A program made the translations under genes and the position numbers. Below the pieces are notes generated by a model. It did no database searches and had not been told where the DNA came from. It saw nothing but the letters and a program-made list of their open reading frames with translations. Of a stretch of DNA of 64,000 bases, positions 1 through 64,000 are shown piece by piece. Source of the stretch: Bdellovibrio sp. 22V. GTDB taxonomy: Bacteria; Bdellovibrionota; Bdellovibrionia; Bdellovibrionales; Bdellovibrionaceae. The DNA lies in assembly GCF_030169785.1 (NCBI RefSeq), contig NZ_CP125854.1, positions 1,240,001 through 1,304,000 on the forward strand. Reading direction: 5' to 3'. Each line of letters begins with the position of its first letter. The first letter of the stretch is position 1.

Positions 1-641
1 ACAACGACTTCTCCCTCGCGAATGACCGCGACATATCCTTCTGCGCGACCAATCTTGGCATTTTTTGTAACCGTAAACACAGCCCCATCTGGATCTCTGA
101 TCATCGCACGCGGCGTGCGTACGTCCCAAAGAATTCCAACAACCTGCAAACGATCAAGTTCCCAACGTTGCAATGGTTCTACTTTTTCCATTGGCTTCGC
201 CGGGTCGATTGCCACAGGTCTGACAGTTCGGAAAGGTTTGAACGGGTCTCTCTTTCCTGTCGGGTCATAAATATATCCATCTTGCTGAACAATGCCTGGA
301 ACCGGTGCTGGAGGAGGCGCTGTCATCGCATCACCAATCGGAGCATCCATCGGCGGCGGAGGTACTTGTTGTTGTGTACCTTGAGCCGCAGGAGGAACTC
401 CTTCCATAGGTGGAGCTGTCGGCGGCGGCGGCGTAGTTCCCTGTGCAGGCGGAGGTGTTGTTCCTGCCGGCGGCACTTGCGTTTGTTCAACCTCTTTCAT
501 GAAATCAGGAGGCAAATCACCGTTCGCCGGAGTCTCTTGCGAATACGCCGGCGCCATGAACTTCATGCTGACTGCAAAAGCCAGCCAAAGTCCCAATGAA
601 GCTACTACAATGTAAGATACCATCCATCTTACAGATTTCAC
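1..641 (-). CDS. pilP: Type IV pilus assembly protein PilP (3' end beyond window)
   Basis: Partial gene running off the left edge. It starts with GTG at 641, overlapping the pilO stop as GTGA, so the two are translationally coupled. The product begins with one hydrophobic segment (about residues 8-24), then a Pro/Gln/Thr-rich linker of roughly 80 residues, then the typical PilP core (GKRDPF, with WELDRLQVVG after it). In this family PilP is an inner-membrane-anchored periplasmic protein that links the PilMNO platform to the secretin PilQ. It is the fourth gene of pilM-N-O-P; pilQ would be expected just outside the window. Many PilP proteins are lipoproteins; here I see no lipobox cysteine, so an uncleaved anchor is likelier. 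Identity rests on the core motif and gene order. Confidence 0.88.
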   Translation of the reverse strand, partial: MKSVRWMVSYIVVASLGLWLAFAVSMKFMAPAYSQETPANGDLPPDFMKEVEQTQVPPAGTTPPPAQGTTPPPPTAPPMEGVPPAAQGTQQQVPPPPMDAPIGDAMTAPPPAPVPGIVQQDGYIYDPTGKRDPFKPFRTVRPVAIDPAKPMEKVEPLQRWELDRLQVVGILWDVRTPRAMIRDPDGAVFTVTKNAKIGRAEGYVAVIREGEVV

Positions 642-1234
642 TGCGGCGTCTCCGTGCCCTCAGGCTTTTTCTTTTCTTCAGGAGCTAATTTGTAACCAAC
701 TACTTGGCCTTCAAATTTCAGTTTCTTAGATCCTGGTTCACTTTCCGTAATAATCACGTTCTTAACACGAGCCATTCTTTCAGCTGTTGATACGAGGTAA
801 GTGAATTGTGCGAGCTCTGCATAATTCCCCTCAAGGCCCACTTCAACGGGCACTTCTTCAACGACTTCTTTTTTAATATTCTCGCCCGGTTTTTTCGACT
901 TCACGCTGACACCCGCATTACGGGCGAAATCATCAATCGCTTTATTGATATCGATGGAGAATAAAACCGAAGGAAGACGACGGGAAATCTCTTGATACTT
1001 CTGACTGAGTTGACCGACTTTTTCCTGCATTTCCTGCACTTGTTTCAAAGTCGCATCCGTGTCTTTCTTCTTGTTTTCTTCCACTTGCAATTCTTGGCTG
1101 ATCGACGCAATTTGCGCATCAATTGCCGAGCCGTCATTGTAAAGCGCATACCAATAGAAGGCCGTCAGTCCCAGACCGATAATGAGGATCTTTCCTACTT
1201 GTTGTGCTGCGAGAGTTTCAAAAAACTTATTCAT
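638..1234 (-). CDS. pilO: Type IV pilus assembly protein PilO
   Basis: 198 residues: a short cytoplasmic N-terminus, one membrane segment (about residues 14-31), a periplasmic coiled coil rich in Glu/Lys/Gln (about 35-90), then a ferredoxin-like C-terminal domain. This is the standard PilO layout and a usual length. PilO pairs with PilN in the inner membrane to align the pilus motor with the outer-membrane pore. It overlaps pilN by 8 bp and pilP by 4 bp, so the four genes are surely one transcript. No unusual residues were seen. Confidence 0.93.
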   Translation of the reverse strand: MNKFFETLAAQQVGKILIIGLGLTAFYWYALYNDGSAIDAQIASISQELQVEENKKKDTDATLKQVQEMQEKVGQLSQKYQEISRRLPSVLFSIDINKAIDDFARNAGVSVKSKKPGENIKKEVVEEVPVEVGLEGNYAELAQFTYLVSTAERMARVKNVIITESEPGSKKLKFEGQVVGYKLAPEEKKKPEGTETPQ

Positions 1235-1838
1235 TTGGTCTCTCCAACAAACAACTGATCTCGAATTTTTTCAGTGTCGACCCTTCTTGCGTCACTTCAC
1301 TGGAACTCACAAGGTTGACGTCCATTAAGAAAACACTCTTCGTCAAAGCTTCCAAGAACGAAGACACTTCAAAGTCACTCAATGCAAGACCTTGAATGTT
1401 CACACGCTCCGGATTGATTTGAATACGTGTGACCCAAGCTTTTTCGGGAATCACGGACTGGAGCAAATCCAACACGCGGATTTCCCTTTGACGGTCTTTG
1501 GAGATTTTTTCCAAAGCGGCGATACGCGCCTCCATCAAAGCTTCGTCTTCTTTAAACTTTTTAATTTCCGCAACGGAAGCCGCCGCACGCGCGTTGTAGT
1601 TTTGCAACTCTGTCAGCACTTGCTGTTTTGAATTCAAATCAGCCTGTTTCTGCGGAATATTTTGATTTTCGTAAATATAAAGAGCCAGCGGCCCCACCAA
1701 AAGAAGGACCAAACGCTTCAGGGCCTCTTTACGAACTTCATCAGGAGCCAAGAAAGTCTCAGATGAAATTCCTAGAGAAGAACTTAAAGCGGCGGAACTG
1801 CCAATGGATGCTGAAGACGCAAGATTGATTTTAATCAT
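1227..1838 (-). CDS. pilN: Type IV pilus assembly protein PilN
   Basis: 203 residues. It begins with the PilN hallmark MIKINL, the peptide that in this family docks into a groove of cytoplasmic PilM. A 35-residue Ser/Ala-rich stretch follows, then a membrane segment at about residues 43-57, a coiled coil and a periplasmic domain with the QSVIPEKAWVTRI signature. The Ser/Ala-rich insert between the PilM-binding peptide and the membrane segment is longer than in Pseudomonas or Myxococcus PilN, where the helix follows soon after. The gene overlaps pilM by 4 bp. Confidence 0.92.
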   Translation of the reverse strand: MIKINLASSASIGSSAALSSSLGISSETFLAPDEVRKEALKRLVLLLVGPLALYIYENQNIPQKQADLNSKQQVLTELQNYNARAAASVAEIKKFKEDEALMEARIAALEKISKDRQREIRVLDLLQSVIPEKAWVTRIQINPERVNIQGLALSDFEVSSFLEALTKSVFLMDVNLVSSSEVTQEGSTLKKFEISCLLERPNE

Positions 1839-2890
1839 GTCGCATCCCCCACCGCACGCAATGCCAAACCTGTCACAACACCGGCAAAAGAACTGATCTG
1901 ATCAAGATATTCCGGAGAGAATTTTTTCGGATTTGCTTTCACGCGCAAGAACGGATTGAACGGCTCCATGAGGATGCCTGTCACACGTGAAACCGTTTCA
2001 GTCAGTCCCGACGTCGCGGAACTTCCACCCGTATAAAAACATCTGTTCAGAACCAGACCGTTTGTTGTAGCGCTGAGGAAGTCCAAGCTGCTGCGAATCT
2101 CTTCAGTAACGGCTTCATTCGTTGCACTGATGATACTGTGAACTTCATCAGGAACTTCGCGGCGAGAGATCGCACTCAGTTTTAAAGCTTCCGCCTCTGC
2201 CACGGTCACGCCCATCGCTTTATGGATTTCGTTCGTGTAGTTCGCGCCGCCAACCGGGATATCGCGGCAGAAAATAACTTCGCCGTTTTGTACGACCACG
2301 AAGTTCGTGATGGAAGCGCCGAAGTTCAAGATACCGACGACTTCGCCTGGGACTTTTCCGTAATTGAGTTCAAAAGCATTGGCGAGAGCGAAACCGCTCA
2401 CATCAAGAACGCCGCAAGACAAACCGCTGACTTCAATCACTTGCGTGTACTGAGTGACAAGCTCGTTTTGCGCCGCAATCAACAAAATATCCATCGTGTC
2501 TGGAGAACTACTGCCCGCCAGAATGTGATGGGCCAGACTGATATTGTTGATATCAAAAGGAATGTATTGTTCAGCCTCAAAACGGATTTGATCTTTGATG
2601 AGCTTTCGATCCATTTTCGGAATCGTGATCTTCTTCACGATGACGGCCGTTCCCCACATCGCCGTGGCGATACTCTTACGTTTTGATTTTACTTCATTAA
2701 TCAGAGATTGAATCGCGAGGCCGACAGAGGGGATATCAACAATCTCACCACCAGAAACAGCGTTTGGCGGCGTCGGCGCAAAACCAAAAGAAAGCAGCTG
2801 GGCTCCTTTGCCATTGAAGTCCATCTCAGCCAATTTAATAGAACTCGTTCCGATATCGAGTCCAATCACTTTCTTCGATTTAAAAAACAC
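1835..2890 (-). CDS. pilM: Type IV pilus assembly ATPase-like PilM
   Basis: Actin/FtsA-like cytoplasmic protein that forms the inner ring of the type IV pilus machine and binds the PilN N-terminus. The nucleotide-binding signature VIGLDIGTSSIKLAE is near the N-terminus, and a second glycine-rich phosphate loop (LNFGASITNFVVV) lies mid-protein. I place the start at the GTG at 2890, which gives VFFKSKKVIGL, the usual PilM beginning, with GGGGAA 8 nt upstream. The frame stays open to a TTG at 2941, which would add 17 residues that do not look like PilM. A sigma70-type promoter lies at 2972-3000, so pilMNOP can be expressed separately from upstream pilD. Confidence 0.92.
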   Translation of the reverse strand: MFFKSKKVIGLDIGTSSIKLAEMDFNGKGAQLLSFGFAPTPPNAVSGGEIVDIPSVGLAIQSLINEVKSKRKSIATAMWGTAVIVKKITIPKMDRKLIKDQIRFEAEQYIPFDINNISLAHHILAGSSSPDTMDILLIAAQNELVTQYTQVIEVSGLSCGVLDVSGFALANAFELNYGKVPGEVVGILNFGASITNFVVVQNGEVIFCRDIPVGGANYTNEIHKAMGVTVAEAEALKLSAISRREVPDEVHSIISATNEAVTEEIRSSLDFLSATTNGLVLNRCFYTGGSSATSGLTETVSRVTGILMEPFNPFLRVKANPKKFSPEYLDQISSFAGVVTGLALRAVGDAT

Positions 2891-2971
2891 TTCGTCGATT
2901 CCCCAGTTGCATCCGCTCGCGATGACTTTTGCAAAGACCAACGTCTTTAGACACAGGTCCTAAATAATAAA

Positions 2972-3000
2972 ATTATTTCTGCTTGCTCTGTGAATGTCAA
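2972..3000 (-). promoter_or_regulatory. Sigma70-type promoter for pilMNOP
   Basis: On the minus strand a perfect TTGACA (3000-2995) is followed after exactly 17 nt by AATAAT (2977-2972), five of six matches to the -10 consensus. Transcription would start near 2965, about 75 nt before the chosen pilM start. It is the best sigma70 match noted in the window and sits in the only sizeable gap (216 bp) of this gene run. Just upstream are a 6-bp inverted repeat (TAGCTT/AAGCTA, 3010-3026) and two copies of AAGGGTCT (3003-3010, 3031-3038). Confidence 0.7.
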
Positions 3001-3107
3001 ATAAGGGTCTAGCTTATTCCAAGCTACATAAAGGGTCTGGCCTGTGCCCAACCATAGTCCTGCAAGTTTCAAGGTATTTACAGGACCTTTGACTAGCAAT
3101 TTCTGAA

Positions 3108-3899
3108 TTAACTCAGACCCGGAAGGAACAGGTCCAGATACCAAAGCGCAATCGTCTCACCACCAAAAAGATACAAGACAGCGCCCAAAGCAAGGTAAGG
3201 ACCGAAGGGGATCATCGTTTTCAAACCTTCTTTTTGCTTGCGAGCCGCGATCAAACCAACCACGGATCCGATCACTGCTGAGGACATGATGACAAATGGA
3301 ATCGCCTTCCATCCCAAAACGGCGCCGATCCAGGCAAGGAGTTTGATATCTCCACCGCCCATTCCTTCGTTCTTCGTGAGAAGGTAGTAAACGTAAGCCA
3401 TCCCCCAAAGAAACCCGCCCCCCATCAAAACTCCAAAGAGAGAATCCAAGAATTCTCTTTGCGGATTGAGGGCGGCTCCGATCAAACCAATCACGATTCC
3501 CGAAAGCGTGAACTCATCCGGCAAGATCATGTGATCGAGATCGATAAAGGTGCAAACAACCAAACCGAAAACGAAAAGCAAGTATTCCAGAAGTGTCCAA
3601 GAGATCCCGGCATAGTGGTAGCTCAAAGCAAAAAGGACTCCCGTTAGAATTTCAACCAACGGATAGCGAAAAGAAAATTTCGCGCCACAGTTGCGGCATT
3701 TCCCACGTAAAATGAACCAGCTAAAAATAGGAATATTGTCGTACCATTTGATTGGCGTCTTACAGCTGTAACAATAGCTGCGCGGTTTTACGACGCTCTC
3801 TTCACGAGGCAATCTATATATAATAACGTTCCCGAAGCTTCCGAAAATGGCGCCAAGAGCGAAGAAAAGGCCGTAAAAGAAAGTATCCAAATCAAACAA
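3108..3899 (-). CDS. pilD: Prepilin peptidase / N-methyltransferase PilD
   Basis: 263-residue polytopic inner-membrane aspartyl protease that cleaves and N-methylates type IV prepilins. All family hallmarks are visible: two CxxC zinc-binding pairs (C43, C46, C68, C71) in the cytoplasmic loop of the methyltransferase domain, the catalytic aspartate region FIDLDHMILPD (D120/D122), and the second catalytic aspartate in GMGGGDIK (D184). About seven membrane segments are apparent. It overlaps the upstream ABC permease gene by 8 bp, so it is transcribed with it, while pilMNOP downstream has its own promoter. Having four cysteines suggests it is bifunctional. Confidence 0.95.
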   Translation of the reverse strand: MFDLDTFFYGLFFALGAIFGSFGNVIIYRLPREESVVKPRSYCYSCKTPIKWYDNIPIFSWFILRGKCRNCGAKFSFRYPLVEILTGVLFALSYHYAGISWTLLEYLLFVFGLVVCTFIDLDHMILPDEFTLSGIVIGLIGAALNPQREFLDSLFGVLMGGGFLWGMAYVYYLLTKNEGMGGGDIKLLAWIGAVLGWKAIPFVIMSSAVIGSVVGLIAARKQKEGLKTMIPFGPYLALGAVLYLFGGETIALWYLDLFLPGLS

Positions 3900-4662
3900 T
3901 GTCTTTTCTCCTAAAGAAAAACTGGGTCAAAAGGATCAAAAGCAATCCCCAACCTACCATGTGAGCCAACATCCAACCGATATTTTCCGCCGGAATTCCA
4001 TTTTCCAAGAAATAAGCCGACTTCCAATTCATGCGATAGAAATTCGGAGTGACCCAGTGAAAGATCTCAACAGCCTTGATAAAAACAGCTTCTTTGCTTT
4101 TCTCTGCAAAGAAAGCGAGGTCGCCCAGCCAATGTCCCAAAAGAAATACCATAAAGCCTGCGCCCAGAGCCAAAACAGGTCTCACGATCAAACTAAAGCA
4201 GATCACCCAACAAAGGATGATGGCGCTCTCAAACCACAAACTGAGGCAAATCTCGAAAAAAGAGAGCCAGAGCTGAGATTCTTTCCAAAGCCCCAGTAAA
4301 ACCCATAATAAAATCGCCAAAGACGCGAGCAATAAAGTGTTCAAAGCCAGTACACCGAAAATCTTTCCGAGGATAAATTGCTCTCGGCTCACGGGACGGG
4401 AAAGAATCAAAAGGCACGTTTGTTTTTCAATTTCCTTCGCAAGAAGGTAGGCCCCGGAGAATAAGGAAACACCGAGGACCGCCACTTGAATCGCCAAGAA
4501 ACCAAAATCAGTTAGAATTTTTCTTTGTTCAGCGAAAGACAAGGCTCCCAAAAGAAAACTTAGGCCCAAAAGAGCGATCGCGATCATTACGACCACAAGA
4601 AACATACGTTCACGCAACATCTCTCGCAATGTTGTTCGCGCCAAAGCCCACACCTTAGCCAT
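3892..4662 (-). CDS. ABC-2 type transporter permease
   Basis: 256 residues with six likely membrane segments and a long lumenal loop before the last helix. The N-terminus (about 20 residues, basic) followed by a helix and the KEIEKQTCLLILSRPVSR region is typical of ABC-2 permeases such as NosY/GldF-type exporters, where that motif follows the second helix and contacts the ATPase. It partners with the ATPase gene immediately upstream (8-bp overlap). The substrate cannot be told from sequence. Its C-terminus overlaps pilD, but nothing connects the transporter to pili beyond co-transcription. Confidence 0.85.
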   Translation of the reverse strand: MAKVWALARTTLREMLRERMFLVVVMIAIALLGLSFLLGALSFAEQRKILTDFGFLAIQVAVLGVSLFSGAYLLAKEIEKQTCLLILSRPVSREQFILGKIFGVLALNTLLLASLAILLWVLLGLWKESQLWLSFFEICLSLWFESAIILCWVICFSLIVRPVLALGAGFMVFLLGHWLGDLAFFAEKSKEAVFIKAVEIFHWVTPNFYRMNWKSAYFLENGIPAENIGWMLAHMVGWGLLLILLTQFFFRRKDIV

Positions 4663-5398
4663 GCGATTCCTCCCGTCCTTTAAGAACTGAGAAGGCCCGC
4701 TCTAAACTTTGGAATTCCGCCATAAACGAGCTCAAAACACCGTCATAAAGAATTTGCCCACGGTTGATTACGACGAGATGCGAACAAAGCTCTTCCATAT
4801 CTTGCAAAAGATGGGAGCTAAAGAAGAGGCTCACGCCCCGTTTTTGTTCTTCACGCAGAATATCTTTCACCAAAGCGCGCCCATCGGGATCTAACCCCGA
4901 CATCGGCTCATCAAGAATCAAAAGATCAGGACGCGTCAGAATTGCTTGCGCAATACCCACTCTTTGCAACATACCTTTGGAATAAGTTCTTAAGCGGCGG
5001 TCCTTGGCTTCCAGCAAATCCACTTTGCGAAGAGCCTCTTGGGCTCGCTCATAAAAGTCTTTCAAAGACGAACCGTAGCAAAGATTCCAATGCAGGCGTA
5101 AAAACTCCATGCCCGTTAAAAATTCATAGAGGTAAGGACGCTCAGGAAGATAGCCAATCCGTGTTTTACTTTCGCTGTCTAAAGGTTTTCCAAAGAAATG
5201 AATCCGCCCGCTATCAGGACGAATGAAATCGAAAATACACTTAATAGTCGTTGTTTTTCCCGCGCCGTTACTTCCGACAAATCCTGTCGTTTCGCCCTCG
5301 GGTAGCGCAAAGGTCACATCACGCAACACATGGCGGTCTTTTTCAAAAAGACCCCCTTTAAAGGTTTTGTTGAGTTTTTCGACTGTTAATACGGCCAT
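4655..5398 (-). CDS. ABC transporter ATP-binding protein
   Basis: 247-residue nucleotide-binding subunit. Walker A (GSNGAGKTTT) at about residues 42-51, the signature region YSKGMLQRVGIAQA, Walker B (LLILDEPMSGLDPDG) and the switch histidine (SSHLLQDME) are all present. The signature reads YSKGM rather than LSGGQ, which is usual for the CcmA/NatA-type drug and Na+ exporter ATPases that pair with ABC-2 permeases. Its permease is the next gene downstream. The PhnD-like binding-protein gene ends only 5 bp upstream, yet importers with PhnD proteins normally use a different ATPase and permease type, so a single complex is doubtful. Confidence 0.93.
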   Translation of the reverse strand: MAVLTVEKLNKTFKGGLFEKDRHVLRDVTFALPEGETTGFVGSNGAGKTTTIKCIFDFIRPDSGRIHFFGKPLDSESKTRIGYLPERPYLYEFLTGMEFLRLHWNLCYGSSLKDFYERAQEALRKVDLLEAKDRRLRTYSKGMLQRVGIAQAILTRPDLLILDEPMSGLDPDGRALVKDILREEQKRGVSLFFSSHLLQDMEELCSHLVVINRGQILYDGVLSSFMAEFQSLERAFSVLKGREESHG

Positions 5399-5403
5399 GA
5401 AAC

Positions 5404-6297
5404 CTAAGGCTTCAGCTCCAAATTCAGAGCCTTCACCATCTCCCTCACAGGATCATACTGTTTAGAAGTGGCAGGCATCAAGTCGCGAGAGCCTAAAATT
5501 TCAGAGTAAGTGTTCTTATTTTGTTCCTGCTCAAGAATATCAATCAAAGCAAACATCAAAGTATGCGTTGTCTTCGGATAAAGATCGTAGAAATCCTGAC
5601 GAACACAGAAAGGGTCGTTGGGAATAGGCGCACTCATCCAAAGAATGCGGTATTTCATTTTTTTGTCCGTCGCGAATTTAATCCAGGCACCCTGCTCGCC
5701 TTTTTCGTCGTCACTAAATACCGCCGCTGCGTCCACCTTTTTTGCTTCTAAAAATTGAATCGACGCCTGGTGGTTTCCGGTAAAAGCCACTTCTTTAAAA
5801 GCTTTGTCAGAAAGACCTAGTTTTTGCAAAGCCACTTGCGGATAAAGATAGCCCGAAGAGGATTTATCATCGACAAACGCAATTCGTTTTCCCTTTAAAT
5901 CTTTGAGTTTTTTAATGCCTGAATTTTTAGGCGTGATGATTGCTGAATAATAGTAAGGTTCGTGCCATACTTTTTTCAACAAGACCTTCGCGTTTGCCTG
6001 TTGTTCCGCAAACACATAAGTCAAAGAAGAGAAGAAAGCGAAATCCACCTTCTTTGTTTTCATCGCCTCAATCAGACCAGCATAGTTTTTTGAAATATAA
6101 ATATTGACGGGAATGTTGAGTTTGCTTTGCAGTTCTTTTGCTAAAGCGAGACCTTGCTCTCGCAAGTTCTCGGGATTACCCCCAGGAATGACCCCGATTG
6201 TAATGGTCGGAGGAGTCGCCTCCGTACCATTTGAATCAGCAGCTTGTGTCGTTGAAAAAACAAGAAGAGTGATCAGTCCTAGAATGAGTTTTTTCAA
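5404..6297 (-). CDS. PhnD-like phosphate/phosphonate-type substrate-binding protein
   Basis: 297 residues with a clean Sec signal peptide ([19 protein letters not shown], cleavage near residue 19) and no lipobox, so probably free in the periplasm. The mature part matches the PhnD/periplasmic binding protein family: [12 protein letters not shown] at the start, [16 protein letters not shown], then [19 protein letters not shown] and a late aspartate/glycine hinge. Homologues bind phosphate, phosphite or phosphonates, but the family also includes sensor-like proteins. No PhnC or PhnE partner lies next to it. It overlaps carB by 4 bp (ATGA), so it is translated as part of the pyrimidine gene run. 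Confidence 0.82.
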
Positions 6298-9200
6298 AAT
6301 TCCTCCATGGCCCCCAGAGCCTCGACTGATGATGACTCATTTCTTTGGTTTTTCAAAGCAAGAATAAAGGCTTCGGCCGCGTCACTTTCGGTGATGCATG
6401 GAATATTGTAGTCCGTGCAAGCTCGACGAATGTCGAAGCTCGCTTCGATGGCGCGTCGACCTGATGTCGTGTTGATGACAAAAGCCACTTCACCCGAACG
6501 AATTTTATCCACACAGTGCGGACGTCCTTCATCGACTTTTCTTAGCGACAGACAGTTCACACCACGCTCATTAAAGAACGACGCCGTCCCGGTTGTCGCC
6601 GACACTCCGTATCCCATTCTTTGCAACTCGCGCGCGAGTGGTAACATCGTTTCTTTGTCTTTATCGCGCAAAGAGAAGAAAACTTGCCCGATCTTTGGAA
6701 GTCTTATGTTACTTGCAAGAAAAGCTTTCGACAGAGCTTCGGAATAATCTTTTCCTCGGCCCATGCTTTCGCCGGTTGATTTCATCTCGGGCCCCAAGAT
6801 TGAATCGGACTCTGAGAATTTTTTAAATGGGAACACAACACCTTTAACGGAAACGGACTTTGTGTTTCTCCATTGAAGGTTATCAAGCTTCAGATCTTTT
6901 TTCTTTTTGCCCAACATCGCAGCCACACCCAAATCGATGAGCGGAATGTTCGTGGCTTTGGCGACAAAAGGTACAGAGCGTGAGCTGCGCGGGTTGGCTT
7001 CCAGCATGTAAACGACGTCGTTTTTGACAGCCAACTGCAAGTTTAAGTGACCGATGACACCGATACGGTCCGCAAGACGTTGCGACAGTTCTTCGATGCG
7101 TACGCAGGTTTCAGGCTTCAAACGATGCGGAGGCAAAACCCCCATGGAATCCCCGGAATGAACACCGGCAGCCTCAATATGCTCAACCACGCCGCCGATC
7201 ACTGTCCAGTCTTCGCCCCGAACGAGGTCCACATCGACCTCGAGAGCTCCGGCAAGAAATTGATCCATCAAACAAGGTTTGTCAGGGGCAATATAGTCCG
7301 CGTGTCTTTGGAAGTAGGAAAGCAACTCGTCGCGATTTTCGATCACTTCCATACGGCGACCGCCAAGAACATAGCTTGGACGGCAGATCATCGGATAACC
7401 GACTTGTGCTTCGTACTGAAGAGCCTCCATCAATGAACCGGCCATCGCTGAGTTCGGAATCGCAAAATTCAATTCGCGGCAGATTTTCGAGAAGAGGCCG
7501 CGGTCTTCCGCGAGGTCGATAGTTTCAAGCGAAGAGCCGAGAAGTTTGAAGCCCGCCTTCACCAAGTCCGGCGCCACGTTGATCGGAGTTTGCCCACCCA
7601 ACTGTGCCACGAAACCCTGCGGCTTCATAAAACGCATAATTTCTATCAAACTTTCCGAAGTCAAAGGCTCAAAGAAAAGAACATCGGAGGTGTCATAGTC
7701 CGTCGAAACCGTTTCAGGATTCGAGTTCACCATAATCACTTTGCTACCGCTTTTTTGGAAAGCTTTCACTCCGCGCACACAGCTGTAATCGAATTCGATA
7801 CCTTGTCCAATACGGTTCGGTCCGCTTCCGATGATGACTACTGCATTAGGAGCATTGACCGTCGCTGATTGTGTCGGCCAATAAGACGAGTAGAAATAAG
7901 GTGTGGAAGACTCGAACTCTCCGGCACAGGTATCGACTTGTTGATAGCGCGGGAAAACCTGAAGCTTTTCGCGCAAACCACAAATCTCTTTTTCTGTTTT
8001 GCCGACAAGAGCCGCAAGGCGCGCATCCGTAAATCCCTTGCGTTTTGCTGCCAACAAAAGTTCGGCATTATTTTCAGAGAATTCTTTCTTAAATTTTGTT
8101 TCAAATTTAATGAGCGCTTCAATGTGTTCAAGGAAATAAGGATTGATACGCGTGAGCTCCTCGATTTCCGCCACGGTTTTTCCGTCTCGGAAAGCCTGGA
8201 AGAGATGATAAATACGCTGACTGTTCGGATAAGAAATTTTTCCGGTCTCAAGTTCCACTTCCGAAATAGCCTGTGGATCTTTTTCCAAACTCGCCAAAGC
8301 CTTCATCAAAGACTCTTGCAAAGTCCGGCCAATTCCCATGACTTCGCCGACACTCTTCATTTGCGTCGTCAAAGAGTCTTTGGAACCCGGGAATTTTTCG
8401 AAGGCAAAACGCGGGATCTTCGTCACAACATAATCAAGTGCCGGCTCGTAACAAGACGGAGTGACTTTTGTGATGTCGTTTTGAAGTTCATCAAGACTAT
8501 AGCCGATTGCCAACAACGCGGCGATCTTCGCAATGGGGAATCCCGTAGCTTTACTTGCCAATGCAGACGAACGGCTCACCCGCGGATTCATTTCGATGAC
8601 AACACGCTCACGTGTCGTTGGATGAACGGCAAATTGAATGTTCGCACCGCCCGTTTGAATTCCGACTTCATTGATGATCTTGCAGGCCTCGTCGCGCATG
8701 AATTGATATTCACGATCACTCAAAGTTTGCTGAGGCGCCACTGTGATACTGTCCCCCGTGTGAACGCCGCAAGGATCCAGATTTTCGATCGAGCACACAA
8801 CCACAAAAGTGCCTTTGTGATCGCGCATGACCTCAAGCTCGAACTCTTTCCAGCCAAGGATACTTTCTTCCACAAGAACTTCCGATGTCGGACTTTCGTG
8901 TAAAGCCCCCACAAGCATCTTCTTGTACTCTTCAGGAGAGTACGCAATGCCTCCTCCACCGCCGCCCAAGGTGTAATTTGGACGAAGGATCAACGGATAA
9001 CCGAGTTCATCAGCCACTTGCAGACCGTGTTCATAAGTACGAACCAAATGACTTTTCGGATAGCGCGCACCGATTTTATCGAGGATGCCACGGAAGATTT
9101 CGCGATCTTCCCCCGCTTTGATAACGGTCGGCGTTGCGCCCAGCAATTGCACCTTATGTTTTTGCAAAATGCCTTTCGCATGAAGATCGAGCGCTAAGTT

Positions 9201-9488
9201 CAGCGCGGTCTGTCCCCCCAGAGTCGGGATCACAGCATCGGGCTTTTCTTTTTCAATGATTTTTTCAAGATAGTCGACCTTGAGAGGCTCCACGTACACG
9301 CGAGTGGCGATTTCAGGATCGGTCATGATCGTCGCCGGATTGGAGTTGACGAGAATAACTTCCAATCCCTCTTTCATTAGAGCTTTACAGGCTTGAGTGC
9401 CGGAGTAATCAAACTCACATGCTTGCCCGATTACGATAGGTCCAGATCCAATAATTAATACCCGTTTAATACTGGACGTTCGCGGCAC
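6294..9488 (-). CDS. carB: Carbamoyl-phosphate synthase large subunit
   Basis: 1064 residues, full length. Two homologous ATP-grasp halves are visible. The first opens with [22 protein letters not shown]; the second begins around residue 550 with [20 protein letters not shown]. The C-terminal MGS-like domain (about 930 onward) is the usual allosteric site. The enzyme makes carbamoyl phosphate from bicarbonate, two ATP and ammonia delivered by CarA, for pyrimidines and arginine. The start is GTG at 9488, preceded by a strong AGGAGG 6 nt away. An unknown gene separates it from carA, which is unusual. A full de novo pyrimidine entry set (pyrB, carA, carB) is therefore kept despite a predatory lifestyle. 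Confidence 0.98.
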
Positions 9489-9503
9489 TCTTTCCTCCTA
9501 ATT

Positions 9504-10151
9504 TTAGATACCTAGCTTGCCCTCATTTGAATAAATCATTTCGGGCTTTACATGTTTATACTGCTCAAACTTGTAACGCATTTTAATCAAACGAAGCATC
9601 AAAAGATCCGGATCCAAATCCGGGTCTTTACGATGGCGTTTCACTTCGCTCAAAATAAACTTTTTCGCGCTTTCGGGATGGAAACAGAAACCCCGCGTGA
9701 AGACATAAGAGTCCCCGTGCGGAATCAAGCGCACTTCAAAAAGTTCATCGGGATCAAAACCAAAAACATAAGACGATTGCTTCACGATCAGTTTTTTGTT
9801 CGCAAGAAGGTCTTTAATATAAACGTCGCCGTTTTTAATTTTAATGAATTCAAAAATGGAATGGCGGTGCTGCTTTAAAACTTCGAGAGTTTTCAATTCT
9901 TCGTCAGAGAAACGCAATTCGCGCACCAAAAGACATGCATCCAAAGGCGTTTGTCCAAAACCCTTCAACTCACGCGTGAAAAAATACCAGTCATAAAACT
10001 GCGCCATGCGGGATTCATAATGCTCGGAGTTTTCATCCAAGGTCCCGGCATTTTCAAAGAACTCTTTTTTGGCCATGACCAATTCGTCTTTGAACGCGTC
10101 ACTGACAAAGTGATTAAGAATTTTTTCTATGAGTTTTTCGTATTCGTTCAT
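9504..10151 (-). CDS. Unknown soluble protein between carA and carB
   Basis: 215 residues, not recognised. There is no signal peptide or membrane segment, and it is rich in charged and aromatic residues, with many Phe and Tyr. The first half is probably helical (EKLIEKILNHFVSDAFKDELV). The middle holds a small beta-rich stretch (IFEFIKIKNGDVYIKDLL, then KLIVKQSSYVFGFDPDELFEVRLIP). The C-terminus is Lys/Arg-rich and helical. It starts with an ATG overlapping the carA stop (ATGA) and ends 15 bp before carB, so it is translated between the two subunits of one enzyme. That position suggests a conserved, expressed cytoplasmic protein; a role in pyrimidine metabolism is only inference. Confidence 0.85.
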   Translation of the reverse strand: MNEYEKLIEKILNHFVSDAFKDELVMAKKEFFENAGTLDENSEHYESRMAQFYDWYFFTRELKGFGQTPLDACLLVRELRFSDEELKTLEVLKQHRHSIFEFIKIKNGDVYIKDLLANKKLIVKQSSYVFGFDPDELFEVRLIPHGDSYVFTRGFCFHPESAKKFILSEVKRHRKDPDLDPDLLMLRLIKMRYKFEQYKHVKPEMIYSNEGKLGI

Positions 10152-11209
10152 ATCATCCGCTCAATAAAATAACTAAACAGCCCTTGCGCTTCATGCGGGC
10201 CTGGGCAACTTTCCGGATGATATTGTATTCCTAAATACTTCCTCTTTTCACTATAAAAACCTGCCACAGTGCCATCATTTAAATTTGTGTGCGTTACCGT
10301 CGCGTCGGCAGGCAAACTGCCCGCTTCCACAGCATATCCATGGTTTTGGCTACTTACGTAAATCTGATTAAGCAGGGTGTCGCGAATTGGGTGGTTACTG
10401 CCACGGTGGCCAAACTTTAATTTGTATGTCTTCGCACCTAATGCGAGCCCGAGGATTTGGTGCCCCATACAAATTCCAAAGATGGGTTTTACGCCCAAAA
10501 GCTCACGGACGGTTCCGGTGGCGACTTTGACGTCGGCAGGATCGCCGGGACCGTTCGTCAACATGATCCCGTCGGGATTGTACTCAAGAATGTCTTGAAC
10601 ACTGGAACGGCTGTTAAAAATTTTAATTTCTGAACAACGTTTTTCGAGCTCACGCAGAATGTTTTCTTTACAGCCAAAATCAAGAACTGCGATACGAGGA
10701 CCAACCATGTTTTCACCACGGCGGACTTCTCCTTCTTTGCGCGAAGTCAGGTAAACCCAATCCATTTCCAGATTGTTTTTTTGAGATAACAAAGCTGCCG
10801 CCTTCTTGCGGGCCTCGGCTTCATCCGCCGCATTCACAAGAGCTCCCCACGGAGTCCCTTTACGCAAGCGCAATACTAAAGAGCGTGTATCGATTTCAGT
10901 TACAAGCGGAATTTTGTTTTCTGTAAGACGCTTTTTCCAAGCTTGATCGCGTTCCGTATCCTGAATTTCAAGACAGATGAAACCTTCAATCCATAGACGG
11001 CGGGATTCCCACACGGCGTCTTCGATGCCGTAATTTCCCTGCATCGGCGCAGTCATCACGACAATCTGTTTAAAATAAGACGGGTCGGTCGCGATCTCTT
11101 CGTAGCCAGAGTGCGAAGTATTGAAGACCACTTCACCAATGCGATCTTCACCGCCTTGCCAAAGGCCCGCATACACTTCACCTGTCTCTAGCACAAGAAA
11201 ACCCTTCAT
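10148..11209 (-). CDS. carA: Carbamoyl-phosphate synthase small subunit (glutaminase)
   Basis: 353 residues. The N-terminal CarA domain (about 1-135, starting GFLVLETGEVYAG) is followed by a class I glutamine amidotransferase domain. The nucleophile cysteine sits in FGICMGHQ and the His/Glu pair in QYHPESCPGPHE. It hydrolyses glutamine and channels ammonia to CarB. The gene overlaps pyrB upstream (stop of pyrB within ATGA) and the unknown gene downstream by 4 bp each, a tight pyrB-carA-x-carB order. Length and motifs are complete. Confidence 0.97.
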   Translation of the reverse strand: MKGFLVLETGEVYAGLWQGGEDRIGEVVFNTSHSGYEEIATDPSYFKQIVVMTAPMQGNYGIEDAVWESRRLWIEGFICLEIQDTERDQAWKKRLTENKIPLVTEIDTRSLVLRLRKGTPWGALVNAADEAEARKKAAALLSQKNNLEMDWVYLTSRKEGEVRRGENMVGPRIAVLDFGCKENILRELEKRCSEIKIFNSRSSVQDILEYNPDGIMLTNGPGDPADVKVATGTVRELLGVKPIFGICMGHQILGLALGAKTYKLKFGHRGSNHPIRDTLLNQIYVSSQNHGYAVEAGSLPADATVTHTNLNDGTVAGFYSEKRKYLGIQYHPESCPGPHEAQGLFSYFIERMI

Positions 11210-12111
11210 GACTTCCCCTCTGTGACCGTCGTATAAATCAAACTTTGACGGATAAGCACTCCATTAGAAACTTGATCCAAAACTTGGCAGCGCGGATCCT
11301 GCAAAATCTCCGCATCCAGTTCCGTGCCTTGATTGATAGGCCCGGGATGCAGAATCAAAGATTGCGGTGCTAACGCCGCTAAGTTCTTTTTCGTAAATCC
11401 ATATTTGTCGCGATAGTCCGCCAATGAAACTTGATGCTCATGGCGCTCGAGCTGTACACGCAAAGCCATCGCGACCGTTGCCCAAGATAATCCCTCTTGC
11501 AAAGAAGAGAAAATTTTCATGTCGGCTGTCTCTGGCAAAAATCCTCGCGGTCCACACAGAGCCACTTCGTAGCCCAGTTTTTTCGCCAACTCAAAGTGCG
11601 AAGCGGCCACGCGACTGTGACGAATATCTCCAACGATAAGCACTCGCTGCCCCTCGCACTTTCCCAAATGTTTGCGGATCGTGTAGGCATCTAAAAGAGC
11701 TTGTGTCGGATGACCCCGCTTCCCCCAGCCGGCATTCAGAATCGGCATTTTTACTTGTGCAGACAACGACGCCAAATCCAGACCGTCGCCACAGCGAATG
11801 ACCAAAAATTCCGGATTCATCGCGGCCACGTTCAGAACAGTGTCTTCAAGTGTTTCGCCCTTTTCAAGGCTTGTTCCGGTTTTTCCCTCTATGAGAAGTG
11901 AGTAAATTCCCAAACGTGCACAGGCTGTTTCAAAGCTGAGGCGAGTTCTTGTACTAGCCTCAAAAAACAAAAGGGCTCCGGTTTTTCCGAAGCCCTCATA
12001 GTCCAACGACTTTTTAGCAGCGATATCGTCTGCCACAGAGAATAGAAAGTCGATTTTGTTTTTTTCAATGGAACTAAGATTAAGAAGAGATTTGTTTTGC
12101 CTAGATAACAT
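11206..12111 (-). CDS. pyrB: Aspartate carbamoyltransferase catalytic subunit
   Basis: 301 residues. The carbamoyl-phosphate site FFEASTRTRLSFE is at about residues 50-62, with HPTQALLDA and LILHPGPINQGTEL further on; these identify aspartate rather than ornithine carbamoyltransferase. It condenses carbamoyl phosphate and aspartate, the first committed pyrimidine step. No regulatory pyrI or dihydroorotase-like gene is adjacent. The Shine-Dalgarno region before the ATG is weak. A possible promoter lies at 12122-12150, within the end of the third lepB, which would make pyrB the first gene of the pyrimidine transcript. Confidence 0.95.
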   Translation of the reverse strand: MLSRQNKSLLNLSSIEKNKIDFLFSVADDIAAKKSLDYEGFGKTGALLFFEASTRTRLSFETACARLGIYSLLIEGKTGTSLEKGETLEDTVLNVAAMNPEFLVIRCGDGLDLASLSAQVKMPILNAGWGKRGHPTQALLDAYTIRKHLGKCEGQRVLIVGDIRHSRVAASHFELAKKLGYEVALCGPRGFLPETADMKIFSSLQEGLSWATVAMALRVQLERHEHQVSLADYRDKYGFTKKNLAALAPQSLILHPGPINQGTELDAEILQDPRCQVLDQVSNGVLIRQSLIYTTVTEGKS

Positions 12112-12121
12112 CTAGAACCCA

Positions 12122-12150
12122 AGCCTATGGCTCGAGAGGCATGATGTCAA
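12122..12150 (-). promoter_or_regulatory. Possible pyrB promoter
   Basis: Minus-strand TTGACA (12150-12145) spaced 17 nt from TAGGCT (12127-12122). The -35 element is perfect but the -10 matches only three of six bases. The start point would fall a few bases before the pyrB ATG, leaving almost no leader. The hexamer overlaps the last codon of lepB3, so it may be chance. Confidence 0.33.
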
Positions 12151-12821
12151 TACACCGGAGAAAAAACTCGGTTCCAACGCACTGAAGGATACTGACCTCC
12201 GCCCCATTTCTTTTGCCAGTCGAGCGAAAGCCAAATTAAAACGACCCGGCCTACCACTTGAGCCATCGGAACCGTTCCCCAATAGCGCGAGTCGTCACTT
12301 GCGTCACGATTGTCCCCAAGAAGAAACACCTCCCCAGGAGGAACCACTAACGGACCGAAATCTTTATCTTCAGGATTTTTTTGGAAGATCACGCGCCATT
12401 TCGATTCCGGCGTAGACTCTTCAAAAATGTCGAAAAGCTCCGGATTCGGGTTGTCGCTGTTGTTGGCCATTTTCTCGTACTGCAAAGGCTCTTCGTTTAA
12501 AAACAAACGACCTTTGATAATTTGCACGCGATCGCCGGGCAAACCCACGACTCTTTTTACGTAAATGACAGAAGGCTGATTGGGATAACTGAAAACAACA
12601 ACGTCACCTCTTTCAGGCATCGAAGCCGCTGCTTTTTTTTGTGAAAATGGCAGAGGAAAACCATAGGAAATACGCGAGGAAAAGATGAAGTCGCCAGGTT
12701 TCAACGTTGGCTGCATGGAGCCTGTCGGAACTTTATAAGCGGTGACAAGAAAATTTCGCACAAACAGAGCAAAAAGCACTGCCAAAACAAGAGTTGTGAA
12801 ATATTCCCGCCAACGATTCAT
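12147..12821 (-). CDS. lepB: Signal peptidase I (third of three)
   Basis: 224 residues: one N-terminal membrane segment (about 8-24) and a periplasmic catalytic domain. The catalytic serine is S35 in KVPTGSM and the general-base lysine K89 in VKRVVG; the GDNRDASDDSRYWG box is intact. It removes signal peptides from exported proteins. Compared with its two upstream paralogues it has PTGSM instead of PSGSM and a different insert (about residues 112-145), so the three copies are not recent duplicates. It follows lepB2 after 55 bp and precedes pyrB by 35 bp. Confidence 0.95.
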   Translation of the reverse strand: MNRWREYFTTLVLAVLFALFVRNFLVTAYKVPTGSMQPTLKPGDFIFSSRISYGFPLPFSQKKAAASMPERGDVVVFSYPNQPSVIYVKRVVGLPGDRVQIIKGRLFLNEEPLQYEKMANNSDNPNPELFDIFEESTPESKWRVIFQKNPEDKDFGPLVVPPGEVFLLGDNRDASDDSRYWGTVPMAQVVGRVVLIWLSLDWQKKWGGGQYPSVRWNRVFSPVY

Positions 12822-12877
12822 ATACTAAGTTTAGGATGAAGTTTGCAAAGAAGGAAAGATAAATTCGACAGAGAATA

Positions 12878-13582
12878 TTATTGCAACGATTGAAACAAAC
12901 GATTGAAGCGGATCTGTGAAGGGTCGCAGACAAACGTCATCGTCGGCAAAGTGCTGTTACACGAAAGCCAGATGATCCATGCTCTTCCGACAAGGTAATC
13001 ATTTTTTACGAAACCCCAATAACGCGAGTCACTCGATTGATCGCGGTTGTCACCCATGAAGAAGTACTGACCTTCAGGAACTTTGAAAGCTTCGACTTCA
13101 CCGCTGTTTTCGTCAGAAAGAAAGCGCACGACATAAGAACGTTGTCCGTTATTTTCCGTGAAGTAGTTAAAACCTTTTTCATTCGCGGGATTTTCAAAGG
13201 ATTGTAATTCCCACTTTTTTCCATTGACCGTCACACGGCCCGCTTTCACTTCCACTGTGTCACCGGGAAGCCCGATCAATCTCTTGATGTAATAGACGTC
13301 GGGATTTTCCGGATACTTAAAAACGACGACTTCGCCTCTTTCCGGCGTTTGCCATTGCAAAAGCCACTTGTTGCCAAAGGGAACATGCAAACCGTACGAG
13401 AATTTTTTTACGATAACGTGATCATGAATAAGAAGATTGGGAATCATACTTCCCGAGGGAATAACAAAGGGTTCAAACAGAGCCCAACGTACGCCCATCA
13501 CCAGCAGAATGGGAAAAAGGAACGTTAGAATCGCCTGATTCCACGTTCCTTTTAAGCTGCGAGTTTCCTGATTTTCATTCAT
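12878..13582 (-). CDS. lepB: Signal peptidase I (second of three)
   Basis: 234 residues with the family signatures: membrane segment at about 17-33, catalytic S45 in VIPSGSM, K100 in IKRLIG, and GDNRDQSSDSRYWG. It starts at an ATG sharing one base with the stop of the previous lepB (TAATG); a second in-frame ATG one codon later is possible. It is closely related to the first copy, including the C-terminal WLSC-x-LP-F-CDP region, with two cysteines that could form a disulfide. That region is absent from the third copy. Confidence 0.95.
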   Translation of the reverse strand: MNENQETRSLKGTWNQAILTFLFPILLVMGVRWALFEPFVIPSGSMIPNLLIHDHVIVKKFSYGLHVPFGNKWLLQWQTPERGEVVVFKYPENPDVYYIKRLIGLPGDTVEVKAGRVTVNGKKWELQSFENPANEKGFNYFTENNGQRSYVVRFLSDENSGEVEAFKVPEGQYFFMGDNRDQSSDSRYWGFVKNDYLVGRAWIIWLSCNSTLPTMTFVCDPSQIRFNRLFQSLQ

Positions 13583-14352
13583 TAATTAACTGAATGGAAG
13601 AAACGTCCCCAACGGATCGTTAATGGATTGCACAGGAATGGCAATGCAGGAACAGTTTCTTCACAGCTCAACCACACAAACATCGCACGGCCCAAGATGT
13701 TTTGTTTTGGCAAGAATCCCCAAACACGGCCGTCGGAAGAATTCATACGGTTGTCACCCATCACGAAAAGATGATCGTCAGGAACAACCACCGGTCCGTA
13801 GGTTTCGTAGATGTCGCCTTTACGCAGAAGAATGGCGTGATTTTTTCCGCCAGGAAGCTCTTCTGTGAATTCAACATAGTTTTCTTTGTTGTCGTTGATG
13901 TTGCCGTCCCTTTGAAAATCCGCATCGCGCAACCACGCGAAATCATCCATGTTGGCAGGAACTTTCTTATCAACAGCTTTGTCGTTGATGTAAAGAGTTC
14001 CGTTTTCATAGTAAATCTTGTCGCCGGACTCACCCACGATACGCTTAATGAAGAACGTGCTCATGTCTTTAGGATATTTGAAAACGATCACTTCGCCGCG
14101 CTTAGGTTCATTGAATTTCACCAACCAGTTTTCGCTGAATGGAACGCGCAAACCGTAGGTTAATTTGTTCACAAAAATGTGATCATGAATCAACAAAGAA
14201 GGAAGCATCGATCCGGAAGGAATCACGTAAGCTTCGATAAAACCCCAGCGGATGAAAAGAGCGATGAACACCGCCAAAAACAGGGAACCCCATCCTTCGG
14301 TCCAAAAGTGCTTCGTTCTCCAGTTCCAGCCATTCTTTTTGTCGTTACTCAT
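13582..14352 (-). CDS. lepB: Signal peptidase I (first of three)
   Basis: 256 residues. The N-terminal cytoplasmic stretch of about 20 residues is followed by a membrane segment, catalytic S48 in VIPSGSM, K103 in IKRIVG, and GDNRMNSSDGRVWG. It is the longest of the trio, with an acidic and Asn-rich insert around residues 135-165. A GGAGG ribosome site lies 9 nt before the ATG. It follows lepA, the classical lepA-lepB arrangement, but a palindromic repeat (14369-14395) sits between them and could reduce read-through. Confidence 0.96.
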   Translation of the reverse strand: MSNDKKNGWNWRTKHFWTEGWGSLFLAVFIALFIRWGFIEAYVIPSGSMLPSLLIHDHIFVNKLTYGLRVPFSENWLVKFNEPKRGEVIVFKYPKDMSTFFIKRIVGESGDKIYYENGTLYINDKAVDKKVPANMDDFAWLRDADFQRDGNINDNKENYVEFTEELPGGKNHAILLRKGDIYETYGPVVVPDDHLFVMGDNRMNSSDGRVWGFLPKQNILGRAMFVWLSCEETVPALPFLCNPLTIRWGRFFHSVN

Positions 14353-14368
14353 GCTGCGTCCTCCACAT

Positions 14369-14395
14369 GGAAAAAGGTACCTGGTGCCTTTTTCC
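14369..14395. repeat. Short palindromic repeat, terminator-like (copy 1)
   Basis: On the plus strand GGAAAAAGG (14369-14377) is followed by TACCTGGTG and CCTTTTTCC (14387-14395): a 9-bp perfect inverted repeat around a GGTACC-like core. It overlaps the first base of the lepA stop codon. A second copy lies at 61822-61845. In RNA either strand forms an A/U-rich stem ending in a U tract, so it may act as a weak bidirectional terminator. Confidence 0.6.
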
Positions 14396-16194
14396 TAATC
14401 TTCCACTTTCAGGATTGCTAAAAAGGCTTCCTGAGGCACTTCGACATGGCCGATCGCCTTCATGCGCTTTTTACCCTCTTTTTGCTTCTCTAAAAGCTTA
14501 CGCTTACGAGAAATATCACCACCATAACACTTCGCGGTCACGTCTTTTCTTATCGCACCCAATGTCTCACGCGCGATAATCTTAGCACCGATCGCGGCCT
14601 GAATTGCCACTTGGTATTGTTGGCGAGGGATAAGCTCTTTCATCTTTTCTGCCAACGCACGTCCGCGATTTTGCGCTTTCGATCTATGGACGATCAAAGA
14701 AAGGGCATCAATCGGCTCGCCGTTGATCAAAATATCCAGTTTTACAAGATCCGATTCTTCGAAACCGATGAATTCATATTCCAAAGAGGCATAGCCCTTA
14801 GAGATCGACTTCAAGCGGTCATAGAAATCCATGACCATTTCATTCATTGGCAACTTGTACTCAATGATGACTTTTTTGTCGGTCACGTATTCCATTTTCA
14901 GCTGAATACCACGCTTGTCTTCACAAAGCTTAAGGATGCCGCCGATATAATCGGTCGGAGTATGCAAAGTCACCTTCACGTAAGGCTCTTCAAACTTTGT
15001 AATTTGCGTTTCTGCCGGCATGCCCGAAGGATTTTCGAGCATGATCTCAGTGCCGTCTGTTTTCGTGATTCTATAAACAACCGTTGGCGCTGTTGTGATC
15101 AAGTCGAGATTGAATTCACGCTCCAAACGCTCTTGCACGATCTCCATGTGCAGAAGGCCCAAGAAACCGCAACGATAACCAAAGCCCAAGGCCGCTGACT
15201 TCTCGATTTCAAAAGTCAAAGAAGAGTCGTTCAGACAAAGCTTGTCCAAAGCGTCTTTCAGATTCTCGTATTCAGACGCAACCACCGGGAAGATCCCCGC
15301 GAAAACCATCGGCTTGATTCTTTGGAAACCTGCTAGAGGCTCCACGGCAGGATGTTTCGCCGACGTCACAGTGTCACCCACTTGCACGTCGCGAATGTCT
15401 TTAATACCGCAAATGATGAAACCCACTTCACCGGCCTCAAGAGTCTCTTGCATCGCCGGGAATGGTTTGTATTTACCCATGCGCAAAACTTCATAGTCAC
15501 GGTCTGTTGCCATGAACTTGATTTTGTCGCCTTTTTTAATCACACCATCCATCACGCGCACAAGAACCACAACGCCTTGATAAGCGTCAAACCAAGAGTC
15601 AAAAATAAGCGCACGCGGAGTCAGACTGCGGTCTGCCTTTGGCGGCGGAACTTTTTCAACAATGGCCTCAAGAATATCCGTGATGCCGATTTTTTCTTTT
15701 GCCGACGCGTGAATGATACCTGTGCAGTCCAAACCCACTGTGTCTTCGATTTGTTTCGCGACACCTTCTGGATCTGCAGAAGGAAGATCGATTTTGTTCA
15801 AAACAGGAATGATCTCAAGATTGTTTTCAATCGCAAGATAGACGTTGGCCAAAGTTTGCGCCTCAACCCCTTGAGCCGCATCGACAACAAGAATCGCGCC
15901 TTCACACGCCGCCAAAGAACGAGAAACTTCGTAAGAAAAATCCACGTGCCCCGGGGTATCGATCAAGTTGATTTGGTACATGTTGCCGTCTTTGGATTTA
16001 AAATCCAAGCACACCGTCTGCGCCTTGATCGTGATTCCACGTTCACGCTCCAGCTCCATGTTATCAAGGAACTGATCTTTCTTTTCACGATCTGAAAGAG
16101 CCCCGGTTGCGGAAAGCAGTCCGTCCGCCAAAGTCGATTTACCGTGGTCGATATGAGCAATAATTGAGAAGTTTCTAATAAACTTTGGATCCAT
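14395..16194 (-). CDS. lepA: Translation elongation factor 4 (LepA)
   Basis: 599 residues, the usual length. The GTPase signature [15 protein letters not shown] is at about residues 13-27, RGITIKAQT is the switch I region, DTPGHVDF is G3 and NKIDLP is G4. The LepA-specific C-terminal domain includes [25 protein letters not shown]. The protein is a ribosome-associated GTPase that acts on stalled or mispositioned ribosomes. The ribosome site AAAGAGG lies 4 nt before the ATG. Upstream are the metK terminator and a TATAAT at 16218-16223 that may be its own -10 element, although no good -35 was found. Confidence 0.98.
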
Positions 16195-16221
16195 AGGCCT
16201 CTTTTTCCGTGCCGCCCATTA

Positions 16222-16260
16222 TATAAAAGAAGCGCCGAGTTGCTAGAGACAACTCGGCGC
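16222..16260 (-). terminator. Rho-independent terminator of metK
   Basis: A perfect 11-bp inverted repeat (GCGCCGAGTTG at 16232-16242, CAACTCGGCGC at 16250-16260) with a 7-nt loop. On the minus strand it is followed by TTCTTTTATA. It begins 23 bp after the metK stop. The trailing T-rich stretch contains TATAAT (16223-16218), possibly the lepA -10. Confidence 0.85.
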
Positions 16261-16283
16261 AATGCTTAAGGTTTTGCCTAAAT

Positions 16284-17447
16284 TTATGCCAAAGTCTTAA
16301 CAGCGTCTTTAAGCTGGTCGACTTTGTTGAGTTTTTCCCAAGAGAAAGACTCTTCGTTACGGCCAAAGTGACCGTAAGCAGCCGTCGGGCTGTAAATCGG
16401 GCGCAAAAGATCGAGGTCTTTCGTAATACGCGCCGGACGCAAGTCGAAGACCTGACGAACTGCTTTTTCAAGAACTTCAGGACCTACTTTGCTTGTGCCG
16501 TAGTCATTCACCGTGATGCTCACAGGTTCTGCCACGCCAATCGCATAAGCCACTTGCACCAAACATCTTTCAGCCAAGCCGGCTCCCACGATGTTCTTAG
16601 CAATATGACGGGATGCGTAAGCCGCAGAGCGATCCACTTTCGAAGGATCTTTACCAGAGAAAGCGCCACCACCGTGAGCTCCGTGACCGCCGTAAGTATC
16701 AACGATGATCTTACGACCCGTCAAACCGGCGTCGCCCATAGGGCCGCCCGTGACGAAGCGACCTGTTGGGTTGATGAAGAACTTTGTTTTCGCATCAATC
16801 CAGTTTCCTGGGATGGATTTTTTGATCAGCTCTTCCGTAATGAATTCTTTAATCGTCGCATTCGATACGCTGTCAGAGTGCTGAGTGGAAATAACAACCG
16901 CATCAATACGTTTTGCAATGCCGTTTTCGTATTGCACAGTCACTTGTGATTTTGCATCGGGACGGAGCCAGTCTACTTTGTTGGCTTTACGAAGAGTCGC
17001 AAGATCTTTCACAAGCTTGTGCGACATCGCGATACTTAAAGGCATCAACTCTGGGGTTTCATTGACCGCGTAACCGAACATCAAACCTTGGTCGCCGGCG
17101 CCCTGGTCATCAGAAAGAGTTTCTTTCACGCCCACCGCGATATCAGGTGATTGCTGACCGACTGCGATCATAACGCCGCAAGTTTTGTAGTCGAAACCTT
17201 TGTCAGAGTGGTCATAACCAATACGCTTTACAACATCACGAGCGACTTCAGAGAAGTTTACTTTTGCAGAAGTTGTGATCTCACCAGCAACAACAACAAG
17301 ACCTGTCGTCAGCATCGTCTCACAGGCAACGCGACCCTTTGGATCTTGCGCCAAGATAGCATCCAAAATGCCATCAGAGATTTGGTCCGCCATTTTGTCG
17401 GGATGACCTTCAGATACAGATTCGCTCGTAAAAAGGTAGTTTTTCAC
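16284..17447 (-). CDS. metK: S-adenosylmethionine synthetase
   Basis: 387 residues, a typical length. The N-terminal [17 protein letters not shown] motif binds ATP and methionine. [12 protein letters not shown] and the P-loop-like [19 protein letters not shown] are both intact. It makes S-adenosylmethionine from methionine and ATP. No SAM riboswitch was recognised in the 126-bp upstream region. That region does hold a TATAAT (17506-17501, minus) and a small hairpin (TAAATGC/GCATTTA, 17521-17539) where the -35 should be. A clear terminator follows, so it is probably monocistronic. Confidence 0.98.
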
Positions 17448-17500
17448 TGCTTTCGTTCCTCATTAGGAAAGGTGTTAATGAGCTCGGCCCAAGGTCTTCG

Positions 17501-17539
17501 ATTATACCTTAAGCCATCCTAAATGCCCTTCGCATTTAG
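17501..17539 (-). promoter_or_regulatory. Possible metK promoter with overlapping hairpin
   Basis: A perfect TATAAT reads on the minus strand at 17506-17501, about 50 nt before the metK ATG. No recognisable -35 hexamer is found at 16-18 nt. Instead the -35 area is occupied by a 7-bp inverted repeat, TAAATGC and GCATTTA, with a 5-nt loop. It could be an operator, but this is speculation. Confidence 0.35.
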
Positions 17540-17573
17540 CGAGCGGCCAACCTATCAAATGAGCAATAGAGGG

Positions 17574-18182
17574 TCAAGAATCCTTGGGTTTGTGGTGGTA
17601 AAAATAAGCCAGCTCAAGGAAAAAGACTGTAAAACCTCCTATGAGGCTGATCAGTCCCAGGCCAATCATAAATTGAGTCAGATTTCTGCCCAAATCCGAG
17701 AGCGTGGACTCGGGAATTACGCCTGCATTCTGAAGGAAAAACATGAGCACATAGCCGGAAACGGAAATGAAAGTCCAAGCAATGGCATGCGTTCTATTCG
17801 TCAACAGCCCCACGATCATCGGAAGAACCGCAAACCAAATGAGTGTCGGCGAGTAAAAGCCGCCCGTATAAAATGCAAAAGAGAACTGAAAGATCATTCC
17901 CGCAACAACCATATTGTATGCGGCCGCTTTCATGGAACGCGTGAGTTTGTAAACCACGGGCGAAAGCGCATGAACGATCGAACATGTAAAACCAATCGTC
18001 GCCAACGTTCCGCCGGTCACAAAAAACAGCGAAACAAAACTGTACGTCCACATCAGCAGTCCCGTAATGACTGTAATGAGAATGAGCAGCCGGTATTTGT
18101 AAAGACGAGTGAGATCGTCCTCTTTAATAGAAGATGAAAAAAGAAAACTTGCCCAATGGAGATGTTCTTCGTGGTTCCGCAT
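17574..18182 (-). CDS. Membrane protein, stand-alone 6-TM sensor-like domain
   Basis: About 202 residues from the ATG at 18182. The frame opens earlier at 18233, but that start lies inside the hpf terminator. Six hydrophobic segments follow a short, Lys/Arg-containing cytoplasmic N-terminus. The FYTGGFYSPTLIWFAVLPMIVGLL stretch resembles the membrane sensor regions normally attached to histidine kinases or GGDEF proteins in this phylum. Here the protein stops right after the last helix with a charged tail (HHKPKDS) and no output domain. It may be a truncated sensor, a partner of a separate signalling protein, or an unrelated membrane protein. The function is unknown. Confidence 0.78.
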   Translation of the reverse strand: MRNHEEHLHWASFLFSSSIKEDDLTRLYKYRLLILITVITGLLMWTYSFVSLFFVTGGTLATIGFTCSIVHALSPVVYKLTRSMKAAAYNMVVAGMIFQFSFAFYTGGFYSPTLIWFAVLPMIVGLLTNRTHAIAWTFISVSGYVLMFFLQNAGVIPESTLSDLGRNLTQFMIGLGLISLIGGFTVFFLELAYFYHHKPKDS

Positions 18183-18203
18183 ACGTTCCAAAATTAAGCA
18201 CAA

Positions 18204-18234
18204 TAAAAAAGGCGGTTTGCCTAAACAAACCACC
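18204..18234 (-). terminator. Rho-independent terminator of hpf
   Basis: On the minus strand GGTGGTTTG and CAAACCGCC form a 9-bp stem with one G-U pair and a 6-nt loop, followed directly by TTTTTT (18210-18205). It lies 40 bp after the hpf stop and shows that the next gene must start downstream of 18204. Confidence 0.88.
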
Positions 18235-18273
18235 TTCTGTGTATCTTATATATCGACTATTCCTATCCAGAGA

Positions 18274-18624
18274 TCAAGCAGCTTTTCGCCAGCGCATTGC
18301 TTGATCCAATTTTCCTTCTTTTGTGAGTTCAGGTCTTTTATGGTTCTTGTACTGCTTGCTGATCTTGAGAAATTGTTTTTCCAATTTTTCAGCAACGGCA
18401 TCCACCGCGCCGTAAACATCCGGCGAAAAAGCGGTCGCTTTAAAATATTTCTCTCGAGTATTCACGGAGACCTCAACACAGAACTCATTTTTCTGTTTGC
18501 TGAAATAGACGCTGCCGTACCCATCTCTAAGCAGGAACTTCGAAATCTCCGAGATCTTTTCTTCCGTATAAGTAACAAGTGAATCGGAGTGATCGAGGTG
18601 CTTAAAGGTATAGTTGAGTTTCAT
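18274..18624 (-). CDS. hpf: Ribosome hibernation promoting factor, short form
   Basis: 116 residues of the RaiA/HPF family: the beta-alpha-beta-beta-beta-alpha core with FCVEVSVNTREKYFKATAFSPDVYGAVDAVAEKLEKQ. It has a short basic tail but no long C-terminal dimerisation domain. The short form binds the 30S decoding region and helps inactivate ribosomes under starvation. A good ribosome site (AAAGGAG) lies 6 nt before the ATG. The promoter-like motif at 18662-18689 is shared with the two neighbouring genes. In many relatives hpf follows rpoN, but here it lies about 9 kb away. Hibernation would suit a non-growing attack phase. Confidence 0.93.
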   Translation of the reverse strand: MKLNYTFKHLDHSDSLVTYTEEKISEISKFLLRDGYGSVYFSKQKNEFCVEVSVNTREKYFKATAFSPDVYGAVDAVAEKLEKQFLKISKQYKNHKRPELTKEGKLDQAMRWRKAA

Positions 18625-18661
18625 TTTTTCTCCTTTGGCTGCTGATTCAGCCCTTAATTCC

Positions 18662-18689
18662 TTATCGGTGGAGCTCGACCAAAGATGAG
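18662..18689 (-). promoter_or_regulatory. Attack-phase-type promoter motif for hpf
   Basis: Minus strand: CTCATCTTTGGTCG (18689-18676), a 7-nt spacer, then CCGATAA (18668-18662). The same two blocks with the same or 1-nt longer spacing occur before the next two genes. CCGATAA matches the -10 core of sigma28/FliA promoters (GCCGATAA). A start near 18654 would give hpf a leader of about 30 nt with its ribosome site. Confidence 0.62.
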
Positions 18690-18703
18690 CTCTATTTTGA
18701 GAC

Positions 18704-19183
18704 TCATTTGGATTTATTTTTGGTTAATTGGCAGGCCTTAAATATTTCGAGGTCTTCTCGATTTTTAAGGTACTTGCTGACGGGCGCCATGGATTCGTAC
18801 GCCCGGCGACAATCCCCTTTTTCCGCTTCAATAGTTGCGTCGAAATAAGAATCGCGAAGGGCCGCGGGCAAACGGTCGACCGGGGTCGGTGTTAATGAAC
18901 CTTCTTGAATTTGCTTTTTGTACTTTTTAATCTCGGCTTCCGCCTGCTTTTGTAATTCACGAAGATCGGCATAATGAGGCGGCAAATTCTTGGGTGCTTT
19001 TCTTGCAAGATCCGCAGCACCCTCAAAGTTTCCCGCATGAAAATAAAGTTTTGTCTTTTGATATATTCTTTCAAGCTCTTGGGTGTCCACTTTCTTTCCG
19101 GAACCAAATGGATGCGCCCAAAAACCTAAAGCCAAACCCACGCCTGCTGTGAAAACTGTCGCAAAATGATATGCCTTTTTCAT
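18704..19183 (-). CDS. Small exported protein of unknown function
   Basis: 159 residues, not recognised. The N-terminus (MKKAYHFATVFTAGVGLALGFWA) is a signal peptide or membrane anchor. The rest is helical and charged: QELERIYQKTKLYFHAGNF resembles the first helix pair of a TPR-like fold. Two late cysteines (in GDCRRAY and FKACQL) could form a disulfide in the periplasm. No Shine-Dalgarno sequence precedes the ATG. The -10-like CCGATAA ends 7 nt before it, so the message may be leaderless. Its promoter motif closely matches that of hpf, which starts 80 bp after this stop. Confidence 0.85.
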   Translation of the reverse strand: MKKAYHFATVFTAGVGLALGFWAHPFGSGKKVDTQELERIYQKTKLYFHAGNFEGAADLARKAPKNLPPHYADLRELQKQAEAEIKKYKKQIQEGSLTPTPVDRLPAALRDSYFDATIEAEKGDCRRAYESMAPVSKYLKNREDLEIFKACQLTKNKSK

Positions 19184-19190
19184 AAATTTC

Positions 19191-19219
19191 TTATCGGAAA
19201 TTTCCCGACGAAAGATGAG
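19191..19219 (-). promoter_or_regulatory. Attack-phase-type promoter motif for the 18704-19183 gene
   Basis: Minus strand: CTCATCTTTCGTCG (19219-19206), 8 nt, CCGATAA (19197-19191), 7 nt, ATG. Thirteen of the first fourteen bases equal those before hpf. The position of the -10-like block predicts transcription starting at about the ATG itself. Confidence 0.62.
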
Positions 19220-19249
19220 GCGGCCTCTGTGCCATTACAGAACAATAAG

Positions 19250-19277
19250 CTCATTTTTCTGCGATAAATTCCGATAA
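19250..19277 (+). promoter_or_regulatory. Attack-phase-type promoter motif for the fibrinogen-like gene
   Basis: Plus strand: CTCATTTTTCTGCG (19250-19263), 7 nt, CCGATAA (19271-19277), 7 nt, GTG start at 19285. It diverges from the motif at 19191-19219, so both flanking genes would be fired from one 100-bp region. Confidence 0.6.
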
Positions 19278-19284
19278 AGATTCT

Positions 19285-21516
19285 GTGAAAAGAAACACAA
19301 CGGAACGTCTCATGCTTACGGTCTTCTTTTTATTGCTGGCAGTATCGGCGGAAGCTATTAATACGGCTTCCGAAGGGTTCAAACTTCTGCACGGCACCTC
19401 GATGAGTATTCCCGTCCATAGCAGCTGTAAGCTTCTTACCAACACTCATGCAACGAAAGACTACTTTGTTCCGACTCTGAATTTAACGGGATGGACGACA
19501 TTTCTTTCTAATAAACCGGCTGCCGTGCAAACAAAAGATTGCCGCTCGTGCAAAGAGATCAAAGACAATGGCGGAGCTTGGACCGGCAGCGGCATGTACT
19601 ATATAGATCCCGATGGCGCCGGTGCCAACGTTCCCTACGTCACTTACTGTGACATGACGACGGACGGTGGTGGGTGGACGCTGGTGTGGAGTAATACTCG
19701 CGGCGGTACAAATAAGCCTTTCACTAATATGAGTTTTTACGATGTGACGACGGCGTCTCTGCCTCGTTGTTCCGTCGCAAACGGAAGCACTTCGGCCAGT
19801 GGCGCGAACTGCACATCAGTCACTAGTAATAAAGAGCAGTTCAACTATTTCGTTAGTTTGAACCAATGGAATAACATCGCCAATCAACGCAAGTATATGG
19901 ACTTCCTGTATGAGTGGCGAACGGATTATGGGAAAGCCGTAGCGCAAGCCGCGAAGCTCGCGTTGGAAAAGTTCGATCCGTTCCGGCAGTACACGATCAA
20001 TCTTTCGAATCTCTCCCATATTACGGGCACGGTGGCGCCGGGAGTTTATGCTTATCATAACAACAGAGCTATGACCTCCGTTGATACAAATGTCACTATC
20101 GCCGGCACGATTTGCGGAACGAGCTATAGCAATAGCCCTTTCTGGTATCTTTCTTGTTGGACAGGCTCTTTCTTTGGTGGCGGAGAAACCTCTGCAGGCG
20201 GTTACGTTAACGGTGCTTACTGGACGGGCACGACGAAAGCGTTTGCAACAGATGCGGATGCCTCTGCGGGAGCGGCCGGAGGTAATGGTTGGTACTTCGT
20301 GCGTGAGTACGACACGTATGCGAATTGTTACGAACATAAAAAACTTGCGGGTGCGACAACGGATGGACTCTATACGATTGATCCCGACGGACCCGGCGGC
20401 AATGCCCCTTTTCAAGCTTACTGCGACATGACGACCGATGGTGGCGGTTGGACTCGGGTCTTCAGACACAATATTTCGGGAGGATATTTTGCCGACTTTG
20501 CAGCGGCTCTGTCCTCGAATCTCGCCGATCCAACGAATGCCAAGTATTCGATTCTGAATAAGTTAGAAAATTTCCGCACGCATGGAAAATTCTTTTTCCG
20601 TCTGACGTGGCCGGGATACACACAAAGAAATATCTGGTATCAAGCGACGAACCCAACGACGGACGTGGATGTCGGCGGTTATTATCCGCACACGATTGAT
20701 CTGAACACGAACTTTTGGGGTGGACTTGAATACGGTAACGGCACGCATGGTCCGGTTAATAATAACAACTCCCTGCTGGACGGTTCCGTTGAATCAGGCA
20801 ACTGGTGGTTTGCCGTGGGATCTTTGGTTGCCTACGGCACTCCGGCGGGAATTCCTTCATCAGGAACACTCTCTTCTGGGGGCGTTTCCGAGGTGAATCT
20901 TTGGGTAAAAGAAATTGATCCTCCGCAAGTGTATGCTTCATGTAAGGCGATTTTGGATGCAGGTTACGCTTATGGAGATGGCATTTACTATATCGATACG
21001 GATGGCTCTGGAAATAACAATCCTCCTTTTCCCGTCTACTGTGACATGAGTTCTGATGGCGGAGGCTGGACGCGAATCTTCGCTCACGATATTGCAGGAG
21101 GATACTTTGCAAATGGCACCGAGGCTCGTTCGGTGAATCCGTACTATCCGACAGCATCGAAGTATTCGATTTTAAATAAGCTTGAAAGCTTCCGTCGCTC
21201 TGGAAAATTTGAATTGCGTATCAACTGGCCGGGCTACACGCCGAAAAACATCTGGACTCAAACAAGCAACTTCACTTCACAAGCTGTTGCAGGGTACACG
21301 GCCGTTTCTATCGGTTGTTCTTCGAACTATTGGGGTGGACTCGAATTTAATAGTGACACTACGTCCGTTCTATCTGACGGTTCCGTGAATCACTCGAATT
21401 GGTTCTTTGCTATCGGGTCCTACGTTGCATGGGGAACGCCAGCAGGATTGCCTGCGTGTGAAGACATGGCTGGCGCCAACGTGGGCGTTCCCAAAGTGGA
21501 ATTGTGGGTTAAGTAG
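19285..21516 (+). CDS. Exported protein with three fibrinogen-like YCDM/GGGW domains
   Basis: 743 residues. It starts at GTG 19285, which gives a good Sec signal peptide (MKRNTTERLMLTVFFLLLAVSAEA); the later ATG at 19312 would lose the basic n-region. Three copies of a fibrinogen-C-like unit follow, starting near 19545, 20329 and 20941. Each has an early Cys, Y-x-ID-x-DG, then YCDM and DGGGWT. Units 2 and 3 also share a long second half (KYSILNKLE-F, RWPGYT-like, GGLE, DGSV, GTPAG), while unit 1 has a different one. Related eukaryotic domains bind acetylated sugars. An outer-surface or secreted prey-binding role is inferred. It converges on the nucleosidase gene with an 8-bp overlap. Confidence 0.88.
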   Translation: MKRNTTERLMLTVFFLLLAVSAEAINTASEGFKLLHGTSMSIPVHSSCKLLTNTHATKDYFVPTLNLTGWTTFLSNKPAAVQTKDCRSCKEIKDNGGAWTGSGMYYIDPDGAGANVPYVTYCDMTTDGGGWTLVWSNTRGGTNKPFTNMSFYDVTTASLPRCSVANGSTSASGANCTSVTSNKEQFNYFVSLNQWNNIANQRKYMDFLYEWRTDYGKAVAQAAKLALEKFDPFRQYTINLSNLSHITGTVAPGVYAYHNNRAMTSVDTNVTIAGTICGTSYSNSPFWYLSCWTGSFFGGGETSAGGYVNGAYWTGTTKAFATDADASAGAAGGNGWYFVREYDTYANCYEHKKLAGATTDGLYTIDPDGPGGNAPFQAYCDMTTDGGGWTRVFRHNISGGYFADFAAALSSNLADPTNAKYSILNKLENFRTHGKFFFRLTWPGYTQRNIWYQATNPTTDVDVGGYYPHTIDLNTNFWGGLEYGNGTHGPVNNNNSLLDGSVESGNWWFAVGSLVAYGTPAGIPSSGTLSSGGVSEVNLWVKEIDPPQVYASCKAILDAGYAYGDGIYYIDTDGSGNNNPPFPVYCDMSSDGGGWTRIFAHDIAGGYFANGTEARSVNPYYPTASKYSILNKLESFRRSGKFELRINWPGYTPKNIWTQTSNFTSQAVAGYTAVSIGCSSNYWGGLEFNSDTTSVLSDGSVNHSNWFFAIGSYVAWGTPAGLPACEDMAGANVGVPKVELWVK

Positions 21517-22084
21517 TCACCATCTTCTTATAATATTCAAGAAGTCGATGCGCGCCTTTAAGAAGATTGGCTTCCCAATCGTTATGCGCGTTGTGATCCG
21601 CGCCGTCCGTGATGTACTTTAGTGAAATCAACTGCACACCCATTTTACGACACACTTTCGCAAGAGCATAACCTTCCATATCGACAAGGTCGCAGGGAAT
21701 TTTTGTTTTACCCGTTTCGAAACTATCGCCCGTTCCGCAAATTCCTTTTGAAAGTTCAGGGAAATAGGGAATCAGTTCAATTGCTCCCGGAAGAGGATCA
21801 TAGGGAGTCTCGCCGATCTTAAACCCCAGAGGAGAAATATCCATGTCTCTTTGCACGAAGCTTGCGACCTCAACAAGATCATGAGTTTGGAATTTCGAAC
21901 TTCCCGCAGTGCCCAGATTAATAAGCACTTTGCATTTCGTTCTGTGAATTGTGTCCATCGCCGAAAGCGCGGCATTCACTTTTCCGATTCCGGAATAAAC
22001 GACGGGAATATTTTCTTTTTCAAAAAGGCCTTGCGACTCTCCTGGAAGAGCCATCATCAGCGCGACATCATTAATATTGAACAA
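21509..22084 (-). CDS. MTA/SAH-type nucleoside phosphorylase-family nucleosidase
   Basis: 191 residues of the PNP/UDP family. INLGTAGS is the phosphate/ribose-loop equivalent. VDMEGYALAKVC carries the ribose-binding Met-Glu pair, and YITDGADHNAHNDW has the catalytic aspartate. It is shorter than MtnN (about 230 residues) and lacks part of the N-terminal region, so the exact substrate (methylthioadenosine, adenosylhomocysteine or another purine nucleoside) is uncertain. It overlaps apt by 14 bp. The pair would release adenine from nucleosides and convert it to AMP, i.e. purine salvage. Confidence 0.85.
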   Translation of the reverse strand: MFNINDVALMMALPGESQGLFEKENIPVVYSGIGKVNAALSAMDTIHRTKCKVLINLGTAGSSKFQTHDLVEVASFVQRDMDISPLGFKIGETPYDPLPGAIELIPYFPELSKGICGTGDSFETGKTKIPCDLVDMEGYALAKVCRKMGVQLISLKYITDGADHNAHNDWEANLLKGAHRLLEYYKKMVTT

Positions 22085-22568
22085 GGGAAAATACCTCTTC
22101 GTTATTAAATTTCATCTGATTTAAAAAAGTGAGATTCACAAGAACCGCCACCGAAGCGACGTTGTAACCTGCGGATTGGCTCAAATCAATAGCGGCCTGC
22201 AATGTACCGCCCGTCGCCAAAACGTCATCGACGATCATAATGTTGCCTTTTCCCAACGGCAGTTCGATTTCCGCCGTGCCGTACTCGAGCGCATAAGAAA
22301 TTTTTTTCGTCGGAGGCGGCAGCTTCCCTGCCTTGCGAATCGGAAGAAAACCTTTTTTATGAGTGGCAGCCATGTGCGAAGCAAGAATGAATCCGCGGGA
22401 TTCAATGCCCGCAAAATAATCGATTTGATTCAAGTTCACTTTTTTCACAAGGTTCTGAGATACGAAATTCATCGCTTCGGGATTCTGCAGAAGCGGAGAC
22501 ATATCACGAAACAAAATACCTTCTTTAGGAAAATTAGGAACGTCGCGAATCAAACTTTTCAAATTCAT
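22071..22568 (-). CDS. apt: Adenine phosphoribosyltransferase
   Basis: 165 residues, typical for Apt. The N-terminal RDVPNFPKEGILFRDMSPLL is diagnostic. AGIESRGFILA and the PRPP loop IMIVDDVLATGGTLQAA follow. It converts adenine and PRPP to AMP. It is first of a two-gene unit with the nucleosidase. The ribosome site GCGAGGAG lies 6 nt before the ATG. Recycling adenine fits an organism that digests prey nucleic acids, but apt is common generally. Confidence 0.96.
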   Translation of the reverse strand: MNLKSLIRDVPNFPKEGILFRDMSPLLQNPEAMNFVSQNLVKKVNLNQIDYFAGIESRGFILASHMAATHKKGFLPIRKAGKLPPPTKKISYALEYGTAEIELPLGKGNIMIVDDVLATGGTLQAAIDLSQSAGYNVASVAVLVNLTFLNQMKFNNEEVFSLVQY

Positions 22569-22814
22569 GCAAAACTCCTCGCTCCCCCATCTTATTGGGA
22601 AAATCCAGAGTCAGTAAAGCAACTCCGGCCCCGCGATGAATAGGCGAAGTCTTACTCAGGACGTTTATCCCAGAACTGGACTTTTCACTGGCAACATTAC
22701 TGGGGCGTCAGGGCAATTACCAATCAAGCCTGGGTAGAATTTTCGGATCTCTAAACGACACATTATATATGAGAGAAAATTACTAATTATTGTTAAAACC
22801 TGATGAAAATCACG

Positions 22815-22821
22815 CCGATAA
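22815..22821 (+). promoter_or_regulatory. CCGATAA -10-like element before the fibre gene
   Basis: GCCGATAA (22814-22821), an exact match to the FliA -10 consensus, ends 7 nt before the ATG at 22829. That is the same distance as in the two genes at 18704-19183 and 19285-21516. The CTCATYTTT block is absent. A partial FliA -35 match, TAAAACCT, lies 12 nt upstream of the octamer. By position it predicts a leaderless mRNA. Confidence 0.42.
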
Positions 22822-22828
22822 GTTACTT

Positions 22829-25800
22829 ATGAAACTTACCGGAACGTTGCTTCTCATTTTAATACTTCCTCTGCTGTCTTTCGCCGGCCCGAATTCTTTG
22901 ACCTATCAGGGACGTATTTTAAAAGTCGATGGAACTCCCCTCGAGTACAATAACGTCAGTTTCAGTTTTGAAGTCACAAGTCCCGATGGTCTTTGCGTTC
23001 TCTATCGCGAACAAGTGAATGGCATTAACATGACCAACTCCGGAGGCGTTTTCGATGTCGCTATCGGCAGCGGCTCTAAGAGTTATCCTGCCGCCGCGGG
23101 ATTCAAACTGCTCGATTCGTTTGTGAATGCAGGAACGCTCAACTGTGATGGCGGTTCGACTTTTACTCCCGGCTTTGATGATATTCGCAAGCTGCGCGTG
23201 CAGTTTCATGATGGTTCCGGCTGGAAAGTGATTTCTCCCGATTCAGAAATTCGTTCAGTGCCTTACGCTGGTTATTCTTACTCGGCAACAAAACTGGGAA
23301 CGAACAGCGCTTCGGACTTTTTGCTGAAAGCGGGAATTCCCACTTGTGGCGCCGGGACATTTCTTTCCTGGAATGGCTCGGCGTTAAGCTGTGCTGCCGT
23401 AGCGGGAGCCAGTGGCGGTACAGTTACGGATGTGACCTCTGCAAATTCTTACCTGACGATTATTAATGGCACGTCAACTCCGCAACTGACTTTGAATGTC
23501 GGTTCAACCGCGAACACTGTTGCTGCGGGTGATGATCCCCGTCTTTCAGATGCGAGAACTCCAACGGGAACTGCGGGTGGTGATCTTAGCAACACGTACC
23601 CAAATCCGAAGGTCGCGAAAATTCAAGGTGTCACCGTTTCGACAACGGCTCCGAATAGTGGCGAGTATTTTAAATACAACGGTTCGCAATGGATTCCCAC
23701 GGTTATCACGACGTCTGACGTTTCGGGACTAGCGGCGGCTTTAAGCGGTTATGTTACGCAGTCTTATTTCAGTAATGCCGTTGCAAGTGCGAACTGTGCC
23801 CAACATCAAACGATGTATTGGGAAGCAGCGACGAATAGCTTTAAGTGTATGGCCATTAATGTCAGTGTCGCTGGAGACGTTAGCGGGACGATTGGTGCCG
23901 TGAGTGTCGATAAAATCAAAGGCGTGGCTCTTGATTTTTCAACGGCTCCGACAAGTGGGCAGACATTGAAATTTAACGGCACGAGTTGGGCCCCCGCGAA
24001 CGACAACAATGCGGGCGGAACCATCACCGCTTTGACGGGAGACGTTTCCGCAAGCGGATCAGGTTCTGTGGCGGCGACAGTGAATTCTGTCGGCGGATCT
24101 TCGGCAGCAAATATTCATAATGCCGAGCTTGCCGCGAATGCCGCAACCGATGCGAATACAGTTTCGACAATTGTTAAAAGAGATGCTTCCGGAAACTTCG
24201 CCGCAGGCACTGCGACGTTAAGCAAAGTTATTTTGAAAGACTCCGGTTCGAATACGGTCACTTTGCAAGCTCCTAGTACCGTCACAACAAATTACGTTTT
24301 GAAATTTCCGGCGGCTCAAGGCGGCGCGAATCAAATGCTTCTGAACGACGGCGCAGGAAATCTTTCTTGGACAAGCTTGTCTTCCGTGGGCGTGACCAGT
24401 GTGGCCGTGACATCTCCGATTACGAATTCGGGAACAGCGTCTGCACCTAATATCGGAATTCAACAAGCCAACGGTTCACAGGCAGGTTATCTATCCAGTG
24501 CGGATTGGACCTCTTTCAACAATAAACTGGGCACGAGTTTGAACTCGGGAAATATCTGGATCGGTAACGGCTCGAATGTCGCAACGGCAGTTGTTCCGGC
24601 GGGTGACGTGACGGTTTCAAACACAGGCGCGACACTTGTTGGAAAAATTCAAGGTACCGGCGTTGTCAGCACGACTCCGACGGCAACAAATAATCTTTTT
24701 AAATACAATGGGACAAATTGGGCGCCTGGATTCATTGGTGTTGCGGATATTCGTTCGACGGCAGCAGGCAATGCGCAGTTTTTCCCGACAACGTGTACGG
24801 CGGCGCAAACCCTGAATTGGGAATCGGCGACGGATAAATATATTTGCACGAATATCGCGATTGGTGATTCACAAATCACTTATGCGGCGAAAGCGGCGAA
24901 AACATTTTTGGCGGCCCCCACAGCGGGAGGCGTTCCCACATTTAGAACAATTGCCTCTTCAGACCTTCCGACAACAGGAGCAGACGGCGCTTACATCAAT
25001 GGTGGCAACTCTTTCGGTGCGAATGCCAGTATTGGCCTGAATGATTCTTACGGATTGGATCTTGAGACTGCGGGAACCCCGCGGGTTTCTATTTCAAACG
25101 CCGGTAAAGTCGGCGTGAACGCAACAAGTCCCTCTTCTCAATTTCAAGTACATGGCCCTGCCAGCGTGCAAACCGATTTTGCAATTGCGACGTTTCAAGA
25201 TTCTTCTAACAACGGGATGAGTTTTGGTGTCGACACCACGAATGGTTGGAGCTGGATGTACTCGCGCACAGCGGGTGTCTCCCCTCGCCCGATTGCTTTC
25301 TTTGCACATAACTCGAATCAAATTCCTGACTTGATCATCGAATCTAACGGTCAAGTGGGTATCGGTACAAAAACGCCGCTGGCGCCATTGAATGTGGTGG
25401 GCAATGCCAATGGCGGAATCGCGATTCAAAAAAGTTCTGATGATAATGGCGGCGCCACCATCGCTTTTGCAAAAGCGCGCGGCACAAATGCAGCACGCAC
25501 GGCCGTGCAAACTGGCGACAGATTGATGGGCCTTTATGGCGCTGGCGCTTACGATGCCACTAATTACTCGACGAATTCCGGCGCGATTCAAATTCTTGCC
25601 GCCGAAAACTTTACGGCGACTGCGAACGGAACCGCGATTGATTTCGGAACAACGCCCCTGGGATCGACGGCTCGGCAAACGAGAATGACGATCACGGCCG
25701 ACGGATATATGGGTGTGGGTACCGCGCTTCCCGATGCCCGACTGCACGTCGCTGGAACAAATTGGGCCAGCAGTTCCATCTATGCGACTCGTTTCGAAAA

Positions 25801-27175
25801 TGCGAATCAATCCGCAGGACACTGGTCTTTGAAAAGTCGTGGCGCCACCGTCGGTTCTTATGCACCTGTTCTTGATAACGATGCTCTGGCGACCTTCGGC
25901 GGAAGCGGCTACTACGGAACGACATCGACAGACTATGCAACGGCCGGGTATTTATCAATCAATGCGGAAAGTGATTGGAGCACCGGCAACACTCCGGGCT
26001 TTGCGCAATTTTTTCTTAACAAAGGCAACGGTTCTTATGCCGTGCCTCTTACTATGACAAGCACTTCGCGCATCGGTATCGGCACGACCTCTCCTTTAAC
26101 AAATCTCCATGTCTCAGGTGCCGCCGACGGAGATGTTGGTAGTTATCTCATAAATGCCGATGATGGCGATCCAAACTCAAGAGCTATTTTCTTACTTGGA
26201 ACAGCAACGACGGGCACAAGATATGGTTACATGTCACATCAAGGTGCCGGTTACACAGCCACCGGTGCACTTAAACCGCGCACAACTGTTGTTTCCGGAA
26301 CTGATACCGGCGGTCTGAATTTGATGGCGAACAATCAAATCGGTCTTTGGATTGGCAATAATGAAAAAATGCGCGTGGCTGCGAATGGATATATCGGGAT
26401 TGGTACGGACACCCCTCGACAACCTCTTGAGATTAATAAAGGCCACATCTTCCATACCGGAGGAGATTTGGTTTATTATTTCAACTCTTACCACAACGGC
26501 ACTCAGAGGTACGGCGGATACGGCGGTGGCTCTGCATATGCTGGCGGCATGGGTTTTACTCCTTCAACAGGAAGTTTGTATTTCGTGACTTCTTCGGTCG
26601 CGGGAGCCACAGATGCGGCGGTTTCTGGCTCTAGCACTAGAATGATAATTGATAGAAACGGAAATGTCGGTATCGGCACGGGAACGCCTTCTTACAACTT
26701 GCACGTTATCGGCAACGCGGGCTTGAGTACGGGAACGGCATGGACAAATGCTTCAGATATTCGACTGAAGGATATTCACGGCGATTACGAATATGGATTG
26801 AACGAAATTCTGCAGCTGCACACCGTTCGCTATAACTATAAAAAAGGAAATGCTTTAGGCTTACCGTCCGATCACAACATGACAGGTTTCATCGCCCAAG
26901 AAGTGCAAAAAGTAATTCCTGACGCCGTCAAAGTTAGAAAAGACGGCTACCTAGAATTGAACGTCGACCCTATCCACTGGGCCACAGTCAACGCCGTCAA
27001 AGAACTCCATGGCTTATGCAAACAAAGCGAAGCTCAAATGAAGTCGATTGACGAAAGACTCAACTCCCACGACAGAGAAATCGCATCCCTCAAAGAAGAA
27101 AACCGCCAACTCAAAGAACAGTTAGAAAAACAAAACAAAGACCTAGAAGCCATCAAAAAGAAATTGGGTCTCTAA
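22829..27175 (+). CDS. Large fibre-type adhesin with C-terminal S74 chaperone domain
   Basis: 1448 residues from the ATG at 22829; an upstream in-frame TTG at 22790 only adds residues before the signal peptide MKLTGTLLLILILPLLSFA. The N-terminal module begins LTYQGRILKVDG. Thr/Ser/Gly/Asn-rich repeats follow (GDLSNTYPNP, KYNGSQW). Then come six GxVGIGTxxPxxxLxVxG repeats at about 25109, 25350, 25702, 26065, 26386 and 26659. The end is a Peptidase_S74 intramolecular chaperone domain (SDIRLKDI, GFIAQEVQKVIPDAV) and a coiled-coil tail. S74 proteins fold as trimeric fibres and self-cleave before the chaperone. This resembles the mosaic adhesive trimer fibres of Bdellovibrio, proposed to recognise prey. 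Confidence 0.88.
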   Translation: MKLTGTLLLILILPLLSFAGPNSLTYQGRILKVDGTPLEYNNVSFSFEVTSPDGLCVLYREQVNGINMTNSGGVFDVAIGSGSKSYPAAAGFKLLDSFVNAGTLNCDGGSTFTPGFDDIRKLRVQFHDGSGWKVISPDSEIRSVPYAGYSYSATKLGTNSASDFLLKAGIPTCGAGTFLSWNGSALSCAAVAGASGGTVTDVTSANSYLTIINGTSTPQLTLNVGSTANTVAAGDDPRLSDARTPTGTAGGDLSNTYPNPKVAKIQGVTVSTTAPNSGEYFKYNGSQWIPTVITTSDVSGLAAALSGYVTQSYFSNAVASANCAQHQTMYWEAATNSFKCMAINVSVAGDVSGTIGAVSVDKIKGVALDFSTAPTSGQTLKFNGTSWAPANDNNAGGTITALTGDVSASGSGSVAATVNSVGGSSAANIHNAELAANAATDANTVSTIVKRDASGNFAAGTATLSKVILKDSGSNTVTLQAPSTVTTNYVLKFPAAQGGANQMLLNDGAGNLSWTSLSSVGVTSVAVTSPITNSGTASAPNIGIQQANGSQAGYLSSADWTSFNNKLGTSLNSGNIWIGNGSNVATAVVPAGDVTVSNTGATLVGKIQGTGVVSTTPTATNNLFKYNGTNWAPGFIGVADIRSTAAGNAQFFPTTCTAAQTLNWESATDKYICTNIAIGDSQITYAAKAAKTFLAAPTAGGVPTFRTIASSDLPTTGADGAYINGGNSFGANASIGLNDSYGLDLETAGTPRVSISNAGKVGVNATSPSSQFQVHGPASVQTDFAIATFQDSSNNGMSFGVDTTNGWSWMYSRTAGVSPRPIAFFAHNSNQIPDLIIESNGQVGIGTKTPLAPLNVVGNANGGIAIQKSSDDNGGATIAFAKARGTNAARTAVQTGDRLMGLYGAGAYDATNYSTNSGAIQILAAENFTATANGTAIDFGTTPLGSTARQTRMTITADGYMGVGTALPDARLHVAGTNWASSSIYATRFENANQSAGHWSLKSRGATVGSYAPVLDNDALATFGGSGYYGTTSTDYATAGYLSINAESDWSTGNTPGFAQFFLNKGNGSYAVPLTMTSTSRIGIGTTSPLTNLHVSGAADGDVGSYLINADDGDPNSRAIFLLGTATTGTRYGYMSHQGAGYTATGALKPRTTVVSGTDTGGLNLMANNQIGLWIGNNEKMRVAANGYIGIGTDTPRQPLEINKGHIFHTGGDLVYYFNSYHNGTQRYGGYGGGSAYAGGMGFTPSTGSLYFVTSSVAGATDAAVSGSSTRMIIDRNGNVGIGTGTPSYNLHVIGNAGLSTGTAWTNASDIRLKDIHGDYEYGLNEILQLHTVRYNYKKGNALGLPSDHNMTGFIAQEVQKVIPDAVKVRKDGYLELNVDPIHWATVNAVKELHGLCKQSEAQMKSIDERLNSHDREIASLKEENRQLKEQLEKQNKDLEAIKKKLGL

Positions 27176-27186
27176 AAAAGACCCAA
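27164..27186. terminator. Hairpin between convergent fibre and rpoN genes
   Basis: TTGGGTCT (27164-27171) and AGACCCAA (27179-27186) form an 8-bp perfect stem over the fibre gene's stop codon. On the minus strand it is followed by TTTCTTTTT, so it fits best as the rpoN terminator, reached 100 bp after that gene's end. Confidence 0.6.
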
Positions 27187-27286
27187 ATAACAATCCAACA
27201 TCAAAATCCAAAGATTCTCCTCTGAACAAAAAAACTCTATTTCCTAGAAAAACCGCGAACGAGTTTGCTTGGGTGACCTAAGGCAA

Positions 27287-28717
27287 TTAGAAGTACTTCT
27301 TCCGCTGAGAAGAGGGAAGAATCTTCAACATGTCGCGATACTTAGCCACAGTACGACGAGCAATCTGAATCCCCTCAACCTTGAGCAAATCCACAATCTT
27401 CTGATCGGAAAGTGGATTCTTAGGATCTTCTTTCGCCACAAGGTCTTTGATTTTGATCTTCACGGATTCACTCGCCAACGAGTCCCCGTCAGAAGAACTG
27501 ATCCCTGAGTTAAAGAAGTATTTGAGTTCGTAAATACCTTGCGGAGTGTGCACGTATTTCGCTGTCGTCACACGGCTGACAGTCGATTCGTGCATACCGA
27601 TGTCGTTTGCGATATCGCGCAGGACCATCGGTTTTAGATACTCAGAACCTTTTTCGAAGAAATCGCGCTGGTGTTTCACGATCGACTCAGTCACTTTGTA
27701 GATCGTACGCTGTCTTTGGTGGATGGATTTAATCAACCACACCGCCGAACGCAGTTTTTCCTGGATATAGTCTTGAGTTTTATCGCCAGTGGATTTTCCG
27801 CCCTTCAACATATTCTTATAGAAGTTGGAAATCTTAAGACGAGGTAAACCATCTTCATTCAATGAAACGACGTAATCATCGCCGACTTTGTAAACGTAAA
27901 CATCGGGCGTCACGTAGTGAGTGTCATTGCTGACAAACGCACGACCTGGTTTCGGATCCATCGCATAGATGATTTTGCACATCTCCACGACGTCTTCCAC
28001 ATCGCGACCCAAAGCTTTGGCAATAGCTTCGTAATTCTTTTTCTCAAGATCCTTCAAATGATTTTTAATCAAATTCACAAGATCATGAGTGTCTTCTTCC
28101 AGATGTTTTGCTTGAATCAAAAGACATTCTTTCAAGTCACGCGCACCCACGCCTGGCGGGTCAAACTCGTGAATCAAGGTCAAAGTGTCTTCCAAAAGAC
28201 CGAGATCGACTTTTTCTTCTTCGGCAATTTGCTCGAGAGGAACTTTGATATAACCGTCATCATCGATGGCGCCGATCAAAGCGTCTGCGGCTCTTTCTTC
28301 TTCTTCAGAAAAGCCGTTCATTTTTACTTGCCAATAAAGGTGATCATGCAAAGTTTGAGATGCCGTAATGACATTCTCATAGTTCATGATCTCTTCAGAG
28401 CCCGCCATTCCTGATTGAGGAGGTTTTTGGTTGGCTTCGATATAGGATTCCCACTCAAACTCATCTTGTTTTTGCGGGTCTTGAACGTTGTGATCAGGAG
28501 CTTCCGCGTGATCGACTTCACTTGCGGCTTCTTTAGTGCGTTGTAGATCTTCTTCTTTCAGCGTTTCCGCTTCCTCAAGAATCGGGTTTTCTTCCAGCTC
28601 CGAGCGAACAGCCGATTCCAACTCCATGCGAGACATCTGCAAAAGCTTGATTGCTTGTTGCAGCTGCGGAGTGATCACCAGAGACTGGCTCAGGTTCATC
28701 GTCTGTCGAAGAGCCAT
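27287..28717 (-). CDS. rpoN: RNA polymerase sigma-54 factor
   Basis: 476 residues. Region I starts LRQTMNLSQSLVITPQLQQAIKLLQMS (activator interaction). An acidic region II, the core-binding domain, a helix-turn-helix (IGMHESTVSRVTTAKYV) and the C-terminal RpoN box ARRTVAKYR, which reads the -24 element, are all there. It directs transcription that needs an activating AAA+ protein; one such activator is encoded at 52622-53851. It lies 36 bp after lptB, the order seen in most Proteobacteria. The organism keeps a full sigma54 system. Confidence 0.98.
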   Translation of the reverse strand: MALRQTMNLSQSLVITPQLQQAIKLLQMSRMELESAVRSELEENPILEEAETLKEEDLQRTKEAASEVDHAEAPDHNVQDPQKQDEFEWESYIEANQKPPQSGMAGSEEIMNYENVITASQTLHDHLYWQVKMNGFSEEEERAADALIGAIDDDGYIKVPLEQIAEEEKVDLGLLEDTLTLIHEFDPPGVGARDLKECLLIQAKHLEEDTHDLVNLIKNHLKDLEKKNYEAIAKALGRDVEDVVEMCKIIYAMDPKPGRAFVSNDTHYVTPDVYVYKVGDDYVVSLNEDGLPRLKISNFYKNMLKGGKSTGDKTQDYIQEKLRSAVWLIKSIHQRQRTIYKVTESIVKHQRDFFEKGSEYLKPMVLRDIANDIGMHESTVSRVTTAKYVHTPQGIYELKYFFNSGISSSDGDSLASESVKIKIKDLVAKEDPKNPLSDQKIVDLLKVEGIQIARRTVAKYRDMLKILPSSQRKKYF

Positions 28718-28753
28718 TAAATGTTCCCTTTCCCGGCCCTCAGGCCTTTAAGA

Positions 28754-29476
28754 CTACAATCTAAAATTTTCACCAAGATAGAACTTACGAGCGAGTTCAG
28801 AATTCGCGATTTCATTAGAACTTCCGCTAACCTGAATCTTCCCATCCTTCAATATATAAGCATAGTCGCAAATACCTAAAGTCTCACGCACGTTATGATC
28901 CGTGATAAGAACTCCTATACCTTTGGCCTTAAGATCGCGGATGATATTCTGAATGTCAGCGACCGCAATCGGGTCGATCCCTGCAAATGGTTCGTCGAGA
29001 AGCAAAAACTTCGGTTCCCCGGCTAAGGCGCGTGCAATCTCCACACGACGACGCTCACCGCCTGACAAAGCGTAACCGTAACTGTCGCGGATATGGTCGA
29101 CGTGGAAGTCAGCAATCAATTGTTCTAATTTCTCTGCACGCTGGGCACCGGAATAGCCGTGCGCCTCTAAGGCCACGGTGATATTTTCCGCCACCGTGAG
29201 CTTACGAAAAATGCTGGGTTCTTGCGCCAGATAACTTAAACCCACACGAGCTCTGCGGTACATTGGCTCTTTGGAGATATCCGTATCATCAATTTTAATC
29301 ACGCCGCTGTCTGATTGAACCAAGCCCACAACCATATAAAACGAAGTGGTCTTACCAGCCCCGTTCGGACCTAATAAACCGACAACCTGACCTGATTCTA
29401 CGGAAAAAGTAGCGCCATCAACGACTTTGCGTTTTTTGAAAGATTTAGAAATGTCTTTGATGGTGAGCATGCTCAT
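28754..29476 (-). CDS. lptB: LPS export ABC transporter ATP-binding protein
   Basis: 240 residues. Walker [15 protein letters not shown], the LptB-specific [17 protein letters not shown]-loop, signature [15 protein letters not shown], Walker [13 protein letters not shown] and the switch histidine (ITDHNVRE) are present. It powers extraction of LPS from the inner membrane with LptF/LptG, which are not in this window. Its ATG shares one base with the stop of the LptC-LptA fusion gene. Identity is firm from motif spacing and context. Confidence 0.98.
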
Positions 29477-30501
29477 TATTCTTTTTTCTCCACTTTCGCA
29501 CGTACTCTTTCTACCTTAACCTTTTTTCCGCCGTCGAGAAAGATGATTTCCTCACCAGAGAGTTCGTCATTATTCTGAATCACTTTAGGACGACCTTTGA
29601 ACGTATATTTGTTTGCTAAAAGGTCTAGGTTGACACTTTCCGAAGTTGCAAACTTGTCCACGTCACTCACTCGCACCCCACCCTTCACCGCGACCGAACT
29701 CAAAACATTCGCGCCCGCTTTGTAGAGGAACGAGGCTTCGGGACCTTCGAGCTTCATATTGTCATATTCCATGCGAACGGCGCCGAGAAATTTCGCTTCG
29801 TTGTGTTTGCCGCTAAACTCCGCCCCATCGGCGGCGACTGTCAGCTTCTTGCCATCTTCAAGCGGCTTTTGTGCACTCACCTTTTGCTGAATCAGCATTT
29901 TCGACTGATCCACCAAAACCCTCATGCGATTGCCTTTAAGAAAAAGGCCCTGCCCCGAAGAGTCCTTAGGCCCCTGCATTAAGACTTGTTCGGGACTTTC
30001 AATCTGACGGGTTTTGGAAGAATAAAAAATAGACGGCGTTTTAAATGAATAGCCATTCTCGGAACGTGTAAGCACGTTTCCAATAACACTCAAATCTTTG
30101 GATTTGGAATCAATCGTGCCTTTGTCGCCGGTAACCGTGAATTCCACTTTTTCATTATTATAAAAAAGAACTTTAACATTTTTGAGTTCCCAAGTTCCCG
30201 CACCTTGACTTCCTTCGGCAGAAACCGCGAACAACTCCCAATCACGATTGCCTTGCTGACTTTCAACAAGGTGGACGCCTTGCATCTTTTGCTCAGCAAG
30301 GCTGGAGGGCTCTTCCTCTTCCACTTTCTCGCCGCGTTTGATGCGTTCTTCTTTGTCTTTTTGTTTTTTGCGTTCGGCATCAACGCGAGCCTGCACTTGT
30401 TTGTCATCCTCGTGCTCAAGACGAGAAGGAAACACAATGAGAACCTCAACAAACAAAATCACCAAGAGGGACGCAAAGATGAGGTTCTTAAATTTGGCCA
30501 T
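29476..30501 (-). CDS. LptC-LptA fusion protein for LPS transport
   Basis: 341 residues, almost twice the length of LptC (about 190) or LptA (about 185). A single membrane anchor (about 8-26) is followed by a charged Lys/Glu linker (about 30-63), an LptC-like beta-jellyroll (about 72-190) and a second OstA/LptA-like section (about 200-330). The latter has [23 protein letters not shown] and the LptA-type ending [25 protein letters not shown]. LptC receives LPS from LptB2FG and LptA bridges the periplasm. A fusion would tether the first part of the bridge to the membrane. It sits directly upstream of lptB, where separate lptC and lptA normally lie. The order of domains is inferred from motifs. 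Confidence 0.8.
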
Positions 30502-30561
30502 AGTTTATCTGCGAAACGCGCAGTCCATTTCGATTCATGTCCTGCGCATCATAAAGGAAAA

Positions 30562-31152
30562 TTAATTGGAAGTCGATTCTTGAGGCAGTTTAGTCACCGC
30601 GAAATTAATTTCGCCCGCCCCAGCTTCCGTTACTGTGTACAAAACTTTTTTGACGGTTAAAAAGTCCACGCCTTTATCGGCTTGAATAGTGACCTTGCTC
30701 CAAGCATTCGGGTCTTCTTCAGCTTCGCCGCGCGTGCTCTCAACGACGTCACGAATTTTATTCTGTAGTTTGCTTTCCTGTTCGGCTTTTGACTTCGCCA
30801 AAGCTTCCTGCAATTTGTCTTTCAAATTTTGGATCGCCCAGTCTTCTGAAGCTTTCACTTCTTCAAACGTTGCGACAGCGTCTTTATCGAGAAGAATTTC
30901 TTTGCTTGAAATCGTCACAACGTGCGCTGGTTTCAACTCACGCACCGAAGTCGCTTTCGGCAGAACCACTTCTTTAGGAATATAAAGAATTTCGCCTGTT
31001 GCATTGTAGTTTTGCAAAAGAAAGATCACAAGAACCGTGAACATATCCACCATCGCCGTCAAAGACAGCAGTGCGGTCACATCACGTTTTCCTTTACGCT
31101 TGCTCAAAATATTATGATAGCGATGTCTTTCGCCCGGTCTGAAGATGGCCAT
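30562..31152 (-). CDS. ExbD/TolR-family proton-channel subunit (AglS/AglQ-like), long form
   Basis: 196 residues: cytoplasmic N-terminus, one membrane helix (about 27-45) with the family's proton-relay aspartate in LTAMVDMFTVLVIFLLQNY, and a periplasmic domain. That domain carries an extra charged helix (about 105-140; KLQEALAKSKAEQESKLQNKI) not normal for TolR. It is the second of two ExbD-type genes, and ATG overlap couples it to the first. In Myxococcus, AglR with two TolR-like proteins, AglQ and AglS, forms the gliding motor. The same 1+2 set here, beside glt genes, supports that role. Confidence 0.86.
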   Translation of the reverse strand: MAIFRPGERHRYHNILSKRKGKRDVTALLSLTAMVDMFTVLVIFLLQNYNATGEILYIPKEVVLPKATSVRELKPAHVVTISSKEILLDKDAVATFEEVKASEDWAIQNLKDKLQEALAKSKAEQESKLQNKIRDVVESTRGEAEEDPNAWSKVTIQADKGVDFLTVKKVLYTVTEAGAGEINFAVTKLPQESTSN

Positions 31153-31628
31153 TAGTTAGGCCCTCCTGTCGCCACTGAAATCGCTGAAAAGCCAGCGCTT
31201 AAGCAGTTGTCCATAGCTTTGATAAGCTGTTCATAAGGAATTGCATCCGCCACGCTCACAACTGCATCCACTTTTTCAGGATACAGTTGTTTTACACGTT
31301 GCAATTGCGCCACAAGGCCCGCTTCGTCAAATTGTTCGTTCACCATGGGAAGACTGATGACTTGTTTCCCAACAGTTAAAACATAACCAATCTCTTTCAC
31401 GTCAACTTTGAGCACCACATCCGCATTCGGAGGAGGAGTCGGCGTTGGTTGCGTGTCCGATTTTTTCCCATAGAGGGAACTCCCAATCTGAATCATAGAC
31501 ACTTGGGTCCAAACGGCCGTGATCAGCAAGAACGTGATAAGAACGCTCATCAAGTCAATAAAGGGAACGAGATTTAACTCGATATTCCTTTTTCTACCGC
31601 TGGATTCGCCACTATCTATGTGAGCCAT
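31152..31628 (-). CDS. ExbD/TolR-family proton-channel subunit (AglQ/AglS-like)
   Basis: 158 residues. IELNLVPFIDLMSVLITFLLI is the single membrane helix with the conserved proton-carrying aspartate (about residue 25). A Pro/Thr linker (QPTPTPPPN) follows, then a TolR-like periplasmic domain. It forms a force-generating channel with the ExbB/TolQ-type protein 16 bp upstream. Which of the two small subunits corresponds to AglQ or AglS cannot be settled by eye. The gene lies in the gliding cluster and is not linked to tolA/tolB/pal. Confidence 0.88.
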   Translation of the reverse strand: MAHIDSGESSGRKRNIELNLVPFIDLMSVLITFLLITAVWTQVSMIQIGSSLYGKKSDTQPTPTPPPNADVVLKVDVKEIGYVLTVGKQVISLPMVNEQFDEAGLVAQLQRVKQLYPEKVDAVVSVADAIPYEQLIKAMDNCLSAGFSAISVATGGPN

Positions 31629-31643
31629 AGAAAACCTCTACTA

Positions 31644-32309
31644 CTAATCTTTAATCTTTTCTCTATTTGCAACTACAAGATTCAAGAGACTCATGCTTGT
31701 CTCAACAACTTCATTCTCAGTTTTTTGAATGCGATGCTGGAACAAACCGTAAGCAACGATAGAAATAATCGCCACCAAAAGACCGAACGCCGTACAGTTC
31801 AAGGCGTGCGAGATACCTTTGGAAAGCTCAAGAGCCTTTGTTGCAGGATCGGCTGCCGCTACCGCACGGAATGAACCGATCATACCAATGATCGTTCCAA
31901 GAAGACCCGCAAGTACGGCCACGTTACCGAATACCGCCAAGAAAGAAACCCAACCTTCTACTTTTGGCATTTCTCTCATAACCGCCGCATCCATCGCTAC
32001 TTGCACTTCTTCGTCAGGGCGTTTGTTCATTGCTTGAACAAGACCTGCTTTCACAGTGTTAGTCAGCGGAGCTGGACGAGCATCGCAATAGCTGATCGCC
32101 TGGCGCAAATCACCGGCTACAACCATTCTGAAAATTTGATCTGTGAATTCTTTCTTATCTACAGAAAGATTTTTGAGCTTCATCAAGCGTTCCACGATCA
32201 CGAATACCGCCAAGATAGCGATAACCGCGATCACGTACATGACGAAACCACCTTCAGCGAAAGCACGCTGGATGAAATTCATGTTGTCTGCTGCTACTGT
32301 TGGGTTCAC
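31644..32309 (-). CDS. ExbB/TolQ-family motor subunit (AglR-like)
   Basis: 221 residues with three membrane helices: about 17-37, then the pair 118-142 and 160-185 that lines the channel (VFGNVAVLAGLLGTIIGMIGSF, ALNCTAFGLLVAIISIVAY). The cytoplasmic loop between helix 1 and 2 is of standard size. It starts with GTG at 32309 preceded by AAGGAGGAG. In myxobacteria AglR with AglQ/S converts proton flow into movement of the Glt complex. Gene order here (gltG, this gene, two ExbD genes) matches that assignment better than a Tol or TonB system. Confidence 0.88.
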   Translation of the reverse strand: MNPTVAADNMNFIQRAFAEGGFVMYVIAVIAILAVFVIVERLMKLKNLSVDKKEFTDQIFRMVVAGDLRQAISYCDARPAPLTNTVKAGLVQAMNKRPDEEVQVAMDAAVMREMPKVEGWVSFLAVFGNVAVLAGLLGTIIGMIGSFRAVAAADPATKALELSKGISHALNCTAFGLLVAIISIVAYGLFQHRIQKTENEVVETSMSLLNLVVANREKIKD

Positions 32310-32332
32310 GGGAACTCCTCCTTAAAATTCTT

Positions 32333-32349
32333 CTCCGTTATCCACGGAG
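32333..32349 (-). other. Intercistronic hairpin between gltG and the motor genes
   Basis: A perfect 6-bp stem (CTCCGT/ACGGAG) with a 5-nt loop, in the 48-bp gap after the gltG stop. It lacks a U tract, so it is more likely an RNA-processing or stability element than a terminator. It could set different levels for the scaffold and the motor. Confidence 0.35.
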
Positions 32350-32357
32350 TTTAAAAA

Positions 32358-34448
32358 CTAATTCGCTTGATTTAACAAAAAGGGATACGCCTGTACTTCG
32401 GCCACAAGGCCTGGTGGAGGCTCAGGGAAAGTCCAACTTGCCAAACGATCTCTGATGCAGTTTTCAACTTGAGCATTACCCAATGTTGAACTCTTCACCT
32501 TCACGTTACGCGCTTGTCCTCTTTCAATGATTTCCCATCCTAAAACAACTTTACCTTCGAGCTTGCGCCCTTTTTCCATCGTGTTCAAAACACGCTCATA
32601 GCAGCTCTTCACTTCGTGAAGCTTGGCGCGAATCACGCGGCGAATGGCTTCTTTGTCAATCGTGCCGTCGAAAGATTCACCCATACCGCCGCCTTCGATG
32701 GCGACAGTTGTTTTGCTTCCAAAGCCTTCGCTGGCTCCATAAGCGGCTTGTCCCGACCCACGACCTTTAGTTCCGATTCCTGCGATACCTTGAGTCGCCG
32801 TACCTTTACCACCGGCACCCGCATCTTTGAATTTAGATCCCAAGTCTTCACCCGCACGGTCTTCGTTAAAACCGGAAGATCCCGTCGCCTTGTCGGCCAT
32901 ACCCAGAACTTCGCCCGCGCCGGAATAAGCTTTATCGATATTGGCGCGACTTCCACCGCCACCGAAGGCGCTGAAAAGACCCACTTTAGAAAGATCTTTG
33001 TTCGAGCTCTGCGCATTTGCTCCCGCAGTTTGACCTGTTTTAATCGCGCCACCTTGACGAGTGGACGTGAATTTTTTCGTACGGTCTTTCGCGTTCGGCT
33101 TCGGAGCCACTTCACTTGCACGCGCTGCCACTTGGTTACGTGCCGCTTTCGGCGCAGCAGGTCCCTTCTTTTGAGCTTCCTTCGTTTCGTCAGCAACAAC
33201 CACTTTTTGCGGCGTTGGTGTCGGAGTCGGCTGCACTGCCGGAGGAGGCGGCGGTGGCGTCGGAGGTGTTGGCGTTGGTGAAGGCGTCGGTTTCGGAGGC
33301 GGATTATTAAATACCACCTGCGCGATACGCTGTACTTCCTCTTGTTTGTTTTCCTGCCAATCTTTGGGAATGGTCGCGGAAATATAAAGAGCCAACAAAG
33401 CCACCATCACAATCGACATCACCACGCCCGTCATTTCTGAGCCTGATAACATCAATGGTGGAAGCATAGGAACCACCGGAGCCTGCGGCACAAAGCGGAT
33501 GTACAAATGAATGTTACCGCCCGGAAGATCCACACAGAGCATTTCATTTTGTTCAACACGCACCGAGTGACCTTGTCCACCGCGCGTCGCTTTACCGTTA
33601 CGTGCAAGATCTTCAACAGGCTGTGTACCTGCGGAAGAAACCAACTGCACGTTCATTTCCGAAGTCGTGTTTACTTTCAGTCCACCGGCCATCTCTATAA
33701 GAGGATAACCGCGTGGCACAAGGCCGTCAGGCAAAGCGACTTGATTGTCGCCACCGGCATTCACACGAATCGTTTTGTTTCCTTTGAAGTGATACGTCGT
33801 CAAAACGCGTTCTTTCCACGCAACGATCACTTCAACGGTTGTTCCCTTACCGGGCTTCAAATGTGTTTTTAAATCAGCAATCTCACTTGGAGGCGCGAAT
33901 GTTTTCGTTTTCTTCGCCTTCTTGTAAGAAACTTTGTCTTTACGAATTTCAGGACGAACCGGTGCCGTCGTGATAACAGGTTTGTCTTCCACCTTAGGTG
34001 GTTCCACCGGAATCACTGGTGTCACTTTGATTTCTTCCGTTTTCACCACCGCCGCTGGAGGCATTGGCGCTGAAGCGGGTTTCACTTCAGGAATCGAAGG
34101 CATCACAGCTTGTGTAGACACCGTTGCGCCCGGCGCCACTTTAGGCTTCGGCACACCGACGAAGAAAGCAATTTTAAACGGACCGATTTCAATTTCGTCA
34201 CCTGATGCGACAGCTTCATCCAGAACAGCTTGGCCATTCTTGAATGTGCCCGTCGACGAACCGAGGTCGCAGACGTAATATCCGTTATCGCGTAATTCAA
34301 TCAAACAATGAATCGGCGACACCTGATCGGAGTCTAAATCAAGATGCACTTCGGCGTTATGCCCGATCACGATTTGATCTTGATCGAACTGTTTAACACC
34401 AACGAGCTGATTGTTTTTGAAAATTCTAAATATTAAAGGCGCTCTCAA
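32358..34448 (-). CDS. gltG: FHA-domain, TonB-like gliding protein (GltG-type)
   Basis: 696 residues. An N-terminal FHA domain (about 5-98; VIGHNAEVHL, SPIHCLIEL, GSSTGTFKNG) binds phosphothreonine in the cytoplasm. A Pro-rich linker, a second beta-rich domain (about 190-330) and one membrane helix (about 345-365) come next. A Pro/Thr/Ala- and Gly-rich periplasmic stretch with TonB-like PTPTP repeats leads to an AgmX/PglI-type C-terminal domain (about 590-690: one Cys pair, in SCYERVLN and NCIRDRL). This is the GltG/PglI architecture: energy from the motor is passed through a TonB-like arm to envelope parts. It overlaps the small gene upstream by 4 bp. Confidence 0.87.
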   Translation of the reverse strand: MRAPLIFRIFKNNQLVGVKQFDQDQIVIGHNAEVHLDLDSDQVSPIHCLIELRDNGYYVCDLGSSTGTFKNGQAVLDEAVASGDEIEIGPFKIAFFVGVPKPKVAPGATVSTQAVMPSIPEVKPASAPMPPAAVVKTEEIKVTPVIPVEPPKVEDKPVITTAPVRPEIRKDKVSYKKAKKTKTFAPPSEIADLKTHLKPGKGTTVEVIVAWKERVLTTYHFKGNKTIRVNAGGDNQVALPDGLVPRGYPLIEMAGGLKVNTTSEMNVQLVSSAGTQPVEDLARNGKATRGGQGHSVRVEQNEMLCVDLPGGNIHLYIRFVPQAPVVPMLPPLMLSGSEMTGVVMSIVMVALLALYISATIPKDWQENKQEEVQRIAQVVFNNPPPKPTPSPTPTPPTPPPPPPAVQPTPTPTPQKVVVADETKEAQKKGPAAPKAARNQVAARASEVAPKPNAKDRTKKFTSTRQGGAIKTGQTAGANAQSSNKDLSKVGLFSAFGGGGSRANIDKAYSGAGEVLGMADKATGSSGFNEDRAGEDLGSKFKDAGAGGKGTATQGIAGIGTKGRGSGQAAYGASEGFGSKTTVAIEGGGMGESFDGTIDKEAIRRVIRAKLHEVKSCYERVLNTMEKGRKLEGKVVLGWEIIERGQARNVKVKSSTLGNAQVENCIRDRLASWTFPEPPPGLVAEVQAYPFLLNQAN

Positions 34449-34732
34449 TTCCCACCCCGAACCCGCTGAATATCTTCTGCTGTACGTCTCATCTCGGGTA
34501 AAAAGTTCTCTCTCAATTTAATCAATCTCTTATAATTGAAATTCTTCTTCTGAAAGAGATAGAAAAGCTCCGGCTTTTGCGTGGAGCCTTCGACTAATTC
34601 GTCTTCGAAACTCAACGTCGCTTTTCTCTCTTTACGAGTCGTTGTCGTTGTTGTCGACGATTGCGCAAAGCTCACTTCGAAGGCAGAGATCATCGCCAAC
34701 AAAATTGTAATGTGTTTTACGAATCGCAACAT
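34445..34732 (-). CDS. Small exported protein of the gliding cluster (GltF position)
   Basis: 95 residues from the ATG at 34732, which has AGGTGG 6 nt upstream. An earlier ATG at 34753 lacks a ribosome site. The N-terminus (MLRFVKHITILLAMISAFEVSFA) is a signal peptide; the mature 70 residues are basic and helical (KKNFNYKRLIKLRENFLPEMRRTAEDIQRV). It lies between the TPR lipoprotein and gltG, the place held by GltF in Myxococcus. I recognise no motif, so the GltF link is positional only. Overlaps at the 3' side show it is translated with gltG. Confidence 0.75.
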   Translation of the reverse strand: MLRFVKHITILLAMISAFEVSFAQSSTTTTTTRKERKATLSFEDELVEGSTQKPELFYLFQKKNFNYKRLIKLRENFLPEMRRTAEDIQRVRGGN

Positions 34733-34754
34733 AGACGCCACCTGACCCTTCATC

Positions 34755-35603
34755 CTATTTTAAACCAGCTTTCGCCTTATTTTCCAAAGCAATAATTCTA
34801 TTGCGAGTATCTGCAGGCCCACCTACAAACTTTAGTCTGTTAATGACCTCGAGACCTTCTTGGTACTTGCCCATATTTTCCACTAACAATGAAGCATAAT
34901 TAAATAAAGCTTCTTTGTTATTCGCGTTGTCTTTCAGGACCGCTTCGTACAAATCTTGAGCTTTTTCGTATTTACGGTTGGCCGTCAGAGCAATAGCGTA
35001 GTTATTCAAAACACGCGCATCACGAACGCCGCGCTTGTAAGCGGTTTCGAGCACGATCTGCGCTTTACCGTAGTCTTTTTCCTGAACGTAAATCGCGCCA
35101 AGATTTGCGGCGGCCACCGCTTCATCGCTGTTGATGTCCAATGCTTTACGGAAAGACTTAATCGCTTCACGACGCTCACCTTGCGCAAGCTGAACTATAC
35201 CAAGGTTTGAGTACAGTTCCGCCATTTTGGGATTGGAGGCAATCGCCTTACCCAAGAAGTAGCGGCACAAATCAAAACGCCCGCGTTTATAGTGATACAT
35301 CGCCAAAGCATTCAATGCTTTGGCGTCATTCGGAGATTGAGTCAGAATATGCGTCGCCGCTTGATAAATACGCTCATCGCTTTGCGCTTTAATCGCTTCA
35401 TTTAAAGCAGAGTATTGCGACGGAGTCGCCACGACGGCAGGACGCACAGGCTCTTCCGCTACGGCGACCTTCGGCTCTTCTTTCACAGCCACAGGAGCTT
35501 CCGTCACCGTGTTCTCGCGGCCTTCGGTTTTCGTTTCTTTCACTGAAGACGAAGAACACGCTGACAATGCCAAGAGAGTGATAAGCAAACTGATCTTTTT
35601 CAT
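34755..35603 (-). CDS. gltE: TPR lipoprotein of the gliding machine (GltE-like)
   Basis: 282 residues from the ATG at 35603, overlapping the gltD stop (TAATG); a TTG at 35618 is less likely. The lipobox LALSAC gives a lipoprotein with Ser residues after the Cys, compatible with outer-membrane sorting. A short Glu/Val/Pro linker is followed by five to six tetratricopeptide repeats (about 75-270), e.g. AKALNALAMYHYKRGRFDLC and AELYSNLGIVQLAQGERREA. GltE (AglT) of Myxococcus is likewise an outer-membrane TPR lipoprotein, stabilising the GltA/B/C part. Assigned by architecture and gene order. Confidence 0.82.
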   Translation of the reverse strand: MKKISLLITLLALSACSSSSVKETKTEGRENTVTEAPVAVKEEPKVAVAEEPVRPAVVATPSQYSALNEAIKAQSDERIYQAATHILTQSPNDAKALNALAMYHYKRGRFDLCRYFLGKAIASNPKMAELYSNLGIVQLAQGERREAIKSFRKALDINSDEAVAAANLGAIYVQEKDYGKAQIVLETAYKRGVRDARVLNNYAIALTANRKYEKAQDLYEAVLKDNANNKEALFNYASLLVENMGKYQEGLEVINRLKFVGGPADTRNRIIALENKAKAGLK

Positions 35604-38600
35604 TATTGACCTATCCAATTCACCAAGCGGATATCAGAACCGATCTCGCCGCCGTTGTAATACGTTTTTGGATCCAATTTGTTCATGTACTCGTAAGCTG
35701 TTTTGAAACCGTCATTATAAACTTCAAGTTCCCAACCACGCTCGACTGCGAGCTTGAAGCTTTCTTTCGCTTTCGTATTGAACGGCTCAGCGAACTTCTC
35801 TACTCCCGCTTTGTACTGCTTCGTTTCTTCCGCATTCAATCCCGGAGGAAGTGGCGCATTCAAGATAGCGTGAGCCATATTCTGGTTGGCTTCACCGAGA
35901 ATACTCAGAGAGCTTACGATTTCTTCGGCACTGTCGTACTTAATAACTTCCGCCAACTCACCCGTCAGTTTCGTCAGCAAAGAAACTTTTTTGTCTGCTG
36001 CGGCCTTTTGTTTATTAGGATCCGCCGGGAAGTTGATGGCACGCATTTCCTTAAATGTATCTCGCGCCTCATCTAATTTAATTTTAGCGGCATAAGAGGC
36101 ACCGACACCTTTTTTATTAGGGGCAAAACGTCTTTGGATCGCCAAAGTTTTTTGTTTCCATTCGTTGGATTTAGACGTGGCCCTTTGACGCCCATAAAGT
36201 TCGCTGACCCAGTAAGCGCTTTCAACCACTTTTTCCTGGTCGCGACCGCCGTTTTCAACGTATTCGGTGTAACGAGCGATCGCCGCTCCGTTTTGGCCCG
36301 CTTTACGGTGGATCTGCGCCATGCTGTAAACGGCTTCAATATTATCCGCGTGCTTTTTGTTCATTTTTGTAAATTCGGAGTAAGCACGGATAGCTTCATC
36401 CGATTTACCCAAAGCTTCATAAAGAACAGCCGCATTGAAGACCAAGTTCGCGGAAAGTGGATCATTAGGATTTTCCTGCGCAGCCTGCTTGTAAAGCTTT
36501 GCAGCTTCCTCAAACTGGGCCGAGTCCTGATACTGTTTCGCCAACAGACGGCGCGCTTTCGGCTTCAATTTTTCGGCTTGAGCATCTCTCGAACTCAAAA
36601 CACCTTGGTATGCCGAAATTGCCTGCGTATTTAAACCCGCTCTTTCATAGTTTACGCCGGCGTTGAACAAAGCCGTCGAAGCCAAACTGGATTTCGGGTT
36701 TTGTTTTGCGAAGGCTTCGTAAACTTGCGCACTCTCGGAGTATTTTTTCGATACTTCCAAATCTTGACCGCGCTTGAACGACGCTTTTTCAAGAACGTCG
36801 CGGATGTCAGATCCTGCTTTAGAAGACGCAATGGAAGGAACCGCAAGCAGCTCGGCCCCGGTTTTTTCAAGACCGACGTAGTCTTTTCTTAGATTGTAAA
36901 TATCCAAAAGAAGATTCGCAGAGTATTCCGCATATTTTGTATTGGGATGCTGCTGCACAATCTCACGGAAATATTTTGTCGCTTCGTCAAAGTGATTGCT
37001 TTGATAGTACAAGCGTCCCATTCGGAATTTGATTTCCACAGCTTTTTCCGAATTCGGGAACTTTTCCACATACCATTGACCGGCTTTGATAAAGCGGTCC
37101 ACCTTTGGTTCCAACGGAACCGGATCCAAAGAAGTTCCTACACGTTTCTGCATCTCTTGATCGGAAGGAACGCTTCGTTCCACCGACAAGATCAAGTTTT
37201 GCGCGGACTTGTTGTAGAACTTGCTTTGCGGAGAGTTATCGACCACCCACTTATACTGCATGGCTGCTTCATCGTATTTCGCCATATCGTATAGCAACTC
37301 ACCATAATAGAAGTGCATATCGCCGGCAGAAGCAGAATCCGGGAACTCACGCAGATACAATTGGTATCCTTCGTTAGCCTGCGCTTGCGAATAAGGTGCA
37401 CGGGAGTTCTGCGCTGTTTGATGCTGTTGTAATACGTAGTTGCGCAAAGTCGTTTCGCGCAACTTGTATGAGTTTTCGATCAAATCCTTATTATTTTTAT
37501 TTGCGGCATACCAAGCGCCGCTTTGATCGTAGTCTTTCACCCAGCCGTAAAGCTCGGTTTTAAAGCGCGAAGTGTTCTTCGCATAGAAATAGTTTTGCAC
37601 GATCTGATATTGGTATTCGAATGCTTTTGGCGCCGTCGGATTCTGCGAGATCAAGAGTTTGAAAACTTCTCTTGAAGCGTCTTTATTCCCACGGTCGCTG
37701 TATTGGTAAGCCAGTCTTTCAAGGTAAGGATTGTAGTCGTTGCCCACGAGATTTTTAAAATAAGAAGCTGCTTTCGTCGGGTCGCCGCCTTCCGCATAGA
37801 AGACCACGATATCGCGAAGAGCTTCGTTTTCAAGACGATTACGGTTGACCGTTTTACGTCCCGCCAATTGTTCGCCCGTTTCGGCTTTGCCCGTTTTGAT
37901 GATGAACTCAAGGTAATTCATCGCTTGTTGAACCTTACCAAGACGGAACAAACACCATGCGCCTTTATAAAGCGCAAACGTATGCAAACGATGCTTCTTT
38001 TCTTTGATCAAGAATGAATATTCTTTGTAGGCTTGCGACCATTTTTCGTTCTCGAAATAGTACTCTGCCAAAGCGAAATGCGCTTCGCCGACAAAAGGAG
38101 AACTTGGATATCCTCTTGTCAATTGCTCATAGTACTGAGCGCCTTTTTTAACGTCACCCAACTCAAAATAGTTATAGCCAAGGAAGAAAAGGGCCTGGCT
38201 CATTTTTTCGTCGCGCGGGAAATCTCTTTGGAACCATTCATAAAGCTGGACGGCTTTTTTGTTGTATTCGCGAGCTTCCGCCGTGTCGAGTTTCGGCTTC
38301 ACTTTTGTTTTACCTGCCTGGAAAGCGCGAAGTTTCGCGTCGTACTCGTCCTGACGGCGAGAATCGATCAAACTTGCTTTCTCGACGTAAAGTTCCGCCA
38401 AACGCAACCACAGCTCCCCGCGGTTCGGGCTTGTTTTAAACTTTTGTGTCAGCTTGTACAATTCGCGGATTTGCTGATCCAAAACGCGTTCATACTCCGC
38501 ACGCTCGCCACCCGCTGAAGATTCCCGCTGCATAATTTCAGAAGAACGCGGAGGCTTCACAGACTCCAGATTGTAATTGCGCACTTCACTTTTGAAACCC

Positions 38601-38812
38601 ATGTTTGCTGAAGGCAATGACGTGTCCGTCTTTGACATCTGCAGACGGCCGCCACGGCTGTTTTCGCTTGCTTGCGACAACAACTCTCCCACTGTCTTTT
38701 TCTTAACCGTCTTTGTGACTTTAGTTCTGCTCTGAGCATGCGTAGTCAGTGAGCTGGCTAAGAGCAGCGTGGAAAGACCTGAAACTAGAAGTGGGCGCTT
38801 GTTGAATTTCAT
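35603..38812 (-). CDS. gltD: Large periplasmic TPR protein of the gliding machine (GltD/AgmU-like)
   Basis: 1069 residues with a signal peptide (about 1-26, ending THAQS) and tetratricopeptide-like repeats through most of the length. Examples are QALFFLGYNYFELGDVKKGAQYYEQL, EIKFRMGRLYYQSNHFDEATKYF and AVLYEALGKSDEAIRAYSEF. The last 170 residues lack repeats. GltD/AgmU in Myxococcus is a protein of similar size and make-up that links inner-membrane and periplasmic parts and localises with moving adhesion sites. It is flanked by gltC (6 bp) and gltE (overlap). The repeat-rich sequence makes motif-only assignment weaker than order-based assignment, but both agree. Confidence 0.86.
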   Translation of the reverse strand: MKFNKRPLLVSGLSTLLLASSLTTHAQSRTKVTKTVKKKTVGELLSQASENSRGGRLQMSKTDTSLPSANMGFKSEVRNYNLESVKPPRSSEIMQRESSAGGERAEYERVLDQQIRELYKLTQKFKTSPNRGELWLRLAELYVEKASLIDSRRQDEYDAKLRAFQAGKTKVKPKLDTAEAREYNKKAVQLYEWFQRDFPRDEKMSQALFFLGYNYFELGDVKKGAQYYEQLTRGYPSSPFVGEAHFALAEYYFENEKWSQAYKEYSFLIKEKKHRLHTFALYKGAWCLFRLGKVQQAMNYLEFIIKTGKAETGEQLAGRKTVNRNRLENEALRDIVVFYAEGGDPTKAASYFKNLVGNDYNPYLERLAYQYSDRGNKDASREVFKLLISQNPTAPKAFEYQYQIVQNYFYAKNTSRFKTELYGWVKDYDQSGAWYAANKNNKDLIENSYKLRETTLRNYVLQQHQTAQNSRAPYSQAQANEGYQLYLREFPDSASAGDMHFYYGELLYDMAKYDEAAMQYKWVVDNSPQSKFYNKSAQNLILSVERSVPSDQEMQKRVGTSLDPVPLEPKVDRFIKAGQWYVEKFPNSEKAVEIKFRMGRLYYQSNHFDEATKYFREIVQQHPNTKYAEYSANLLLDIYNLRKDYVGLEKTGAELLAVPSIASSKAGSDIRDVLEKASFKRGQDLEVSKKYSESAQVYEAFAKQNPKSSLASTALFNAGVNYERAGLNTQAISAYQGVLSSRDAQAEKLKPKARRLLAKQYQDSAQFEEAAKLYKQAAQENPNDPLSANLVFNAAVLYEALGKSDEAIRAYSEFTKMNKKHADNIEAVYSMAQIHRKAGQNGAAIARYTEYVENGGRDQEKVVESAYWVSELYGRQRATSKSNEWKQKTLAIQRRFAPNKKGVGASYAAKIKLDEARDTFKEMRAINFPADPNKQKAAADKKVSLLTKLTGELAEVIKYDSAEEIVSSLSILGEANQNMAHAILNAPLPPGLNAEETKQYKAGVEKFAEPFNTKAKESFKLAVERGWELEVYNDGFKTAYEYMNKLDPKTYYNGGEIGSDIRLVNWIGQ

Positions 38813-38818
38813 ATTTTA

Positions 38819-40399
38819 TTACTCGCAGCTTTGTTTTCCGAGGTAGTGGTAGTTTCCAACTTCATCGAGCCAGTACTCGCCTTGGAACGGATAGTACTCG
38901 TAACCGTTTTGGATATAGAACTTACGGTCAATATCCTCGTCGATCTGCTCGCCAATATCTTTGCCGGCAATTTTCTTTTTAATGCTTTCTTTACGTCCCG
39001 TAATCATTTCGTAGCGGATGAACCCTGCTTGTTCGTAAAGATCACGCAACTCGACGCGCATATTAAGCAAGTGTGCTTTCACCATGTCACCCACAGCGAA
39101 CTTCGTATTACGACTGCGGTTTGCTAAGATCTTCAAAGCGTATTGCCCCAACGGAGAAGCTCTGAAAGAAGAGTTTGCTTCCACACGGGCCTTTTCTTGG
39201 TTCAATTTATCCAGATAGTGCATAGAACGCTTCACGTCGCCTTGATCGAGGACGTTACGAAGAACGATGTATGGCAAACGCAAATTTGCCGACTTGTCCG
39301 TCGTTTTCATGACGTGTGCTTTTTCAACTTCGGCATAGAATGAACTCGCTTCGTTCGTCGACTTCAAGAAGTCACCGATCTTCGAACGAACCGGCCCGTA
39401 AGTTTTTTCAAACAGGCTGAGAACCTTCTCCATCTCATCATACTTACAGATGTAGAGGTAAACGATGGCGCGAAGAAGTAAACTCTCCGGCATATAAAAG
39501 TCTTCGTAATATGCCGAATGGAGAGTTTGGAAGTTACTAAGAGCGGAACGGAAACGAGCGGAGCGCAACATCGCCCAGCTTTGTTCAAAAACCGCATCAT
39601 GCCACATCAATGTATCGCGCGGCACTTGTGAGTAAGCTTCAACGGAAGCTTCCCAATCCTGCTTTTGATAAAGAGCGCGGGCAAGACCCATCTGAGCCGC
39701 CACACGGTTTGTATCTGTCACCGGGGCTTTACGACGGCCATCCAACATTTTTTGGAACGTGCCAATCGCTAAAGACGGCTGATTCGCTTCAAGCTCCGCC
39801 AAGCCTTTATTGTAAAGAGCTTGATAATAGTAGCTGCTGCCATAACCGACTTTGCTGAAAAGTTCGGACGCTTTCGCGAATTCGCGGTTACGCAGTTTGA
39901 TTTCTCCCAAGCGGAAATGAATCATATCGCGCAAATTACTTGGGAAATCGTTCAAGTCCACACGGGAAATCGCGTAGTTCAGAATCGTGTCGTCACCCAA
40001 AGTATCCGCTACGATAGAAAGCTTTTCGATCGCCAGTTTTGAGTACTTGGGATGTTTCATACGAATCACATCAACGAACTGAAATGCCGCTGTTTGATAA
40101 AGTTTTAGCTCGATCAACATCGTACCTAAAATGTATTTAATCTGAGGACGCTCTTCAGCAAGTTCGGAACGACGGCTCAAAGAGAACAACGCATTTGCCG
40201 CCGCCTCATACTGCCCGCCCTGAGCCATGCGCAAAGCATTGCTCAATTGATTGCGCAATGTCGCTTCGCGCGTCGTTGATGGAGGTGCACGGCGCGACGT
40301 CGCGGCTTTCGTCTTCGGTTTCAAGGTTCTGCGTTGTGCCTCGCTGGCTGCAGGCAAAACGAAACTTGTCGCTATGAGGAGAAGTAAAAGTTTCTTCAT
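38819..40399 (-). CDS. gltC: Periplasmic TPR protein of the gliding machine (GltC-like)
   Basis: 526 residues: signal peptide (about 1-21, ending SEAQ), a basic stretch, then TPR-like helices (QLSNALRMAQGGQYEAAANALFSLS, FRLGEIKLRNREFAKASELFSKV, GLARALYQKQDWEASVEAYSQV). The C-terminal 100 residues are Tyr-, Lys- and acid-rich and end in GKQSCE. GltC of Myxococcus is a similar periplasmic TPR protein tied to the GltA/B outer-membrane pair. It overlaps the GltB-like gene by 4 bp, as expected for a co-produced complex. Confidence 0.84.
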   Translation of the reverse strand: MKKLLLLLIATSFVLPAASEAQRRTLKPKTKAATSRRAPPSTTREATLRNQLSNALRMAQGGQYEAAANALFSLSRRSELAEERPQIKYILGTMLIELKLYQTAAFQFVDVIRMKHPKYSKLAIEKLSIVADTLGDDTILNYAISRVDLNDFPSNLRDMIHFRLGEIKLRNREFAKASELFSKVGYGSSYYYQALYNKGLAELEANQPSLAIGTFQKMLDGRRKAPVTDTNRVAAQMGLARALYQKQDWEASVEAYSQVPRDTLMWHDAVFEQSWAMLRSARFRSALSNFQTLHSAYYEDFYMPESLLLRAIVYLYICKYDEMEKVLSLFEKTYGPVRSKIGDFLKSTNEASSFYAEVEKAHVMKTTDKSANLRLPYIVLRNVLDQGDVKRSMHYLDKLNQEKARVEANSSFRASPLGQYALKILANRSRNTKFAVGDMVKAHLLNMRVELRDLYEQAGFIRYEMITGRKESIKKKIAGKDIGEQIDEDIDRKFYIQNGYEYYPFQGEYWLDEVGNYHYLGKQSCE

Positions 40400-41190
40400 C
40401 GGTAGCTAGCCTCCGGAAAGAACCAACTGATGCCTACAGTGAGGAACAAGTTGTTGAATGAATTCGTCGAGCCATCAATGCCTTTGGCATTAAAGAAGTT
40501 CCAACTGAAATCCCAGCGCAAAGCATAGGCCTTGCTCAAAGCGAAGATTTGTCCCGTTGCCAAGTGAATCGTTCCCGCCGCTTCATCCGCTTGAGTCATG
40601 GTTGAACCGTAACCCGCAGAGAAATAAAGATCGAAAGGAATGATTTTTTCGTTAAACCAAGTCATCTTCCCGTAGATCGGAATGTACATAAGATCCACAC
40701 CGACGTAGGACTTCGGATAAACCAGGTTTTCCGTGCTCACGCCCTGAATGTCGCGCAACTCTTCCGTCGTTTGACGTTCCGATGTCGTCAGACCGAAATA
40801 GTTCAGCTCAATCCCCCACGTTTCAGAGAGGAAATAGCTGGCCTTTGCCACACCCCCGATCGTATTAAAGAACGGATTGTTGGTAAGAACCGTGGCTCCC
40901 CCAAACAACTGGAAGCGGCCCGTTTTCGGCAAGAATCTTTTTTGAATAATGGAAATCTCTTTAAACGGAGCCAAAGTTCCCAAGCCCGAAAAATCCGTCA
41001 ACGTGTTATCACGAGGGGAAGTCTCTTGATAGCTTGGCGCGGAGTCCGAAATAGGCTGCTTCGCGGGAGTGCCCTTATCGATTTCCAATTCGATAATATC
41101 AAGCTCGTCCGTCTCCGCTTGCGCCATCGCCCCCATCGGAGCCAAGAGCAGGAGTGCTAGAAAGATGTATGCGTGTTTCTTTAAGTACAT
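40396..41190 (-). CDS. gltB: Outer-membrane beta-barrel protein of the gliding cluster (GltB-like)
   Basis: 264 residues with a signal peptide (about 1-23), an acidic segment (TDELDIIELEIDKG) and then alternating aromatic/small strands typical of an eight-stranded barrel. Examples are GRFQLFGGATVLTNNPFF, WGIELNYFGLT, YVGVDLMYIPIYGKMTWF, FDLYFSAGYGSTM and ALRWDFSWNFF. It does not end in Phe. It is a paralogue of the next gene upstream, with the same barrel pattern and size. GltA and GltB are predicted porin-like proteins in Myxococcus. I assign it as GltB by order. Confidence 0.75.
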   Translation of the reverse strand: MYLKKHAYIFLALLLLAPMGAMAQAETDELDIIELEIDKGTPAKQPISDSAPSYQETSPRDNTLTDFSGLGTLAPFKEISIIQKRFLPKTGRFQLFGGATVLTNNPFFNTIGGVAKASYFLSETWGIELNYFGLTTSERQTTEELRDIQGVSTENLVYPKSYVGVDLMYIPIYGKMTWFNEKIIPFDLYFSAGYGSTMTQADEAAGTIHLATGQIFALSKAYALRWDFSWNFFNAKGIDGSTNSFNNLFLTVGISWFFPEASYR

Positions 41191-41202
41191 GCTCTAAACT
41201 CC

Positions 41203-41937
41203 TTAAAATAGATACGACAAGCCGACGTCGAGGTTTGTAGTAAACATCACGCGCTCTTCGAATTCGCTGAAATCCGGAGCTGGCGTACCCACTTGCATTT
41301 TATTTCCACCCAAGAAAGGAACAGGTCCTTGATTGATGAAAAGACGAAGATCAAATCTCAACGCCCAATTTTTATTGAAGTAAAATTTCTGACCTAAACC
41401 ACCCGCAATCGCCGGATAAGTTTTATGGTCGTATTGAATCGCGCCCAATGAAGCGGAACCGTAAAGAATCGTATTGAACACCAAAGACTTCGAGAGACTC
41501 ATCTTACCGTAAAATGCCTTGATGTTGTAATCGGCCATCAAAGTACTTTTTGGCATCGGCGCTTTGGTGAAATCCAGTTTCGTCGCCGGAGTTTGTTCGA
41601 TCTGCTTTGCATAGTCAGACAAACCCGCCAAGTTATAAGAATACATTAAACCCAAAGCGTGCGATTCGTCGAAATTGTAGTAAAGGCCCAAGCCGAACTT
41701 GCTAACGTTCGCGATCGGCTCTGTCATCGCATATCCGTAAAATACGTCCACGTCCCAGCGTTTTGCCGTCACGATGTTGCGGTTTTTAACGCTCACTGCT
41801 TTATCGAAAACAGGAAGAACAGACTCTTGCGCCAGTTCTTCAGGTGGAAGCTCGACAACTTCAGCCGCAAAAGCTGCCTTGTGCAACAACAAGGCAAGAA
41901 CGATGATCATCACGGCTTTGAAACCATTTTTTAGCAT
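41203..41937 (-). CDS. gltA: Outer-membrane beta-barrel protein of the gliding cluster (GltA-like)
   Basis: 244 residues: signal peptide (about 1-24, ending AAFAAE), a short acidic segment, then beta-strands (WDVDVFYGYAMTEP, FGLGLYYNFDESHALGLMYSY, YNIKAFYGKMSLSKSLVFNTILYGSASLG, WALRFDLRLFINQG). It ends in DVGLSYLF, the C-terminal aromatic signal read by the barrel-assembly machine. Its barrel pattern matches the following GltB-like protein, from which it is separated by 12 bp. It starts 4 bp after kdsC, so the gliding genes are transcribed from the KDO side. Confidence 0.76.
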   Translation of the reverse strand: MLKNGFKAVMIIVLALLLHKAAFAAEVVELPPEELAQESVLPVFDKAVSVKNRNIVTAKRWDVDVFYGYAMTEPIANVSKFGLGLYYNFDESHALGLMYSYNLAGLSDYAKQIEQTPATKLDFTKAPMPKSTLMADYNIKAFYGKMSLSKSLVFNTILYGSASLGAIQYDHKTYPAIAGGLGQKFYFNKNWALRFDLRLFINQGPVPFLGGNKMQVGTPAPDFSEFEERVMFTTNLDVGLSYLF

Positions 41938-41940
41938 GAA

Positions 41941-42471
41941 TTACCTACCTGAGGAAAATGCCCCATGTTTATAGATGTAATCACAAACTTCACGTACCGC
42001 CCCACAACCACCAGGTCGACGGGACACATAATCCGCCACTTCTAAAACTTCATCGACAGCTTCCGGCACCGTGGCTCCGAAAGAGACAGCTTCTAACAAT
42101 GGAATGTCAAAAATGTCGTCGCCGATATAGGCCATCTCCTCTGGAGAAAAGCCGGATTCTTTTTGTAATTGTAAGAAAGAAGGTTCTTTGTCGAGCGCGC
42201 CTTCATAGAGGAAATGAATTCCCAGAGATTTCACTCGTGCACGAATGTCTTCGGCTTTACTGCCTGTAATGACTGCGATTTTATATCCCGACTCAATCAG
42301 ACGTTTTATGCCAACACCGTCGCGAACGGAATAAAAGCGACGCCATTCTTTTCCGTCAAACCACATTCGTGTATCTGTCAGTACTCCGTCGACATCGAGG
42401 ACCAACATCTTGATATTTTTCAATTTTGAAATTTCTATTCCCACTGAATCATTGTGGGAAAGAATAGACAA
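41941..42471 (-). CDS. kdsC: 3-deoxy-D-manno-octulosonate 8-phosphate phosphatase
   Basis: 176 residues of the HAD C0 family without a cap domain. The catalytic DVDGVLTD (D26 nucleophile, D28) is followed by the KdsC-type FYSVRDGVGIKRLIESG, the ITGSK motif and the IGDDIFDIPLLE metal site. It releases phosphate from KDO-8-phosphate for lipid A/LPS core synthesis. The frame starts with TTG at 42471. No strong ribosome site exists, so the real start may be the GTG nine codons in. It leads straight into the gltA-like gene. kdsD and kdsB of the same pathway lie about 6-9 kb away. Confidence 0.92.
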   Translation of the reverse strand: MSILSHNDSVGIEISKLKNIKMLVLDVDGVLTDTRMWFDGKEWRRFYSVRDGVGIKRLIESGYKIAVITGSKAEDIRARVKSLGIHFLYEGALDKEPSFLQLQKESGFSPEEMAYIGDDIFDIPLLEAVSFGATVPEAVDEVLEVADYVSRRPGGCGAVREVCDYIYKHGAFSSGR

Positions 42472-42538
42472 GGGAGCAAGTGCCCTACCTTGATACAGGA
42501 CTTAGGGTTGAGTGACAATCACGACGAACGTCCAGCGC

Positions 42539-43072
42539 TCACAACCCTAAAGACTTCGAATGGTTCACGTCGGCAGAAATCCAAGATTCAAGATGTTCTG
42601 GAAAAGACGGCGCACTCAGTTGTAAGTTTAAAGCCTTCAATAAATCTTGCGGCGCCACGAGCCCGCCCTTTTTACTTAAAAAACGGGCGCGAATCATTCC
42701 CAACGCGATGACTTCACCTTTGCTGACAAACTTATGCTCCAGATAAAGATACTTTTCATCCCAGCTTAACAAGCGTGTGCAGAGCTCGAAAGACTGAAAA
42801 AGTTTGAGCGACCGGCGAAACCGAATCGTTTCCGAAGCGACCACGGGATACCAGCCGTTCTTTTCGATAACTTCGGCAGCTCCGGCGCGGATCATATAAT
42901 CAACGCGCGCTAAATCCTGCAATGAAAGATAAACGCCGTTGTTCATATGTCTTAATACGTCGAGATCCGTGGGCCATACCCGAAACGGCGTCGCACACTC
43001 CTGCAAGACATCCACTTTACTGCGAAATTTTGAAAACAATAAAATGTGCAAAAGGCGAAAAAATAAATTCAT
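42539..43072 (-). CDS. Hotdog-fold thioesterase-like protein
   Basis: 177 residues. A hydrophobic and basic N-terminus (MNLFFRLLHILLFSK) precedes a 4HBT-type hotdog domain: FRVWPTDLDVLRHMNNGVYLSLQDLARVDYMIRAG is the usual thioesterase start, with Asp/His-Met-Asn near the active site. IRFRRSLKLFQSFELCTRLLSWDEKYLYLEHKF is the long strand pair. The pattern, and the N-terminal membrane-like segment, resemble the THEM6-type family, acting on acyl-CoA. The substrate is unknown. It ends 67 bp before kdsC. Confidence 0.82.
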   Translation of the reverse strand: MNLFFRLLHILLFSKFRSKVDVLQECATPFRVWPTDLDVLRHMNNGVYLSLQDLARVDYMIRAGAAEVIEKNGWYPVVASETIRFRRSLKLFQSFELCTRLLSWDEKYLYLEHKFVSKGEVIALGMIRARFLSKKGGLVAPQDLLKALNLQLSAPSFPEHLESWISADVNHSKSLGL

Positions 43073-43078
43073 AAGAAC

Positions 43079-43501
43079 CTACTTACGTTCTGATTCCAGT
43101 TCTGAAACTCGTTGTTGCAAACGGTACACTTGTTTTTCTAACTGCTGAAGGCGTTCTTGAAGTTCTTTATTCTCTTCAGAGGCTCCACCGGCGACCGCAT
43201 TCCCCTGCAGGATGCCCGCGCCGATTTCTGCCCGACGAAGATTCATCTCCTGCAAAGCCTCAAGATCCGCATCTTCGACTAAACCGTCTTGTGCGTACTG
43301 TTTCTTTAAGACTTTCTGCTGCTCGTGGATCTGTCGGCTGAGTTGCGCCATCTGCTGCAAGTTATGATAGGTATTCTTAAGACGGCTGAAGCGCGGAGGA
43401 AACTCTCCTGTGATGACAGAGAACACGACAACGAACATCACGATAGAAATGAAAAGGCTGCGCAAAATGGAGCCGGCAATTTTTCCTAAAGCCTCACGCA
43501 T
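43079..43501 (-). CDS. Single-pass membrane coiled-coil protein
   Basis: 140 residues from the ATG at 43501, with GGGAG 8 nt upstream. The frame is open further but that part overlaps the divergent binding-protein gene. One membrane segment (about 12-31: SLFISIVMFVVVFSVITG) is followed by about 100 residues of heptad-like helix. It ends in a strong coiled coil (ENKELQERLQQLEKQVYRLQQRVSELESERK). The bulk may sit in the cytoplasm or the periplasm. Not recognised. It ends 6 bp before the thioesterase start, so the two are likely co-transcribed. Confidence 0.8.
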   Translation of the reverse strand: MREALGKIAGSILRSLFISIVMFVVVFSVITGEFPPRFSRLKNTYHNLQQMAQLSRQIHEQQKVLKKQYAQDGLVEDADLEALQEMNLRRAEIGAGILQGNAVAGGASEENKELQERLQQLEKQVYRLQQRVSELESERK

Positions 43502-43579
43502 GAATACTCCCGAAATGACATTTGACTCAACGGATGCAAAATGGTCAAGTGAGCTAGGACGGTCTAGGCGAGGTGAAAT

Positions 43580-44353
43580 ATGAAACGTTGGGCTCTTCTT
43601 CTTTGTCTTTTTGCTTTGGGTTGTACAAAAAAATCGGACTCGGTAAAAAGCGAGGCGACGATGCAATCCAAACCGGCTGCTTTAGTCGTTGGTACGGACG
43701 CGGCCTATGCCCCTTTTGAAATCGAGAATGCAGACAAAACCATCTCTGGTTTTGACATCGACATTATTAAAGCTGTCGCCGAGAAAGCGAAATTGGACAT
43801 TGAAATCGTGAATACGCCTTGGGAAGGTCTTTTCACTCAATTGGAGTCAGGTGATCGCGACATTCTAATTTCCGCCATCACTATCAATGACGACCGCAAA
43901 AAGGTGATGGAATTTTCCGAACCTTACTTCGAAGCCGTGCAACTGATCGCCGTTCCGAATACGTCAAAAGTGGCAAAATACAATGATCTGAAAAAACTGA
44001 AAGTGGGCGTGCAGACAGGAACAACGGGGGACGAAGTGGCCAGCCGTCTTCTTGGCAAGACCAATCCGAACGTGAAAAGGTTCGAATCGACGCCGTTAGC
44101 TCTGCAAGAACTTCTGAATGGAGGAGTGGATGCCGTGATCGCCGATAACGGTGTTGTGAATAACTTCCTGAAAAACAATGCGCAAGGTTTCAAGACTATT
44201 TCGGATACGAGCTTTTCAAAAGAGTACTACGGAATCGCCGTCCAGAAAGGCAACTTGGATCTTCTGAAGAAAATCAATGAAGGACTTGCCGCGATTAAAG
44301 CCGACGGAACCTATGATCGCATTTACAAATCTTACTTCGGCGAGAAGAAATAA
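43580..44353 (+). CDS. Amino-acid ABC transporter substrate-binding lipoprotein
   Basis: 257 residues. The signal MKRWALLLCLFALGC makes it a lipoprotein. The mature part is a family 3 solute-binding protein: VVGTDAAYAPFEIENADKTISGFDIDIIKAV, then ERSEPY-like MEFSEPYFEAVQLIA, VGVQTGTTG and IADNGVV. Such proteins bind polar amino acids such as glutamine, arginine or histidine; the ligand cannot be told. GAGGTG is the ribosome site. It heads a three-gene importer with the permease and ATPase that follow at 2 bp and -4 bp, fitting a predator feeding on prey amino acids. Confidence 0.93.
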   Translation: MKRWALLLCLFALGCTKKSDSVKSEATMQSKPAALVVGTDAAYAPFEIENADKTISGFDIDIIKAVAEKAKLDIEIVNTPWEGLFTQLESGDRDILISAITINDDRKKVMEFSEPYFEAVQLIAVPNTSKVAKYNDLKKLKVGVQTGTTGDEVASRLLGKTNPNVKRFESTPLALQELLNGGVDAVIADNGVVNNFLKNNAQGFKTISDTSFSKEYYGIAVQKGNLDLLKKINEGLAAIKADGTYDRIYKSYFGEKK

Positions 44354-44355
44354 GA

Positions 44356-45099
44356 ATGTTCGCTTGGTTTCGCACTGACATCATTGCTGAATATTTTCCT
44401 CTCTTTCTTCAAGGTCTTTGGACCACGCTTGAGCTGACTGCTGTCGGTATTTTATTCGGAACTCTCTTGGGACTTCTTCTGGGGCTTGGTAAGATCGCCA
44501 TGGTGGAACGAGGCCCTTGGAAATGGCCGGTGCGGTTTTTTATCAAACTGCCTTCGCAGATATACATCGGTTTCTTTCGCGGCACTCCTCTTTTTGTACA
44601 AATCCTTCTGATCCATTTTGCACTCGTCCCATTGTTAATTCATCCCGAAGACGGTCTGCTTATTTCGGGAGATACAGCACTTTATCTTAAGCGCGAATAT
44701 GGCGCTTTCATTTCCGGAGCTTTGGCATTAAGTCTTAATTCCGCCGCGTACATCGCGGAGATCTTTCGTGCAGGAATTCAATCTATCGACCGCGGTCAGT
44801 TCGAAGCAGCCCGCTCGTTAGGTCTTAATTATTTCCATACGATGAAGTCCATAATCATTCCGCAGGCTTTTCGCAGAATGCTTCCGCCATTAGGAAATGA
44901 AGCAATCACTCTTCTTAAGGACTCGTCTTTGGTTTCTGCAATTGGTTTGGCTGAACTCGCTTACGCCGCAAGAACTGCCGCTGGAGCTTATGCCCGTTAC
45001 TGGGAGCCTTATCTTTTTATCTCGCTGATTTACTTGGTGATCACTCTCTGCATGTCCTATGTCGTGCATGTCTTGGAAAGAAAGTATAAAAACGCATGA
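44356..45099 (+). CDS. Amino-acid ABC transporter permease (HisM/GlnP type)
   Basis: 247 residues with about five membrane helices. [28 protein letters not shown] is the His/Glu/Gln permease N-terminal signature. The EAA loop ([43 protein letters not shown]) couples to the ATPase. An insert at about residues 96-118 between helices 2 and 3 ([21 protein letters not shown]) is longer than usual. As only one permease is encoded, it probably works as a homodimer. Confidence 0.95.
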
Positions 45100-45818
45100 T
45101 TGAAGTAAAAGGCCTGCAAAAGTTTTTCGGAACGAAACAAGTTCTTAAGAATATCGACTGCGAAATCAAGGACAACGAAGTCGTTTGCGTGATTGGCCCT
45201 TCGGGATCAGGCAAGAGCACCTTTTTACGCTGCCTCAATGCTTTGGAAACCGCCCAAGAGGGTTTTATCAAGGTAAACGATTTCACAGTCACCGATCCGA
45301 AAACGGATCTGAACGATCTCAGAACTCATGTCGGCATGGTCTTTCAAAGATTCAATTTGTTCCCACACATGACCGCCCTTGAAAACATCTGTCTTGCGCC
45401 GATGACTATTAAAAAAATCTCGGCGGATGAAGCCAAAGCCCAAGCGCGCGAACTTCTAAAAAGAGTCGGTCTTTCTGAAAAGGAAGAGGCTTATCCGCAA
45501 GAACTTTCCGGAGGTCAACAACAACGTGTAGCCATTGCGCGAGCTTTGGCCATGGGTCCACAAGTTCTGCTTTTTGACGAGCCGACTTCCGCATTGGATC
45601 CAGAAATGGTCGGCGAAGTCTTGGACGTTATTAAATCCCTGGCTCATGGCGGGAAAACGATGATTGTCGTCACTCATGAAATGGGTTTTGCAAAACAAGT
45701 CAGCGACCGTATCTTTTTCATGGATGCGGGACAGATCGTGGAACAGGGTTCGCCTCAGCAGATTTTCAATTCACCGCAAAGCGAACGGACAAAGGCTTTT
45801 CTGAGCAAAGTTCTTTAA
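45096..45818 (+). CDS. Amino-acid ABC transporter ATP-binding protein (GlnQ type)
   Basis: 240 residues: Walker [16 protein letters not shown] at about 32-46, Q-loop [18 protein letters not shown], signature [17 protein letters not shown], Walker [21 protein letters not shown] and switch histidine VTHEMGFA. This is the standard ATPase of polar amino-acid importers. It overlaps the permease by 4 bp at its start and the opposite-strand permease gene by 4 bp at its end, with no terminator in between. Confidence 0.96.
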
Positions 45819-47086
45819 TACTTTTTCTGTACGTATTTGCGAAAAAGAAAAAGTAAGCTGACGACCGCGAAAACAAATCCTCCCAGCAGATACACTTCTT
45901 TCGTGAAGAAGAAGAGAAGCGCTATCGAGACCGCCGCAGCAAGACCCGTAATGACTGGAAACTTCCCGATAGACAGAGGCACTTTAAAAGGACGTTCCTT
46001 ATCAGGCTCGACGAAACGCAAGTGAATCAACGCTAAATTGATGACGGAAAATGCCAGCATTGTTGCAAAAGAAGAAGCGCTTGCAATCACTTCAATGCCA
46101 CCCACCGGCAGCAGCGACAACGCCAAACCAAAAACCACAATGGACGCCACCCACGGCGTGGCTCTTTTGGGCGATACTTTGGTAAAAACTCCGGGCAGAT
46201 CTTTTTCTCGGGCCATACTAAAAATCACACGACTGGTCGAGAGCATCGAGATTAAAACCGTGTTCGCCGTCGAAAACATGGCTATCCCTCCCAAAGCGCT
46301 CGCCACCAACGGGTTCGTTTTTCTCGTCACGTCACTTAATGGAGCGTCGCTGGCTCCGAGCTCTTGCGGTGTTCCCAAAGCCAACGCGGCTAAACTGACA
46401 AGCACATACAAAACAGTTGAAAGCGCCACACTGATAAAGATCGCTTTAGGCAGCTGCTCTTCCGGCTCTTTGGTTTCTTCAATCAAATTCACGATATTTT
46501 CGAAACCGAAGTAAGCAAAAATCACCAGCGCCGCCCCTGAAATCATCGCGCCATCGAAGCGAACTTCTGACAAGGCGGCTCCGAACTTTTCCGATTGCGT
46601 GCCGACGATGATAAATAAAATCAACCCCGAAAGTTCTATAAGAGTAAAAACAATATTCACCCAGCTTGATTCCTTAATGCCTGCAATATTTACGAGCGTG
46701 AAGACTCCTAAAAGTCCCGCGGAAGTGGCCCACATCGGAACGGCGGCGAATTGTTGCAAATAACCCGCGAAAGCGATAGCCACCGTGGTCGCGGTGCTGA
46801 TTCCCGCAAACACCATCATGGAGCCGCAAACCAAAGCAAAGTAAGGCAAGGAAGGAAAAATACTTTTAAGATAAATATACTCGCCTCCCGTGCGGGGAAA
46901 CATTGTCGCAAGTTCGGCATAGGACAAAGCCGTTAACGATGCACAAAGCGCCGCTAATAAAAAACTCAACCAGAGTCCTTCTTGTGCAACGCCAGCCGCT
47001 TTGCCAATAACGGAGTAAATTCCCGCCCCCAGGATCATCCCGATTCCGTAAAAAATAAGATGCGGCAGATTCAGCGCTTTTTTCAT
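45815..47086 (-). CDS. APC-family amino-acid permease
   Basis: 423 residues from the ATG at 47086, with GGAG 7 nt upstream; an ATG two codons earlier is too close to that site. Twelve membrane segments are apparent. The first holds the APC substrate motif [18 protein letters not shown], and helix 6 begins [21 protein letters not shown]. It is a secondary amino-acid or polyamine transporter, probably proton- or exchange-driven. It converges tail-to-tail with the ABC importer, so amino-acid uptake genes are clustered here. Confidence 0.92.
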
Positions 47087-47304
47087 AGGCATGCTCCAAG
47101 AATCTTCGCTCTACGCCCGACTGAACAGATGTATATTTAGAATCTGCACAACAACAGAAGCGCGCACGCCGTCAAAATGACTTTTGTTAAGCCTTGACCT
47201 CGCAAGAGCTTCGGCCAAAATTGGTAAACGTGGTAAAGATGATAAACCCGGTAGGCCTAGTTACCGAGTTAAAAACGTAAAATGCGAACCCAAGAGAGCT
47301 GCAA

Positions 47305-48468
47305 ATGTCTTTAAAATCCGATGCATTAATAGAAAAATCCAAAAACTGGCTGACAGACGACGTCTTCCCTTTGTGGGCGACCCAAGGTATCGATCGCGAG
47401 CGCGGTGGATTTATCGAAAGCCTTTCATTCCATGGCGAGCCTCTGGACGTTCCACGCAGAGCCATGGTCCAAGCTCGGCAGATGTACTCTTTTTTAACGG
47501 CAGCGAAACTGGGCTGTTATCCAAAAGCTTCTGCTTATCCATTGGTGGAAATGGGCGGACGTTATCTTATCAATAACTATTCCCTCCCATCGGGAGCATT
47601 CATCCACTCGATCAACATTGATGGATCAGCAAAAAGCTCCACGCCGGATCTTTATACCGAAGCTTTCGTTCTATTCGCCTTGGCACAAACATACATTGTT
47701 GAGCCCAAAGCTGAAATCAAACATCGCGCAAAAGAACTTGTGAAATATCTGTACCGCGAGCGCAAAGTGGCGGGTGGCGGTTTCACCGAAGTCGACGACA
47801 AAGGCAACAAGTCTTACAAGTCCAACCCGCACATGCACATGTTTGAATCCGCGATCGCGTGGATGCAAATCGACGGTGATCAAGAGTGGAAAGATTTAGG
47901 TCACGACATTATCACTTTGTGCTTGAATAAATTCATCGACAAAAAATCCGGAGTCTTGGGCGAATACTTCGATGAAAACTGGAATCCCATTTTAGTCGAT
48001 GGAAAGTTTATTTACGAGCCTGGCCATCAATATGAGTGGGCGTGGCTGATGTCTTTATATCAGGATCTGACGGGACAGGACTTAAAATCTATACGTCACC
48101 AGCTTTTCCAACTTGCAGAGAAATACGGAGTATCACCTACACGTCATGTGGTCTTTGACGAAATGTGGAGTGATTATACACCGAAACTTCAATCTTCCCG
48201 CTTCTGGCCTCAGTGTGAACGCATTAAAGCGGCCGTACGTTTGGGACGAGAGGTAGAGCATGACCATCAAGGCCTTTACATCACAGCCGCGGAAGATGCG
48301 ATGGTCACTTTGTTTAAATTCTTTGAAACGCCAAAAAAAGGTATGTGGTACGATATGCTTTCAGAAAATGATGAGTTTAATGCAAACTCATCGAAGGCAA
48401 GCTCTCTTTATCACATTATCAATGCGATGGAAGAGTTTATCAATTTGCGCCCGCAACTGCGCCCTTAA
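47305..48468 (+). CDS. AGE-family (N-acylglucosamine 2-epimerase-like) sugar epimerase/isomerase
   Basis: 387 residues, a usual length for this (alpha/alpha)6-barrel family. Family features: WFERGGFIES-like IDRERGGFIESLSF, RRAMVQARQMYSF, HMHMFESAIAW, EPGHQYEWAWLM and GLYITAAEDAM, whose histidines and glutamates line the active site. Members interconvert N-acylglucosamine/N-acylmannosamine, mannose/fructose or cellobiose derivatives; which one is not clear. The start has only a modest ribosome site (GAGAG). The 218-bp upstream region shows no strong promoter. Its closeness to kdsD suggests envelope sugar work, without proof. Confidence 0.88.
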   Translation: MSLKSDALIEKSKNWLTDDVFPLWATQGIDRERGGFIESLSFHGEPLDVPRRAMVQARQMYSFLTAAKLGCYPKASAYPLVEMGGRYLINNYSLPSGAFIHSINIDGSAKSSTPDLYTEAFVLFALAQTYIVEPKAEIKHRAKELVKYLYRERKVAGGGFTEVDDKGNKSYKSNPHMHMFESAIAWMQIDGDQEWKDLGHDIITLCLNKFIDKKSGVLGEYFDENWNPILVDGKFIYEPGHQYEWAWLMSLYQDLTGQDLKSIRHQLFQLAEKYGVSPTRHVVFDEMWSDYTPKLQSSRFWPQCERIKAAVRLGREVEHDHQGLYITAAEDAMVTLFKFFETPKKGMWYDMLSENDEFNANSSKASSLYHIINAMEEFINLRPQLRP

Positions 48469-48470
48469 AA

Positions 48471-48503
48471 AGCCCGGCGATAAAGGCCTAAAGCCTTTAT
48501 CGC
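48471..48503 (-). terminator. Terminator of the engB-kdsB-pyrG-kdsD run
   Basis: GCGATAAAGGC (48477-48487) and GCCTTTATCGC (48493-48503) form an 11-bp perfect stem with a 5-nt loop. On the minus strand it overlaps the kdsD stop codon and is followed by CGGGCTTTTT. It may also stop plus-strand transcripts from the AGE gene, but no T tract follows on that side. Confidence 0.7.
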
Positions 48504-49477
48504 ACCTTCGCTTTCAATAAATCCTGGACATGCAAAATCCCCACAGGCTTACGTGGAGTCGCTGACTCTTTATCCAAGACAAAAAGCATATTGATTTGGA
48601 ATTGTTCCATCACAAATAAGGCTTTCTCTGCCAGTTCATTGACGTCAATCGTGCGCGGATTTGTTGTCATAAGATCTTTTGCGACACCGGTGAGCGGATC
48701 ATCACTTTTTTCCAGGCGGCGACGAATTTGGCCGTCCGTAACGACTCCCACCAGATCGCCTTTGTCGTCAACAATACCCGCCGCCCCACGCACATCTTTG
48801 TGAGTCATTGCTGAAAACACCTGACGAATAGGCGCTTCAAGGCCGACGGTCGGCAAAGCCTCTCCCGTATGCATCACATCTTTTACGCGCGTTAAGAGAC
48901 GATACCCCAAACTGCCGCCGGGATGAAACTCCGCGAAGTCTTCAGGACCAAAACCTTTTTCAGCCATCACGGCCATTGCGACCGCGTCTCCCATAGCTAA
49001 AGTCGCAGTGCTACTCGCCGTAGGAGCAAGTCCTAAAGGACAGGCCTCTTCAGAAACATACACATCCAAAGTGATCTGTGCTGCCTTGGCCAATGACGAA
49101 GTGGTTTTTCCCGTGATCGCAATTAGAGGAATTCCCTTACGGGCGACAAAACGCAGGATCCCTGCAAACTCCGGGGATTCCCCGCCATAAGAAATAGCAA
49201 TAACGACATCGTCGTTACCGACAATTCCCAAATCACCGTGAGAACTTTCCGCCGGATGCAAAAACACCGCGGGAGTTCCCGTTGAAGAAAAAGTGCTGGC
49301 AAGCTTTCTTGCGATCTGACCGGACTTACCCATGCCAGTCAAAATCAACTTTCCTTTGCACTCTTTGATTGTTTTAACAACTTGTTCAAACTCTGCACCC
49401 AAGCGATCGCGCAAACCAACGATGGCTTGCGCTTCGACTTCCAGTACTCTGAGACCTTGTTGCACAATTCTAGACAT
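48497..49477 (-). CDS. kdsD: D-arabinose 5-phosphate isomerase
   Basis: 326 residues from the ATG at 49477, 6 nt after GGAAGGG; the TTG at 49492 is less likely. An SIS domain (about 35-180: GKLILTGMGKSGQIARKLASTFSSTGTPAVFLHPAESSHGD) and two CBS repeats (about 205-320) form the KdsD/KpsF/GutQ layout. It interconverts ribulose 5-phosphate and arabinose 5-phosphate, the first step to KDO. It is the last gene of its run and follows pyrG by 18 bp. In most relatives kdsA lies near; it is not in the window. Confidence 0.95.
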   Translation of the reverse strand: MSRIVQQGLRVLEVEAQAIVGLRDRLGAEFEQVVKTIKECKGKLILTGMGKSGQIARKLASTFSSTGTPAVFLHPAESSHGDLGIVGNDDVVIAISYGGESPEFAGILRFVARKGIPLIAITGKTTSSLAKAAQITLDVYVSEEACPLGLAPTASSTATLAMGDAVAMAVMAEKGFGPEDFAEFHPGGSLGYRLLTRVKDVMHTGEALPTVGLEAPIRQVFSAMTHKDVRGAAGIVDDKGDLVGVVTDGQIRRRLEKSDDPLTGVAKDLMTTNPRTIDVNELAEKALFVMEQFQINMLFVLDKESATPRKPVGILHVQDLLKAKVR

Positions 49478-49495
49478 GGGGAACCCTTCCAATAC

Positions 49496-51890
<2,395 letters not shown>

Positions 51891-51894
<4 letters not shown>

Positions 51895-52466
51895 GCCTTC
51901 ACCCAGTTTTCATAGATATATTCTTCGACAGCCTCTTGGCCTTCTTTTTTCAAAGCGGAAACCGGGAAGACGGCACTCAAGCCGGAAGTCTTTTTAATTT
52001 TCGCCACGGCTTGCAACATTTGACTGCGCGAAAGCTTATCCACTTTCGTAAGAACGACCGCGATAGGGAATCCTTTTTCGTCGGAAAACTTTTTTAGAAG
52101 CTCTTCATCGTCAGTCCAAGAACGGCGAATATCCATCACCAGAAGCAAGCCGCAAAGATTCTCGCGAGTCATTAAATACGTCTCGATCATCTTGTGCCAC
52201 TCCACCATTTCATCACCGGAACGAGCCGCGAATCCATAACCTGGCATATCGACTAACACGTAAGAATTTTCCATATCGAAGAAATTCAACAAACGAGTTT
52301 TACCCGGTGTCGAACTCACTTTCGCGACTTTATTTTTTGCGAGGGTATTAATGAAAGAAGATTTGCCGGCATTAGAGCGCCCTGCGATGGCGACTTCAGC
52401 TTTACTATGCAAAGGGTAATCTTTTTCGAGGACGGCGCTTTTAATGAACTGAATTGTCTTTGGCAT
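51891..52466 (-). CDS. engB: Ribosome-biogenesis GTPase EngB (YihA/YsxC)
   Basis: 191 residues from the ATG at 52466; a TTG at 52481 in the same frame is the alternative, and neither has a strong ribosome site. G1 AIAGRSNAGKSSFINTLA, G2 region VSSTPGKTRLLNFF, G3 DMPGYGFA and G4 LTKVDKL are present. The protein helps assemble the 50S subunit. It is first in the engB-kdsB-pyrG-kdsD series, overlapping kdsB by 4 bp. Confidence 0.95.
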
Positions 52467-52621
52467 AACCAAGGCTACCAAAGCTCGCCGCTTTTCTCAA
52501 TTCTCAGAAACAAGACCCACCGAGGATAATCTGCCGAGTCGAAAACCGCCAGCCCCCATTTAATTCGATTTTACCGCGGCAGGACCCTTGAACAGGGGAC
52601 TTGCTCTATCAGGAGGCACTT

Positions 52622-53851
52622 ATGCAACAACCCTTTCTTAAAATCTTAAGCGAAAACACGAAAACTCTTCCCGTTAGTGAGTTTATGACGCTGGGAAAAG
52701 ACCCACAATGTCAGATTCAACTCTCGGGCTCACAGATCTCCGACCGCCATGCGCGAATTGAAAGAAAAGATCATGATTTTGTGATCCGCGACCTTCGTTC
52801 ACTGACAGGCACCTACGTTAACAACGCCCGCGTGATGGAGGCCTTTTTACGTGAAGGCGACATCATTCGCATCGGCGAACAGGAATTCATCTTTATGGAG
52901 AAAAACGAAGAGCAAGCGTCCTTCCCGCTGAAGAGCCGCAACGAGGTTTGGAACTCTGAACTGCAAACCTTATCCAACGTGGCGAAAACAGATTTTCCGG
53001 TTCTTATCTTGGGCCCTTCGGGAACCGGTAAAGACGTTATCGCGCAAGCGTTGCACGAAAACAGTTTGCGCGAACTAGGTCCTTTTCTCAGCGTGAACTG
53101 CAGCGCCCTCAGCGAAACTTTGATTGAGAGTGAACTTTTCGGTCACGTCAAAGGTTCTTTCACCGGCGCCATTTCCGACCGTAAAGGTGCCTTTGAAGCC
53201 GCTCGCGGAGGAACCCTTTTCCTCGACGAAATCGGTGATCTTTCTTACAGCTTGCAGGCAAAACTTTTGCGTGCTCTGGAAAACAACGAGATTCGCCCCG
53301 TGGGCGCGGATCGCAACGTAAAAACGGATGTGCGCATCATCGCGGCGACTCACCAAAATCTGAGTGAAAAAATCAAGGAAGGCACTTTCCGTGCCGATCT
53401 TTATTTCCGCTTGAACGTGGTGACCGTGGCCCCTCCCGCCTTGGAATATCGCATGGAGGACTTCGAAGATCTTCTTTACGGTTTTGCCCGCAACATGCGT
53501 GTCCGGTTTTCTTTCGGAGCCATTGCACGAATGAAACAGCATTCCTGGCCGGGAAACATTCGTGAACTTAAAAATCTTGTCAGCAGAGCTGCCGCCCTCT
53601 ATCCGAAATTACAAATCACCGAAGAGCATATCGAAAAACTGATTGACCGCACGCTGCTTGAAAGACCGGATGAAAATGTCACCAACAACATTCCCGTCAT
53701 TAAAGAGATTGAAAAACAGATGATTATTAAACGTCTGAGCGCGAATCGCGGGAATCAACGTCGAACTGCGCAGGATTTGGGAATGCCGAAAAGCACGCTG
53801 CATGACCGGCTCAAATACTACAATATCGATATTTCCAACTTTAAGCTCTGA
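52622..53851 (+). CDS. FHA-domain sigma54-dependent transcriptional activator
   Basis: 409 residues from the ATG at 52622, with AGGAGG 5 nt before it. An N-terminal FHA domain (about 5-95: GKDPQCQIQL, ISDRHARI, TGTYVNN) replaces the usual response-regulator receiver. The AAA+ domain has Walker A GPSGTGKDVIAQAL, the sigma54-contact loop as GSFTGA instead of GAFTGA, Walker B TLFLDEIGDL and the arginine finger region. A Fis-type helix-turn-helix ends it (RRTAQDLGMPKSTLHDRL). It would respond to a phosphothreonine protein made by a Ser/Thr kinase and drive RpoN promoters. Target genes are unknown. Similar FHA activators are known from myxobacteria. Confidence 0.93.
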   Translation: MQQPFLKILSENTKTLPVSEFMTLGKDPQCQIQLSGSQISDRHARIERKDHDFVIRDLRSLTGTYVNNARVMEAFLREGDIIRIGEQEFIFMEKNEEQASFPLKSRNEVWNSELQTLSNVAKTDFPVLILGPSGTGKDVIAQALHENSLRELGPFLSVNCSALSETLIESELFGHVKGSFTGAISDRKGAFEAARGGTLFLDEIGDLSYSLQAKLLRALENNEIRPVGADRNVKTDVRIIAATHQNLSEKIKEGTFRADLYFRLNVVTVAPPALEYRMEDFEDLLYGFARNMRVRFSFGAIARMKQHSWPGNIRELKNLVSRAAALYPKLQITEEHIEKLIDRTLLERPDENVTNNIPVIKEIEKQMIIKRLSANRGNQRRTAQDLGMPKSTLHDRLKYYNIDISNFKL

Positions 53852-53861
53852 GAAAAGAAAA

Positions 53862-53888
53862 GCCGAAAGTGATCTTTCGGCTTTTTTT
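53862..53888. terminator. Bidirectional Rho-independent terminator
   Basis: GCCGAAAG (53862-53869) and CTTTCGGC (53874-53881) form an 8-bp perfect stem with a 4-nt loop, followed by TTTTTTT on the plus strand and TTTTCTTTTC on the minus strand. It ends the FHA activator gene 10 bp after its stop and also the convergent FliL-like gene. Confidence 0.9.
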
Positions 53889-54870
53889 ATGGCTTCACGA
53901 TCGCCGTCTTGATAAAAACCCTGCGCACGTAACCTTTAGTCAAAATCTTATTCACTTCTTTGCGCAAGCGTTCACACAAAAGCTGCTTGCCTTCGCCTGA
54001 AGCGACTTGATCAAAAGTCATGTCCTCAATGGTTCTTAAGAAAAGGTCTTCCACTTCAGGTTCGCGGTCTTTGATTTCCACAACAACCTCTGAAGCCGCA
54101 CCTTCAACATAAAACTCGAAAGCGCCCATGGGATTTGGACCTGACTCGGAAGAGCGGCGCAAATTCACCACCATCTTTTTCAGTACTAAAATATTTTGCG
54201 AAGCCCGCGTCGACTCGTAAAAAGATTCCACTTCCGTCTTGGGATCATAGGTGTATTTTTGCTGAGCCCAATCCGCCATGGAGCTGATGAAAAGATCCTC
54301 TTGGTGCGGCAGAAGGCCTTTCGTGCTGACCCGGTAAAGGACAAACACGGAGGCCGCCGTTACCAGAATCAGTCCAAAAAACGCCAGCTTTTTTACAAGT
54401 GTAAAAGACTTAAAAGTCTCAAGACTTGCTCCGAGGCCCGCTTTAAGGCTTTGCAGTTTCTTTTTAAACCACGCACCTAAAAGAGGACCCGCATGACGAA
54501 TGTTGTAGCGTGCTTGTTCTTTCCATTTAAGCCAACTCAAACGCAGAACCGTACGACGCATTTTAATTTTGTAGGAAATCTTCGGTAAGAATGGAAAAAA
54601 AGTCGCGGCTTTCGCTCGTACTCCCGGTGTCGCCTTCCACAGCTTCACTTCGTCAGCGAGTGTGTACTCTAGCTCGGAACCTTCCGCGTAAATTTCGACG
54701 TTCGCGGGATCGTCGGGACCGATTTCATTTAAGGAATTGGCAAAGTCAGGGTCTTCCGAGGCGATGGCCTCATCCAACGACTCTAACGAAAGAAGATCTT
54801 CGGACGCCTCTTCAGGGGCACCGTCTTTCTTTTCTTCCTCTACTTTGGTCGTATCCTCATTCTCTGCCAA
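53887..54870 (-). CDS. FliL-like membrane protein with long acidic N-terminus
   Basis: About 327 residues if it starts at TTG 54870, which has GGGAG 7 nt upstream; an upstream TTG at 54924 would add 18 residues. No ATG start exists. An acidic 70-residue segment, then a basic region (about 95-165), one membrane helix (about 167-190) and a periplasmic domain follow. The last 60 residues read DLFLRTIEDMTFDQVASGEGKQLLCERLRKEVNKIL, close to the FliL C-terminus. FliL surrounds the flagellar stator. Normal FliL is about 150 residues with almost no cytoplasmic part, so this may be a stator-ring paralogue for another motor. It is not beside flagellar genes. Confidence 0.78.
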   Translation of the reverse strand: MAENEDTTKVEEEKKDGAPEEASEDLLSLESLDEAIASEDPDFANSLNEIGPDDPANVEIYAEGSELEYTLADEVKLWKATPGVRAKAATFFPFLPKISYKIKMRRTVLRLSWLKWKEQARYNIRHAGPLLGAWFKKKLQSLKAGLGASLETFKSFTLVKKLAFFGLILVTAASVFVLYRVSTKGLLPHQEDLFISSMADWAQQKYTYDPKTEVESFYESTRASQNILVLKKMVVNLRRSSESGPNPMGAFEFYVEGAASEVVVEIKDREPEVEDLFLRTIEDMTFDQVASGEGKQLLCERLRKEVNKILTKGYVRRVFIKTAIVKP

Positions 54871-54974
54871 GCTTGTTCTCCCAAGACGATTGTAAGAAAA
54901 GAACTTAAGGGGTCGCAAGAACAATTTATAATCTTCTCTGCATCAGCTAGCATAAGGGACTAGGAGTATTAAGA

Positions 54975-55607
54975 ATGAAAGTCTTTGTTCTTTCAGTTGT
55001 TAGCGTTTTAGCGATTTCCGGCTGTGCCCAATTTCAAAGATCTTCAGGCAGCGGCTACCGCAGCGAAGTTCAATATCAAGATCAAAATCAGCGTTCCAGC
55101 GGTTATGATCGCACGACTCGTCAGACAGCTTACGAGTTGGGAAAAGACCCCAATTCTTTGACTTCCGACGATCTTGACGAAATCAAAACTCGCCAAAAAG
55201 TCCGCGAGTTGGAACGCACTCTCAGTTCGAAAAAAGAGCGCGAACAATACTCTAAAGTGTTGCCTTGGCTTAGCAGTGACGAAGAAAAAATCCAGTTTCT
55301 TTCTATTCCTTCGATCGAAGGCCGTCAGCAATGGATTAACAAACAAAATATCTGGAGTCGATCTCAAGCGCCGCAAGAAGAGATGAAGGATCTTATCGAG
55401 AATCAAGATATCGCTGTCGGGATGCCGCAAGAGTACGTCAAAAGGTCTTGGGGTGAACCGACAAGTGTCGAAGTCTCTGGAAATCCCATTTATAAAAATG
55501 AGCGCTGGAAGTACCAGCGCCAAATTTCCACATCCCAAGGGTATCGCAAAGAAACCCGCTATGTTTATTTTGAAGGCGGGCGCGTTGTGGGCTGGGAAAC
55601 CGAATAG
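54975..55607 (+). CDS. Outer-membrane-type lipoprotein with BamE/SmpA-like end
   Basis: 210 residues, lipobox LAISGC at residue 17, then a Ser/Gln/Tyr-rich stretch and helical charged middle (KTRQKVRELERTLSSKKEREQY). The final 60 residues (IAVGMPQEYVKRSWGEPTSVEVSGNP, then RYVYFEGGRVVGWETE) resemble a BamE/SmpA-type domain, where a G-M-x-x-x-V-x-x-x-x-G-x-P turn is followed by two strands. AGGAG lies 9 nt before the ATG, and a TATAAT (54927-54932) upstream is a possible -10. Ala after the Cys suggests outer-membrane sorting. The exact role is unknown. Confidence 0.8.
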   Translation: MKVFVLSVVSVLAISGCAQFQRSSGSGYRSEVQYQDQNQRSSGYDRTTRQTAYELGKDPNSLTSDDLDEIKTRQKVRELERTLSSKKEREQYSKVLPWLSSDEEKIQFLSIPSIEGRQQWINKQNIWSRSQAPQEEMKDLIENQDIAVGMPQEYVKRSWGEPTSVEVSGNPIYKNERWKYQRQISTSQGYRKETRYVYFEGGRVVGWETE

Positions 55608-55613
55608 AGGCTC

Positions 55614-58184
55614 TTAGTGAGCCTCGTCCCAATTATTTCCCATAGAGTAATTTACTTTTAAAGGAACTCGCAGCTGCGCCACATTTTCCATAATGGAAAC
55701 CAACTGCGGCGTGTACTTAATCAAGTTCTCTTCCGTTTCTTCAAAGATCAATTCGTCGTGCACTTGCAAGACCATGCGCACGGGAACCTTTTCGAAAACT
55801 TCGATCATCGCTTTTTTTACTAAGTCACTCGCCGTTCCCTGAATAGGCGCATTGATGGCGGCTCTTTCTCCGAACTTTTTCAAAGCCATGTTCTTAGATT
55901 GCAATTCTTCGATATAACGGCGACGTCCAAACAGAGTCTCGACATAACCTTGTTCATGCGCTTTTTTAACCGTGCCCTCGATGTACTCACGCACGTTCTT
56001 AAAGCGATTGAAATAACGATCAATGATGTCTTTCGCTTCTCCGCGCGAGATTCCAAGATTCTCGGCAAGACCGAAAGCACCTTGACCGTAGGCGATACCA
56101 AAGTTGACAGCCTTCGCCAGGCGACGATGGTTCGAAGTCACATCTTGCAAAGACACGTTAAATATTTCCGCCGCCGTCGCCGCATGAATATCCAAATCAT
56201 CCGCGAACGCGCGGCAAAGATTCGGGTCTTCAGAAATATGCGCGAGAATACGCAATTCAATTTGCGAATAGTCGACCGACAAAAGTTTCATGCGAGGTGC
56301 TGCCACAAAAGCTTTGCGCACTTGCTGGCCGCGCTCCGTTTTGATCGGAATATTTTGCAGGTTCGGCTGCGTGCTCGAAAGACGTCCCGTTGTCGTCAAA
56401 GCTTGGTTGAAGCTTGTATGTACGCGGTCATCTTTAGGACTGATCATGCCCGGCAATGCATCCACGTAAGTGGACTTCAATTTAGAGAGTTCACGCCATT
56501 GCAACACAAGTTTTGCGATCGGATGATCAAGCCCCAAAAGAACGTCTTCATCCGTTGAGTACCCGGTTTTTGTCTTTTTTCCCGCAGGTAATTGCAATTT
56601 TTCAAAAAGGATCACGCCCAGCTGCTTCGGACTTCCGACGTTGAAAGACTCACCGGCTGCCTCATGGATTTGTTTTTCCAAAGACGCCAACTCTTTTGCG
56701 AGTTCTTCACTTTGTTTGCCCAAAAGATCTTTATCAATGCGAATGCCCCACTTCTCCATCGCCAGAAGAACCTTGACCAGCGGCAATTCCAATTCTTGAT
56801 AAACTTTTTCGACGTGCGCGGATTTCATCTGACCTTGCAACGTTGCCGCGAAATTTCTGTGGGCATTGTAAAGCATTGTTGGTGTGGCAAGCTCCGGCAA
56901 AGTATCCAACATGTACTTCGTATAAACTTTGTTGAAGTTCGTTGTGTCCCCGGCTTTTAAGGCGTACGCCGCCAACTGCGAATCCCACGCGGCTACTGGA
57001 GTGCGCGCTCCGATTTTATGCCACAAAGCCTTCAAATCAAAACCGTACCAACGGACTTGAAAAGTGTCCGTCAGTTTGCCCAGATATTCATAATCAGTAA
57101 CTTCCAAAATTTCCGTTTCAGTGCCGACAAAAACACCGCGATTGTCGCTGAAGCCCCACAGGTTTTGTTTTTCTTCAAGGAATTCCGCCAGCACACGAGT
57201 CGTGATCGAACGCTCTGTATAGGTCTTGTCATCTTTCGCGATCACGATCGTCGCCTGGACTTCTCCTTCTGGAGTCATGGTATCGACAGCGACAACGGAT
57301 GCAGAAGCTGCAGCGGCCGCTTCGCCGTTACCGTTGATTCCCAAAAGACTCTTTTCAAATGTTTTGAAGTTCAATTCGTGGAATAAAGTTCTTAACTCAT
57401 CCATTTGCATAGGTTGCAAGCGGTAGGCTTCATAAAGTTCCGGAACTTTGACATCCGTCGAAATTGTCACAAGCTTCTTCGACAAAAGAGCATTGTCTTT
57501 AGAAGCAATAAGTTTTTCGCGAACACTTTTGCTCTCGACCTTATCAATGTTTTCGTAAATATCTTCGAGAGTTTTAAATTGCTCCAAAAGTTTGATCGCG
57601 CCCTTTTCGCCGATACCTTTCACACCCGGAACGTTATCCGAGGCATCGCCAACGATGGAAAGATAGTCGATGAATTGATCCGGACGAACGCCCCATTTAT
57701 CGAAAACACCTTTCGCGTCGTATTTGACGTCCTTCATGGTGTCATAAAGCCAAACGTGATCCTGGATCAACTGGCCAAAATCCTTATCGCCGCTCACAAT
57801 GAAAACTTCCATATCGTGATGACGCCCCCATTTTGTTAAAGAGCCGATGATATCATCCGCTTCATAACCGGGAATTTCAAAAGACGGAACCCCCATAAGC
57901 TCCGCTAATTTTTTGATGTAAGGAATCTGTTTTGCCAGATCATCCGGCATCTCGGTGCGGTGAGCTTTATAATCTTCGTAAAGATCTTTTCTAAATGAAG
58001 CTTCTTTGCGGTCGTAACAGAAAACCAGATACTCCGGCTTTTCCTCTTTGAAGAGTTTAATCATCATCGAAAGAAAACCGTAAATGGCGTTAACAGGAAG
58101 ACCCGAGGGAGCCGTCAGAGGTCGAATCGCGTAATAAGCGCGAAAGAACATGGCACTGACGTCAATGAGGTATAGCTTTTTCAT
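55614..58184 (-). CDS. polA: DNA polymerase I
   Basis: 856 residues from the ATG at 58184, with GGGAGA 5 nt upstream. The 5'-nuclease domain (about 1-290) is complete (FDYEGYEADDIIGSLTKWG-like region, GDKDFGQL, SIVGDASDNVPGVKGIG). The central domain (about 305-470) lacks the DxE exonuclease residues at the expected place (LWGFSDNRGVFVG). So proofreading is probably lost, as in Bacillus and Thermus enzymes. The polymerase part has motif A LLSVDYSQIELRIL, motif B RRLAKAVNFGIAYG and motif C LQVHDELIF. The end faces the lipoprotein gene; a 7-bp hairpin (55607-55625) without a T tract lies between. Confidence 0.97.
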   Translation of the reverse strand: MKKLYLIDVSAMFFRAYYAIRPLTAPSGLPVNAIYGFLSMMIKLFKEEKPEYLVFCYDRKEASFRKDLYEDYKAHRTEMPDDLAKQIPYIKKLAELMGVPSFEIPGYEADDIIGSLTKWGRHHDMEVFIVSGDKDFGQLIQDHVWLYDTMKDVKYDAKGVFDKWGVRPDQFIDYLSIVGDASDNVPGVKGIGEKGAIKLLEQFKTLEDIYENIDKVESKSVREKLIASKDNALLSKKLVTISTDVKVPELYEAYRLQPMQMDELRTLFHELNFKTFEKSLLGINGNGEAAAAASASVVAVDTMTPEGEVQATIVIAKDDKTYTERSITTRVLAEFLEEKQNLWGFSDNRGVFVGTETEILEVTDYEYLGKLTDTFQVRWYGFDLKALWHKIGARTPVAAWDSQLAAYALKAGDTTNFNKVYTKYMLDTLPELATPTMLYNAHRNFAATLQGQMKSAHVEKVYQELELPLVKVLLAMEKWGIRIDKDLLGKQSEELAKELASLEKQIHEAAGESFNVGSPKQLGVILFEKLQLPAGKKTKTGYSTDEDVLLGLDHPIAKLVLQWRELSKLKSTYVDALPGMISPKDDRVHTSFNQALTTTGRLSSTQPNLQNIPIKTERGQQVRKAFVAAPRMKLLSVDYSQIELRILAHISEDPNLCRAFADDLDIHAATAAEIFNVSLQDVTSNHRRLAKAVNFGIAYGQGAFGLAENLGISRGEAKDIIDRYFNRFKNVREYIEGTVKKAHEQGYVETLFGRRRYIEELQSKNMALKKFGERAAINAPIQGTASDLVKKAMIEVFEKVPVRMVLQVHDELIFEETEENLIKYTPQLVSIMENVAQLRVPLKVNYSMGNNWDEAH

Positions 58185-58244
58185 AATTTCTCCCAATGCA
58201 AGACTCTCTCTTCTAACATTGGGAGATCGAACTGTCGATAGCCC

Positions 58245-58544
58245 TTATTCCAGTTCTGCTCTCACTCGAGAAAAATCGATTTGCTCGAGAGCTTTTTTAT
58301 CGCATTCATTCTCAGCAACCGGAGTGAATTTCACTTCATCACAACATGCTTCTGCTTGGCGCAGAATCAACTCCAACTGACCTCTGAGAGACGTGTCGAT
58401 TTGGCGAGTTCCGTCTTCCATCAACTCCACTTGCTCCGACGAACAGTGCAGGTGACGAGCAAGATCTGATCTGCTCCAGCCAAGGCGAAGTCGCAAAGAG
58501 CGAAGTGCTTCTTTATCCCAACTCAATGAATGATTATCGATCAT
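58245..58544 (-). CDS. XRE-type helix-turn-helix regulator
   Basis: 99 residues. An N-terminal Cro/C1-type helix-turn-helix (about 10-65; LRSLRLRLGWSRSDLARHLHCSSEQVELMEDGTRQ) is followed by a short Cys-containing helix and a tail with no known domain (EACCDEVKFTPVAENECDKK, three cysteines). The vicinal cysteines could bind metal or sense redox, but this is only a thought. A TATAAT and three ACTAG copies lie in its leader, consistent with self-control. It ends 61 bp before polA. Confidence 0.85.
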   Translation of the reverse strand: MIDNHSLSWDKEALRSLRLRLGWSRSDLARHLHCSSEQVELMEDGTRQIDTSLRGQLELILRQAEACCDEVKFTPVAENECDKKALEQIDFSRVRAELE

Positions 58545-58563
58545 ATAAACCCCTAGATTGACT

Positions 58564-58608
58564 CTAAAAACTAGCAGTTACTAGAGTCGGAATACTAGTT
58601 GTATTATA
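58564..58608 (-). promoter_or_regulatory. Promoter and ACTAG-repeat operator of the XRE gene
   Basis: TATAAT reads on the minus strand at 58608-58603. Between it and the gene lie three plus-strand ACTAG copies (58570-58574, 58580-58584, 58594-58598), two of them exactly 10 bp apart. They overlap a 7-bp inverted repeat that reads ACTCTA before and TAGAGT after the first two copies. No convincing -35 was found. Confidence 0.5.
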
Positions 58609-58643
58609 GGCATTTCGCACCTGATAATGCGACGGGCTAAAGG

Positions 58644-58949
58644 CTATTGTTCAGGAAATACGAATACGAGGTCATGCTCCCCGGCAAGATCCAATTTATC
58701 GCGGGCCTGGCGCTCAATAAATGCGGGATCTTTGGCCTGCTTAAGCTGGCCCGAAAGGGACGCAATGTTGCTGCGAGTCTGCTGAATATCGGCGGTGATT
58801 CTATCGAAATCTCTATGTAATCCCCAAAGTCGAAACAAGTTTCCGTTGAGCACAATAGAAACTGATAAAACGACAAGGCAGCATACAGCTACTTTGGTAG
58901 GGTGATTTAAAAAACGACGAAGGCCGACCGCAAACTGTGTGTAAGACAT
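58644..58949 (-). CDS. FtsB/DivIC-like septum formation initiator
   Basis: 101 residues: a short N-terminus, one membrane helix (about 19-38; VAVCCLVVLSVSIVLNG), then a coiled coil (DFDRITADIQQTRSNIASLSGQLKQAKD) and the DivIC-type ending PAFIERQARDKLDLAGEHDLVFVFPE. Proteins of this family bridge FtsL and FtsQ in the divisome. Septation in Bdellovibrio occurs synchronously inside prey, so its control may be unusual, but nothing in the sequence says how. In many relatives this gene neighbours eno, as it roughly does here. Confidence 0.88.
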   Translation of the reverse strand: MSYTQFAVGLRRFLNHPTKVAVCCLVVLSVSIVLNGNLFRLWGLHRDFDRITADIQQTRSNIASLSGQLKQAKDPAFIERQARDKLDLAGEHDLVFVFPEQ

Positions 58950-59031
58950 GAGCTTATTTTAGCTCTCAGTCGCAATAAATGGCTACAGGACTGAGGACCA
59001 GTTCGAGAGGACTCTTTTCGCGCCATAGATA

Positions 59032-59061
59032 ATATCGATGACTGATATCTATTATATCGAT
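59032..59061 (+). promoter_or_regulatory. Possible operator of the ankyrin-catalase pair
   Basis: The 8-mer ATATCGAT occurs at 59032-59039 and again at 59054-59061, 22 bp apart (about two helical turns), within an A/T-rich stretch 55-85 bp before the ankyrin gene. It is a plausible site for a redox regulator of the catalase, such as a Fur/PerR or OxyR type, but it matches none of their consensus sequences exactly. Confidence 0.35.
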
Positions 59062-59115
59062 TCGATTTATAGCCCAAAATGACCGATCTTCTTTACATAC
59101 GCAGGAGGTTCTTCG

Positions 59116-59634
59116 GTGAGAACATGGGCAGATTACAAACAAACCGCAGTACGTGAGGAAGAAATATTCGACTTTGCTCGTAACGGCGATATCAAAAGCA
59201 CCTTAAGATACTTAGCAACGAACGGCGACCCCAATGTCGTCAATCATAAAGGCCACTCCCCACTTATGCTGGCGGCCTACAACGGACATTCCATATTGGT
59301 AGACCTGCTCTTAGAGTATGGCGCCGATGCGAATTCGCGCGACAACTCGGGCAGCACTATTCTTATGGGTGTTTCTTTTAAAGGACACGTCGAGATCGCA
59401 CGCCGCTTGATTGCCAACGGCGCCGAAATCCACGCGATAAATAATAACGGACAAACCGCTTTGATGTATGCGGAAGCTTTCGGCCGCGAAGAAATCGTTC
59501 GACTCTTCACCGAAATGTCTCCCGATAAAAGCTCTCGTGGGCCGAAAGCTTTTCGCAGACTCAGAGCCTTTTCAAAAATGATTTCCAATTACTTCACATC
59601 CCATTCCAATCAAGGAGCAGCGACTTATGAATAA
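59116..59634 (+). CDS. Ankyrin-repeat protein linked to catalase
   Basis: 172 residues with a GTG start behind AGGAGG (7 nt). No signal peptide. Four ankyrin repeats occupy about residues 18-135 ([38 protein letters not shown], then [23 protein letters not shown]), and a basic tail follows. The stop overlaps the catalase start by 8 bp. In Pseudomonas the ankyrin protein AnkB, co-transcribed with katB, is needed for full catalase activity, probably in the periplasm. Here the lack of a signal suggests a cytoplasmic helper. Function is inferred from this pairing. Confidence 0.88.
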
Positions 59635-61090
59635 CAAAAGATTAACGACTTCAGCAGGGATTCCCGTTTCTGAAAATCAACACTCCATCACGGCAGGGCC
59701 CCGCGGTCCGGTGGCTTTGCAAGACTTTCACTTGATCGAAAAACTTGCGCACTTTAATCGCGAGCGTATCCCCGAGCGCGTCGTGCACGCGAAAGGTTCG
59801 GGCGCTTACGGCACATTCACCGTCACTCACGACATCACCCGCTTCACAAAGGCGGCGGTGTTTTCAAAGATCGGCAAAAAAACGGATGTCTTTTTAAGAT
59901 TCTCCACTGTCGCGGGTGAAAAAGGCTCGGCAGATACGGAACGCGATCCGCGTGGATTTGCTTTGAAGTTTTATACGGAAGAGGGCAATTGGGATCTTGT
60001 CGGCAATAACACTCCCGTCTTTTTTGAAAGAGATCCGCTTAAATTCCCTGACTTTATTCATTCGCAAAAACGCGATCCGCAAACAGGATATAAAAATCCA
60101 TTTCGCATGTGGGACCATTGGTCGAAAGCACCGGAAGCTCTTCACCAAATCACGATTCTTTTCAGCGATCGCGGTCTTCCCGATGGCTATCGTTTTATGA
60201 ACGGATACGGCAGCCATACATTCAGTCTTATCAATGCGGCGAACGAACGCGTTTGGGTGAAGTTCCACTTCAAGTCCATGCAGGGGATTAAAAATCTCAG
60301 CGTTGAAAAAGCCACGGAGTTAGCGGGAAGTGATCCCGACTATGCAGGCCGCGATCTTTTCGAAGCGATTGAAAGAAAAGAATTCCCGCGCTGGGCCTTG
60401 AAAGTGCAAATTATGACGGAACGCCAAGCTGAACAAACTTCTTTCGATCCGTTCGATTTAACAAAGGTGTGGCCGCACAAGGAATTCCCGTTGATCGACG
60501 TCGGAGTGCTTGAATTGAACCGCAATCCAGAAAACTATTTTGCGGAAGTGGAGCAAGCGGCGTTTTCTCCAAGCAACGTACCGCCGGGAATTGGTTTTTC
60601 TCCTGATAAAATGTTGCAGGGAAGATTGTTCGCTTATCCCGACGCTCACCGCTATCGCCTGGGCGTGAATTACCAACACTTGCCGGTCAATCGCCCGCAA
60701 GCGCCCGTGAATGCTTATCATCGCGATGGCTGCATGCGCTTTGATGGTAACGGTGGACGACAAGACAACTATGAACCGAACGGCTTTGGCGGTCCGAAAC
60801 AAGATGAAAGCGTGCGCGAGCCCGCCCTTCCTCTTTCAGGCGCATTAGATCGTTACGATTCGCACAAAGACAACGATGACTTTACGCAAGCGGGCAATTT
60901 GTATCGACTGCTTTCCGTGGAGGAAAGAAAGCGTCTGACAAGCAACATTGCAGGAACGATGCGCGGCCTGCCTGAAGAGCTGCAAAGAAAAAATATCGCC
61001 CACTTTGCGAAATGTGATCCCCAATATGGCGCGCAGATCGCAGCTTATTTGGGATTGAAAGAAGTGGAAACGGTCTTAACAAAACCCTAA
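59627..61090 (+). CDS. katA: Monofunctional haem catalase (small subunit type)
   Basis: 487 residues, the clade 3 small-subunit length. Catalytic H54 ([13 protein letters not shown]), N127 ([11 protein letters not shown]) and the proximal haem ligand Y337 ([14 protein letters not shown]) are present. It breaks hydrogen peroxide to water and oxygen. AAGGAG lies about 11 nt before the ATG, and translation may be coupled to the ankyrin gene. Without a signal peptide it should be cytoplasmic. The gene symbol is by family; the paralogue type (KatA or KatB) is not certain. Confidence 0.95.
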
Positions 61091-61102
61091 CACGAAACAA
61101 AC

Positions 61103-61131
61103 TTGAACTCCCAACGCCAAGAGTTCATAAC
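61103..61131 (+). promoter_or_regulatory. Possible promoter with inverted repeat before the 61156 gene
   Basis: TTGAAC (61103-61108) and CATAAC (61126-61131) are spaced 17 nt, each matching four of six consensus bases. TGAACTC and GAGTTCA (61104-61110, 61121-61127) form a 7-bp inverted repeat across the same interval, which could be an operator or a hairpin after the catalase gene. Confidence 0.35.
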
Positions 61132-61155
61132 GACTCCCAATTACGAGGAGAAATT

Positions 61156-61821
61156 ATGAGACTCTTGGCTTTCTTTTTGGTGTTTATGGCTTCGTTCGCG
61201 TCTTTCGGTGCGGATCTTAAAGCAGAAGCGACTTTGGATTTTACAAACGCCTATGGCGGCTTCAATGCTGGCCACTACGTTGTGACAGCAGAGTTTAACG
61301 CTGTTCAACAGCCGGCAACAGCTCAGCTGACTCGTCGTCAACACCGCGATGACCATGATCTTTACTGCGTTTCCACTCTTACTTACGACGTGGGCGCTAT
61401 GACTTTAACGTTGAAAAATTCTTTGAACGGCGAAGTGATCTCGCGCACGCTTCCTCTTCAGGCAACAATCTCTAAGCAAGACGAAAGCGAAGAGTGCACC
61501 TTGACGGAAAACGATTTCGCGGGCGACCAAGTTCTTTATGTTTCTACAACGGGCCGTCCGTATGACTTAAACGTCGCTCCACCAAAAGGCTGGAACAAAG
61601 TTCAAGTATGGTTGTCTCCATTCAACACTCTGACTGTAAAAGCAAAATTAACAAAGACAGAAAAAGGTTTGGAAATCCAACCCCAAACTCTTTTCAACGA
61701 CTCTCTTTTCGCAACAGACTCCCGCAACACACTATCCATGTTCTACTACCTAACAGCAGTAGAAAGCTCCGGTACTCTTTCGTTAGCTGTTGGCACAACC
61801 CCGATGCACCTAACAAAATAA
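61156..61821 (+). CDS. Exported protein of unknown function
   Basis: 221 residues, not recognised. Signal peptide MRLLAFFLVFMASFASFGA, cleaved near residue 19. The mature part is beta-rich (TLDFTNAYGGFNAGHYVVTAEF, YCVSTLTYDVGAMTLTLKNSLNGEVISRTLPLQATI) with two cysteines far apart that could pair. GAGGAG stands 6 nt before the ATG. It lies 65 bp after the catalase gene and is followed by a palindromic repeat and a strong terminator, so it ends the transcript. A periplasmic or secreted beta-sandwich protein is the best description. Confidence 0.85.
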   Translation: MRLLAFFLVFMASFASFGADLKAEATLDFTNAYGGFNAGHYVVTAEFNAVQQPATAQLTRRQHRDDHDLYCVSTLTYDVGAMTLTLKNSLNGEVISRTLPLQATISKQDESEECTLTENDFAGDQVLYVSTTGRPYDLNVAPPKGWNKVQVWLSPFNTLTVKAKLTKTEKGLEIQPQTLFNDSLFATDSRNTLSMFYYLTAVESSGTLSLAVGTTPMHLTK

Positions 61822-61846
61822 AAAAAGTACCAGGTACCTTTTCCAA
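61822..61846. repeat. Short palindromic repeat, terminator-like (copy 2)
   Basis: Read on the minus strand this is GGAAAAGGTACCTGGTAC followed by TTTTTTT, nearly the same as the element at 14369-14395. It sits directly after the stop of the 61156 gene. The two copies share the AAAAGGTACCTGGT core. Such a repeat may serve as a weak extra terminator. Confidence 0.55.
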
Positions 61847-61857
61847 AAAACAAAAAA

Positions 61858-61892
61858 GCCCTGCAAGACAAAACCAGCAGGGCTTTTTTTTT
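61858..61892. terminator. Strong bidirectional terminator
   Basis: GCCCTGC (61858-61864) and GCAGGGC (61877-61883) make a 7-bp G/C-rich stem with a 12-nt loop, followed by nine T residues on the plus strand. On the minus strand the stem is followed by TTTTTTGTTTTTT. It separates the exported-protein gene from eno. Confidence 0.9.
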
Positions 61893-61930
61893 CTAAATTC
61901 AAAAACTCCCCTCTCAACACGACAAACCAA

Positions 61931-62052
61931 GGTCGCTCAAAAGGGTTTGAATGCGAGGCGGAGGGTAACCCTCGCAGCGCAGGCGTGCTAAAAGCACGTC
62001 GGAGCGAGAAGGTTGCCCGCCAACGAAGTCAGGCAAGCCCTTTTCAGCGACC
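61931..62052. repeat. Multi-arm inverted repeat, cloverleaf-like, after eno
   Basis: The arms 61931-61949 and 62034-62052 (19 nt each) pair except for one mismatch, with one U-G pair in the plus-strand RNA. Between them are three hairpins: TGCGAGG/CCTCGCA (61952-61976), CGTGC/GCACG with loop TAAAA (61984-61998) and GTTG/CAAC (62012-62024). The outer arm begins 2 bp after the eno stop. No protein frame fits. It could be a small RNA, a mobile palindromic element or a complex 3' end of the eno mRNA. Confidence 0.6.
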
Positions 62053-62054
62053 GA

Positions 62055-64000
<1,946 letters not shown>

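Follow-up and report, generated by a model that had tools for sequence, protein, structure and literature searches.

The window analyzed here is a 64,000-nucleotide stretch of the genome of Bdellovibrio sp. 22V, and three of its neighbouring genes are considered below. The first, hpf (18274..18624, minus strand), encodes a 116-aa HPF identified through Ribosomal_S30AE and TIGR00741; it is of the short type, with no C-terminal dimerisation domain matched. The second (18704..19183, minus strand) encodes a 159-aa exported or membrane-anchored helical protein, whose fold search returned weak TPR-like matches, none with E <0.001. The third (19285..21516, plus strand) starts with GTG and encodes a fibrinogen-like secreted protein with a Fibrinogen_C match. 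A sequence-only reading had proposed that these genes share a promoter motif of two blocks, CTCATYTTT extended by five more similar bases and CCGATAA, with 21, 22 and 21 nt from the start of the first block to the second. Exact matches were found before hpf (CTCATCTTTGGTCGAGCTCCACCGATAA, 18662-18689, minus strand), the exported-protein gene (CTCATCTTTCGTCGGGAAATTTCCGATAA, 19191-19219, minus strand) and the fibrinogen-like gene (CTCATTTTTCTGCGATAAATTCCGATAA, 19250-19277, plus strand), with all positions and distances as claimed. The additional similar bases were evident at hpf and the exported-protein gene, both of which carry NGTC and then a fixed G, and only weakly at the fibrinogen-like gene. 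As the latter lacks RGTC, the full first block does not hold up as a single motif common to all three.

The two-block motif gave no match in 100 dinucleotide shuffles. Across the whole 3.6 Mb genome, TCATNTTT-N11..13-CCGATAA matched four times, three of these being the sites described above, and its reversed control did not match at all. Taken alone these chance figures are circular, because the motif was derived from the same sites. Given only four matches in 3.6 Mb, strict CTCATYTTT was rejected as the genome-wide FliA -35. CCGATAA by itself was not enriched in the window (10 occurrences against 7 expected), and the informative feature is therefore the pair of blocks. The pair YTNA-CCGATAA occurred four times in the window, each time upstream of a gene, against a shuffle mean of 0.05; three of the four have a start codon 6-8 nt downstream. 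The fourth of these FliA-type promoters, TTAA...CCGATAA (22793..22821, plus strand), lies upstream of a large SLTYQGRIL-type surface protein, whose ATG at 22829 follows CCGATAA by 7 nt. With this site, and with 32 occurrences of CCGATAA-N7-ATG in the genome (control 4), the idea of the trio as a special group is not supported.

Comparison among related genomes provided a test free of that circularity at two of the genes. TTTRGTC-N8/9-CCGAT, with the RGTC element in the spacer, precedes hpf in all 24 genomes with an hpf match (23 of the genus and one of the nearest genus); CTCATCTTT is present in 22 of the 23 genus genomes and CTCAGCTTT in the other one. When the hpf upstream regions were aligned on CCGATAA, CTCATCTTT, GTC and the G at -6 were conserved at 91-100%, with positions -8, -7 and -5 to -1 more variable (<=74%). 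In the window the hpf -10 element CCGATAA, of which CCGAT is invariant across the 24 genomes, occupies 18662..18668 and the -35 plus extended element CTCATCTTTGGTCGAG occupies 18674..18689 (both minus strand). The distance from CCGATAA to the hpf start codon ranges from 37 to 159 nt across the genomes; in the window it is 37 nt and includes a Shine-Dalgarno sequence. Distant hpf orthologues from several families also have CCGAT 29-86 nt upstream of the start. Further conserved stretches lie beyond the hpf promoter on the same strand, namely TCTCAAAATA (18693..18702, columns -34 to -25) and the heptamer ATTAACC (18722..18728, columns -60 to -54). These stretches, ATTAACC (-60) and TCTCAWWATA (-34), together spanning 18693-18728, are kept with or without the exported-protein gene, and in the window genome the heptamer falls within the 3'-terminal part of that gene. 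The exported-protein gene was found in 13 of the hpf-comparison genomes and has the block, including RGTC in the spacer, upstream in 12 of them. Its window elements are CTCATCTTTCGTCGGG (-35 plus extended element, 19204..19219) and CCGATAA (19191..19197), both on the minus strand; the window genome has an extra 1 nt in the block spacing (22), and the ATG stands exactly 7 nt after CCGATAA. Conservation before hpf and the exported-protein gene is independent proof of their sites. The fibrinogen-like gene carries the -35 block CTCATTTTT, without RGTC, at 19250..19258 and CCGATAA at 19271..19277 (both plus strand), with its GTG exactly 7 nt on. Its one orthologue in the loci compared (G020, 74% identity) has CTCATTTTT and CCGATAA followed by ATG at the same 7-nt distance, which removed the suspicion of a mis-called start at GTG 19285.

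Several features assign these promoters to the FliA type, as had been claimed. CCGATAA is the sigma28 -10 core at all three sites, the spacing is that of sigma28 promoters with the same -21 peak in 55 independent sites, and the genome encodes one FliA above cut-off (281.8 bits versus 189.6). The best NCBIfam bit score of this FliA protein is to a WhiG model (297, below the WhiG cut-off of 343) and not to the FliA model. Compared with -35 elements of the TAAAG/TTAAG type at N15-N16, T-32 and A-30 are kept while G-28 is replaced by C or T; all three positions matter in the E. coli sigma28 promoter aer, at which transcription starts 6 bp after the -10 octamer (PMC2859248). The E. coli sigma28 pattern TAAAGTTT-N11-GCCGATAA, including the CRP-activated aer and trg, is alike in register, -10, T-32, A-30 and TTT, but has the G-28 that is absent here, and the extra element of our sites lies in the spacer rather than upstream; aer and trg nonetheless provide a precedent for an activator at a sigma28 promoter (PMC2859248). 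Flagellin and TAD-operon promoters of BALOs are FliA-driven in E. coli and share the sigma factor family, the lineage and a CCGA -10 with the present sites (PMC5430801). The flagellin promoters in this set of genomes, which are the most certain targets of FliA, differ in having TAAAG or similar rather than CTCA and a start codon that is mostly farther off. FliA control of the attack phase is already known, with a published consensus of TTAAG-N16-CCGATA (PMC3627812). The attack-phase FliA promoters described there for B. bacteriovorus HD100 are alike in -10 (CCGATA), in the approximately 21 nt between block starts, in their surface-protein targets and in the FliA encoded, whereas their -35 is TTAAG in place of CTCA plus, in two of three spacers, RGTCNNG; hpf is not mentioned in the passages covered (PMC3627812).

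To avoid circularity, the -35 was surveyed with a search for CCGATAA-N7-ATG, which is blind to the -35, with the reversed pattern as control. This arrangement was enriched tenfold in 15 genus genomes (340 versus 33); eight order relatives outside the genus gave only 63 versus 27. Sixty of these sites were sampled from another three genomes, and 55 of them open into long frames. This proportion overstates the true fraction, since some cases that were obviously short or on the coding strand had been passed over in the sampling, although the choice ignored the -35. Many of these frames encode signal peptides, lipoproteins and SLTYQGRIL-type surface proteins. The consensus of the 55 sites is YTNA, with C or T at -21 in 97%, T at -20 in 69%, A at -18 in 56% and C commonest at -19. 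Because sites picked blind show YTNA at -21, CTCA appears to be a usual form of the -35 in this lineage; the published TTAAG consensus is another variant of it. TTAAG-N16-CCGATA occurs 17 times in this genome against one control match, nine of the 17 having a start codon 7-12 nt on. Transcription starting 6-7 nt after the -10, with ATG or GTG 7 nt on, would give the exported-protein and fibrinogen-like mRNAs leaders of 0-3 nt with no space for a Shine-Dalgarno sequence, and these two mRNAs are thus probably leaderless. The tenfold enrichment likewise predicts numerous surface-protein and lipoprotein mRNAs that are leaderless and of sigma28 type (in the window, 19197-19183, 19271-19285 and 22815-22829).

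The earlier reading had posed a lineage-specific version of the -35 and an extra activator site as alternatives, and the evidence suggests both: the degenerate YTNA represents the former at all three genes, and the conserved RGTCNNG may represent the latter at two of them, the fibrinogen-like gene lacking it. RGTC was rare among the leaderless FliA-type sites, standing at the matching place in one of 55, which raises the possibility that hpf-type promoters are read differently. The pattern CTTTRGTCNNG-N4..6-CCGAT was present in 47 of 60 genomes, and its control matched only a handful of times. Its commonest further target is a 130-aa protein without Pfam or NCBIfam match (example L180:1501-1890 and orthologues), whose predicted fold matches PilZ domains and for which a PDB sequence search gave no match. 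CTTAACTTTGGTCNNG precedes the -10 of this PilZ-fold gene in the genus and, across the order, in several other families, and the extended element is absent in two order-level orthologues (G044, G049). The sites assembled for the extended element are biased, being mostly pattern-found, while the protein-anchored PilZ-fold and hpf sets are unbiased. FliA-type promoters containing CTTTRGTC also stand before fimbrial-chaperone-like and FliL-like genes of some relatives (L137, L138, L146, L161), though L048, the FliL-like gene in the genome that the window comes from, has no CTTTRGTC promoter of this kind.

It is possible, though we doubt it, that all of these are plain FliA promoters, with RGTCNNG conserved through close kinship or a sigma28 -35 preference and no extra factor involved. 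TCATCTTT does stand in the exact register of the E. coli pattern and matches TAAAGTTT at 5 of 8 bases, TTT included (PMC2859248). However, hpf retains RGTC..G in other genera (G024, G025, G034, G035, G036) where the surrounding bases vary, and the PilZ-fold gene retains it across several families with varying neighbours. Other FliA-type promoters are moreover mostly without RGTC, so an additional factor is its likeliest reason, and RGTC may be a candidate extra recognition site. Control by another sigma factor is very unlikely. An RpoH-like sigma is encoded about 2 kb from fliA in this genome (L088, L090; G000:C1:936176-938799), and CTTAAC...CCGA also resembles the sigma32 layout. Yet the groES promoters of the genus read CTTGACT...CATATT, quite unlike CTCAT...CCGATAA, which disfavours the RpoH-like sigma, and CCGATAA with its 7-nt start geometry agrees with the FliA-type set. 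That the sites are instead a common RNA element or coding remnant is extremely improbable: small GTC/GAC hairpins can be drawn for single hpf copies, and in some genomes an upstream start codon shares its reading frame with the site of the exported-protein gene, but these readings were rejected on stop codons (R = A gives TAG in the would-be frame), spacing (spacers shift by 1 nt, and at two genes just 7 nt separate the site from the start codon) and variability (variable bases not complementary across genomes), with no Rfam match.

We return to sigma28 (FliA)-type promoters as an attack-phase switch for the three genes, with an extra element and a leaderless pair, and consider this account as a whole highly probable. 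The hpf, exported-protein and fibrinogen-like genes would very likely be switched on in free-swimming, attack-phase cells. The -10 recognized by FliA would be CCGATAA and the -35 the degenerate YTNA, which is CTCA here, with the transcription start expected 6-7 nt downstream of CCGATAA. In the hpf and exported-protein promoters TTTRGTCNNG occupies the upstream half of the spacer and probably sets these promoters apart, either by recruiting another DNA-binding factor or through an atypical contact of the FliA holoenzyme. The hpf promoter has more conserved sequence upstream. The exported-protein and fibrinogen-like mRNAs would be leaderless, while hpf mRNA would keep a leader with its Shine-Dalgarno sequence. 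A literature search, with most subscription journals outside its range, found no paper that names hpf among FliA targets or describes the extended element and, in titles and abstracts, none on leaderless mRNA in Bdellovibrio.

If correct, this account would place ribosome hibernation under the hunting-phase sigma factor across the whole genus and probably in further taxa. It would also mean leaderless mRNA in a Gram-negative predator, open to an exact and cheap test, and would offer RGTCNNG as a sequence with which a candidate sigma28 co-regulator could be found. Leaderless mRNAs are a class known elsewhere as translatable by undissociated 70S ribosomes. A more speculative extension, which we judge unlikely as it stands, is a coupled hunting programme in which the extended sigma28 promoter and a co-activator would raise HPF and the PilZ-fold protein (which may be a c-di-GMP receptor), and a large part of the sigma28 surface set, made from leaderless mRNAs, would stay translatable despite shelved ribosomes. 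Were this so, the predator could still make its prey-contact proteins while its ribosomes are shelved.

Follow-up and report, generated by a model that had tools for sequence, protein, structure and literature searches.

The window, a stretch of 64,000 nucleotides covering positions 1,240,001–1,304,000 of a 3,601,631-base Bdellovibrio genome (labelled G000), contains a gene at 19285–21516 on the forward strand that occurs at a single locus in this genome. The gene is one open frame with a GTG start codon and encodes a protein of 743 aa; an alternative ATG start corresponds to residue 10. The N-terminus, MKRNTTERLMLTVFFLLLAVSAEA, resembles a Sec signal peptide as judged by eye (residues 1–24; 19285–19356, + strand), and in relatives, too, a hydrophobic leader precedes the following domain. 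This signal-like N-terminus is the one feature that suggests export, which the original prediction had stated. The putative signal peptide is followed by a conserved N-domain of ~62 aa (residues 25–86; 19357–19542, +), delineated by alignment and tied to fibre genes that end in a Peptidase_S74 domain (PF13884, hereafter S74), and by three units: unit 1 (residues 85–344; 19537–20316, +), unit 2 (residues 345–548; 20317–20928, +) and unit 3 (residues 550–743; 20932–21513, +). A fibre gene of the MAT type, ending in S74, lies nearby at 22790–27175 on the same strand (NF053851, the MAT N-terminal domain, E 1e-70). An ortholog of the window gene occupies the syntenic position in genome G021 (74% identity).

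The three YCDM...GGGWT units originally read from the sequence are each matched by the model NF040941 (GGGWT_bact), which scores the protein with E 2e-54 and 181.4 bits at a cut-off of 30. Since these three are the only NF040941 matches in the whole genome and none was obtained in 14 control genomes, the units are not a chance result. For unit 1, PF00147 (Fibrinogen_C) matches residues 87–314 (profile positions 3–205 of 221; 93.2 bits at a cut-off of 22), the alignment with tenascin extends through the C-terminal half, and a profile built from bacterial relatives of unit 1 can be aligned over the C-terminal part with tenascin, FIBCD1, ficolins and tachylectin. Structures were predicted for unit 1 alone (pLDDT 84, pTM 0.87, with pLDDT below 50 at model residues 184–188 and 208–211) and for residues 25–743 (pLDDT 80, pTM 0.71, with pLDDT below 50 at model residues 232–284, in unit 1). 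The best match of the unit-1 model is M-ficolin (Z 16.3, rmsd 3.3 Å, 192 residues), spanning model residues 1–258 and with them the whole length, and the best Z scores against animal fibrinogen-C domains (FReDs) are 15.0 for unit 2 (model residues 319–522), which is also matched by phrog_16097, and 14.3 for unit 3 (model residues 523–719). Structure prediction of each unit had been suggested as a check, and the models support a FReD fold in all three.

According to the original prediction, unit 1 keeps only the first half of the domain and carries another second half. The PF00147 alignment and the M-ficolin match across the whole model contradict this: unit 1 is a complete, ficolin-like FReD, and the odd one out has been inverted, as it is units 2 and 3 that have the other C-terminal part. 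The full tandem relationship of units 2 and 3 is confirmed (50.5% identity over 200 columns, E 6e-64). Their profile reaches position 110–124 of 189 on some animal FReDs (MFAP4, FGL1, ANGPTL2), and on most others the alignment ends at 44–98 of 189. Past the aligned region, the C-terminal sequence of units 2 and 3 is a different one, which we term W type; unit 1 is of F type, and the letters F, W and D used for unit types are labels coined in this analysis. Both NF040941 and PF00147 match the window protein above their cut-offs, and the FReD fold recurs in all three unit models. Compared with these two families, the window protein is distinguished by one F-type and two W-type units arranged behind a conserved N-domain that lies outside both models.

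The similarity of unit 1 to M-ficolin is the main argument for one alternative reading, in which the protein recognizes acetylated sugars through ficolin-type pockets, independently of any fibre. In ficolin-type lectins, an Asp pair forms the Ca site, and the His after the second cysteine of the P subdomain is a pocket residue. Unit 1 has the same whole fold and the same P-subdomain cysteine pair (Cys277 and Cys291) as the FReDs of ficolins, tachylectin-5A, FIBCD1 and tenascin. The Ca-site position, however, reads D267/N269, with Asn in place of the second Asp, and the residue after the second cysteine is Trp292 instead of the pocket His. Among 25 aligned bacterial F-type units, D-x-D is kept at the Ca site in 19, including the G021 ortholog, in favor of the alternative, and Trp follows the second P-subdomain cysteine in all 25. 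The substitutions at N269 and Trp292 make acetyl-sugar binding by the window protein appear doubtful, and the acetylated-sugar idea of the original prediction loses weight to that extent. In units 2 and 3, the other C-terminal part replaces this subdomain altogether. We consider this fibre-independent reading very unlikely. The window protein further differs from the animal FReDs in being bacterial and in carrying several units per chain.

The N-domain has no match of its own in Pfam or NCBIfam. Its alignment shows the invariant positions G7, C24, N29, F37, F49 and C62, and it is matched in 56 of 368 genomes of the phylum. GGGWT units are present in 15 of 24 Bdellovibrio genomes and genes with both the N-domain and FReD units (N-FReD genes) in 13 of 24. 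Relatives in GTDB family f12 (Bacteriovorax-type) have the same 62-aa N-domain, followed by F, W, D and further units. Across the family, the unit orders behind the N-domain vary (F-W-W, F-W-D, F-W-W-D, W-D, W-W and longer), and each protein carries between one and five GGGWT units of differing type, in agreement with the modular swapping originally proposed. The accompanying idea that the second halves diversify in ligand is plausible: between the window gene and its ortholog, the second halves change faster than the first, but a dN/dS of 0.09–0.16, obtained with saturated dS, indicates purifying selection, and no positive selection was seen in this comparison.

GGGWT domains are not confined to proteins with the N-domain. 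The MATs of genomes G019 (L147:1497–4742) and G018 (L148:1596–4880) end in a GGGWT domain and are a covalent version of the fibre–head pair described below. In G003 (L110:217–3240) and G006 (L154:5679–8702), a chain of Ig-like/OmpL47-like domains is capped by a GGGWT domain, as scanned against domain models for L110 and with our own profiles for L154. Proteins of Myxococcales (L122:2994–5162 and L125:3534–5681) combine a proprotein-convertase P-domain with a C-terminal F-type FReD; the FReD protein of L123 showed no P-domain on scanning, and those of L126 and L127 resemble the L122 and L125 proteins by eye. In these proteins the N-termini look fibre-like, likewise by eye. These FReD proteins of Myxococcales/Deltaproteobacteria were considered as MATs and rejected, with NF053851 giving E 0.0075 in L132 and no match in L122, L123, L125, L126 and L127.

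We analysed the surroundings of genes that encode both the N-domain and GGGWT units. These form 33 clusters, all in Bdellovibrio and f12, where a tandem second head gene is counted with the first and the clusters, being relatives, are not independent. In 26 of the 33 clusters (17 of 17 for f12, 9 of 16 for Bdellovibrio), the head gene is immediately preceded, on the same strand, by a fibre frame ending in S74. At 24 of the 26 junctions, the stop codon of the fibre frame has an ATG or GTG at a distance of −11 to +11 nt; at the other two (L107 and L108), TTG is found at that place. The fibre is a MAT, by its MAT N-terminal domain, in eight of the nine linked Bdellovibrio loci, and in the ninth (L141) it runs off the contig end. 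For f12, the one fibre scanned (L114) matches S74 (PF13884, E 1e-16) and tail-fibre PHROGs; it gave no match to NF053851, and its N-terminus is MAT-like by eye only. In G001, one MAT and two head genes follow each other at about 2.492–2.499 Mb.

Chance adjacency of head and S74 genes was rejected on the rarity of S74 and on a control. S74 matches number 1 to 23 per genome (203 by counts in 21 genomes), and the sole S74 gene of G068 is the partner of its head gene. Behind 59 other S74 genes, the N-domain was found in no case, within fetched downstream stretches of ~3.5 kb (~1 kb for L348 and L352). These 59 genes (40 loci and 20 loci, with one gene common to both sets) were picked by hand and not at random from the matches listed, with known partners excluded; two of them, at 2.419 Mb in the genome of the window and at 1.984 Mb in G021, are partner-type genes that have no head gene behind them.

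The N-domain itself is more widespread. Of 48 N-domain proteins without GGGWT units, 41 were examined, and 10 of these are preceded by an S74 gene, with a spacing of −193 to +93 nt; 31 are unlinked to S74, some of them near contig ends, and confinement of the N-domain to fibre loci is thereby rejected. Four of the ten S74-linked proteins look glycine-rich (L225, L232, L238 and L242), with PF21722 below its cut-off for two and phrog_863 'tail fiber assembly' matching two, and another, L234, has an IPT/TIG domain. At the G021 locus L232:1367–6560, a MAT precedes an N-domain protein whose head looks glycine-rich and is thus gp38-like in composition.

The unlinked Bdellovibrio clusters, 7 of 16, are those of G000 (the window gene), G002 (twice), G008, G009b, G021a and G021b. 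In G002, there is one unlinked tandem pair, and a further gene outside this pair has a partner-type MAT ~240 nt downstream. Just upstream of the head genes of G008, an XRE-like frame (L144:7743–8507; XRE-like by eye) has a C-terminus that matches the 3′ end of MATs, and this remnant, which occupies the very position of the partner MAT in relatives, marks a MAT that was lost while the head genes were kept. The window gene and the six other clusters that have no intact S74 gene upstream speak for a second alternative, in which the protein is a secreted lectin, free or anchored on its own, that does not physically partner the fibre and whose gene simply accompanies fibre genes; the signal-like leader of the protein and the 31 of 41 unlinked N-domain proteins fit this reading as well. 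It is opposed by the adjacency in 26 of 33 clusters, related as these are, by the absence of the N-domain behind all 59 control S74 genes and by the co-occurrence in Bdellovibrio of head genes with one S74 subtype, and we regard it as quite improbable.

We determined this co-occurrence by searching for the partner S74 of G001, which gave one match each in 12 of 24 Bdellovibrio genomes at an identity of at least 57% and at least 140 bits, with the next best match at 93 bits; the threshold was set after this gap had been seen. Partner S74 and N-FReD gene are both present in 12 genomes and both absent in 11; the head gene occurs alone in one (G008) and the fibre alone in none (Fisher 4.8e-6, with no correction for kinship). 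When 86 S74 domains are placed in a tree, those linked to FReD genes group together (5 changes compared to a shuffled mean of 21.2, with 0 of 500 shufflings as low), although they do not form one clade and control rows stand among the linked ones. A clean partner subtype everywhere had to be rejected, as f12 does not show one: the partner S74 of G109 matches 13 of 13 N-FReD genomes and also 7 of 22 hand-picked genomes that have no N-FReD gene (E 1e-15), an unlinked S74 of G027 outscores several linked S74s, and the tree is mixed.

The window gene has no S74 gene upstream, so the gp38-like adjacency to a fibre gene seen in 26 of the 33 family clusters is missing here. The genome does contain a partner-type MAT of 1,478 aa at 2,415,215–2,419,648 (MAT N-terminal domain E 5e-29), 1.15 Mb from the window gene, whose S74 groups in the tree with the Bdellovibrio partners (97/94) and which has no companion head gene downstream. 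G021, also unlinked, likewise has one partner-type MAT elsewhere. The adjoining MAT at 22790–27175 was considered as the cognate fibre and rejected. It starts 1.27 kb downstream of the window gene on the same strand, with two opposite-strand genes between; in the tree, a weakly supported fork separates its S74 from the partner rows, and this S74 is absent from the partner-S74 matches at E 1e-20; and the syntenic locus of G021 (L136) has no MAT at this place, which indicates a lineage-specific gain or loss. The proximity of the window gene to this MAT is probably not a functional link. The window protein itself shows no match to NF053851 at E up to 1.

Sequence relatives of the W-type part are also found in phages. 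The W part occurs in 51 of 50,697 phage records, all of them Vibrio phages, and is annotated, among the 40 of 51 listed, as hinge or tail connector, as hypothetical or not at all; its match to phrog_16097 'hinge connector' has E 7.6e-44. In phage KVP40, the gp35 gene lies 8 bp behind the gp34 fibre gene. The N-terminal ~340 residues of KVP40 gp35 (L157:3819–6503) are W-type, split by an insert of ~180 residues that resembles, by eye only, a carbohydrate-binding module, and the W part starts where the GGGWT half would end; none of three phage gp35 proteins examined has a GGGWT half. The window protein and KVP40 gp35 thus share the W-type part by sequence, and gp35, like the linked heads, has a fibre gene directly upstream, whereas it lacks the GGGWT half, contains the insert and is a virion protein. 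GGGWT relatives were found at 72 viral contig loci, with no N-domain in any of them and S74 nearby in two. At viral contig locus L290:3076–6639, an S74 frame is directly followed by two GGGWT frames, a cassette that lacks the N-domain. F-type units were found neither in the phage records nor, by pattern, in the viral contigs, with the exception of L250:5956–7970, where a W-type frame lies close to an F-type FReD frame with Asp and Cys motifs. W units were not found on plasmids. A marine phage protein is termed 'fibrinogen-like coiled coil' in a passage of PMC3909814.

These phage relatives open a third alternative, namely that the protein serves as a structural connector or fibre assembly helper, comparable to the gp35 hinge or to the chaperone gp38 of T4, and is not a ligand-binding head. 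The W part corresponds to the N-terminal part of gp35 from KVP40, the gene of which starts 8 bp after gp34, its phrog_16097 match is to a hinge connector, T4 gp38 is described in passages of PMC6957217 and PMC12892980 as the chaperone of gp37, and the order of the genes would suit a chaperone as well. One to five GGGWT units of varied type nevertheless exceed what a chaperone needs; the three phage gp35 proteins lack the GGGWT half and the 72 viral GGGWT loci lack the N-domain; and GGGWT domains also stand at the ends of MAT and Ig-chain proteins. On balance, a connector or assembly helper seems unlikely.

We favor, with a probability of roughly 0.6, the reading that the product of the window gene is exported and serves as an adhesin head, made separately from the phage-like trimeric surface fibre (the MAT) to which it would belong, because of the adjacency to S74 genes, the co-occurrence in Bdellovibrio and the 0 of 59 result in the control. 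The cognate MAT with its C-terminal S74 would trimerise, and the S74 chaperone would cut itself off, as shown for another MAT, Bd3182 (PMC10769870). The N-domain of the window protein would then dock on the freed fibre, and the string of FReDs, one ficolin-like and two of W type, would be displayed at the fibre tip and bind ligands on the prey surface. Export, docking, tip presentation and prey binding are inferred, whereas computation shows the FReD units, the architecture of the family, the coupling of the genes, the co-occurrence in Bdellovibrio and the partner-type MAT in the genome of the window. In the genome of the window, where head and cognate-type MAT are 1.15 Mb apart, the head would act in trans. 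That a GGGWT domain terminates MATs in G018 and G019 adds a point in favor of a tip adhesin, while the window gene without upstream S74, the 7 of 16 unlinked Bdellovibrio clusters, the 31 of 41 unlinked N-domain proteins that have no GGGWT units, the mixed subtype in f12, the lack of a Pfam or NCBIfam match for the N-domain and the position of the W part in the hinge connector of KVP40-like phages, away from the tip, count against it. The role in prey-surface binding that the original prediction had found attractive takes a more specific form here, and is supported indirectly, through the genetic coupling to S74 fibre and MAT genes and the GGGWT-ended MATs of two genomes.

Two known systems come close to this arrangement. 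According to passages of PMC10769870, Bdellovibrio MATs are displayed on the surface and carry tips of TNF-like, C-type lectin or beta-sandwich type within the fibre chain. Surface adhesion and diversified tips are common to both, and MATs are the genetic partners in Bdellovibrio; the head described here is a separate protein, whereas MAT tips are described as belonging to the fibre itself. The words 'operon' and 'fibrinogen' do not occur in the main text of that paper. The proposed arrangement would function as the pair of gp37 and gp38 does in T2-type phages (S16, PP01), where, as passages of PMC12892980 describe, a separate receptor-binding tip protein is attached by its N-terminus to a trimeric fibre. 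Some N-domain relatives look glycine-rich, as gp38 does. Unlike gp38, the window protein has FReD units in place of the poly-glycine II lattice that characterizes the heads of the gp38 family (PMC12892980), is bacterial with an apparent export leader and has no demonstrated sequence relation to it. Among open-access papers, taken without supplements, a search for Bdellovibrio and fibrinogen yielded nothing on the topic by title, and one for fibrinogen-like domains and Myxococc yielded none. The domain described here is known, but its arrangement is new, and it is strongly linked, at the genetic level, to a fibre system for recognizing prey.

It has long been asked how Bdellovibrio recognizes many prey. 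MATs, whose tips are built into the fibre, provided an initial answer, and recognition would gain a second layer through a head that is made separately and has a docking domain of its own. At an evenly balanced level of confidence, we propose that the fibre system of predatory Bdellovibrionota has two components, an S74-processed MAT and a separately encoded, interchangeable head made of FReDs, glycine-rich or other modules, joined through a dedicated N-domain. Such a system would realize the gp37/gp38 principle in a free-living bacterium. The MAT of G001 with its two head genes offers a concrete, testable pair. The W part ties a predator protein to the long tail fibres of phages, and the FReD heads would be bacterial counterparts of the animal lectins that recognize microbes, placing FReDs in bacteria that attack bacteria, as ficolins act against microbes in animals. 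If the proposal is true, prey range could change by the swap of a head gene, with the fibre left untouched.
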